A DNA stretch of 31,228 bases from a virus, in IMG/VR virus record IMGVR_UViG_3300034374_005350, positions 1-31,228 of that record. One strand, given 5' to 3'. The position numbers were made by a program, and so were the translations under genes. The notes under the pieces are model-generated. The model made no database searches and had not been told where the DNA came from. It saw nothing but the letters and a program-made list of their open reading frames with translations. This document shows positions 1-31,228 of this stretch, piece by piece. Within the stretch, counting starts at the first letter, position 1; the number at the start of each line of letters is the position of its first letter.

Positions 1-1486
1 CCTTGCGGCGTATCGCTTCTGTAATGGCGTGGGTGTTAACCCATACCGCCATGTTGTTCTTGTTAGAGAACGTAAGGAACTCTGATGCTGCCTCGTAGTG
101 GTACTCGTGAGTAGACATCTGTGCTGATGCCTTGCCCATGGTAATCTTCAGCGAGTTGTATGGGTCAATGAGGAAGCCATCGTACTTCTCCTGGCGTATC
201 AGTTTCTCTGCGAACACAATGAGGTCTGTGTAACTATACACTTGCTCGTTACTGATGATGGTGAAGTGTTCGTTGACCCACTTGAAGGAAGCGACTCTCT
301 CCTCATAGTGCATCTCATCGATGCGAACATCTACCAAGAACTCCATCAACCTCATCTTAACAGCGGCCGTCTTGTTCTCTGAGGAGTAGATTATCCAGCG
401 CCACCCGTGCAGTACCGATGCGGTTACCATAAGGTACAGCGCCATGGTTGTCTTACCCACGTTGCTATGCCCGTTGATGATGGTGAACTCACGCTTGAAC
501 AGGAAGTACTGGTCCAACTCGGGCATGCCCGTTGACAATCCCTTGGGTATCTCTCCCTTGGCGAATCGCTCAATCCAAGATTGGTCGCTGTCGTCAGAGG
601 AGATGAACGACATGTCGCCATCAAGGATGAGCATCTCTCTCTTGATACGTTGCTCATCATCAATGACCTCACGTATGGGCATCATCCGCCCCTGTGATAT
701 GCCGTCCGCAATGGTTCTCTTTGCTAACTCAAGGTCTTCAACATCTCTGTTGCTTATCTCTCGTAGCATAATGCGCATAGCCTCGTCCTCCTCCATGCGA
801 CCGGCTGCGATGTATCCACCACACAAGATGGCTGCACGTAGTAGGGTGAAGTGCTTCTCCCCATCGGAAGCCTTTCGTATCATGTGCGCTATGATGTCTA
901 TCTTCTCATAGTCTGTCTGCACCTTCTTCTGCACCACCTCCTCAACGGGCGTGTTCTCCTTGAGCATGTGACCGAAGGACTTGCTGTCATCACGGATGAT
1001 GATGTCCGGGTCATAACTTTCAAAGCACGCACGTGATTCATTGACACCAGAGGGGTCAACCTCTAGCCCATACGTCCTGTCAAAGTATACCTGCAATGCA
1101 CGGAAGTGGTCGCGGTGTCGCTCGGGGTTGGTGATTTTAACAAGAGCCTTGAGGCCGTCGCCCGATGGTGATGTCCAGCAAGCACGTACGAAATCATCCG
1201 TACCCAGCAGCGCCTTGTAATCGTTGACATCTATATGGTCAAAGTCAAGGATGATAAGACCGCTGTGTCCTTCAATGTTGTCGTCTCTCCTCCCGGTGAA
1301 CACACCAGAGAACAGCGCCACGGGTAGTCCTTTCTTTAGCGATGATTCTCCCGAACGTATCTTCTCTATCGTTTGCTTACTGTTGCCGTTTGATATTCTC
1401 TCAAGCGCAGTAGATAGCGATACGTAATGTGGCCGTGTCGTGTCCGTGATGGAGGCGAACATGGTAATCTTCTCATCCAAACTCAT
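1..1486 (-). CDS. Primase-helicase (BT4734-type primase domain plus RecA-like helicase), partial
   Basis: Likely the phage replicative primase-helicase, making primers and unwinding DNA at the fork. Translation from the ATG at 1486 gives 495 residues with no stop before the left edge, so the C-terminus is missing. Residues about 55-161 look like the BT4734/VirE N-terminal family, an archaeo-eukaryotic-type primase fold: SGVFTGRRDD at 60-69, LDFDHID with probable metal ligands D81 and D83, SPSGDGLKALVKI at 106-118. A helical linker follows. A RecA/DnaB-type ATPase starts near residue 320, with Walker A GHSNVGKTT at 339-347 and a Walker B-like FLIDPYNS further on. The start overlaps the upstream gene by 14 bases. 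This domain pair is typical of Bacteroidota phages and mobile elements. The helicase assignment is firm; primase activity is inferred. Confidence 0.88.
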   Translation of the reverse strand, partial: MSLDEKITMFASITDTTRPHYVSLSTALERISNGNSKQTIEKIRSGESSLKKGLPVALFSGVFTGRRDDNIEGHSGLIILDFDHIDVNDYKALLGTDDFVRACWTSPSGDGLKALVKITNPERHRDHFRALQVYFDRTYGLEVDPSGVNESRACFESYDPDIIIRDDSKSFGHMLKENTPVEEVVQKKVQTDYEKIDIIAHMIRKASDGEKHFTLLRAAILCGGYIAAGRMEEDEAMRIMLREISNRDVEDLELAKRTIADGISQGRMMPIREVIDDEQRIKREMLILDGDMSFISSDDSDQSWIERFAKGEIPKGLSTGMPELDQYFLFKREFTIINGHSNVGKTTMALYLMVTASVLHGWRWIIYSSENKTAAVKMRLMEFLVDVRIDEMHYEERVASFKWVNEHFTIISNEQVYSYTDLIVFAEKLIRQEKYDGFLIDPYNSLKITMGKASAQMSTHEYHYEAASEFLTFSNKNNMAVWVNTHAITEAIRRK

Positions 1487-1760
1487 TGGTGTAATCTTCT
1501 TCAAAGTGAACTGATGAAACTCCTATTTCTTTTTGTGATATGATTTCGTATACACGAAGACTCATATAACGTGTGGCACCACGAAGCTGTGCGCCTGCAA
1601 ACTCTATCGCTTTCTTGTCGCGGTTAAGATGGGCTAAGGTTTTGGCACGAGATACAATCTCCACTCCCGATTGCCTAAACGGCATGGGCTTTTGCTTTCC
1701 TCTCCCCGGCTTTAAGTACACGACCTTAACGATATAGTAGTATATCGTTTGGCCTGCCAT
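1473..1760 (-). CDS. Hypothetical protein, 95 aa
   Basis: I do not recognise a family. The product is basic, with a beta-rich start (IYYYIVKVVYLKP) and a helical middle around residues 30-60. Its 3' end overlaps the start of the primase-helicase by 14 bases, and its start shares one base with the stop of the sulfotransferase-like gene. It therefore lies inside a tightly packed leftward operon and is probably co-translated with the helicase. A replication accessory role is possible from position only. Confidence 0.65.
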   Translation of the reverse strand: MAGQTIYYYIVKVVYLKPGRGKQKPMPFRQSGVEIVSRAKTLAHLNRDKKAIEFAGAQLRGATRYMSLRVYEIISQKEIGVSSVHFEEDYTNEFG

Positions 1761-2425
1761 TACAATAGCGTTTGGTAGTAGTCTATAAAGTCTTTCCTAA
1801 ACGCTGCTTGTATCAGGTGCTTTGCTTGTGGGCTGATGTTTACCTGGTGGTACTTGGATTTGATTGGCTCCGCGTCGGGCACTGGGTGCGTTACGGGGAA
1901 CTTAATGTTCCGGCAAATCGTTTCCCAGTTCTCCTCAAAGTTTTCCAACTTACCAACGAAGTTCATGTCAATGTCCAGCCATGACGACTGACAAACCATG
2001 GAGCCATGCTTACCCTTGGGTAAATACTGACCATAGAAATCGTACTGCATCATAGACAACAACGCCATAGCCATGGGCCCATCAACAACAGCGACACCAT
2101 CCTCTCCATCAAGTGGTGGAATCTTGTGGTAGTCATTGAGCATTGCCCACGTGCGCATGTTCTGCGACACCTTACTTGCGAAGTAGTTGTAGTTTATAGC
2201 GAACCAATCATACGGATTGCGTACAAAGGTGAACGTATAGTAGGTACGTTGTTCCTCTGTTAAGAACGGCTCCAACTGCGTGCCAGAGAAGTGTCCTCTC
2301 GCATCCATGTCTGCGTTAATCCTTGTGGCCTTTGGGTCCAACTCAAGGATAGCCTGCTCAATACGTGCGCCTCCCGTCATAGGGATGCTTACATACAGGC
2401 ATCTGAATTTGTCTGATACTATCAT
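1760..2425 (-). CDS. Sulfotransferase-like protein (P-loop, Sulfotransfer_2-like)
   Basis: The 221-residue product matches the layout of PAPS-dependent sulfotransferases. It has a phosphosulfate-loop motif near the N-terminus (YVSIPMTGGARIEQA, residues 11-25), the 3'-phosphate-binding motif FTFVRNPYDWF (65-75, R69), FVGKLENFEENW (156-167) and a Tyr/Asp-rich C-terminus. Family members usually have Lys in IPKTGG, and this lysine contacts the sulfonate. Here it is Met16, so activity may be altered or lost. The size is near the lower end for the family. The gene sits between a DnaA domain IV-like gene (4-base overlap) and the 95-aa gene. If active it might sulfate a glycan or a small molecule; the substrate cannot be told. 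Fold assignment is fairly sure, function is not. Confidence 0.7.
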   Translation of the reverse strand: MIVSDKFRCLYVSIPMTGGARIEQAILELDPKATRINADMDARGHFSGTQLEPFLTEEQRTYYTFTFVRNPYDWFAINYNYFASKVSQNMRTWAMLNDYHKIPPLDGEDGVAVVDGPMAMALLSMMQYDFYGQYLPKGKHGSMVCQSSWLDIDMNFVGKLENFEENWETICRNIKFPVTHPVPDAEPIKSKYHQVNISPQAKHLIQAAFRKDFIDYYQTLL

Positions 2426-2907
2426 ATCTGTTCTGCTTCAATTACTTTCTGTCTGTTCCACGTTGGGAAGTCATCAACCATAACGATGAGCCTGTACTTG
2501 TACCCCGTCAAGTCACTGCTGTCTACCATAAAGTAGTCGTCAAGTATATCCTTGCCGGACTCGTACGTCTGTGCGTACAGTTCATGCATTCGGAAAGGCT
2601 TGTCAAGTACATAAGACATATAGTCTTGGTGCCTGTTCCATTGGTGTAGCGCAGTGCAGTGGTTGAGGTCAAATCTCGCAGCGATATCTGCGAATGTCAT
2701 GTTCGTTCGTGTGCGCATGTATGCCCATATCATAGCCCGACACTCCACTACCCTGCGGTGTCTGCCTCTCTGGTATAGTTCAGCCTCCGGCACCTTGGTT
2801 AGGTTGGTGAATATCTCAATGGCCTTGTTGAATACGTGCGCTTCTTCAACGGTCTTGCGTATTCTCTCTCGCACCTGTCTTACTTTTTTTAATTTTCTGT
2901 GTGCCAT
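2422..2907 (-). CDS. DNA-binding protein with DnaA domain IV-like helix-turn-helix
   Basis: The 161-residue product carries, at about 46-95, a segment like the C-terminal DNA-binding domain of DnaA: RGRHRRVVECRAMIWAYM, then TFADIAARFDLNHCTALHQW. This mirrors the DnaA pattern of basic helix, helix, and an HTH ending in a (D/N)H(S/C)TxLH signature. No AAA+ ATPase domain is present, so it is not an initiator ATPase. The first 25 residues are strongly basic. The C-terminal part (about 105-161) is unrecognised. Such stand-alone domains in phages could bind DnaA-box-like sites at an origin or regulate transcription; which applies here is unknown. It overlaps the downstream gene by 4 bases and the upstream 56-aa gene by 19. 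Confidence 0.72.
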   Translation of the reverse strand: MAHRKLKKVRQVRERIRKTVEEAHVFNKAIEIFTNLTKVPEAELYQRGRHRRVVECRAMIWAYMRTRTNMTFADIAARFDLNHCTALHQWNRHQDYMSYVLDKPFRMHELYAQTYESGKDILDDYFMVDSSDLTGYKYRLIVMVDDFPTWNRQKVIEAEQI

Positions 2908-3059
2908 GTGTCAAGTGTTATACTCTTAACTGTTACGTTGTCTTTGATTCTTTGGATGAATAGCCTTGCCTCTTCCTCTGTGCTGAAGTCCTTATGGACT
3001 CTCTTCCATTCTCCAATCTTTAGTTTCTCACGAACAAACAAATCATAGTATACCCTCAT
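2889..3059 (-). CDS. Small hypothetical protein, 56 aa
   Basis: The reading frame starts MRVYYDLFVREKLKIGEWKR and ends in TAA at 2889. It fills the gap between two neighbouring genes, overlapping the upstream gene by 4 bases (ATGA) and the downstream DnaA-like gene by 19. Residues 27-41 (TEEEARLFIQRIKDN) look like one amphipathic helix after a beta hairpin, a plan common in tiny phage proteins. No family is recognised. Support comes from coding-like composition and the overlaps. Confidence 0.6.
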   Translation of the reverse strand: MRVYYDLFVREKLKIGEWKRVHKDFSTEEEARLFIQRIKDNVTVKSITLDTWHTEN

Positions 3060-3286
3060 TTCCCAGGCACACGGAAGTTGTTGTCGTAATATTCTTTAGC
3101 CTCCACGTATGTACCATCTGATGAGTGGCCACGTTGGTAGGCGTTGATGATTAGGTTGCGTTCAACCTCTACCCATTCGTCTTTGTTCTTTAAGAACCCA
3201 GCGATTACATTCTTCTCATCGCTGTCCAGCATAGTCTTGTTGATGTTTTCAAGACGGCGGAATAACATTTGAATGGGCGTCTTCAT
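3056..3286 (-). CDS. Small hypothetical phage protein, 76 aa
   Basis: The product is helical and charged, ending in NLIINAYQRGHSSDG followed by AKEYYDNNFRVPGK. This 'INAY..G....AEEYY...F' ending resembles small conserved phage proteins of unknown function that I have seen near replication genes; I cannot name the family. It abuts the cyclotransferase-like gene (one-base overlap) and overlaps the downstream 56-aa gene by 4 bases, so it belongs to the same leftward operon. Confidence 0.65.
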   Translation of the reverse strand: MKTPIQMLFRRLENINKTMLDSDEKNVIAGFLKNKDEWVEVERNLIINAYQRGHSSDGTYVEAKEYYDNNFRVPGK

Positions 3287-3759
3287 CAGTACGTGTCGTA
3301 TAGGATTGAGTTCTCATCCATCGCATCATCGGGTCCGAAGTATACCCATGCTTCCATCTCGTGGTTGTCATAGCCATCCTCGGTCACGATGAACTTGCGC
3401 TTCCTGCGCGTGTACCAATCGGGGTGTCCCTCAAGTAAGTCCAACCTCTGTAGGATAAAGTCACTCACAAGGTAGAGTTCTACCTTCACATTGCTACCTA
3501 CGTTCGGCTTGTTGATTAAGAAAGGAAGACCCCAATTGCGAATGACCAAGGGGTACTTGTTCTTGGTAATCGCTTCACCTACGAACATCGCATCATGCAA
3601 CAGCGGATGGTTGCCCTTGCCACGCTTGAGCGTACCGTATACAGCGACAGGGTGTATTAGAATATGGGATTGTTTGGTATGACTACTCTGTCCATCCAGT
3701 TTTGTACGCCCTCTTTTGTCCCGGAGAAAACTATCATTCCCCTTCGTGATAACTGCCAT
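3286..3759 (-). CDS. Gamma-glutamylcyclotransferase-like (AIG2/GGCT) protein
   Basis: GGCT-like enzymes cyclise gamma-glutamyl groups to 5-oxoproline, releasing the attached amine. The substrate loop VAVYGTLKRGKGNHPLL lies at residues 38-54, GLPFLI at 77-82, and the catalytic-glutamate segment LDLLEGHPDWYTRR at 106-119, with E110 the expected acid. The C-terminus (EAWVYFGPDD) fits the family. The first 35 or so residues are not typical and overlap the 62-aa reading frame at 3657-3845 by about 100 bases. The true start may therefore be internal, for example the ATT codon at 3663 just before the conserved region. In phages and bacteria, GGCT-like proteins recur beside amidoligases and class II glutaminases, both present here about 5-6 kb upstream in the same orientation. 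Confidence 0.8.
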   Translation of the reverse strand: MAVITKGNDSFLRDKRGRTKLDGQSSHTKQSHILIHPVAVYGTLKRGKGNHPLLHDAMFVGEAITKNKYPLVIRNWGLPFLINKPNVGSNVKVELYLVSDFILQRLDLLEGHPDWYTRRKRKFIVTEDGYDNHEMEAWVYFGPDDAMDENSILYDTY

Positions 3760-3845
3760 TTCTTTTTGCTTTGATTGTAAATTATTTTGTAGTTGTTTGA
3801 AATGTTGTTCTTCTTGGTATTCAACTTGCTTTTCTTTGCTTCCAT
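3657..3845 (-). CDS. Small hypothetical protein, 62 aa, overlapping the GGCT gene
   Basis: The 62-residue frame has a Lys/Asn-rich start followed by a plausible small fold: YKIIYNQSKKKWQLSRRG, then an amphipathic helix (GVQNWMDRVV). A strand-turn-strand with 'W.L...G...F.GT' followed by a helix is a shape I have seen in tiny phage proteins, but I cannot name a family. It begins inside the 42-aa gene (25-base overlap) and runs about 100 bases into the annotated 5' end of the GGCT-like gene. If real, the GGCT start must lie downstream or translation must be coupled. Confidence 0.5.
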   Translation of the reverse strand: MEAKKSKLNTKKNNISNNYKIIYNQSKKKWQLSRRGMIVFSGTKEGVQNWMDRVVIPNNPIF

Positions 3846-3949
3846 TCTACATACATCTTCGCTGCTACTGCTACCCGTTGTGGCTTGAACTTGTACACTG
3901 AACGTAGCCTTGCGTTTGCTATACGCATGAACTGCTCCATGTCTTTCAT
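3821..3949 (-). CDS. Small basic hypothetical protein, 42 aa
   Basis: The frame starts MKDMEQFMRIANARLRSVYK and stops with TGA at 3821. Its ATG shares a base with the TAA of the nuclease gene upstream (TAATG), the usual sign of translational coupling in this genome. The product is helical and strongly basic toward the C-terminus (VEWKQRKAS). No family is recognised. Confidence 0.5.
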   Translation of the reverse strand: MKDMEQFMRIANARLRSVYKFKPQRVAVAAKMYVEWKQRKAS

Positions 3950-4347
3950 TACAATAGTGATTCTGCTTTGATTAATACACCAAGCGAAGTATCCTCATCC
4001 CCTCCTGGAACACCTATCGCTTCATGCCGTGTGCGACACAAATGCTTTAGGCGTTCCGTTGGTAGGGTGATGAAATACATGATGTCTTTCTCCTCCACTG
4101 TCACGTCTTCGTAACGATGGCGCAAACCATGCTCGGAGGCAGCGATAAGAATCCAATAGTCGGCTTCAGTACTCGCGATGCCCGACGGTTTACCACGGCT
4201 CTGATATTCTATGTAGAAGTTACCAGTCTTGTGTACGCCGAAGTCCATCTTAACCTCAACCGTTCTGCTTGTCAGCAGTTGGCCGATGATTATCTCGCTC
4301 ATCAGTCCGATGCGCAAGTCGTACTTGAAGTCGCTATTGTATTCCAT
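3949..4347 (-). CDS. PD-(D/E)XK nuclease-like protein, possible Holliday-junction resolvase
   Basis: The 132-residue product shows a compact PD-(D/E)XK arrangement: E18, then VEVKMD at 30-35 (E31, K33) after a beta strand, then TGNFYIEYQSRGKPSGI at 41-57 with E47, then ADYWILIAA. The 'TGN.(Y/F)IEY..RGKPSGI' block followed by ADYW is a signature I associate with a conserved phage nuclease family often annotated as endonuclease or resolvase. It sits directly after the SSB-like, exonuclease and annealing genes, which fits a recombination or DNA-repair role. Whether it cuts junctions or linear DNA cannot be judged from sequence. Confidence 0.68.
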   Translation of the reverse strand: MEYNSDFKYDLRIGLMSEIIIGQLLTSRTVEVKMDFGVHKTGNFYIEYQSRGKPSGIASTEADYWILIAASEHGLRHRYEDVTVEEKDIMYFITLPTERLKHLCRTRHEAIGVPGGDEDTSLGVLIKAESLL

Positions 4348-4652
4348 TAGAAGGGCAGGTCAGAGGTGGCTGCGCCTGCGTGCTGGTTCGCCTTGCTCTT
4401 GCTGTACTTGCTGTTGTCAGCGGAGCGAGGGTTGAATACGGATAAGAAACCGCTTCCGTCATTCTTGATAACGAAGTCAATGTTCACATTGCCAGAGCCT
4501 GTGACGTACTTCTTCAACTCATCAAGTTGTTCAACCTTGAATGACAGTGGGTATTTCTTAACGCCCGATTCGTAGGATTTCAACTCTCCTACATAACCAA
4601 TGTACACATCTTTCTTGTCCATTGCTTTTGATTTAGATTTCCCCTTGTACAT
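4347..4652 (-). CDS. Putative single-stranded DNA-binding protein
   Basis: The 101-residue product has beta-rich segments (VYIGYVGELKSY, YPLSFKVEQLDELKKY, VNIDFVIKNDGSGFLSVF) and a flexible Ser/Lys/Ala tail ending in SDLPF. A disordered tail with a terminal D-(L/I)-P-F is characteristic of SSB proteins, which use it to recruit partners. The gene lies between two nuclease genes and beside an annealing protein, as expected for an SSB. The core does not match bacterial SSB closely, so the call leans on tail and context. Met11 (position 4622), preceded by an A/T-rich stretch, is a likely alternative start and would leave 91 residues. Confidence 0.6.
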   Translation of the reverse strand: MYKGKSKSKAMDKKDVYIGYVGELKSYESGVKKYPLSFKVEQLDELKKYVTGSGNVNIDFVIKNDGSGFLSVFNPRSADNSKYSKSKANQHAGAATSDLPF

Positions 4653-5397
4653 AAAACTTGGATGACTCTCTGTTGGCCTCGCAGTAATCTTTGATTACCG
4701 AGATAGCCCTGGTCACCTTTCGTTTGCCGGAGTCAAGGGTTTCCTCCGATGCTTTGTATGCGGCTGGCAGGTAGGGGTATGCCTTCTCCTGCGCCACCCA
4801 ATAGAAGTCTTTGATACCGAACGCGAGAGTGTACAGATAGGCTTGCACATCATAGTCAAGCCATCGTACATCTCTACGGAATCCGCTAACGCTTCGTGTT
4901 GTCTTTAGGTCTGTGATGAACCCATCACCAAGCACATCAAGGAATCCACGTACGGGAATTTCCTCGCCATCAATCTCTAACTTCTGATGAAACTCTACTT
5001 GGTATTCACCCTGCAAGTAAATGTTTAAGATACCACAGTCATCAAGCCTGGTAATCATATCAATAGCCTGTACGTAATCCTCCATTGACAGCAGTTGCTT
5101 TCCTTCGGATACAGTTTCTTTCCAGTCTTTATACTGCTTGGTAGCCCGTGGGTTCTTCCCGCCTATCTCTTTCACAATCTCTGCGTCATCAAGGACAAAG
5201 AAGCGCGTCTCAAATTCTTCGGGCGTGAATAGCAGCACATCGTATGCGCTACCAAACGTGAGGGCCTGCGACTCTTTGCGCAACTTGCCCTTCATGTACA
5301 GTTCAAACAGCGCCATGTCCTGCAAGGCGTACTTGATGGAGGAGTAAGAGAGGTAGGGCTTACCCGTCCTCTCTACTATTACATTAAACCAACTCAT
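4633..5397 (-). CDS. PD-(D/E)XK exonuclease (RecB/ExoVIII-like)
   Basis: This is probably the 5'-3' or processive exonuclease partner of the annealing protein. The 254-residue product shows the phage/ExoVIII PDDEXK plan: a helical N-terminus with SYSSIKYALQ and LTFGSAYDVLLFTPEEF (47-62), substrate strands around 132-150, GFLDVLGDGFITDLKTT at 151-167 (metal ligands D154 and D163, catalytic K165), and the trailing Q motif DYDVQAYLYTLAF (181-193). Length and motif spacing match the family. It follows the annealing gene with a one-base overlap and overlaps the SSB-like gene by 20 bases if that gene uses its upstream start. Together they form a Red-like recombination cassette. Confidence 0.82.
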   Translation of the reverse strand: MSWFNVIVERTGKPYLSYSSIKYALQDMALFELYMKGKLRKESQALTFGSAYDVLLFTPEEFETRFFVLDDAEIVKEIGGKNPRATKQYKDWKETVSEGKQLLSMEDYVQAIDMITRLDDCGILNIYLQGEYQVEFHQKLEIDGEEIPVRGFLDVLGDGFITDLKTTRSVSGFRRDVRWLDYDVQAYLYTLAFGIKDFYWVAQEKAYPYLPAAYKASEETLDSGKRKVTRAISVIKDYCEANRESSKFYVQGEI

Positions 5398-5915
5398 CAG
5401 ACAAGTTCAAACAGTTCTTTCAACTTGTCTTGGGTAAATGCACTGTCGTACTTGTACTTGGCGACGACCTTATCGTATCTGTCCTTGCGTTCTGGTCTGT
5501 TCTTTCCTTCTTTGATATAGCCAACAGCCTTATCAAAGACATCGGTGTCGGCTGGTATGTCTTGCTTGGCGATAGCCATCTCTACCTCCTCGGCAGATGC
5601 AATGCTATCCTCCACGCCAATACCAAGGAAGCCCAAGGCACGGCCAACAGCGGATGTTTCACAGTTCTCTACGAAAGAAGTCTTGTTAATCATTGAGGAA
5701 GTGCGGTCTTCCTGCGCCATTCCTTGCGCTATAATTTTACCCTCTGCATTACGTATTGTTGCACGTATTACGCATGACGATTCATCAAGGTGCAACAGTT
5801 CTGTTTCAATGCTAAAGCCCTGGTAGTCAGGCAGTTTGCGGAACGCAATGATGCGCTCGTTCACAAGGACATAATCTTTGCCCTTGATTTTCATTGTCTT
5901 TAATTGATAAGCCAT
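5397..5915 (-). CDS. Single-strand annealing protein (ERF/Rad52-like)
   Basis: The 172-residue protein has N-terminal beta strands and then the segment FVENCETSAVGRALGFLGIG (residues 80-99). This resembles the 'T.AVGRAL.FLG.G' signature of ERF-type phage annealing proteins. The helical C-terminus is Lys-rich. Such proteins coat resected single strands and pair them with complementary DNA. The downstream gene is a PDDEXK exonuclease, followed by an SSB-like protein and a second nuclease, the usual company of annealing proteins. The family call is by motif and context. Confidence 0.75.
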   Translation of the reverse strand: MAYQLKTMKIKGKDYVLVNERIIAFRKLPDYQGFSIETELLHLDESSCVIRATIRNAEGKIIAQGMAQEDRTSSMINKTSFVENCETSAVGRALGFLGIGVEDSIASAEEVEMAIAKQDIPADTDVFDKAVGYIKEGKNRPERKDRYDKVVAKYKYDSAFTQDKLKELFELV

Positions 5916-5925
5916 ATGTATTGAA

Positions 5926-6078
5926 TTAAGATTTGGTTTTCGCTAATGTACGCTGTTTATTTTGAATGAACAAATCGTTGTTAATCTTTGCGAATCCCTT
6001 GTCCATCTCTCGTGGGTTAGCGTAGTGGATGCTACCTATGTGGAGCATCCAATCGCCGTATGACATTCGCTTCTTCAT
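5926..6078 (-). CDS. Small basic hypothetical protein, 50 aa
   Basis: The frame starts MKKRMSYGDWMLHIGSIHYA and ends at the TAA at 5926, just before the annealing gene. The ATG overlaps the stop of the upstream Api92-like gene (ATGA), which suggests coupled translation. The product is basic with a helical C-terminus. No family is recognised. Confidence 0.5.
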   Translation of the reverse strand: MKKRMSYGDWMLHIGSIHYANPREMDKGFAKINNDLFIQNKQRTLAKTKS

Positions 6079-6812
6079 TGCTTAATGGATTCAAGTTTCT
6101 TAATCACCTCGCTGTCGGTAACAAGACTGCTCTCACTGTACCAGTCCGAGTAGTTGTGCCAGCCCACCTCGTATGTGCCCATGTTGTTCTCGTACTCTTC
6201 TTCAAGGTATACGTACTGCTCTTGCACGAACTTACCTTCACCAACAGAGGACGGGATGTCCGTGTCAAGGTATGCCCAGTACTTGAACTTGGGGATGTCC
6301 CACTCTATAGTGCTAACGCATTCGCCATCTTCAAATATGGCTTGACCTCCGAAGCCTTGCTCCTCTTCCCATATGTAATCTGCATTTCCAAGTTGGGACA
6401 GCAGTTCGCCCATGATGTCATCAGCAACGGGTGACCATGCGCTTTGAAAGCGTAGCGTAAGGTCATCGGCTACCGCATCATACTGAATGTCGCGGTCACC
6501 CCACTTGGTGCCCCAGTACATGTATGCCCACTCATACCAGTTCTCTGCGTTGTATTTGGCTTTGAGTTCATCCACCATCTCTTGCGTTTGGAAATGCTCG
6601 GTGTAGTATTGGCTCTCTTCGCTCGTAGTTCCAAGCGCTTCACGTATAGCGTAGTCTTCTTTGCTAATGATTTTGTTAGGGGAATTCGTATTGCGAATCT
6701 CCTGCGGCATAGGCATGTAGTAATTGCATATACCACCCGCCTCTATAATCTTCTTAATCAAGTCCTCATTCTTGGAGGACGTTTTGATTGTTGTGTAAAC
6801 CCAGTTCGGCAT
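6075..6812 (-). CDS. Api92-like protein (DUF1281-type)
   Basis: The conserved protein starts at the ATG at 6812 (MPNWVYTTIKTS); 15 extra in-frame residues upstream look non-conserved. Api92/DUF1281-like proteins open with MPNWC.N.. and contain an 'NWGTKWD' block; here the counterpart is YWGTKWGDRD. They also share F.T.WSPP-like strands; here FQSAWSPVADD. The 245-residue length fits. The family is scattered through phages and plasmids and has no established biochemical function. It is coupled by ATGA to the downstream 50-aa gene and follows the 63-aa gene by 7 bases. Confidence 0.72.
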   Translation of the reverse strand: MPNWVYTTIKTSSKNEDLIKKIIEAGGICNYYMPMPQEIRNTNSPNKIISKEDYAIREALGTTSEESQYYTEHFQTQEMVDELKAKYNAENWYEWAYMYWGTKWGDRDIQYDAVADDLTLRFQSAWSPVADDIMGELLSQLGNADYIWEEEQGFGGQAIFEDGECVSTIEWDIPKFKYWAYLDTDIPSSVGEGKFVQEQYVYLEEEYENNMGTYEVGWHNYSDWYSESSLVTDSEVIKKLESIKQ

Positions 6813-6819
6813 CGTTAAT

Positions 6820-7011
6820 TTATTTATCGTTATCAGTTTCTTTCTCCAGGTAATCAAGCGCAGCCATCAGTGCGTTCTTTATATCCTGCTTGTTATTCAT
6901 AAACATCACACCCTTGATGATGCCAAGTAGGTATCCGTACTTGTATGACACAGGCCGGGTAGAACCTTGGGCAGCCGGGTGTTCTTTGAAGTAATCAAAG
7001 TGTTCGCTCAT
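6820..7011 (-). CDS. Small hypothetical protein, 63 aa
   Basis: No family is recognised. The N-terminal half contains YKYGYLLGIIKGVMF, a short hydrophobic helix that is amphipathic rather than clearly membrane-spanning. The C-terminal half is a charged helix (KNALMAALDYLEKETDNDK). It lies 7 bases upstream of the Api92-like start and after a gap of about 84 bases, so it may be first in its sub-operon. Confidence 0.55.
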   Translation of the reverse strand: MSEHFDYFKEHPAAQGSTRPVSYKYGYLLGIIKGVMFMNNKQDIKNALMAALDYLEKETDNDK

Positions 7012-7095
7012 TTCTCTTTGGTGTTAAAGGTTTCATTATTGCATATCGCAATACACGATATTTTACACTTTGAGTGCTTTTCGTTTGACACTTTG

Positions 7096-7230
7096 TTAAT
7101 CATCTCTATCTAAATCATTGTAGTCTTCGTAGTCGCAGTTGCTACATACCCCGCGACTCATCACGGAGTAACAGTACTCGCACCTATCCGGCGCATCATA
7201 TGGGTCAATCGCCCCGAACTCTGATGACAT
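7096..7230 (-). CDS. Zinc-ribbon microprotein, 44 aa
   Basis: The frame opens MSSEFGAIDPYDAPDRCEYC and has two paired cysteine knuckles, CEYC (17-20) and CSNC (29-32), spaced as in small zinc ribbons, with a very acidic tail (DYEDYNDLDRDD). Its ATG overlaps the TAA of the 152-aa gene upstream (TAATG). Metal binding is likely from the cysteine spacing. An acidic zinc-ribbon microprotein could bind a host protein, but nothing in the sequence names a partner. Confidence 0.6.
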   Translation of the reverse strand: MSSEFGAIDPYDAPDRCEYCYSVMSRGVCSNCDYEDYNDLDRDD

Positions 7231-7688
7231 TAGGCCATGAATTTAGTGGGTGCATCAAGCCACCCGTTATCACAATAGATATTCTTAATAGCACGCACAG
7301 CACGAAGGAACACGGCAAGCGTTTCCAACTCGCGCAACTCTGCGCCCATAAGGGTGTTGCTATCGTACATAGCAAGCACCTTGTCGTTGTAGTACATGAC
7401 TACACCATCTGCCGATAGGTCAAGAAGGTGTAGTGCATCACTACTGAGCCACAACTTTGTCAGCACATTCTTAACAGCGATTGTAGCCGAGTCATCTTCC
7501 TCTCTTGTACGCAATAGAATAGCCATAGCGACTCGAACCTCATGCATATCAAGTGACGTATCTAATACATGAACCGACCGCGAGGGTTGAGAAGTAAACG
7601 AGAAGAAGGAACGGGCCATAGAGTACAACCCACGCAAAAATTTCCATGAGGAAGTGAGGCTTTCGTTTAGGTTTGAAATCGTTTTCAT
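7230..7688 (-). CDS. Hypothetical protein, 152 aa
   Basis: I do not recognise it. The N-terminus is Ser/Phe-rich and the middle is helical (VRVAMAILLRTREEDD, then AVKNVLTKLWLSSDALHLLDLS). There is a beta hairpin (GVVMYYNDKVLAMYD) and a C-terminal helical pair (RELETLAVFLRAVRAI). It is linked by start/stop overlaps to the genes on both sides, which argues that it is translated. Confidence 0.6.
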   Translation of the reverse strand: MKTISNLNESLTSSWKFLRGLYSMARSFFSFTSQPSRSVHVLDTSLDMHEVRVAMAILLRTREEDDSATIAVKNVLTKLWLSSDALHLLDLSADGVVMYYNDKVLAMYDSNTLMGAELRELETLAVFLRAVRAIKNIYCDNGWLDAPTKFMA

Positions 7689-7876
7689 TGTGCATCTTTA
7701 TAGTTTTGAAGCGTTGATATAAGGGCAACCTCTAATGCGTCTATCTTCTGCATCAGTACAGTTGCCTTGATTTGAATGAGGGAATTGTCCATTGTGTTGG
7801 CGTAGTCAAGGACGACCTGTGCGGCCGCCCTCATACTACCCAGGTCACTCCCTATCTGTTGAACGACCTTACTCAT
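7685..7876 (-). CDS. Small helical protein, 63 aa
   Basis: The product is almost entirely alpha-helical with heptad-like spacing of Leu, Ile and Val (VVLDYANTMDNSLIQIKATV), consistent with a short coiled coil. No family is recognised. It overlaps both neighbours by 4 bases (ATGA-type), so it is part of a run of coupled genes. Confidence 0.55.
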   Translation of the reverse strand: MSKVVQQIGSDLGSMRAAAQVVLDYANTMDNSLIQIKATVLMQKIDALEVALISTLQNYKDAQ

Positions 7877-8403
7877 ACAGCACCAAGGATAACGTCAAGG
7901 TCATCTACTGATGCCTCATACTCATCCAACTGTTCCATGTACGTATCGTACTGCGAGGCCAGTTCATCCACAGTCTTCGGCTCAAGTGCAGTATACACAC
8001 CCTTGCCGTTGAACCTACGCACAAGCGACATCACGTCGCCATCTTGGTTGATGAATGCGTAGTCATTTCCCAACAGTTCAACAGCCTTCTCGCTGTTGCT
8101 TAATGGCCTAATGATGACCTTGCTAAACTCATCCTTGAGTGTATCGGATATGTTGAACAGCATCTCTCGCCTTACGCGCGGTTCATCCGTTACATACAGC
8201 ACCTCCGTGCCGTCTGGTACGTACCGTGTAGCAAGTTCTGTACGTACAAGTTGACGTGCGCTTGCCTCCGATTCTGCGTAAGCCATCAGTGTGGTTACGC
8301 TTGGCTCTCCTTGTGGGGCTACTCTGTTCTTCACCCCACGGCTTCCCTCTCCGGTAAACGGATTGGGGATAGTGATAATAAATTGCTTCATGTCCATGAG
8401 CAT
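7873..8403 (-). CDS. Hypothetical protein, 176 aa
   Basis: No family is recognised. It begins with a possible beta strand (MKQFIITIPNPF). Met5 at 8391 is an equally good start. A central mixed region (VLYVTDEPRVRREML) and an acidic helical C-terminus (YDTYMEQLDEYEASVDDLD) follow. A small alpha/beta fold is plausible. It is the first gene after a non-coding gap of about 80 bases with a GC-rich hairpin and is coupled to the 63-aa gene downstream. Confidence 0.58.
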   Translation of the reverse strand: MLMDMKQFIITIPNPFTGEGSRGVKNRVAPQGEPSVTTLMAYAESEASARQLVRTELATRYVPDGTEVLYVTDEPRVRREMLFNISDTLKDEFSKVIIRPLSNSEKAVELLGNDYAFINQDGDVMSLVRRFNGKGVYTALEPKTVDELASQYDTYMEQLDEYEASVDDLDVILGAV

Positions 8404-8457
8404 AATGTATTAGGCGTGTGCAGGTATCCGGTCATACCTACTCACCGGTTGATTGCC

Positions 8458-8476
8458 TACCCGGAGCCGGCGGGTA
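8458..8476. repeat. Intergenic hairpin
   Basis: TACCCG and CGGGTA form a perfect 6-bp stem around a 7-base loop in the 80-base gap between two leftward genes. There is no T-run on either side, so it is not a standard intrinsic terminator. An mRNA-stabilising or processing role is possible. Confidence 0.4.
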
Positions 8477-8483
8477 TTTCATG

Positions 8484-8744
8484 TTATTCAGGTAACAGTT
8501 TTATAACCTCATCAAAGATTATCCCTTCGGAATTGTACCCTTTGATGTGGCCTTCATGAAATCCGTGGATTTCAATCCCGGCACTCTCAAGCATTGTAAT
8601 ATCCAAGCCCAAGTTTTCCTTCACGAATTCCAAAGCATCTGCTTCAGTCATGAAGAACATTACATTCCCATTGTCTTTTAGCACATACTCATAGGGGTTT
8701 ATGGATATGCCGTTTATGTGTCGTCTAATTGAATACAGAGCCAT
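8484..8744 (-). CDS. Hypothetical protein, 86 aa
   Basis: A small alpha/beta product: NPYEYVLKDNGNVMFFMTEA, then a helix (DALEFVKENLGL) and a C-terminal strand-helix. The 'L.D.G.VM.F.T..DA..F' pattern recalls small phage proteins in which a strand pair precedes a helix; I cannot name the family. It overlaps the upstream 98-aa gene by 20 bases and ends 8 bases before the hairpin at 8458-8476. Confidence 0.6.
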   Translation of the reverse strand: MALYSIRRHINGISINPYEYVLKDNGNVMFFMTEADALEFVKENLGLDITMLESAGIEIHGFHEGHIKGYNSEGIIFDEVIKLLPE

Positions 8745-9021
8745 TGCTTCTTGATTTAATAATTTCTATACGCAGAGCGAACGCACTCTCTCGTTGGAAT
8801 ACAGCCATGTACTCACCCTTGATAAGTTGCGTCCGTCCACCAATCTGGTTAATTCTTTTCCTTGCAATGTTAAAGGCATCAGGTCGTTCAAACTCTGACA
8901 CTCTCAACACGCTTGACCAAGGCGCAGCGAGGCGTGATGCCCCGCTACCCTTGCTTACGCCCATTCGTATGATGGTGAACTCCTTCTTGAAGGCCGACAC
9001 CGGAACTTTAGAACAAGTCAT
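8725..9021 (-). CDS. Hypothetical protein, 98 aa
   Basis: The start is placed at the ATG at 9021 (MTCSKVPVSAFKKEF), which gives a 14-base overlap with the glutaminase gene upstream; a longer form from 9063 would overlap by 56 bases. The product is basic with alternating strands (FTIIRMGVSKG, RIEIIKSRSNG) and one central helix (FNIARKRINQIGG). No family is recognised. Immediate proximity to the amidotransferase makes it a possible accessory of that pathway, on position alone. Confidence 0.5.
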   Translation of the reverse strand: MTCSKVPVSAFKKEFTIIRMGVSKGSGASRLAAPWSSVLRVSEFERPDAFNIARKRINQIGGRTQLIKGEYMAVFQRESAFALRIEIIKSRSNGSVFN

Positions 9022-9928
9022 CAGCCGAAGATTTAAAGGTGTCACTATCGTAGTCGTACTCATCCCACAATTTCATCACGTCATCAACGGCCTCGGGTAT
9101 ATAGCAGTAGCACTCGGTGCATTCTGCGTCATAGTTAACAGCGACTGCCTCCTTACATTGGGGACAGTGGTACATTCTTTCTGTTGCTTGTAGGTTGGAA
9201 TGGTACATTCCATCCTTGCCTCCCTTGACAAAGGAGTCGGTATACTTGGAAGGCCAAACGGACTGTTGCTTGTTGCCTCCGTCCCATCCACCTGTCCATG
9301 CGTCCAGGTCGTAGTCATCATTCGTGTCCTTGTACACAGCGGTACTGCCGTAGTAACGCACAGCCTTGCTGTGGCTGTCATTGCTGAACCAATTCTCGCC
9401 AATCCATTGGCCCTTGTCCTCATTGAAGATGCGGAAGTCACCGGTGCTGTCAAGGAACACCAACTTGTTAGACACACCAAGGTACATATAGATAGCATCC
9501 TCCACGAAGGGAATGTCAAGCATCTCGCACGTGGTCATGCCGGGCATAGACGACAGCAGTTCGGTGAACTCTGCCGTGTCGCTCTTGTCCTTACTGCCGA
9601 AGCCTGTGATGACACCATTGTGGATAAGACCAAGGTCGGGTGACACAAAGAACGGGTGTAGGAACTCATCGGTGAAACCGTGAGTCGCAATGCGGAAGTG
9701 CAACAGCATAGGCACGTCACCCATGCTTGACTTGATGTCCACGTAGCGTTGATAGAACTTGTCAAAGTTCTGGGAACTGTTGACAAAAGAGTCATTGCCG
9801 AACTTCTCGGCAACAAGAACACCATCGGATAGGTACAGCATACCTGCACCATCGTCATTGTTGTTCCAACAATTTTGCAGTTTTTTCTTGGGCAACTGCT
9901 TACCGCCATTCAAAATCGCAATACACAT
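9008..9928 (-). CDS. Class II glutamine amidotransferase (Ntn glutaminase) with C-terminal zinc ribbon
   Basis: The start at 9928 gives MCIAIL: Met removal exposes Cys2, the nucleophile of Ntn-type glutaminases that release ammonia from glutamine. Further family motifs in order: HFRIATHG at 77-84 (R79 binds the substrate carboxylate), LIHNGVITGFGS at 101-112 (N104-G105 oxyanion hole), and SDTAEF at 116-121 (D117). The domain spans roughly residues 2-200. A second half carries CPQC (255-258) and CTEC (270-273), a probable zinc ribbon, then an acidic tail. No synthetase domain is fused, so a separate acceptor enzyme is expected. The gene directly upstream, an amidoligase separated by 63 bases and one hairpin, is the obvious candidate. 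Confidence 0.88.
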   Translation of the reverse strand: MCIAILNGGKQLPKKKLQNCWNNNDDGAGMLYLSDGVLVAEKFGNDSFVNSSQNFDKFYQRYVDIKSSMGDVPMLLHFRIATHGFTDEFLHPFFVSPDLGLIHNGVITGFGSKDKSDTAEFTELLSSMPGMTTCEMLDIPFVEDAIYMYLGVSNKLVFLDSTGDFRIFNEDKGQWIGENWFSNDSHSKAVRYYGSTAVYKDTNDDYDLDAWTGGWDGGNKQQSVWPSKYTDSFVKGGKDGMYHSNLQATERMYHCPQCKEAVAVNYDAECTECYCYIPEAVDDVMKLWDEYDYDSDTFKSSADDLF

Positions 9929-9948
9929 AGGCAATCGGGTATTGTGGT

Positions 9949-9971
9949 AGGTGGGGCATAGCACCCCACCT
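9949..9971 (-). repeat. Hairpin between amidoligase and glutaminase genes
   Basis: AGGTGGGG and CCCCACCT pair perfectly (8 bp) around a 7-base loop in the 63-base gap between the two genes. No T-run follows on the coding strand, so read-through is expected. The hairpin may protect or process the message and set relative expression. Confidence 0.5.
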
Positions 9972-9991
9972 CACCGGGTTAAACTAAATTC

Positions 9992-11647
9992 TTATCGGCG
10001 AACCAACGCTTCACTCTGAAGGTGGTCGTTCGTACTGAAAGCATCAGTAAGTCGGGTGAAACCGTAGGTTACTGCGGGCAGTAAGGTTTCAACCGGTACA
10101 CGCTTACGCTTACTGGTGGTGATGAAGGTCTTGAACAAGACACCCTCACCCTTTGTACCTACCATGTAGGTATTGAACAGGTCATCAGCGAACTGTGCAT
10201 ACATAGAAGTGATGCGCAGAATCTTGTCATCGCTGTACACCTTGGAAAGGTGACGATACAACTTACTCTTGCTGTTGGTCAGCATACGAAGTATGGCCAT
10301 CGGTGTCGCACCCGGTGTCATTTCAGTGACACCCTCACACATGATACGCACCAGGTCACGACGCCATAGCAACGTAGTCACGTCGGGAACGGCAGAGAAG
10401 ATGCGGAACTCTACGACACGACCACGAACGGCAACGGCTTGGTACTTGCCGCCATTCTTGTATGCGTCAATAGTTTTCTTGGCGTGAGAGTAGTCACGTG
10501 TCATACGACCGGGGTACAGCGCAAGGAGCAAGGGTATCCACCCTTGAACCTTGTTAAAGATTTGCTCTGAACCCATATTGGAGTGGCCAAGATTGATATG
10601 ACCACCACAACTACGTGAGTAGTCACCGTTGATGTGCGTTCGTACAACAGGGTTTTCAACCCCACTACGCTTGTCCTTCTCAAGGGCATCGCCATACAAG
10701 GCAAAGACCGGGCTAACGAACTCATAGCCGGAGTAGTCGCAAAGCGAAGAGTCGGACTCCCGCGCCCACAAGGTGTAGTCACAGTCGTCAAGGTCATACA
10801 TATCAAGCGCACCCTGGTCTTCCTTCTCTACCTCAAAGCCAATAGTGAAGCCGACGTTATACTTTGAAGCCTCGTCCATCGTGTGGCGTGGGCCATCGTG
10901 GTATTCGTGACGCTGCTCACGTGGCTCCTCATCAAGGTGGTACTCACCATCTCTATCCCAATGGAAGATGCAGTCACCAACGTCATCGTAGTGGTACCAA
11001 AGGCCATCGTCCTCGCAATATCTACCATGGTCATGGTAGTCCATCTCACCCTCGTGACATCCGCTCTCCATGTAGAGCAAGTCAAAGTGATTTTTGTACA
11101 CAACGTCACCATCAACCACCTCAACGAAGTTGTCCTCATTGTACTCACTGCGGAGAACGACTACCTCGGTCTTTGAAGAACCATAGTTACATGACAGCGT
11201 ATGGCGCAAGTCAGAACGGCGTATACGCACCGGGCCTACCTGTTCTACCTCATCAAGTTTGGCTAACATACCCTCGTGTCCCGAAGGGAAGGTCAGCCGA
11301 ATGTAGTCACCCAAGTCATCATCGGCAACCACATTGCCGTTATAGTCAAGAGCCTCTATCTTTCCGTCATCATCACGACCGGAAATAAGCCACTCTTGCG
11401 CCCATGTATACTGCATAGCGTCCTGTACGGTACGCATATTGTCCGAAGGACAAGTAAAAATCTCAAGCCGATAACGGAGTTGAGTGTAATCTACCACGTT
11501 TCTCACGCGATATGTCGCGCCAGTGACTTGTGATGCTTTCCCCATAGTGTCGTTAAGGAACAAGCCACCGGAGCCACAATGTGTTTCCCACGTCATCGGT
11601 GACAATGGCGTGATGCGAACTATGTCGCCTACATTATACAACTGCAT
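9992..11647 (-). CDS. Amidoligase (glutamine-synthetase-like COOH-NH2 ligase)
   Basis: Amidoligases of this fold form amide bonds between a carboxylate and an amine using ATP. In numbering from the ATG at 11647 (551 aa): an SH3-like barrel start (QLYNVGDIVRITPLSP, 2-17); a His/Cys/Asp-rich segment at about 197-250 that may bind metal; then the ligase core, with GFTIGFEVEKED (266-277), GYEFVSPVF (307-315), CGGHINLGHS (347-356), YPGRMTRDYSHAKK (378-391), a KY at 401-402, and VVEFRIFSAV (411-420) with RR at 429-430. These correspond to the acidic metal/ATP-binding and Arg positions of the Amidoligase_2 family. Other starts are possible (ATG at 11722, TTG at 11809). It is followed by the glutaminase, which could supply ammonia or cleave a gamma-glutamyl product. 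Confidence 0.85.
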   Translation of the reverse strand: MQLYNVGDIVRITPLSPMTWETHCGSGGLFLNDTMGKASQVTGATYRVRNVVDYTQLRYRLEIFTCPSDNMRTVQDAMQYTWAQEWLISGRDDDGKIEALDYNGNVVADDDLGDYIRLTFPSGHEGMLAKLDEVEQVGPVRIRRSDLRHTLSCNYGSSKTEVVVLRSEYNEDNFVEVVDGDVVYKNHFDLLYMESGCHEGEMDYHDHGRYCEDDGLWYHYDDVGDCIFHWDRDGEYHLDEEPREQRHEYHDGPRHTMDEASKYNVGFTIGFEVEKEDQGALDMYDLDDCDYTLWARESDSSLCDYSGYEFVSPVFALYGDALEKDKRSGVENPVVRTHINGDYSRSCGGHINLGHSNMGSEQIFNKVQGWIPLLLALYPGRMTRDYSHAKKTIDAYKNGGKYQAVAVRGRVVEFRIFSAVPDVTTLLWRRDLVRIMCEGVTEMTPGATPMAILRMLTNSKSKLYRHLSKVYSDDKILRITSMYAQFADDLFNTYMVGTKGEGVLFKTFITTSKRKRVPVETLLPAVTYGFTRLTDAFSTNDHLQSEALVRR

Positions 11648-11691
11648 AAGCAATTCGGATTTGGTTATTACTCTGCCCTCTTTGGGCTTCG

Positions 11692-11804
11692 TAGTGGACT
11701 GCTTGGTCACGAACCAACGCATAGCATACTCATTGTCTAACCTATAACACACAACGCAGTGTGAGTACCTATGGGCAGTCCGTTTATTCGGTGTGGTCAC
11801 CACC
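11692..11804 (-). promoter_or_regulatory. Structured leader element, copy 1 (upstream of amidoligase)
   Basis: On the minus strand the element opens with GGTGGTGACCACACC, then GGACTGC, an interior of about 70 bases, then TGGTTCGTGACCAAGCAGTCC. GGACTGC (11775-11781) pairs with GCAGTCC (11696-11702). Inside, CATAG/CTATG and TACTCA/TGAGTA stack, with a CACAC/GTGTG hairpin, so a branched fold is possible. The flanks are nearly identical to copy 2 at 12213-12300 while the interior differs. It lies between the promoter-like block at 11840-11901 and the amidoligase ATG. It may be an RNA regulator or a protein-binding site. Upstream in-frame starts would make its 3' part coding. Confidence 0.6.
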
Positions 11805-11839
11805 GCCAACCTCGGAAGGTCGCCATCAAATCATCGGTA

Positions 11840-11901
11840 CAAAGTAATGTCACCAATGTTACTTGAATGTTGTGTCAATGTTATTAAATCGTTAAGTTTT
11901 A
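11840..11901 (-). promoter_or_regulatory. Promoter-like block A with AACATT repeats
   Basis: On the minus strand, AACATT occurs three times at exact 11-base spacing (ending at 11855, 11866 and 11877), followed by TTACTTTG (11847-11840). The last differs from the Bacteroidota -7 box TAnnTTTG at one base. The 33 bases at 11869-11901 match 13024-13056 at 31 positions. Transcription from here would read the copy 1 leader and the amidoligase. The repeats look like activator or repressor sites on one face of the helix. Confidence 0.55.
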
Positions 11902-11914
11902 ACAAGTTAAAACT
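11895..11914. repeat. AT-rich hairpin upstream of promoter block A
   Basis: AGTTTTAAC and GTTAAAACT form a 9-bp stem with a 2-base loop, just after the stop of the 43-aa gene. A matching hairpin with the same outer bases but another loop lies at 13050-13069 beside promoter block B. It could end upstream transcription or form part of the regulatory site; no clear U-tract follows. Confidence 0.45.
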
Positions 11915-11918
11915 CATG

Positions 11919-12050
11919 TTACGCGCGTGTCATACGTGTACGTACATATGTATGTACATATGCCGTGAGTACAGCCATGCCTACGACCATGCCCGTCCCT
12001 ATACCCATGACGGCTAATGGGTTTGCTACATTCATACTTAATTCGTACAT
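11919..12050 (-). CDS. Small membrane protein, 43 aa
   Basis: The frame opens MYELSMNVANPLAVMGIGTG and continues through a Gly/Met/Val-rich hydrophobic run to about residue 36 (one predicted transmembrane helix, residues 11-36). It ends with a basic tail (RTRMTRA), which predicts the tail inside. Its ATG lies one base after the stop of the 53-aa gene. Function is unknown; single-span microproteins of this kind often act on host membrane proteins or lysis, but no evidence picks either. Confidence 0.55.
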   Translation of the reverse strand: MYELSMNVANPLAVMGIGTGMVVGMAVLTAYVHTYVRTRMTRA

Positions 12051-12051
12051 A

Positions 12052-12213
12052 TCAATTCAACAGCGATTTAATTAGTCCAAGGTCAACAGTTCCGTACTTG
12101 TCATGCACCTTATTCAGGTACGTCTGGGCAGTAATGAACTCGGTCATACTGCGGGGGTTCTGGTACGCCACAAGTGCTTCACGAATGGCGTCAATTTCAG
12201 TTTTCACTCTCAT
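12052..12213 (-). CDS. Small helical protein, 53 aa
   Basis: The frame begins MRVKTEIDAIREALVAYQNP and ends in TGA at 12052. It is charged and helical; no family is recognised. Its ATG lies immediately 3' of leader element copy 2, at the position where copy 1 has ACG instead of ATG. The in-frame codons just before the ATG, reading RWFVTKPST, match RWFVTKQST at the same place in copy 1, so a non-AUG extension is possible. Confidence 0.55.
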   Translation of the reverse strand: MRVKTEIDAIREALVAYQNPRSMTEFITAQTYLNKVHDKYGTVDLGLIKSLLN

Positions 12214-12300
12214 AGTGGACGGCTTGGTCACGAACCATCGTACAACAGGGCATAGTTATGCCCTTTGTAGGCCGTCCGTTTTTGGGGTGTGGTCACCACC
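12213..12300 (-). promoter_or_regulatory. Structured leader element, copy 2 (upstream of 53-aa gene)
   Basis: On the minus strand: GGTGGTGACCACACC, then GGACGGC, an inner hairpin, then TGGTTCGTGACCAAGCCGTCC. GGACGGC (12271-12277) pairs with GCCGTCC (12217-12223). Copy 1 has GGACTGC/GCAGTCC, so one pair changes from G-C to T-A on both sides. The inner hairpin at 12241-12269 has TACAA/TTGTA and an 8-bp stem AGGGCATA/TATGCCCT with a 2-base loop. The compensatory change favours a conserved RNA or DNA fold over chance similarity. Confidence 0.6.
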
Positions 12301-12314
12301 CATTCCCATAAGTC

Positions 12315-12330
12315 CGGGGCTTTAGCCCCG
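12315..12330. repeat. GC-rich hairpin at the end of the 82-aa gene
   Basis: CGGGGC and GCCCCG form a 6-bp stem with loop TTTA, covering the stop codon of the 82-aa gene. There is no T-run. It could slow ribosome or polymerase passage before leader copy 2. Confidence 0.4.
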
Positions 12331-12570
12331 CTTTGCTCTGCGCTCTGCCCTTTGGGCAACTCTGCGCTCCTCTCTGCGGTCAAGGCCGGAGGCCAGGCGC
12401 ATCTCTACGGCATCAGCCGTTCGCTTACCCCACACTTTGCGGGCCGTGCTACGGGCCTTTGTAAGTCCTACGGACTTGAACAGGCCGTCCATTCCTACGT
12501 CGGGTGAAACCCGAACTACACAATCAGTACCCCACTTTGTGGGGTTGGATACGGTCTTGTACTTACTCAT
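12322..12570 (-). CDS. Basic hypothetical protein, 82 aa, hairpin-rich coding sequence
   Basis: The frame starts MSKYKTVSNPTKWGTDCVVR and ends with an Arg/Ala-rich helix (LDRREERRVAQRAERRAKRG). It is very basic, suggesting nucleic-acid binding. Its ATG sits inside the last codons of the 32-aa gene (8-base overlap), supporting translation. The DNA holds at least six perfect short hairpins (for example at 12346-12358, 12384-12394, 12463-12477, 12500-12514 and 12529-12545), more than expected for ordinary coding sequence. It may therefore be partly a structural DNA region with a fortuitous frame. No family is recognised. Confidence 0.45.
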   Translation of the reverse strand: MSKYKTVSNPTKWGTDCVVRVSPDVGMDGLFKSVGLTKARSTARKVWGKRTADAVEMRLASGLDRREERRVAQRAERRAKRG

Positions 12571-12661
12571 GCTTTCCGTGCTTTAGGGGCAGTATGAGGA
12601 GTGCCTTGCATAAGGCAAGGACACCTCCCACACATACAGCGGTCATACATACACTACCCAT
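12563..12661 (-). CDS. Membrane micropeptide, 32 aa
   Basis: The frame begins MGSVCMTAVCVGGVLALCKA and continues LLILPLKHGKHE. It is nearly all hydrophobic to residue 26 (one transmembrane helix, three cysteines) with a basic end. The start overlaps the stop of the 96-aa gene by one base (TGATG) and the end overlaps the next gene by 8 bases. Both overlaps fit this operon's pattern, but at this length the call is tentative. Confidence 0.4.
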   Translation of the reverse strand: MGSVCMTAVCVGGVLALCKALLILPLKHGKHE

Positions 12662-12951
12662 CAGTCCTCAAGGGGTGAGTAGGTTGGGAACATTCCATCG
12701 GTCATGCAGTCGGTGAAGGCCACCTTCCGAGCCTTGGAGGAGAGATAAATCTCTCCTGCTGTACGTACCTCTGCGGCGAAGTCAGGTGCAGTGCGGATGG
12801 CTGCATATGCACCCTGCAAGAGTGACGTGTGATGAGCGAAGGAAGCGAAGGCTTGAGTATCAAGGAAGTCCTGATACAAGTTCTCAACGAAGTCAATGCC
12901 CATCACGCTCTCAAGGCGGGCAAGGATGGAAGCGGTTTTCTGTGAGGCCAT
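12661..12951 (-). CDS. Hypothetical helical protein, 96 aa
   Basis: The likely start is the ATG at 12951 (MASQKTASILARLESVMGID), about 45 bases from promoter block B; an extended frame to 13011 would include promoter sequence. It is helical with alanine-rich stretches (LLQGAYAAIRTAPDFAAEV) and no recognised family. It is the first gene of the small leftward cluster, with the 32-aa and 82-aa genes coupled behind it. An inverted repeat with a 9-bp stem and 2-base loop (12738-12757) lies in its coding sequence. Confidence 0.58.
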   Translation of the reverse strand: MASQKTASILARLESVMGIDFVENLYQDFLDTQAFASFAHHTSLLQGAYAAIRTAPDFAAEVRTAGEIYLSSKARKVAFTDCMTDGMFPTYSPLED

Positions 12952-12994
12952 GGTCAAGGGGGTTTTGGTTAGACAATTCGGCTGAAACACATTG

Positions 12995-13056
12995 CAAAGC
13001 AATAGCATCAATGTTAAGTGGAAGTTGTGTTAATGTTATTAAATTGTTAAGTTTTA
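12995..13056 (-). promoter_or_regulatory. Promoter-like block B with AACATT repeats
   Basis: On the minus strand this holds the same 33-base segment as block A (13024-13056, two differences). AACATT ends at 13032 and 13010 (22 bases, two helical turns) with a degenerate copy between. TTGCTTTG follows (13002-12995), again one base from TAnnTTTG and again followed by a purine-rich start region. It would drive the 96-aa gene cluster. Duplication suggests that the two leftward units are co-regulated. Confidence 0.55.
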
Positions 13057-13069
13057 CATTCGTAAAACT
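13050..13069. repeat. AT-rich hairpin upstream of promoter block B
   Basis: AGTTTTAC and GTAAAACT form an 8-bp stem around ATTC. It is the counterpart of the hairpin at 11895-11914: same outer bases, different inner pairs and loop, with pairing preserved. Confidence 0.45.
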
Positions 13070-13279
13070 CTACGTATGAGCGTGTTACACAGGCACACAC
13101 GCGCGCTGGGAGGGTGATACCCTCCCTCCCTAATAACTTATCTTACCCTTTTCCCCGTACGTGTGAGGTGTGATGAGGGCCGACCGAGAAAGTCCCCTCG
13201 CCCGTTGAGCAAGGCATTGCCTTGCGAAGGCATAGGCGTAGCCCGGACAGCGGACACACACGCACCTTGATTCCGAAGG

Positions 13280-13531
13280 AATGTTAAGCGAATGTTACCA
13301 AAAGGCACACTTGATTTGAGGCCATTTACAGCCGTTTTCCCGGCACTTACCCCTCAAAACGATGGGACACCAAGGCCACACCGAGAAAGTTCATTAGTAT
13401 GGGTACTTCCCTACGGAAAGTACCCTAATAATGAAAAAATAAATGACAATTCCAAATGCAAACTGAAGATTTAACGAAAACATAACATTGCCGTTACAAT
13501 TTGGTAACATTGAAAAGCGTGTTGGAACATT
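13280..13531. repeat. AACATT direct-repeat clusters C and D
   Basis: Cluster C: AATGTT at 13280-13285 and 13291-13296 (11-base spacing; AACATT on minus). Cluster D: AACATT on plus at 13484-13489 and 13506-13511 (22 bases) and at 13526-13531 (20 bases). With blocks A and B this makes four groups within 1.7 kb. They look like binding sites for one phage or host protein. Confidence 0.45.
13401..13425. repeat. Hairpin in non-coding region
   Basis: GGGTACTTCC pairs with GGAAAGTACCC with one bulged A and a CTAC loop (10 bp). There is no T-run on either strand. It stands alone between the repeat clusters. Confidence 0.4.
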
Positions 13532-13592
13532 GATGTTTAAACACCGAACCTCACGCATAATGCGCGAACATACACACACGTATGCACACGCC

Positions 13593-13645
13593 AGCCGAAG
13601 GCTTCACAAGCACCCACACAAGCACAAGCCGAAGGCCACAAGCAC
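13593..13645. repeat. Tandem AGCCGAAGGC-CACAAGCAC units
   Basis: AGCCGAAGGC occurs at 13593-13602 and 13627-13636, and CACAAGCAC at 13605-13613, 13617-13625 and 13637-13645. Each AGCCGAAGGC is a mini-hairpin with a GAA loop. The paired order suggests duplication of a unit of about 20 bases. Confidence 0.45.
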
Positions 13646-13965
13646 ACCCAACGCAGTGCTGAAAGCACCGAGCGTGACGCGCGAGAGAGGCGGTCAGTGC
13701 GTACCCCGGAGTATGGAGTTTTGGTTTGGTTTGATGTTGGAACATGGATTGTTCGTCACCTCTTTCCTTCCGGTGCGAACTTCCGCATCTCTGTGACCCA
13801 CCCCCCGAACAGCCCCCCGTTTGCACATGGGCTGTGCGCTCATGGAAAAGCGCAAAAGTATGGGCGCGTTTCAGTGCGGATGCACCCCCGTGGCTCGCGG
13901 ATATGCGTTTCCGTATGCGCGCGCGCCTGTCCCTAAATATATATTATCCCCCCGGTACTAATTTC

Positions 13966-14166
13966 TCAGCCTTTTTTTCGGGCTTTACGCAGGGTCTTGA
14001 CCTCTTGTTTTTTGAGGGCGTACTTACGCTTCAGTTCTGTGAACTTCCGCTGTAATGTAAGTAGGTCTGAGTAGTATCGTTTGAGCGTTGGTGTTGCTGC
14101 TAGTATTCCGAAACCGAAGAATAGGACAAGGAGTGTCAGTAGGGTGTACAGGAGTTGCTGGTTCAT
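13966..14166 (-). CDS. Membrane-anchored coiled-coil protein, 66 aa (lysis-associated candidate)
   Basis: From the ATG at 14166: MNQQLLYTLLTLLVLFFGFG, then ILAATPTLKRYY, giving one strong transmembrane helix (residues 4-25). A Lys/Arg-rich heptad helix follows (LLTLQRKFTELKRKYALKKQ, then a Lys/Arg tail). This plan (N-terminal anchor, charged coiled coil) resembles inner-membrane spanins and some holin partners, but the polarity cannot be verified. An upstream Met at 14193 would add nine residues. It follows the holin-like gene and a terminator-like hairpin, so a lysis role is suggested by context only. Confidence 0.6.
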   Translation of the reverse strand: MNQQLLYTLLTLLVLFFGFGILAATPTLKRYYSDLLTLQRKFTELKRKYALKKQEVKTLRKARKKG

Positions 14167-14259
14167 TGTATTTGTATAAAAAAATTTAGACAAAAGGGTG
14201 GCCCTTGGTTACTGGGGGTCATCACTTGTGTGTCGCGCGGGTTCCGTCGCCGTACGACT

Positions 14260-14290
14260 AAACCTCTTGGTCGCTGTGGCTAAGAGGTTT
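14260..14290. terminator. Terminator-like hairpin
   Basis: AAACCTCTT pairs with AAGAGGTTT (9 bp) around a 13-base loop, with four T after the stem on the plus strand and only three on the minus strand. It lies in the 190-base gap between the holin-like gene and the coiled-coil gene. Direction is ambiguous. A weaker ACCGT/ACGGT hairpin lies nearby at about 14310-14326. Confidence 0.4.
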
Positions 14291-14354
14291 TCGTCTTGGT
14301 GCCATCTTAACCGTCGGATGAACGGTGTGAAGTTACAGCAAAAAAACCAGATAA

Positions 14355-14567
14355 TCAAGTCCTGTTGAAATCTTTCCAATCAAAATACAAAGCAGTGAGA
14401 ACCACCAGGTTCATCCCGCATGATGCAAGTATCTCTGTAAGGTCGGAGTATATGTTCAAGGTGAGGTGGACGTGACCAACGACCCAAAAGGGTACGGCAA
14501 GGTTGCTTCCTATCCACCTAACAGCGAATAGTAGGAACTTACGGGCGTTGTGTATTGTAGTCCTCAC
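14355..14567 (-). CDS. Holin-like membrane protein, 70 aa (GTG start)
   Basis: An open frame continues upstream to 14690 but overlaps the 237-aa gene by 150 bases. The GTG at 14567 gives a compact 70-residue product with a 29-base overlap. It opens with a basic segment, then two hydrophobic spans (FLLFAVRWIGSNLAVPFWVV, and ILASCGMNLVVLTALYF) joined by a short polar loop, ending in a charged tail. Two spans, 70 residues and a position 1 kb downstream of the amidase in the same direction fit a small class II-type holin. No family match is claimed. Confidence 0.5.
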   Translation of the reverse strand: MRTTIHNARKFLLFAVRWIGSNLAVPFWVVGHVHLTLNIYSDLTEILASCGMNLVVLTALYFDWKDFNRT

Positions 14568-15252
14568 CGATGACGCGCATGCGGTCCTCTCCCTTGACGT
14601 AGAGGTTGGCGTTTCCTCCTGATACACCGTCGGGAAGGAGGTTGTTGTTACTGAGCTGTACGATGATTTCTTCGGCATCACCAGGGGCAAGACCTGGCAG
14701 GATGCCTAACAGCGACCCAACGAAGTTGTTAGCAGCGTCTTCACCGGTGGTACGCAGTGCATCGTAGATACCACGGATGCCTTTGTCTTCGTATTCTTCT
14801 CTGATTAGTTGTGGGAGGTGCTTCACCTCATGACCCATACCCATTAGGTTCGCTGTTACAAAGCCAGTGACATCGGCAATAGCACGGTTCACGGGGTCAT
14901 GCTGCATGCCAGCTCCGTACTTTAGAAGGTCAGATACCGATTGTGCGGTGTAGGCACCCGCTACGGCATGACGTACGTTGTCAGGCTGGTCGCCGATAGA
15001 ACCATCGGGGTGTACCTCTGCTAATGTCTCAGCATAGTTGTAAGCACGACCCTTTGGGTCTCCCATATATGCGTTCACTTTAGACTCGAATGTGGGCTGC
15101 ACCTGGTCAACCGTTCCTAGCTTAACGCCACCTGGAGGCAACGGTGCTCCCTGCTGCTGAACAGCGGGCGTAGGCACGCGGTACTGAACCGTTGGGGCGG
15201 TAGACACCTCCCAAGGATTACGGCGGTACTTATGGTTAGGGTTGTGGGGCAT
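14539..15252 (-). CDS. Hypothetical protein, 237 aa, with RHAVAGA motif
   Basis: The N-terminal 45 residues are Pro/Gln-rich and probably disordered. A folded part from about 60 to 165 contains GDQPDNVRHAVAGAYTAQ, then GFVTANLMGMGHEVKHLPQL. A conserved-looking 'D.VRHA.AGAY' plus 'GHE.KH' pair of histidines could form a metal or catalytic site; I recall similar RHA...HE arrangements in uncharacterised phage and polymorphic-toxin domains but cannot name the family. The C-terminus is Asn/Gly-rich. It lies between the amidase-side small genes and the holin-like gene, so a virion or lysis role is possible. Confidence 0.62.
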   Translation of the reverse strand: MPHNPNHKYRRNPWEVSTAPTVQYRVPTPAVQQQGAPLPPGGVKLGTVDQVQPTFESKVNAYMGDPKGRAYNYAETLAEVHPDGSIGDQPDNVRHAVAGAYTAQSVSDLLKYGAGMQHDPVNRAIADVTGFVTANLMGMGHEVKHLPQLIREEYEDKGIRGIYDALRTTGEDAANNFVGSLLGILPGLAPGDAEEIIVQLSNNNLLPDGVSGGNANLYVKGEDRMRVIGEDYNTQRP

Positions 15253-15358
15253 TGCTTAGTCTTTTTAAAAGGTCTAGATTGGATTGCTGCATAGCAGTCC
15301 ACTTCTTACCATTGGAGAAGTTAGGCTTCTTGTTTATGCGCTTATGAGAGTGTGCCAT
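15236..15358 (-). CDS. Small basic protein, 40 aa
   Basis: The frame begins MAHSHKRINKKPNFSNGKKW and ends in TAA at 15236, inside the start of the 237-aa gene (17-base overlap). The upstream stop directly abuts its ATG (TAGATG). It is strongly basic; no family is recognised. Confidence 0.48.
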   Translation of the reverse strand: MAHSHKRINKKPNFSNGKKWTAMQQSNLDLLKRLSNAPQP

Positions 15359-15529
15359 CTATACTTTGTCTATGTATCTGACTAGGTCCTTGACATTGTG
15401 ATGGAACACCACATTCTCAACCTGTCCGTTGAAATAGTCGTTAGAGTGCTCCCGCTTGAAAGCAGACCACAACTCCGTATAGGGGTTGTAGTGAAACAGG
15501 TAATCTTGGAAGCGCTCGTTCTTTGACAT
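15359..15529 (-). CDS. Small hypothetical protein, 56 aa
   Basis: The frame begins MSKNERFQDYLFHYNPYTEL and ends with TAG directly before the next ATG. It contains FHYNPYTELWSAFKRE, rich in aromatic residues and compact. This Tyr-Asn-Pro-Tyr plus Trp pattern recalls short phage proteins of about 55 residues that I cannot assign. It starts 4 bases after the amidase stop, so it is very likely in the same transcript. Confidence 0.55.
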   Translation of the reverse strand: MSKNERFQDYLFHYNPYTELWSAFKREHSNDYFNGQVENVVFHHNVKDLVRYIDKV

Positions 15530-15533
15530 AACC

Positions 15534-16202
15534 CTACAGCGACTTCAGCATTTGAATCATCTCTGGCTGTGGGAAGATATCAATCTTGTCCTTGCGGATA
15601 GAGTTATGGGTATATACACCTTCCACACCCTTGAGGGCATCCATAGATACGTTCCACATATCCTCCTCACGGTAGTCCAATGGAATGCCGTAGTGGTCGT
15701 TCCAGTATTTAAGGAGGTTCTCCACGCTGCGGATTTGCTCATCCGTATAGCGGTGGAAGTAACGATGGCCCTTGTACTTCTCTTCTAAGGTGCATACATC
15801 TTCTTTAGCTACCTCGCGGTTTACGTAGTTGTAGTACTTATCGCCTTTCTTCTCAAGGTGTCCCCATGCGCATATCTCTACACCAATAGAAATCTTGTCA
15901 AGCTTTTGATAGGGGATGTCGTAGGCATCAAAGATTACCTGACGTGCACCAAGGTGATAGGCCCAGTACTTGGAGCTGAAGCCCTGAACAATACGTCCGT
16001 CTCCCTCCTTGGCTCCCTTTCCGGAGATACATACGCATGTTGCAATACGACCACGAGAGTCAGCATCCCACTGGCGGAAGGTAGATACGCCACTAGCGTT
16101 GCCCGCTGTATGGTGTAGATATATTTGCTTCTTGGGAGACTCTTCTTTGATATATTCGTTTGAAGAGAACTCTACCTGTAGGATGTCTTTTAAGAAACTC
16201 AT
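15534..16202 (-). CDS. N-acetylmuramoyl-L-alanine amidase (Amidase_2 endolysin)
   Basis: A zinc amidase that cuts the bond between muramic acid and the stem peptide, releasing virions. The 222-residue product has the Amidase_2/PGRP core: IYLHHTAG at 27-34 (zinc His30 or His31), KYWAYHLG in the 70s-80s, ISIGVEICAWG near 104-114, YTDEQIRSVENLLKYW in the 150s-160s, and VYTHNSIRKDKIDIFPQPEM at 196-215 (zinc ligands probably H199 and D208, with catalytic-region K). No signal peptide and no separate cell-wall-binding domain are seen, so it would need a holin. A holin-like gene lies downstream. Its ATG overlaps the stop of a 43-aa basic gene (ATGA). Confidence 0.88.
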   Translation of the reverse strand: MSFLKDILQVEFSSNEYIKEESPKKQIYLHHTAGNASGVSTFRQWDADSRGRIATCVCISGKGAKEGDGRIVQGFSSKYWAYHLGARQVIFDAYDIPYQKLDKISIGVEICAWGHLEKKGDKYYNYVNREVAKEDVCTLEEKYKGHRYFHRYTDEQIRSVENLLKYWNDHYGIPLDYREEDMWNVSMDALKGVEGVYTHNSIRKDKIDIFPQPEMIQMLKSL

Positions 16203-16330
16203 CGTCCTTGCTTGCTATAGGGTTTAACGTAATTCTTAGAATGCTTATTAGTAGAAGCCTTCTTAGAATGCTTCCGGCGCTTCTTGCTTTTGCTTACGAA
16301 AAGCGACTGTGCTTCAATGCGTTTAGCCAT
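16199..16330 (-). CDS. Small, highly basic protein, 43 aa
   Basis: The frame starts MAKRIEAQSLFVSKSKKRRK and runs to the TGA at 16199, overlapping the amidase start by 4 bases. More than a third of the residues are Lys or Arg, with Ser and His filling much of the rest. It may bind nucleic acid or be a leader for amidase translation. The start is supported by an exact promoter box 4 bases upstream. A longer frame to 16405 would include the promoter and overlap the methyltransferase start. Confidence 0.5.
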   Translation of the reverse strand: MAKRIEAQSLFVSKSKKRRKHSKKASTNKHSKNYVKPYSKQGR

Positions 16331-16333
16331 ACG

Positions 16334-16341
16334 CAAATCTA
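16334..16341 (-). promoter_or_regulatory. Promoter -7 box for leftward lysis operon
   Basis: TAGATTTG on the minus strand matches TAnnTTTG exactly. The ATG at 16330 begins 4 bases after the box, which implies a leaderless or near-leaderless message. No TTTG at the usual 19-21-base spacing is seen. Confidence 0.55.
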
Positions 16342-16373
16342 CTAATTTCGCAAAACGCAAATAGAAGTGAACG

Positions 16374-16976
16374 ATGAAATCAGAGCTTGAAAAGATATAC
16401 CGCAAAGAATGTGTCCACCCCGCAGGTAATGGGGCCTATACTACAGACAAGGGTTCCGACCATGACTATGTCGCCGCCTACTACAGCGACGAATTCAAAG
16501 ACAAACGCGATACCGCCAAGAAGATACTAGAGATAGGAGTGATGTCTGGAGGCAGCCTTATCCTATGGCACCATTGGTTTAACAATGCATCCATAGAAGG
16601 TATAGAGGTGTGGGACGGTGTTACTGAATCTTATGACTTCATACGCCAAGGAAACGATTTCCCTCGCATTAAGATTCATATTAACGATGCATACAACCCA
16701 GTGTTTGCTAGATATACATTCGAAGATGGAACATACGACTATATCATTGACGACGGACCCCATTCGTTAGATAGCATGAAGGATGCCATTACGCTGTATA
16801 TGTGCAAGCTAAAACAGGGAGGCAAACTAGTGATAGAGGACATCCAAAACTATGATTGGTTTAAAGAACTAGAGCAACACGCCACCAATCTTGGTCATTC
16901 AAAATTTCGTAAATTTGACTTTAGGAAAAATAAGAATCGTTCTGACGATATGATTTTTGAAATAACCAAGCAGTAA
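16374..16976 (+). CDS. Class I SAM-dependent methyltransferase
   Basis: The 200-residue product has the Rossmann SAM site ILEIGVMSGGSLILW at 51-65, an acidic residue at the end of the next strand (IEGIEVWDG, 74-82), then DYIIDDGPHSLDSMKDAI and GGKLVIEDIQ. The layout, with an N-terminal T..K.S..H.Y segment and 'LEIGV..GGSL..W', resembles the methyltransferases annotated with cephalosporin hydroxylase or rhamnosyl O-methyltransferase (Methyltransf_24 neighbourhood). Such enzymes often methylate sugars or small molecules rather than DNA; the DPPY/NPPY motif of DNA N-methylases is absent. It is the first rightward gene, divergent from the lysis operon. Confidence 0.78.
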   Translation: MKSELEKIYRKECVHPAGNGAYTTDKGSDHDYVAAYYSDEFKDKRDTAKKILEIGVMSGGSLILWHHWFNNASIEGIEVWDGVTESYDFIRQGNDFPRIKIHINDAYNPVFARYTFEDGTYDYIIDDGPHSLDSMKDAITLYMCKLKQGGKLVIEDIQNYDWFKELEQHATNLGHSKFRKFDFRKNKNRSDDMIFEITKQ

Positions 16977-17281
16977 TGAAATATCGTGAGTATCTAATGG
17001 GTGGACCCATCGACCCCCCGAAGAAAAAATCCCAGCTGACAGACGAGCAACAGCGGCAGCTGGCTATGTCGTATGCCAAATACAACCAGGCACCTCCGCG
17101 CCCCATCGGGCCAGAGGCAGGCCTTCGCCCCGTAGAGCCCGTGTTCGGCGCTATGGTGGTAGCACCAGGTCTTCGCGGCCTTGCACAGATGGTAAAGAAC
17201 CCACCGGCCAAGCAAGCGTGGGAAGCCATGCCTTACGATAAGTACAAGGATGCTGCCGAATTTATCATAGGACCACGATGA
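16976..17281 (+). CDS. Hypothetical protein, 101 aa
   Basis: Its ATG shares a base with the methyltransferase stop (TAATG). The product starts MKYREYLMGGPIDPPKKKSQ and has a helix (QRQLAMSYAKYNQ), a Pro-rich linker (APPRPIGPEAGLRPVEP) and an Ala/Gly-rich part. A 'GGPIDPPKKK' opening occurs in virion-associated small proteins, but I cannot name a family. It overlaps the next gene by 4 bases. Confidence 0.6.
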   Translation: MKYREYLMGGPIDPPKKKSQLTDEQQRQLAMSYAKYNQAPPRPIGPEAGLRPVEPVFGAMVVAPGLRGLAQMVKNPPAKQAWEAMPYDKYKDAAEFIIGPR

Positions 17282-17487
17282 AACTAAAGAAGACAAATAA
17301 GAGTATCAACGTCCCAGCACCCGAGGGGTATCACTGGATGACAGAGGGCGGCCGTCACTTCCTGATGAAGGGAGCATACAAACCACACAAAGGAGCAAGC
17401 AAGGAAGCCCCCTTCCGTCTTGTAACCCACAATGCCGGCGAGCCGAATGCAGCTATGGATGCTGCTCGTCGCGCAAAGAAAGGTTGA
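17278..17487 (+). CDS. Hypothetical protein, 69 aa
   Basis: Small basic product with VPAPEGYHWMTEGGRHFLMKG, then HKGASKEAPFRLV. The latter block, a 'H.GAS..A.F..V' turn, is reminiscent of small proteins in Bacteroidota phages; the function is not known to me. Its 3' end overlaps the end of the winged-helix gene on the other strand by 35 bases, so transcripts converge here. Confidence 0.58.
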   Translation: MKLKKTNKSINVPAPEGYHWMTEGGRHFLMKGAYKPHKGASKEAPFRLVTHNAGEPNAAMDAARRAKKG

Positions 17488-17917
17488 ACTTAGCGTCCCC
17501 ACGCATCTTACTGTAAAGACGAGCGATGATACCGCGGCCACGCTGTGTGATAGCATAGCGAACGCGGTAGTTGTACTTAGTCTCATCACGGAAGAAGAAG
17601 TCCTCCATGGATTGACTAGGCGTTAGCTTATCGAAGTGCTTGTATAGGAATCCATCTTTCACCAGCTTGTAGATGAACTTCTTCTTGAGCTGCGTCTCTG
17701 ACTTACCCGTTGTCTTAGCTAGGTAGGCCACAGTAAAGAACTCAAGGTCATAGACAAACAGAAGGATGTCTAGCTCCGGACGGGCCAGCCCGTAGCGCTC
17801 ACTAGCCTCCCTGTACAAGAAGATGAGGTTCTTCATGCTGTTGTCAGGGATATGCCTAGCGTGCATCTTGGAGAACTCCCTAAATAACTTCTTTCGGCTA
17901 ACGACGCTTTTTGGCAT
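17453..17917 (-). CDS. Winged-helix transcription regulator (MarR-like)
   Basis: A 154-residue leftward gene inside the rightward arm. Residues 43-140 read as a winged helix: LARPELDILLFVYDLEFFTV (helix 1), AYLAKTTGKSETQLKKKFIY (HTH), LVKDGFLYKHF (helix), a wing with F.RDETKYNYRVRYAITQRG, and a C-terminal helix RGIIARLYSKM. The 'YRVRYAIT..G' wing followed by a helix is typical of MarR-type proteins. It is divergent from the 312-aa fibre-type gene, and promoters for both lie in 30 bases between them, so it may repress that gene and itself. The target site is not identified. Confidence 0.68.
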   Translation of the reverse strand: MPKSVVSRKKLFREFSKMHARHIPDNSMKNLIFLYREASERYGLARPELDILLFVYDLEFFTVAYLAKTTGKSETQLKKKFIYKLVKDGFLYKHFDKLTPSQSMEDFFFRDETKYNYRVRYAITQRGRGIIARLYSKMRGDAKFNLSLRDEQHP

Positions 17918-17922
17918 ATAAG

Positions 17923-17930
17923 TATCTTTG
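17923..17930 (+). promoter_or_regulatory. Promoter -7 box for the 312-aa fibre-type gene
   Basis: TATCTTTG matches TAnnTTTG exactly and is preceded by AAG, as is the box at 22630. The ATG at 17947 lies 17 bases after the box. It faces the oppositely oriented box at 17934-17941. Confidence 0.6.
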
Positions 17931-17933
17931 TTT

Positions 17934-17941
17934 CAAAAGTA
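17934..17941 (-). promoter_or_regulatory. Promoter -7 box for the winged-helix gene
   Basis: TACTTTTG on the minus strand matches TAnnTTTG exactly, 17 bases from the ATG at 17917. Only three bases separate it from the rightward box, so both promoters cannot be occupied together. Confidence 0.5.
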
Positions 17942-17946
17942 ATACT

Positions 17947-18885
17947 ATGGCATCACTTAGCGGAAGCAAAATCAAGGATACATATTCGCTGTTGTTAAAA
18001 TTAGCGAGCTCGGCTGTATCTGCCACTGAGCAAATTGTGGAGGACGGAGCCGGAAATTCAACAGCGCTCAAGCTGTCAACAGACACCGTAGAGACAACGG
18101 GCGACCTCAAGATATCGGGCACCCCAGCTGCGGCAGCCACCAGTGACGTAACAGCGCTCATGCTAAGTTCCACCGGAATTGTAGTCGCTCGGAACCTTAG
18201 TACAAGTCCCATCGGGACCGCGGGCGTTACGGCGAACTCCCCTTTAACATCAACAGGTAGTACGGTTGGTGTTCTTCCAGCATCTTCACTTGCTAATCTG
18301 CCATTTGATGCCGTTGCTAATAATGATGCATACCTCATTTGGGACGAAAGCGCAGCAGAATACAAGTACATAACCGCAAACGCACAGGCTTCATACATTG
18401 CTAATAATGTTTCCATTGTTCCAAGCGTATGGGTTGCCCGTCTTCAAAGTAACATTAACCTTGCAACATCTGACACGGACCTATACTTTGCTGAAGTAGA
18501 TGGCCAGTTGGCAACCGGCTCTACATCTCCAGCAACTTCTTGTGTTGCATTTGGAACTTCATATGAAGACATGGAGTTGGTGTCGTTCACTAATCCTCGC
18601 GATGGATTTCAAATGAACGTAGAGGCTAATTACGACGTTCATATATCTCTGGAGTTAGTCGCGGCGGGAAATACAGACGTCACTATCAAAATTGAAAACC
18701 AATCTGGTCCATCGGTAGAGATACGTTCTTACCGAACTCTTAAAGCGGGAACCTATACTGCAGCATTTAGTAAGACCATATGGTTTAGCCCAGGAGACCA
18801 ATGGACAGTAGCCGTAAGCGAGACTGTGGGTGGAACAACAACCGTCACCACAAATTCTACGATTACGATTACTAAATTTGGTTAA
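17947..18885 (+). CDS. Virion fibre or decoration-type protein, 312 aa
   Basis: The start is set at the ATG at 17947 (MASLSGSKIKDTYSLLLKLA), downstream of the promoter box. The N-terminal part has the 'SG.KIKDTY..LLKL......ED..GN.(S/T)ALKLST..V...G.L.I.G' pattern seen at the start of phage fibre proteins. A Ser/Thr/Ala-rich repeat-like stretch follows (residues 30-110). The C-terminal 150 residues look like a beta-sandwich: strands such as GFQMNVEANYDVHISLELVA, VTIKIENQSG and TITITKFG. This is a likely trimeric fibre or capsid decoration with a jelly-roll tip. The stop overlaps the next start (TAATG). Confidence 0.65.
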   Translation: MASLSGSKIKDTYSLLLKLASSAVSATEQIVEDGAGNSTALKLSTDTVETTGDLKISGTPAAAATSDVTALMLSSTGIVVARNLSTSPIGTAGVTANSPLTSTGSTVGVLPASSLANLPFDAVANNDAYLIWDESAAEYKYITANAQASYIANNVSIVPSVWVARLQSNINLATSDTDLYFAEVDGQLATGSTSPATSCVAFGTSYEDMELVSFTNPRDGFQMNVEANYDVHISLELVAAGNTDVTIKIENQSGPSVEIRSYRTLKAGTYTAAFSKTIWFSPGDQWTVAVSETVGGTTTVTTNSTITITKFG

Positions 18886-19202
18886 TGGACCGAAAGCAGA
18901 GAATTGAAATGTTCATCTTGATTAAAGAGAAGATGGACGAGGTGGTGGAAATCATACGCAGCAATGATGCTGGCAGCGAGTTCCTTGCCTCGTATTGTTT
19001 TGGTTTTATGATTGACGATGAAGACCAGGAGAACAACTCTTACGAGTTTCTTGCCGGCTTCAACGCAGAGAACGATACAGAGATAGACGCGATGTTTGAT
19101 GCCATGCATCGCTGTTATGTGGAGAACAGCGACATCAACGATGACGATGATGACGACGCGCCCTCTAGCGACTCCATAGACTATTGGCTTAACCTTAACT
19201 AA
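18885..19202 (+). CDS. Acidic hypothetical protein, 105 aa
   Basis: Extremely acidic, with a run of Asp (INDDDDDDAPSS) near the end and helical segments (RIEMFILIKEKMDEVVEIIR). No family is recognised. Its start is coupled to the fibre-type gene by a one-base overlap. Acidic proteins of this size can be chaperone-like or DNA mimics; neither is supported beyond charge. Confidence 0.6.
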   Translation: MDRKQRIEMFILIKEKMDEVVEIIRSNDAGSEFLASYCFGFMIDDEDQENNSYEFLAGFNAENDTEIDAMFDAMHRCYVENSDINDDDDDDAPSSDSIDYWLNLN

Positions 19203-19210
19203 TAAACACC

Positions 19211-19321
19211 ATGAGCGAGAAAGGAGAGGACTTCGGGTCCTGGCTTAACGATTTGGAAGAAATTCCCGTGAACCCCACGTGCAGCATTGACGACCCAGAG
19301 TGTGAAGCTTGTGGTAGCTAA
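19211..19321 (+). CDS. Acidic microprotein, 36 aa
   Basis: The frame begins MSEKGEDFGSWLNDLEEIPV and ends CSIDDPECEACGS. Three cysteines (24, 31, 34) near the C-terminus could bind a metal or form a disulfide. It starts 8 bases after the previous stop and ends 19 bases before the next gene, filling the gap neatly. Tentative because of its size. Confidence 0.42.
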   Translation: MSEKGEDFGSWLNDLEEIPVNPTCSIDDPECEACGS

Positions 19322-19340
19322 CCACTAAATTGAAAATAAA

Positions 19341-19580
19341 ATGGAACTCATCAGAAAAATTATCATCGGACAAAACCCCAAGGATGCTATGGCCTACTTC
19401 GTAGGACAGAAGGCTGGGGATGCAGTAGTGGATTCAATTGTACTTGACGAACGTACGTTTGCGAAATACGGAATTCGTCGGTACCTTGTGTACATCTTTA
19501 ACGAGGACAAGGGCATCATGCTCTGGAAGACCGTTGACGACATGCCATGCTTAATTGAACACGACTGTGATTTTGAATGA
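19341..19580 (+). CDS. Hypothetical protein, 79 aa
   Basis: An alpha/beta product with RYLVYIFNEDKGIMLWKTVD, which looks like a strand-turn-strand. The start is preceded by an A-rich stretch typical of this genome. It overlaps the GroES-like gene by 4 bases (ATGA). No family is recognised. Confidence 0.6.
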   Translation: MELIRKIIIGQNPKDAMAYFVGQKAGDAVVDSIVLDERTFAKYGIRRYLVYIFNEDKGIMLWKTVDDMPCLIEHDCDFE

Positions 19581-20221
19581 AACCCCTATATTACTTTATT
19601 GTACACATTCCGAAGGCTGTCAATGATACCTTAAAGGTAGGAGAGTCTGAGTTGTACCTCGATTCAAGATTTAACGAATTCCAACACAGGGCCTACGAGG
19701 GAGAGGTCGTTGGCGTTCCATTGAAGTACGACACTGGAGTGGAGATTGGCGACACGCTATACTTTCATCACCACGTTGTCCTTGGAGGAAATCACCTCGT
19801 ATATAATGGGCAGCAGTTAAATGAAAACAAAGAACGGCGTGGCCAGCTTGCTGATGGGGAGCACGGCCTTTACTATGTTACTTACGATGGGGGAAATGAC
19901 CCATTCGTTTGTCAGGCCTACGCTCACAAAAGCAAGGAGACCGGTGAAGTGAAAATCCTAGGAGAATGGATATTCCTAACCCCGGCAGAGCAGGAGGCTG
20001 AACTGAAGAGTGATGTTCTTGAGCTAGTGCAGCGAGAGAAGACCTACAACCAGTACGGCTATATTCGGTACGGTTCCAAGAAGCTCGAAGAGCTGGGCCT
20101 ACACGAAGGCGACAAGGTGTTCTTCATGAAGAATGCCGATTATCTGATGGAAGTCGATGGCGAAAAGTTATACCGAGTTTACTTACAACACATCTATGCC
20201 AAGGTTACAGAAGAAGTATGA
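19577..20221 (+). CDS. Protein with two GroES-like segments (candidate phage co-chaperonin)
   Basis: GroES caps the GroEL folding chamber. Two segments resemble the GroES beta-barrel core: residues 42-72, GEVVGVPLKYDTGVEIGDTL followed by YFHHHVVLGGN, comparable to G.VVAVG...VKVGD.VLF; and the C-terminal LGLHEGDKVFFMKNADYLME, then VDGEKLYRVYLQHIYAKV, comparable to VKVGD.VLF...GTEVKVDGEELL.VRE.DILA. The 214-residue length would suit a tandem or elaborated barrel. The mobile loop that binds GroEL is not certain by eye. Position before the terminase and portal fits a role in folding virion proteins, as for phage co-chaperonins. Moderately sure of the fold, less of the function. Confidence 0.6.
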   Translation: MKPLYYFIVHIPKAVNDTLKVGESELYLDSRFNEFQHRAYEGEVVGVPLKYDTGVEIGDTLYFHHHVVLGGNHLVYNGQQLNENKERRGQLADGEHGLYYVTYDGGNDPFVCQAYAHKSKETGEVKILGEWIFLTPAEQEAELKSDVLELVQREKTYNQYGYIRYGSKKLEELGLHEGDKVFFMKNADYLMEVDGEKLYRVYLQHIYAKVTEEV

Positions 20222-20492
20222 TAGCGTGCAGACCGCACAAAGGCTCATGGAGGCAATGCAGATAGCTATTGAGAACATGATACAGGAAATACAAAAGCCT
20301 GTAGACCAAGACCTTAGCGGCTCACAACGGAAGGCAGAACTGCAAGCGATAAAGCAAACAGCGGTAGATGCTAAGGAGCTTATCGTAGAGCGCGAACGCC
20401 TTGAACAACTTATAAAAACCCTCAAAGACAATGGCGAGCTACAAGAGCAACGTGACTATTCAGGCGGATTCGCAGAACAATACTCAAAATGA
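20196..20492 (+). CDS. Coiled-coil protein, 98 aa (terminase small subunit candidate by position)
   Basis: The likely start is the ATG at 20196 (MPRLQKKYDSVQTAQRLMEA), overlapping the GroES-like gene by 26 bases; an upstream in-frame start at 20157 would overlap by 65. It is long-helical (QRKAELQAIKQTAVDAKELI, then ERERLEQLIKTLKDN) and predicts a coiled coil. It lies just before the large terminase, where a small subunit is often found, but no DNA-binding HTH is evident, so that role is speculation. Confidence 0.6.
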   Translation: MPRLQKKYDSVQTAQRLMEAMQIAIENMIQEIQKPVDQDLSGSQRKAELQAIKQTAVDAKELIVERERLEQLIKTLKDNGELQEQRDYSGGFAEQYSK

Positions 20493-20523
20493 CGACTGGG
20501 TCTTCGTATACTGGGATTCGTAA
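20431..20523 (+). CDS. Micropeptide, 30 aa, coupled to terminase
   Basis: The frame begins MASYKSNVTIQADSQNNTQN and ends DDWVFVYWDS. It lies mostly inside the end of the coiled-coil gene in another frame, and its TAA overlaps the terminase ATG (TAATG). It may exist to couple terminase translation. Tentative. Confidence 0.35.
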   Translation: MASYKSNVTIQADSQNNTQNDDWVFVYWDS

Positions 20524-22619
20524 TGGCTGGTTTGGTTGAGATACAAGATGAATATGTAGTTAACATCTGCCCCGTGGAAACGCGGGGCGATGTTATTACT
20601 ATATCTGAGCTCGACATACAGTTGCCTAAGCAACCGTCAAAGAAAGATATACTGTACCACGAACTGCCTAAAGAGCAGCAGCGATGGGTACGCAAGGAAC
20701 TGCCCGAGGAGCTACGGCGTATCGCCAGCATGGAGCAGTGGTTAGAGATGCCTGACTCCTTTCGGGCGAAGTACACACCTTATATTGCACAGGAATATGA
20801 AAGACGCAGAAACGGACTTTGGTTCTACAACAACGGAAACCCAACCTACATCACAGGAAACCACTACTTCTTTCTTCAGTGGTCCAAGATTGATATTGGG
20901 TACCCAGATTACCTGGACTTCCAGCGTCAACTGTTCGTACACCTTGAAGCCTGCTCAGTAGACCCACGATGTCTAGGGCAGGTATATGTCAAGTGTCGAC
21001 GCTCGGGATACACCAATATGTCAGCCTCTGTCCTTGTCAACGAGGCCACGCAGGTAAAGGAGAAGCTCCTTGGTGTCATGTCAAAGACAGGCTCCGACGC
21101 TCAGGAGAACATCTTCATGAAGAAGGTTGTTCCCATCTATAAGTCCCTACCCTTCTTCTTTAAGCCCATCCAGGACGGTACTACCAACCCACGTATGGAG
21201 CTAGCCTTCCGGGAACCATCAAAGCGAATTACCAAGAAGAATAAGACCTCCCAAAAGGGAGAAGCCCTTAACACGGTAGTCAACTGGAAGAACACCACCA
21301 ACAACGCATACGACGGTGAGAAGCTACACATCCTATACCTAGACGAGGCAGGCAAGTGGGAGAAGCCTACCGACATACGCGAGTCATGGCGTATCCACAG
21401 AACCTGTCTACTGGTAGGTAGAAAGATTGTAGGCAAGGCCATAGTTGGTAGCACCGTCAACCCACTAGACAAGGGGGGCAGACAGTTCAGAGACCTGTAC
21501 GATTCAAGTAGCCCAAACGAGCGCAACGAAAACGGGCGTACGCGCAGTGGATTGTATTCCATCTTCATACCCGCATACGACGCCCTAGAGGGATTCTTTG
21601 ATAGCTACGGTATGCCCGTAGCTGATGACCCAGAGAAACCCATTGTATCCACAGACGGCGAGCTTGTAAGCATAGGGGCCAAGACGTTCTTAAAGAACGA
21701 AAGGAAAGCCCTGGTAAATGACTCGTATGAGCTGAACGAAGTTATCCGCCAGTTCCCATTCACAACAGCGGAAGCATTCCGAGATAGCGCCAAGGCATCG
21801 CTGTTCAATGTGCAGAAGATATACGAGCAGATACAGTACAACCAAGAGCTTTACCCTTCTCCCATTGTAACTGGCAACTTCAACTGGAGAGGTGGTGTCA
21901 GCGATAGTGAGGTTGTCTTCAGCCCAGACCCCAACGGGCGATGGAGGGTAGCATGGCTACCACCACAGGAGCTGCGCAACAAACCAAATCCAGATAACGC
22001 ATGGCTAGGATGTGGGGGTGTTGACTCCTATGACATTGATGCCACTGTAGATGGGCGCGGCTCTAAAGGTGCATGCCATATGTTTAACAAGTTTAACATG
22101 GCGCACCCCAGCAATATGTTCGTTGCAGAGTACGCCTCTCGCCCTCCCCTGGCCAAGATATTCTACGAGGATGTTCTTATGGCTGCTAGGTTCTATGGAT
22201 ATCCTATCCTTATAGAGAATAACAAGTACGGTATCGCAAGATACTTTGAATCAAGAGGTTATGACAGGTATCTGCTTGACAGACCCGAGCATCTATCCAC
22301 GGGGTTCGGTAGTAAGACAAAGACAAAGGGAATACCATCTAACTCACAAGATGTTATCCAAGCGCATGCCCAAGCTATTGAAGCATACATCCATGCACAC
22401 GTAGGCCTCAACGAAGAGACCATGCAACATGGTAAGATGTACCTTGATAGAACGCTCGAAGATTGGATTAACTTTAAGGTGGATGACCGTACCAAATATG
22501 ACTTGTCAATCTCTAGCGGATTAGCACTGCTTGCTGCGCAGGGACATAAGCCAGAAAAAGAAAGAACAGACTTCAACGTGAAGAAATTCTTTAGGAAAGG
22601 TCAGATAATTCTACGCTGA
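20523..22619 (+). CDS. terL: Terminase large subunit
   Basis: The packaging motor ATPase and nuclease. The 698-residue product has an ATPase domain with a deviant Walker A, VKCRRSGYTNMSAS (156-169, GYT in place of GKT), Walker B with catalytic acid LHILYLDEAG (268-277), and a coupling-type motif around VGSTVNP (308-314). The RNase H-like nuclease domain begins near 495 with GCGGVDSYDIDATVDG (D501 and D504 or D506 as metal ligands), then ILIENNKYG (562-570) and DLSISSGLALLAA near the end. Length and order fit large terminases. The lysine-poor P-loop is a feature of some Bacteroidota-phage terminases, where an upstream Lys or Arg may serve. Confidence 0.9.
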   Translation: MAGLVEIQDEYVVNICPVETRGDVITISELDIQLPKQPSKKDILYHELPKEQQRWVRKELPEELRRIASMEQWLEMPDSFRAKYTPYIAQEYERRRNGLWFYNNGNPTYITGNHYFFLQWSKIDIGYPDYLDFQRQLFVHLEACSVDPRCLGQVYVKCRRSGYTNMSASVLVNEATQVKEKLLGVMSKTGSDAQENIFMKKVVPIYKSLPFFFKPIQDGTTNPRMELAFREPSKRITKKNKTSQKGEALNTVVNWKNTTNNAYDGEKLHILYLDEAGKWEKPTDIRESWRIHRTCLLVGRKIVGKAIVGSTVNPLDKGGRQFRDLYDSSSPNERNENGRTRSGLYSIFIPAYDALEGFFDSYGMPVADDPEKPIVSTDGELVSIGAKTFLKNERKALVNDSYELNEVIRQFPFTTAEAFRDSAKASLFNVQKIYEQIQYNQELYPSPIVTGNFNWRGGVSDSEVVFSPDPNGRWRVAWLPPQELRNKPNPDNAWLGCGGVDSYDIDATVDGRGSKGACHMFNKFNMAHPSNMFVAEYASRPPLAKIFYEDVLMAARFYGYPILIENNKYGIARYFESRGYDRYLLDRPEHLSTGFGSKTKTKGIPSNSQDVIQAHAQAIEAYIHAHVGLNEETMQHGKMYLDRTLEDWINFKVDDRTKYDLSISSGLALLAAQGHKPEKERTDFNVKKFFRKGQIILR

Positions 22620-22629
22620 TAATATGAAG

Positions 22630-22637
22630 TATATTTG
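22630..22637 (+). promoter_or_regulatory. Promoter -7 box for portal gene
   Basis: TATATTTG matches TAnnTTTG exactly. It is preceded by AAG, as at 17923. It lies in the 38-base gap between terminase and portal, with 20 bases to the portal ATG. Confidence 0.58.
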
Positions 22638-22657
22638 CGGTATAGCCCACCTTGAGT

Positions 22658-25090
22658 ATGGACAATCAATACATTAAGGGTCAATCTTCATTTCCTGACC
22701 CCCTAGCGGGGGTTGAGGAGAAAATGTCACAGGCATATGGAATGCAATATGCCAAGGCGATGTTTGCGCAATGGGTAGGTAGTGACTATCAGAATTCTCT
22801 TTATGGACGACGCAACGGCGAGTTTGAACGCTGCCGCGACTACGCCCAGGGAACGCAGGATACTTCTATCTATCGTCAGATTCTAAACTCTTTAGATAAC
22901 AACAACGGGGACGGAACACTCCTGACCCTTGACTATACGCCAGTACCTATTGTACCTAAGTTCGTAAAGATTGTTGTCAATAAGATTTTGTCTCGCGCTC
23001 CATATCCACAGATAGAAGCTGTCGACCCTCTCTCTCGCACAGAGAAAGACAAAAAGAAGAATGCAACAATTCTAAAAATCCAGAACAAGGAGATGATTGC
23101 CGAAGCGCAATCTCTTGGCCTTCAGGTAGATACTGACCCAAACTCCTTGCCGGATACTCCAGAAGAAACTGAAATCTTCTTAGACACAAATGTCAAAACG
23201 GACGCAGAGATTGCGGCGCAGTTGGCCACGGAGATGACACTCAAGTGGAACGACTTCAACGATGCTATCTACCGTCGATGTGTAGAGGACGTAGCGGTAC
23301 TCGGTATGGGTATTGCCCGTCGCACCAATGACCCTAACTACGGAATCAAAGAAGAGTACGTAGACCCGAAGATGTTCATCCACAACTATACGGATGACCC
23401 CAACTTCACGGAGCTAACATACGCCGGGCATTTCCGATACATCACAATCATGGACCTCAAGCGCCTAGCTGGTGACCAGTTCACCGAAGCGCAGTACGAG
23501 CAGATTGCCAAAACGGTCATGAACAAGTACGGAAATCAGCCAGACCAGTTCTCTGTAGAGAACAACGGTTATGGCCGACCCGGCACTCGCTATCGCCAGG
23601 GCTATGACCAATACAAGGTAGAGGTCATGGACTTTGAGTTCATGAGTGTGGACAACGTCATCTTTGAGAAGAAGCAGTCCGCCTACGGTAACATCGGCTT
23701 CTACTACAAGGGCAATGAGTACAACGCACCCCAGCAGTCTGTCTATGACCGCGAAGCTGTATACATGGCGAACGCTACTGTATACGGAGGCTCCTACATC
23801 GTAGGTACGGACTTCCTGTTTAACTACGGCCCCAAGAAAAACCTACCCAAGAACATCCACGATATCACCCGTGCTCGCTTGTCCTACAGCGTAGTAGCTA
23901 CGAACATCCGTGGTATGATTCCTAAGTCAATGGTTTCTTCTGTGATTGGCTTTGCAGATATGCTGCAAATCACCCACCTAAAGATTCAGCAGTCTATCGC
24001 CAAGGCTAAACCCGATGGACTTATCATTGACATTGAAGGACTGGAGAACGTACAGCTTGGACGTGGCGGTGAGCTTCAGCCTTTAGAGATTCAAGACATC
24101 TACGAGCAGACGGGTATCTTCTATTACCGTTCCAAGAATCCAGAAGGAGGATTCCAGAACCCACCCGTACGTGAGATTGGCAACCGCATCCGCAACATCG
24201 AAGAGCTGGTGGCTCTATACAACCACTACCTACGTATGATTCGCGATGCTACTGGAATCAACGAGGCGATGGACGGAACGACACCCAAGGGAGACGCTCT
24301 TGTTGGCGTTCGTGAGCAGGCTATTGCTGCTGGCAACAACGCTATCTACGACATCACCCATGCTGCACAGGTTCTGTACAAGAAGGTGTGTGATGATATC
24401 GTCCGCTGTTTGCAGATTATCCCAAAGGAAAGCGTACTGTACCGCATCTATACCAACGCCATTGGCGAGACCAATATGGCTGTGCTGTCATCGTTTGATA
24501 ACCTTGGCATGTACAACTTCGGCGTTATGGTCATCACCGAGATGAGCGAGATGGACAAGCAGTACCTGGAGCAGAACATCCAGATTGCCTTAGCGCAGAA
24601 GGAGATTGACCTTGAGGATGCTATTGCTATCCGTCAAATCAAAGACGTAGAGCAAGCCGAGCGCTTGCTTGTTGTACGCCGTAAGAAGCGCATCAAGCAG
24701 CAACAAGAGCAAATGGCACAGCAGGCACAGCTCCAAGCTCAGGCCAATGCTCAGGCCGCTCAGGTCGCAGCGCAATCCGAGATGCAGAAAGACCAGCTCA
24801 AGGCTCAGCTCGAAGCGCAGCGCCTACAGATGGAAGGCCAAATCAAAGCACAGCTTCTGGAGATGGAGTACAACTTCAAGATACAGATTGAGCAGATGCG
24901 CGGTCAGTTCGGTGTAGTCGAGCAGCAGATTGAAAGCGGAGTGAAGATGCAAGCTGAAAACGAAAAGGAAAACCGTAAGGATTTCCGTATTGAAAAGCAG
25001 GCAGTAGCTCAGAGCAAACTAATATCACAGCGCAAGGGAGAGCGCCCCCCTCTTGACTCCGGCATCGTGGGCGCGTTAACGAATGTTTAA
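22658..25090 (+). CDS. Portal protein
   Basis: The dodecameric channel through which DNA enters and leaves the capsid. The ATG at 22658 (MDNQYIKGQSSFPDPLAG) is preferred over a TTG six bases upstream; it gives 810 residues. The protein follows the terminase, and its early part reads like portals: a charged opening (YGRRNGEFERCRDYAQGTQD), IVPKFVKIVVNKILSR (a wing-core helix), a central beta region, a helical stem with RNIEELVALYNHYLRMIRDATGINE, then ALVGVREQAIAAGNNAIYDI. The last 130 or so residues are a Gln/Ala-rich coiled coil, a long extension probably lining the capsid interior. No fused protease or scaffold is evident. The portal call rests on position and architecture. Confidence 0.82.
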   Translation: MDNQYIKGQSSFPDPLAGVEEKMSQAYGMQYAKAMFAQWVGSDYQNSLYGRRNGEFERCRDYAQGTQDTSIYRQILNSLDNNNGDGTLLTLDYTPVPIVPKFVKIVVNKILSRAPYPQIEAVDPLSRTEKDKKKNATILKIQNKEMIAEAQSLGLQVDTDPNSLPDTPEETEIFLDTNVKTDAEIAAQLATEMTLKWNDFNDAIYRRCVEDVAVLGMGIARRTNDPNYGIKEEYVDPKMFIHNYTDDPNFTELTYAGHFRYITIMDLKRLAGDQFTEAQYEQIAKTVMNKYGNQPDQFSVENNGYGRPGTRYRQGYDQYKVEVMDFEFMSVDNVIFEKKQSAYGNIGFYYKGNEYNAPQQSVYDREAVYMANATVYGGSYIVGTDFLFNYGPKKNLPKNIHDITRARLSYSVVATNIRGMIPKSMVSSVIGFADMLQITHLKIQQSIAKAKPDGLIIDIEGLENVQLGRGGELQPLEIQDIYEQTGIFYYRSKNPEGGFQNPPVREIGNRIRNIEELVALYNHYLRMIRDATGINEAMDGTTPKGDALVGVREQAIAAGNNAIYDITHAAQVLYKKVCDDIVRCLQIIPKESVLYRIYTNAIGETNMAVLSSFDNLGMYNFGVMVITEMSEMDKQYLEQNIQIALAQKEIDLEDAIAIRQIKDVEQAERLLVVRRKKRIKQQQEQMAQQAQLQAQANAQAAQVAAQSEMQKDQLKAQLEAQRLQMEGQIKAQLLEMEYNFKIQIEQMRGQFGVVEQQIESGVKMQAENEKENRKDFRIEKQAVAQSKLISQRKGERPPLDSGIVGALTNV

Positions 25091-25095
25091 CTTTG
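25088..25095 (+). promoter_or_regulatory. Promoter -7 box directly before the 121-aa gene
   Basis: TAACTTTG matches TAnnTTTG exactly and overlaps the portal stop codon. The ATG at 25100 is five bases past the box, where transcription would be expected to start, implying a leaderless mRNA. Confidence 0.55.
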
Positions 25096-25099
25096 TGCT

Positions 25100-25465
25100 A
25101 TGAGTGGTTGTGCTTCAGTAAATCTTGACAATGCCCAGCAGGTAGACATCACCTGCCGTAAGGGAGACACGTTTGCATTAGAGATTGATTTCTATGATGT
25201 TAACGGTAACCCTATGGACCTTACTGCTTACACCTGGAAGATGGATGTGTCCGACAGCGATACGTCTCCCACTCCAGTCTTAGATGATACGGACTTCAGC
25301 TACTCGGGCAATAGCACGGGCAAGCTGTATGTTACTGCAACAGCGAATACGATGGCTACCATTGATGGCGGTGTATACGTGTATGGCCTTCAGAGTAACG
25401 ATGCCGGTGTTGTTAAGACCTGGATTTATGGAATGTTCACCGTTAACGAGGATGTGGTAGAATGA
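25100..25465 (+). CDS. Putative tail or fibre-adaptor protein, 121 aa
   Basis: A beta-rich product: VDITCRKGDTFALEIDFYDV, then NPMDLTAYTWKMDVSDSDTS, and a C-terminal YVYGLQSNDAGVVKTWIYGM. The pattern 'I..KGDTF...I...D..G.P.DLT.YTW.M.V' resembles N-terminal beta-sandwich domains of baseplate or fibre proteins (BppU-like). It overlaps the next gene by 4 bases and lies in the fibre module. The role is inferred. Confidence 0.62.
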   Translation: MSGCASVNLDNAQQVDITCRKGDTFALEIDFYDVNGNPMDLTAYTWKMDVSDSDTSPTPVLDDTDFSYSGNSTGKLYVTATANTMATIDGGVYVYGLQSNDAGVVKTWIYGMFTVNEDVVE

Positions 25466-25785
25466 GCTCAATCGTAGTTAATGACGTAAAGAACTCCGTT
25501 GTCGTAAAGCAAGTCAATGGTGATGCCGTTGTTGCCAAAGAGAAAGGCAACAAGGTTGTTGTCACTGGCGTCATTGGTGGTGTAAGTCAGGATGCGCACT
25601 ACGTATACATTCAGTCATCACCCTCTGCTACGTGGGTAATTGCTCACAACTTGGCTAAGTACCCATCTGTAACTGTTGTTGACTCTGCCGATAATGTTGT
25701 CGTAGGAGAGACTGAATACGATTCACTTAACCAAGTAACCCTAACCTTCGCTGGAGCTTTCAGCGGTAAAGCATTCTTCAACTAA
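25462..25785 (+). CDS. Small tail-associated protein, 107 aa
   Basis: The N-terminal 35 residues are Val/Lys-rich strands. The C-terminal 60 form a recognisable phage domain: YVYIQSSPSATWVIAHNLAK, then YPSVTVVDSADNVVVGETEY and VTLTFAGAFSGKAFFN, the 'W.I.HNL...PSV.V.DS..N.V......Y.....V.LTF....SG.A..N' pattern common at the ends of phage tail and fibre proteins. A similar domain ends the next gene. Stop and start overlap (TAATG). Confidence 0.65.
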   Translation: MSSIVVNDVKNSVVVKQVNGDAVVAKEKGNKVVVTGVIGGVSQDAHYVYIQSSPSATWVIAHNLAKYPSVTVVDSADNVVVGETEYDSLNQVTLTFAGAFSGKAFFN

Positions 25786-27272
25786 TGGCTATTAAGTTTG
25801 TATCTTCTATTAACCTCAACCAGAATGAACTGCAGAACGCAGTCATTCAGAACTTGGCCAATGCGCCAAGCAGCCCGGTTGAAGGTCAGGTTTATTATGA
25901 CTCCAGTGCTGGAGATAAGTCCATCTATTTCTGGGACGGAACTCAGTGGGTTGACGTAGGTGGTGACATCCGTAGCGTAACAGCAGGTGCTGGTCTTACT
26001 CAGACCGGAACACGCGATGTAACCCTCAACGTAGGTCAGGGTACTGGTATCCAAGTAAACGCTGACAGCGTAGAGCTGAACCACCTGGGCCTTGAAGACT
26101 TGACGGACCCTGGTGCGGACCGCATCTTCTTCTGGGACGATTCAGCCGGCGTGTCTGCATGGCTTGCTACTTCTAGTGCAAGCGGTATCAATATCAGCGG
26201 AACGACGCTACAGCTTAGCGCTATTCCTAACAGCTCCCTTACCAACTCAAGCGTAACTGTAACAGCAGGAAGCGGTCTTACGGACGGAGGCTCTGTTGCC
26301 CTTGGTAGCAGCGTTACGTTGAACGTAGGCGCAGGAACAGGTATCACGGTTAATGCTGACGATATTGCCATCAAGAATGCCGGAAGCCTTACCAACAACA
26401 CGGTACCAAAGTGGACAACGGCTAGTGGACAATTTGCCAACTCTCTGATTACAGATGACGGCTCTACAGTAACCATCGGAGGAAACCTCACCGTCAACGG
26501 AACGACCACTACGATTGACAGCACCATTGTTTCCATTGCGGACAACATGATGCAGTACGCCAATGGCAACGTAGCCAATAGCGTAGACATCGGTTTCTTT
26601 GGTAACTACGTCAACAGCGGAACAAAGTACGCTACGTTCTTCTACGATGCGTCTGCAAGTAGCGCAAGTGAAGCGTCCTTCACCCTTGGTCATGCTACGT
26701 CTGCCCCAGGCAATACGGTAACCAACTTCACACTGGGCCGCCTTGTTGCTAACGTAACAGGTGAACTTACTGGTAATGCCGCCACGGCCACCAAGTTGGC
26801 TACGGCTCGTACTATTAGCACTACGGGTGATGCTACATGGAGTGTTTCCTTTGACGGCTCTGCTAACGCAAGTGCAGCCATCACTCTAGCTAACAGCGGA
26901 GTAACGGCCAACACATACGGCAGTGCTTCTAGCGTAGCGCAGGTTACTTTTGACGCTAAGGGTCGTGCCACCAGCGCAAGCAGCGTAGCGATTGCTATCA
27001 CTGCTTCACAGGTAACGGACTTCACTAGCGCGGTCCAGGCCATCATCAATGGTACTGGCGCTGTTGCTAACGTAGGTGACGGAACCAATACAAGTTATGC
27101 TATCACGCATAGCCTCGGTACTCGTGATGTGATTGTACAGATGTACGACAACGCTACGTATGACACAGTCTATGTGGACACGGTCCGCACAGATGCCAAT
27201 ACTGTCACCTTGACTTTTGCCTCTGCTCCTGCTTCTAATGCTTACAGAGTACTGATTCAGGTTGTATCCTAA
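25785..27272 (+). CDS. Tail fibre protein, 495 aa
   Basis: The N-terminus (MAIKFVSSINLNQNELQNAV, then SSPVEGQVYYDSSAGDKSIYFWDGTQWVDVG) is the fibre-anchor type in which a short helix is followed by a 'G.(I/V)YYDS...K...(Y/F)WDGT.W' hairpin. Long Thr/Ser/Asn/Gly-rich beta repeats follow: VTAGAGLTQTGTRDVTLNVG near residue 65 recurs as VTAGSGLTDGGSVALGSSVT near 157. The C-terminal YAITHSLGTRDVIVQMYDNA, then VTLTFASAPASNAYRVLIQV resembles the domain ending the 107-aa protein upstream. A terminator follows. Confidence 0.75.
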   Translation: MAIKFVSSINLNQNELQNAVIQNLANAPSSPVEGQVYYDSSAGDKSIYFWDGTQWVDVGGDIRSVTAGAGLTQTGTRDVTLNVGQGTGIQVNADSVELNHLGLEDLTDPGADRIFFWDDSAGVSAWLATSSASGINISGTTLQLSAIPNSSLTNSSVTVTAGSGLTDGGSVALGSSVTLNVGAGTGITVNADDIAIKNAGSLTNNTVPKWTTASGQFANSLITDDGSTVTIGGNLTVNGTTTTIDSTIVSIADNMMQYANGNVANSVDIGFFGNYVNSGTKYATFFYDASASSASEASFTLGHATSAPGNTVTNFTLGRLVANVTGELTGNAATATKLATARTISTTGDATWSVSFDGSANASAAITLANSGVTANTYGSASSVAQVTFDAKGRATSASSVAIAITASQVTDFTSAVQAIINGTGAVANVGDGTNTSYAITHSLGTRDVIVQMYDNATYDTVYVDTVRTDANTVTLTFASAPASNAYRVLIQVVS

Positions 27273-27299
27273 TATTAAACGAGATATCATTTCAGGAGG

Positions 27300-27332
27300 G
27301 GGGTTGGCTGATGGCCACCCCTTTCTTATTTT
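27300..27332 (+). terminator. Intrinsic terminator after the 495-aa fibre gene
   Basis: GGGG-T-GGC pairs with GCC-A-CCCC around TGATG (one bulged T; 27300-27321), followed by the T-rich TTTCTTATTTT. It lies 28 bases after the stop codon and just before the promoter box of the next gene. Confidence 0.72.
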
Positions 27333-27333
27333 G

Positions 27334-27341
27334 TAAATTTG
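27334..27341 (+). promoter_or_regulatory. Promoter -7 box for the large tail fibre
   Basis: TAAATTTG matches TAnnTTTG exactly. The ATG is 26 bases downstream. The box directly follows the terminator, so the large fibre is an independent transcription unit. Confidence 0.6.
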
Positions 27342-27366
27342 TTATCTGAGATAAACTAAACAGACC

Positions 27367-30300
27367 ATGGCCATTCGCTACCTATCGGGAGTAAACGTAG
27401 ACTCCAATACATTATTTGTTGATGATGCTAATAACCGTGTCGGTATTGGCACGACGGAGCCGGGTGCAAAACTTGAAATAAACCAATCAAGTGCAAGCAC
27501 TGGTTTAATCGTATATACGAATGATACTGGAACTGCTAAAATTGTTGACCTAAAAGGGTACGATAATTCTTTGGGTGTTGTTAGTAGAATGGTCGTTCAA
27601 GCCAACGGCAACGTCGGCATTGGAACTACCAGTCCTTCGGATTATTACGCAAACGACTTAGTTGTGTCTTCCGCTGGTGAAGGGGGTGTTACTATAGCTG
27701 CTACCGCAACCAATGTGGAGAATTATTTTATGTTTGCTGACGGAACATCTGGGGCAGACAGATACCGTGGGTACGTTGGATATTCTCACGCAGAGAATCG
27801 TTTAAGGTTTGGCGTAAACGGTTCCGAGCAAATGCGTATTACTAGTGATGGCAACGTTGGTATTGGTACTACTAGTCCGGGGGCTCATCTACACGTTTCG
27901 GCTTCATCTGATGCTCAGTTTCTTTTGACTTCTGATAATGCTGTATCAATATATCAAGATGCCGCTTGGTCTTCAACTATGATGTTTGGAGCCAAATGGA
28001 ATGGCACTAATCAGGTATATGGAGCAAGTACTAGAGGAGCATTTAAAATTGTTACGCTACACGATGGCGACGCTAGTCCACAATACTTAGCTATTTATGG
28101 CGCAAACCAAGGAACAGCTGGCGGAACTATCACTTGGAATACTGTTGGATTTGCTCAAGATGAGGATGGCAACGTGGGTATTGGTACTACTAGTCCGGGT
28201 AGAAAATTAACTGTTCAAGGAGCCGATGATGGCACAATGCAGTTAAGATTGATGGGCACTGCTTCCCAGACAAGCTACTGGGATATAGGTAGAGAAGCTG
28301 CAAGTACTGGTCAGTTTAGGTTTATAGCATCAAGAAATGGTACTGTAATTACACCTATGGTTATTGACGACCAAACAGGCAACGTAGGTATTGGCACGAC
28401 GAGTCCGCAATCAGTATTACACATATCAGCACCGAAACCAACTTATACTGATTCAGCTGTTGTATTCCGTGGTGGAACTACAAACAATAATTCACACACT
28501 GGCATAACGCTCACAAGTGCTGGCGATGCTTTAACTGGAGCAGTTGGAAGTAACTATTTAGTTGATGGAACAAGCCAGAGTCAATCTAATACTAATAGAA
28601 GTACCGGATACATCCGCTTCGCTAACACGACAACAGTTAGTAAAACATCTACTATTGATATAGGCGGCTTTGTAAAAGGAACTACTACTGATGTTTCTAG
28701 ACTGTTTATTGACGGAGATGGCAACGTAGGTATAGGCACTACTAGTCCAGCAGTTAAACTTGATGTTGTCGGAAATATATCAGCATCTTCTACTAATCCA
28801 AAGTATTACGTAACAAGAGGTGATGGAACATATGTTCCGATTCTCCAGCTTGAGTCATCAACTGACGACATAATTATTGGAGCAACAAGTATTGATGCCG
28901 TAAGGTTTGTTGATGATTCTGGAGAGGCAATGCGTTTAGACGGCGCTGGAAATCTCGGTATTGGTACTACCAGTCCTTCTCATCCGCTACACGTTGTCGG
29001 TCGTATGCAATCTGATTACCTAAAGATTGGTGATGACACGAGTAGTTCTTCTGTGTATATATATGATGCATACACTGATGGTAGTAGTGCATATTTCCAC
29101 CAACCAACCGCTTTAATTAGAACAGACAGCTCTGCAACCGGAGGAATTGACGAAGCTCCGGTCTCTTTGGCAATGTTCAATAGAAACGGGACTGACAACA
29201 CTTGGGTTAAGTTAGCGTTCGGAGCAAGGGAAGCTAGTGGCGCTGGAAACACAGTTTCAATCGCTGGTATTGCTGCCCAAAAAACATCAGGAACAAATGA
29301 CAACTGGGCGTCTGGTGATTTACACTTGTGGACAAAAAATGGAGCAACTCAAGAAAGCCATTTGGTTGTAAAGTCTACTGGCAACGTAGGTATTGGTACT
29401 ACGAGTCCAGCGCAAAAACTAGACGTAAACGGTTCTATTAGAGCGCAATCAGGAACCGTTTATTTTGGAACGAATGCATACGATTACATATCTTATAGTT
29501 CAACAAACGGATATTATAGAGCGAACACAACACATTACTTTGAAGGTAATGGCTTTTTTAAAGGGGCGTGGGATTCTAGTGGTAGATTAGGTATTGGCAC
29601 TACTAGTCCAACTCAGAAGCTACACGTTGTTGGTACATCAAATTTTCAAGGAGCTGTTCAAGTTAGTGGTGGAACTTTTGTAGACGCAAATAGAAGAAAC
29701 ATATACTTGGACTCCTTTAATGCAGGTGGAGGAGCTGGCATTTTCTTTAGAGACGGATTTACTTATAATGCTTCTATTACTGCCGAAGACCATAATGGTT
29801 CAAATGCTGATGGTATCTGTATTAGCGGTTATGATGGTGTGTCGTTCTCAACAGGGGCAAACACTCGCAATGAAAGAATGCGCATCACCAGCGCAGGCAA
29901 CGTCGGCATTAACACCACAAATCCTCAAACAGAACTTCACGTAAAAGGAACTAATGGATGGGGAGAAGTTCGAGTAGAGGGTCAAACTTTTGCTAGTGGT
30001 CACGGAGCTTCTTTGGAATTCTATTCTGAAGGAACAGCATTAGCTGATATATACGCAAGCACCGACAAGCATCTGTATTTCCGCACCAACGGAACTACGG
30101 AAAGAATGAGAATTCTTGCCAATGGCAATGTCGGTATTGGTACTACTAGTCCGGCATATCCTTTAGAAGTTGCTGGAACTAGTACAGTTTCTCTTGCGTA
30201 CCAACGTACTGGAGTAGCAGCTAAAAAATGGGGATTCCATTCTGATAATAGTAATACTTACTGGGAGAATTTAACAGATAGTATTTTAGCGTTTACGTTG

Positions 30301-31228
30301 TCAAATGCTGGCAACGTAGGCATTGGTACTACTAGTCCCGGAAGCTATGATACTGCAAAAATTGGAAGTAGCCATAAATTCTTAAATGTTCAAGCTGGAA
30401 GTTCATCTTATGCTGTTGCTACTCTAGCGGGCAATCAGGCTGCATCTGGGGACCGATTGGGTTATTTGACTTTTGTAAATGATACCAATAGCGCAACATA
30501 TAAGTATTCCGCCTGGCTTGGTTCAGAGGCAGAAGGCTCAACTGCAAACCAACTTGGTGGAAGGTTGATATTTTCTACTACCGGCGACGGTTCTACCGCT
30601 GGGCCAATTGAACGTATGCGAATCACGTCAACCGGCAACGTAGGTATTGGAACTACTAGTCCTTCAGAAAAGTTAGAAGTTACCGGTAATATTATAAGGG
30701 TTAACTCCAATGCAGGTGGATTTTATCAATACAATACAGCTGGTTTATTTAGGTCTGCTTTTTATGACGATGGTTCGGTAACCAGCATTTATGCGGATGG
30801 AAATGGTTCTACACCAGTAATGACATTTAATGCTGGTAACGTAGGTATTGGTACTACTAGTCCAAACTCTAGACTTCACGTCTACGGGGGTCATCTCAGG
30901 GTAGAGGGAAGTGCGACAGACCAATACTACTTAGAGGGTACTAGAACAGGTGTTGGTACTACCATTAGAATTTATGATAATGCTAATACAGCTTACATAG
31001 ACTCGTATAATAATATGGCATTTAGAGCCAATCAAAATGGAGGCTCAGGAGGTTCATTTAGGTTTACTGGTGGCAACGTAGGTATTGGTACTACTAGTCC
31101 TGCTTATAAACTACAAGTAGCCGCTGGAGATATTGCTATTGACGAAAACTTCTACCTCAGAGGAGGATATACTGGAGCTTGGAACCTACTTAAACTGTAC
31201 AATGGAGCTACTGGTGATATGGAAATCA
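27367..31228 (+). CDS. Large modular tail fibre with NVGIGTTSP repeats, partial at 3' end
   Basis: The frame from the ATG at 27367 (MAIRYLSGVNVDSNTLFVDD) stays open for 1287 codons to the right edge, so the C-terminus, probably an S74-type chaperone or receptor-binding end, lies outside. Fifteen copies of a G-N-V-G-I-G-T-T-S-P motif occur in frame, at residues 26, 84, 165, 271, 341, 455, 531, 675, 742, 847, 923, 985, 1093, 1160 and 1239 (position of the first motif glycine after Val or its equivalent). Each is often preceded by '(E)RMRIT..' and followed by '..KL.V.G', then a Ser/Gly/Thr-rich beta module of 58-144 residues. This is typical of long trimeric fibres and adhesins. Function: host-surface binding (inferred). 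Confidence 0.85.
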   Translation, partial: MAIRYLSGVNVDSNTLFVDDANNRVGIGTTEPGAKLEINQSSASTGLIVYTNDTGTAKIVDLKGYDNSLGVVSRMVVQANGNVGIGTTSPSDYYANDLVVSSAGEGGVTIAATATNVENYFMFADGTSGADRYRGYVGYSHAENRLRFGVNGSEQMRITSDGNVGIGTTSPGAHLHVSASSDAQFLLTSDNAVSIYQDAAWSSTMMFGAKWNGTNQVYGASTRGAFKIVTLHDGDASPQYLAIYGANQGTAGGTITWNTVGFAQDEDGNVGIGTTSPGRKLTVQGADDGTMQLRLMGTASQTSYWDIGREAASTGQFRFIASRNGTVITPMVIDDQTGNVGIGTTSPQSVLHISAPKPTYTDSAVVFRGGTTNNNSHTGITLTSAGDALTGAVGSNYLVDGTSQSQSNTNRSTGYIRFANTTTVSKTSTIDIGGFVKGTTTDVSRLFIDGDGNVGIGTTSPAVKLDVVGNISASSTNPKYYVTRGDGTYVPILQLESSTDDIIIGATSIDAVRFVDDSGEAMRLDGAGNLGIGTTSPSHPLHVVGRMQSDYLKIGDDTSSSSVYIYDAYTDGSSAYFHQPTALIRTDSSATGGIDEAPVSLAMFNRNGTDNTWVKLAFGAREASGAGNTVSIAGIAAQKTSGTNDNWASGDLHLWTKNGATQESHLVVKSTGNVGIGTTSPAQKLDVNGSIRAQSGTVYFGTNAYDYISYSSTNGYYRANTTHYFEGNGFFKGAWDSSGRLGIGTTSPTQKLHVVGTSNFQGAVQVSGGTFVDANRRNIYLDSFNAGGGAGIFFRDGFTYNASITAEDHNGSNADGICISGYDGVSFSTGANTRNERMRITSAGNVGINTTNPQTELHVKGTNGWGEVRVEGQTFASGHGASLEFYSEGTALADIYASTDKHLYFRTNGTTERMRILANGNVGIGTTSPAYPLEVAGTSTVSLAYQRTGVAAKKWGFHSDNSNTYWENLTDSILAFTLSNAGNVGIGTTSPGSYDTAKIGSSHKFLNVQAGSSSYAVATLAGNQAASGDRLGYLTFVNDTNSATYKYSAWLGSEAEGSTANQLGGRLIFSTTGDGSTAGPIERMRITSTGNVGIGTTSPSEKLEVTGNIIRVNSNAGGFYQYNTAGLFRSAFYDDGSVTSIYADGNGSTPVMTFNAGNVGIGTTSPNSRLHVYGGHLRVEGSATDQYYLEGTRTGVGTTIRIYDNANTAYIDSYNNMAFRANQNGGSGGSFRFTGGNVGIGTTSPAYKLQVAAGDIAIDENFYLRGGYTGAWNLLKLYNGATGDMEI
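27436..31101 (+). repeat. Fifteen in-frame NVGIGTTSP-coding repeats
   Basis: The repeat core has a nearly constant DNA block (GGTACTACTAGTCC, exact in at least six copies), while the sequence between copies differs. Intervals are 58, 81, 106, 70, 114, 76, 144, 67, 105, 76, 62, 108, 67 and 79 residues, roughly alternating short and long. Copy 1 (GTTEP) and copy 10 (INTTNP) are the most divergent. Confidence 0.9.

Follow-up and report, generated by a model that had tools for sequence, protein, structure and literature searches.

The window, a 31 kb (31,228-nucleotide) IMG/VR fragment, comes from a marine phage that probably infects flavobacteria. On its minus strand lie three open reading frames that the sequence-only reading had assigned to an amidoligase (AML), a class II glutaminase (GAT) and a gamma-glutamyl cyclotransferase (GGCT). 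All three were confirmed, and profiles, motifs and predicted folds bore out the three family calls. Sequence comparison indicates that the catalytic residues are intact in AML, GAT and GGCT alike. The protein-coding features are as follows.

9992 to 11647, minus strand: AML, predicted Amidoligase_2-type (glutamine-synthetase-fold) carboxylate-amine ligase, from the ORF, motifs, hhalign comparison and AF2 model
9008 to 9928, minus strand: GAT, predicted stand-alone class II (Ntn) glutaminase of 306 aa with an N-terminal Met-Cys2, from motifs, a GlmS profile match and Foldseek
9110 to 9166, minus strand: zinc-ribbon-like CxxC...CxxC at the C-terminus of GAT, from the sequence
3286 to 3759, minus strand: GGCT, GGACT/AIG2-type gamma-glutamyl cyclotransferase of 157 aa, from a Pfam GGACT match (8.9e-20) and a GGACT alignment

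Family assignment of the three proteins

AML is 551 aa long when read from the ATG at 11647, with alternative longer in-frame starts at about 11722 and 11809. Its catalytic core spans approximately residues 262–450 and is preceded by a beta-rich domain (residues 100–240), for which a fold search gave no resolved assignment. Single-sequence scans with AML returned no Pfam or PHROG match (no Pfam family at E values up to 1), the sequence being too divergent for such a scan, and profile-profile comparison and fold were therefore used instead. In hhalign, the clade alignment (A8) matched an alignment of the ctgrD200, LUZ24, RIO-1, phiEco32 and Marvin proteins (A9) with a probability of 97.8 and an E value of 1.2e-12; among the latter, the ctgrD200, LUZ24 and RIO-1 proteins score above the Pfam cut-off and the Marvin protein slightly under it. 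Residues E272, E274, D299, G307, E309, G348, H350, R381, E413 and R415 are invariant across 61 homologues, and the glutamine synthetase (GS)-type motifs GxExE, D(G/S)S..GxE, CGxH and ExR are invariant or more than 90% conserved in the same sequences.

The AF2 model of AML has a pLDDT of 83.6, and its residues 262–449 compare best with human GS (Z 9.6, the highest score; rmsd 3.7 over 164 aligned residues), the entries listed in this comparison being members of the GS superfamily. Among the best Foldseek matches were the Pup ligase PafA and YbdK, which is a glutamate-cysteine ligase. Profile-profile comparison and the predicted GS fold together identify AML as a divergent member of Amidoligase_2.

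GAT starts at the ATG at 9928 and on its own gives a weak Pfam match (GATase_6, E 0.022). A profile built from its relatives matched the glutaminase domain of GlmS in the PDB (E 4e-6), in an alignment that spans R79 to G105. The nucleophile and glutamine-site residues C2, R79, T82, N104, G105 and D117 are invariant in 57 homologues, and the model, which matches 1xff in Foldseek with a probability of 1.00, resembles GlmS, EgtC and PurF. In VIA-align, EgtC was the top match at Z 13.4, tied with GlmS at Z 13.2. These residues and the modelled fold identify GAT as a class II glutaminase, with glutaminase activity as the predicted function. The zinc ribbon proposed earlier is visible as two CxxC motifs at the C-terminus but is not a universal feature, at least two C-terminal CxxC motifs being found in 37 of the 57 homologues.

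GGCT passed the curated GGACT (PF06094) cut-off with 71.9 bits against 22.8, and in an alignment with human and mouse GGACT its Glu110 falls at the catalytic position, opposite Glu82 of the human enzyme. GGACT is also present in the relatives G001–G009.

A near-obligate pair and its optional partner

The pairing of AML with GAT is near-obligate, and its conservation is far beyond chance. GAT lies directly downstream on the same strand in all 32 of the AML-seeded viral loci with room for it, AML lies directly upstream in 74 of 75 GAT-seeded viral loci, and order and spacing are fixed over 38 AML clusters that share less than 50% identity. The two are the only families common to all 39 phage groups; within 6 kb of the pair, no third family is present in more than 6 of these groups.

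GGCT is an optional partner of the pair. In phage ctfjg026 it is fused to GAT, next to AML, and in five OM43-like contigs (L073, L080, L083, L108 and L112) it follows immediately after GAT. LUZ24, phiEco32 and RIO-1 carry it on the same arm as AML and GAT, in the window clade it lies 6–9 kb from AML amid recombination genes, and many phages have AML and GAT with no detected GGCT. The functional link between the families that had been drawn from the sequence is thus upheld by the nearly constant co-occurrence of AML and GAT and by the fusion of GAT with GGCT in one phage; AML aligns with Amidoligase_2, and independent occurrence of AML and GAT was not what we found.

The distance of GGCT from AML in the window clade, and the auxiliary metabolic gene label that amidoligase and GATase have been given (PMC10580990), would fit a set of independent genes for nitrogen or glutamate recycling that merely share an early arm. 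We regard this as unlikely, since neither the constant order and spacing of AML and GAT in 38 clusters nor the GAT-GGCT fusion would be expected. A pattern scan with a narrow GAT alignment, run over 84,980 species of bacteria and archaea, recovered a single distant GAT relative, unlike what would be seen for a freshly borrowed metabolic gene; it belongs to an Oscillospiraceae MAG in which no AML was recognised.

The main idea of the sequence-only reading, that host or virion proteins are tagged with a small phage-encoded peptide, draws on the fold that AML has in common with PafA, the pupylation ligase. The small genes put forward as carrier peptide or target were rejected because they are not conserved alongside AML and GAT: among the relatives compared, the 98-aa gene is present only in the nearest one (L002), the 44-aa zinc ribbon gene occurs in none of those compared at that stage, and the best neighbouring family reaches only 6 of 39 groups. 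As nothing linked to the pair resembles a tag, peptide tagging is weakened to the point of being quite improbable; a substrate that is encoded by the host or is a small molecule is the more economical choice.

More than a decade has passed since sets of amidoligase, GATase and GGCT genes were noted in phages and a role in cell-wall modification or peptide tagging was proposed for them; our literature search found no experiment behind that role. The set in the window is of a known kind, namely that of the published phage ‘peptidoglycan modification cassette’, which contains these families and whose action on peptidoglycan is hypothetical (PMC5498523), and of the amidoligase/GATase pair reported as auxiliary metabolic genes in OM43 phages (PMC10580990). 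In LUZ24, phiEco32 and RIO-1 the cassette consists of an amidoligase, a glutamine amidotransferase, a COOH-NH2 ligase, an ATP-grasp ligase and GGCT. Like the window, these phages have homologues of AML, GAT and GGCT, all three of which are matched by the profiles built here, and LUZ24 and phiEco32 have the order AML, GAT, ..., GGCT. The COOH-NH2 ligase (phrog_3815) and the ATP-grasp ligase (phrog_2599) were both absent from the window and from 13 viral relatives, several of them 53–82 kb long, with the three control phages positive; PF14395 was dropped as too insensitive, having missed RIO-1. Because these two ligases were not detected, the window set is a reduced variant of the described kind, the function of which is still at the hypothesis stage.

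The OM43 (Methylophilales) phages MEP401 and MEP402 and the Mycobacterium phage Marvin likewise have adjoining AML and GAT genes. Compared with the OM43 and Marvin pairs, AML of the window is about 19% identical and GAT 36% and 27% identical; GGCT was not found in MEP402 or Marvin.

A putative glutamine-dependent amide synthetase

The explanation we favour, to which we give an even chance, is that AML and GAT are the two subunits of a single enzyme, a glutamine-dependent amide synthetase, with GGCT as an optional addition. GAT, through its Cys2 nucleophile, would split free glutamine into glutamate and ammonia; AML, with its GS-type active site, would use ATP to phosphorylate a carboxylate and would join the ammonia, or else a small amine, to it as an amide. 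GGCT, as an optional accessory, may take off gamma-glutamyl groups, with 5-oxoproline as the product. No substrate is encoded beside the AML and GAT genes, so that a host molecule is the probable one, and the leading candidate is a carboxylate of a cell-envelope peptide; the aim might be a changed wall of the infected cell, for instance against competing phages. We infer the transfer of ammonia between subunits, the substrate and the biological purpose, and the suggested cell-wall target follows published hypotheses (PMC5498523, PMC10580990).

In support of an amide synthetase are the pairing of AML with GAT, the invariant glutamine-site residues of GAT together with the GS-type acidic, histidine and arginine motifs of AML, the GS-like fold, the GAT-GGCT fusion, and the position of GGCT after GAT in OM43-like contigs. 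Against it, GlmS is no better a structural match for the GAT model than EgtC, which is a gamma-glutamyl hydrolase, and the ammonia route leaves GGCT unexplained. GS-fold ligases usually use free ammonia or an amine, and we know of no proven amidotransferase that joins a GS fold to a class II glutaminase; no biochemistry for the AML-GAT pair was found in the literature. The proposed enzyme would work in a manner analogous to MurT/GatD, although the families differ (MurT/GatD has a Mur ligase and a class I GATase) and MurT/GatD is cellular. That peptidoglycan amidotransferase combines a glutaminase with an ATP-dependent carboxylate-activating partner (PMC3267633).

The main rival is a temporary gamma-glutamyl handle, in which AML would add gamma-glutamyl to an amine (of a metabolite, a peptide or a protein lysine) and GAT and/or GGCT would later strip it, glutamate serving as a protecting or activating group. 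The model for such a scheme is ergothioneine synthesis, where EgtA and EgtC are, respectively, a glutamate-cysteine-ligase-type enzyme and a gamma-glutamyl hydrolase with the class II GATase fold. The top rank of EgtC for GAT, tied with GlmS, agrees with it, as do the Foldseek matches of AML to YbdK and PafA and the activity of GGCT on gamma-glutamyl compounds, coupled with its fusion to GAT in ctfjg026. The EgtA ligase family is not that of AML, and the examined part of the window held no recognisable genes of ergothioneine synthesis. Against the handle, many phages retain AML and GAT with no detected GGCT. Were GAT merely to undo the product of AML, the cycle would be futile unless some third enzyme used the intermediate, and the phage groups have no third gene in common. 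We consider the handle doubtful, though a serious contender.

The comparison reduces the problem to its core: nearly all such phages keep AML and GAT, GGCT is optional, and the ATP-grasp and COOH-NH2 ligases are dispensable. An enzyme of two proteins, both with intact active sites, lends itself to direct expression and assay, and so reduced a set could ease testing. If AML and GAT do amidate envelope peptides, the pair would give a phage a novel means of remodelling the wall of its host.

The leader of the AML transcript

Upstream of AML lie a promoter-like box and a structured RNA leader, and a second copy of the leader elements is found further upstream.

11840 to 11847, minus strand: Bacteroidota-type −7 promoter-like box TTACTTTG upstream of AML (TAnnTTTG in most relatives)
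11790 to 11804, minus strand: hairpin P0 (GTGGnGACCAC), a conserved element of the AML mRNA leader
11696 to 11781, minus strand: tRNA-like RNA module of the AML leader (copy A), from covariation and an automatic scan
12285 to 12301, minus strand: copy B of hairpin P0, a second leader hairpin that lies upstream of a 59-aa ORF
12217 to 12277, minus strand: second tRNA-like module (copy B)

Of the 11 distinct AML leaders, 9 have the exact −7 box and the remaining 2 a relaxed form, compared with 1.6% exact and 5.8% relaxed matches in random windows. In the tRNA-like module, a 7-bp acceptor-like stem closes a long arm and a T-arm (TTGG-TTCGTGA-CCAA); the hand-cut helices are 97% paired, with both sides changed in 9 of 11 pairs, and the copy B stem GGACGGC/GCCGTCC compensates that of copy A, GGACTGC/GCAGTCC. 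The automatic scan found the module upstream of AML in the window clade only, and ARAGORN calls the L016/L053 copy a tRNA-Gln. Rfam gave no match to the window leader, and a resemblance to YrlA in L047 (E 0.16) was not accepted. Scanning with a 16-base leader motif yielded about as many matches as a collection of that size should give by chance, and only recurrence upstream of AML was therefore used; pattern matches in L172, L183 and L187 were discarded as they look like tape-measure-type coding sequence.

In other phages the leader element is joined to RNA modules of other kinds, a twister-sister ribozyme among them. We tentatively suggest, at somewhat short of even probability, that the AML-GAT operon is headed by a phage RNA leader of a new class, in which the GTGGnGACCAC hairpin is followed by a swappable module: depending on the phage, a fold resembling tRNA, a genuine tRNA-Tyr or a twister-sister ribozyme. 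With such a leader, early mRNAs could be cut or stabilised at set positions, either by host tRNA-processing enzymes that the phage borrows or by self-cleavage. Because AML lineages outside the window clade lack the tRNA-like RNA, this RNA is disfavoured as a substrate of AML, and a direct biochemical link between the two is highly unlikely. The tRNA-like leader is a separate, testable RNA element, and it is this version of the leader that precedes the genes of the proposed amide synthetase in the window clade.

The amidoligase-glutaminase pair and its surroundings

Three enzymes of amide and gamma-glutamyl chemistry had been proposed for the leftward arm of the window by the sequence-only reading, and all three open reading frames were confirmed there at the first three positions below, which are followed by two further genes of the window:

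9992-11647, minus strand: Amidoligase_2-type ligase (AML), 551 aa
9008-9928, minus strand: stand-alone class II glutaminase (GAT), 306 aa
3286-3759, minus strand: GGACT-type cyclotransferase (GGCT), 157 aa
1760-2425, same arm: phage sulfotransferase (Sulfotransfer_2, E 1.7e-6; PHROG galactose-3-O-sulfotransferase)
15534-16202: N-acetylmuramoyl-L-alanine amidase (Amidase_2, E 1.8e-11), a probable endolysin

Genes that we presumptively name Erf-, exonuclease- and SSB-like lie between GAT and GGCT, and the sulfotransferase has a homologue (27% identical) in the related locus L009. At 31,228 bases the window takes in the whole of its IMG/VR viral record, which is a fragment in its own right. Comparison of the large terminase gives 49% identity with the environmental podovirus ctfjg026 and 42% with Flavobacterium elemo phages, and the other records matched are mostly Cellulophaga, Tenacibaculum and Maribacter phages, which makes a flavobacterial host likely.

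Linkage of AML and GAT was assessed in two scans, one seeded with each gene, in which the partner was sought with HMMs. GAT lay directly downstream of AML on the same strand in all 32 AML-seeded loci with room (35 in total), and AML directly upstream of GAT in 74 of the 75 GAT-seeded loci with room (80 in total); certain contigs are present twice among these loci, and clusters are the better gauge of independence. The pair occurs in 38 AML clusters (50% identity); in most of them the two genes overlap, or are separated, by tens of bases, and only second AML copies (AML-GAT-AML, AML-AML-GAT) and contig ends depart from this. Double amidoligase loci are arranged as AML-GAT-AML, AML-GAT-AML-GAT or AML-AML-GAT (L064-L068, L027, L063, L114 and L121).

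Clustering of all open reading frames up to 6 kb from AML, over 39 groups, put AML and GAT in 39/39 and the next family in 6/39. The suggestion of a small carrier gene beside the pair thus found no candidate, as no other family was common to more than six groups; the 98-aa gene whose reading frame overlaps the end of GAT has a homologue in L002 only, and the 44-aa zinc ribbon is present in none of the relatives tested. The commonest neighbour family (six phage groups; for example L022 13324-13863) is a membrane-anchored protein that, judged by eye, resembles a cell-wall hydrolase.

Active sites and proposed enzyme mechanism

GGCT is a clear GGACT-family protein, as had been proposed; in the alignment with human GGACT its Glu110 falls on Glu82, taken to be the catalytic residue. 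GAT begins with Met-Cys and gave a weak match in a single-sequence family search; a profile from its relatives matches the GlmS glutaminase, as does its structure model (Foldseek probability 1.00). AML alone matched no family in single-sequence searches; its clade alignment matches the established Amidoligase_2 alignment (hhalign probability 97.8, E 1.2e-12), and its AlphaFold2 model (pLDDT 83.6) retrieves glutamine synthetase, YbdK, PafA and glutamate-cysteine ligase.

The residues E272, E274, D299, G307, E309, G348, H350, R381, E413 and R415 are invariant in the 61 AMLs compared, whose identity to the window protein ranges from 12 to 67%. Residues invariant in 57 GATs include M1, C2, N24, G27, G29, R79, T82, G84, H91, P92, H103, N104, G105 and D117, of which R79, T82, N104 and G105 correspond to GlmS R73, T76, N98 and G99 (aligned stretch, numbering counted by hand). 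With catalytic residues invariant in both, AML and GAT look like active enzymes, and GAT retains the pocket that takes free glutamine or a gamma-glutamyl group.

The pairing and the invariant active sites favour AML and GAT being two subunits of one enzyme, a reading held with middling confidence: GAT would release ammonia from glutamine, and AML would activate a carboxylate with ATP to form an amide. The main rival, a gamma-glutamyl handle, draws on the structure of GAT, whose model has the gamma-glutamyl hydrolase EgtC (Z 13.4) and GlmS (Z 13.2) tied as its nearest structures, and on GGCT, whose substrates are gamma-glutamyl groups. GGCT lies directly behind GAT in the OM43-like contigs L073, L080, L083, L108 and L112. 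In ctfjg026, where AML adjoins, it forms a single 405-aa protein with GAT, on whose C-terminal side it sits, and this fusion also favours such a handle:

L012 20929-22146: natural GAT-GGCT fusion of ctfjg026 (GGACT 7.5e-18 at 167-273; GATase_4 6e-5 at 57-97)

In the window clade GGCT is present in all of G001-G009 (G010 ends early), but outside it GGCT is optional: Marvin, ctgrD200, MEP402 and many contigs gave no match to it. That GAT accompanies AML in nearly every phage with AML, while GGCT is optional, speaks for the two-subunit enzyme.

Comparison with known phage cassettes

This kind of gene set is already known. LUZ24 and phiEco32 have the order AML, GAT, ATP-grasp, GGCT, and RIO-1 has all four, rearranged. 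PHROG models detect an ATP-grasp ligase and a COOH-NH2 ligase in these three phages, but neither in the window, 13 viral relatives, MEP402, ctfjg026, ctgrD200 or Marvin; this absence is not due to fragmentation alone, because several of the relatives are 53-82 kb long. The window set is a reduced form of the cassette. A seven-gene peptidoglycan modification cassette with a superinfection-exclusion hypothesis has been described for RIO-1-like phages (PMC5498523), the hypothesis was repeated for PF12224 and GATase of OM43 phages (PMC10580990), and the same gene set is listed for a LUZ24-like phage (PMC3890496). The target might be the cell wall, an idea that comes from earlier papers; no functional experiment on the set was found in the literature searched. 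New here are a near-obligate core of AML and GAT, the fusion of GAT with GGCT, and the reduced form of the cassette in the window clade.

The RNA leader upstream of AML

Upstream of AML lie, in order, a Bacteroidota-type promoter box, a hairpin (GTGGnGACCAC) and a tRNA-like module. Of 11 distinct AML leaders, 9 carry the box as an exact TAnnTTTG, against a background of 1.6%. Leader features are as follows:

Window 11696-11781, minus strand: tRNA-like module of the AML leader (copy A); with hairpin, 11696-11804
Window 12217-12277, minus strand: second tRNA-like module, ahead of a 59-aa ORF; with hairpin, 12217-12301
L016 9833-9938; L022 9810-9913; L047 6783-6865 and 7746-7853: hairpin and tRNA-like modules in other phage leaders
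L022 9040-9190; L024 8821-8970: tRNA-Tyr(GTA) gene embedded in the second leader copy
L182 2360-2481 (38.4 bits); L165 2973-3094 (37.9 bits): hairpin and twister-sister ribozyme (gathering score 34)

The stem and T-arm are paired in 97% of cells, with both sides changed in 9 of 11 pairs, in an alignment of 15 variants that was cut by hand, which biases it towards the structure, and from which the check script did not recover variant L025B. Shuffled or slid controls came nowhere near the observed pairing and covariation. In 31 of the 121 AML-bearing loci an automatic scan placed the module upstream of AML, and by AML similarity each of the 31 belongs to the window clade. ARAGORN labelled two copies of the module tRNA-Gln and, in L022 and L024, reported a tRNA-Tyr in the region of the second copy, and Rfam families gave no match to the window element.

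Taken by itself, the hairpin motif is present in 41 stretches, some on contigs without AML. L165 and L182, which both carry AML, have a twister-sister ribozyme after the hairpin that scores above the gathering threshold; these leaders are nearly identical and may represent a single event. We read the leader as a separate, lineage-bound element outside the enzyme system.

Between the two window copies lies a small ORF (12052-12231, motif KVHDKYGTVD), whose C-terminal motif is seen again in L007, L016 and L026. A 96-nt direct repeat, 75% identical, spans 11840-11935 and 12995-13090, and one of its copies contains the promoter-like box ahead of AML.
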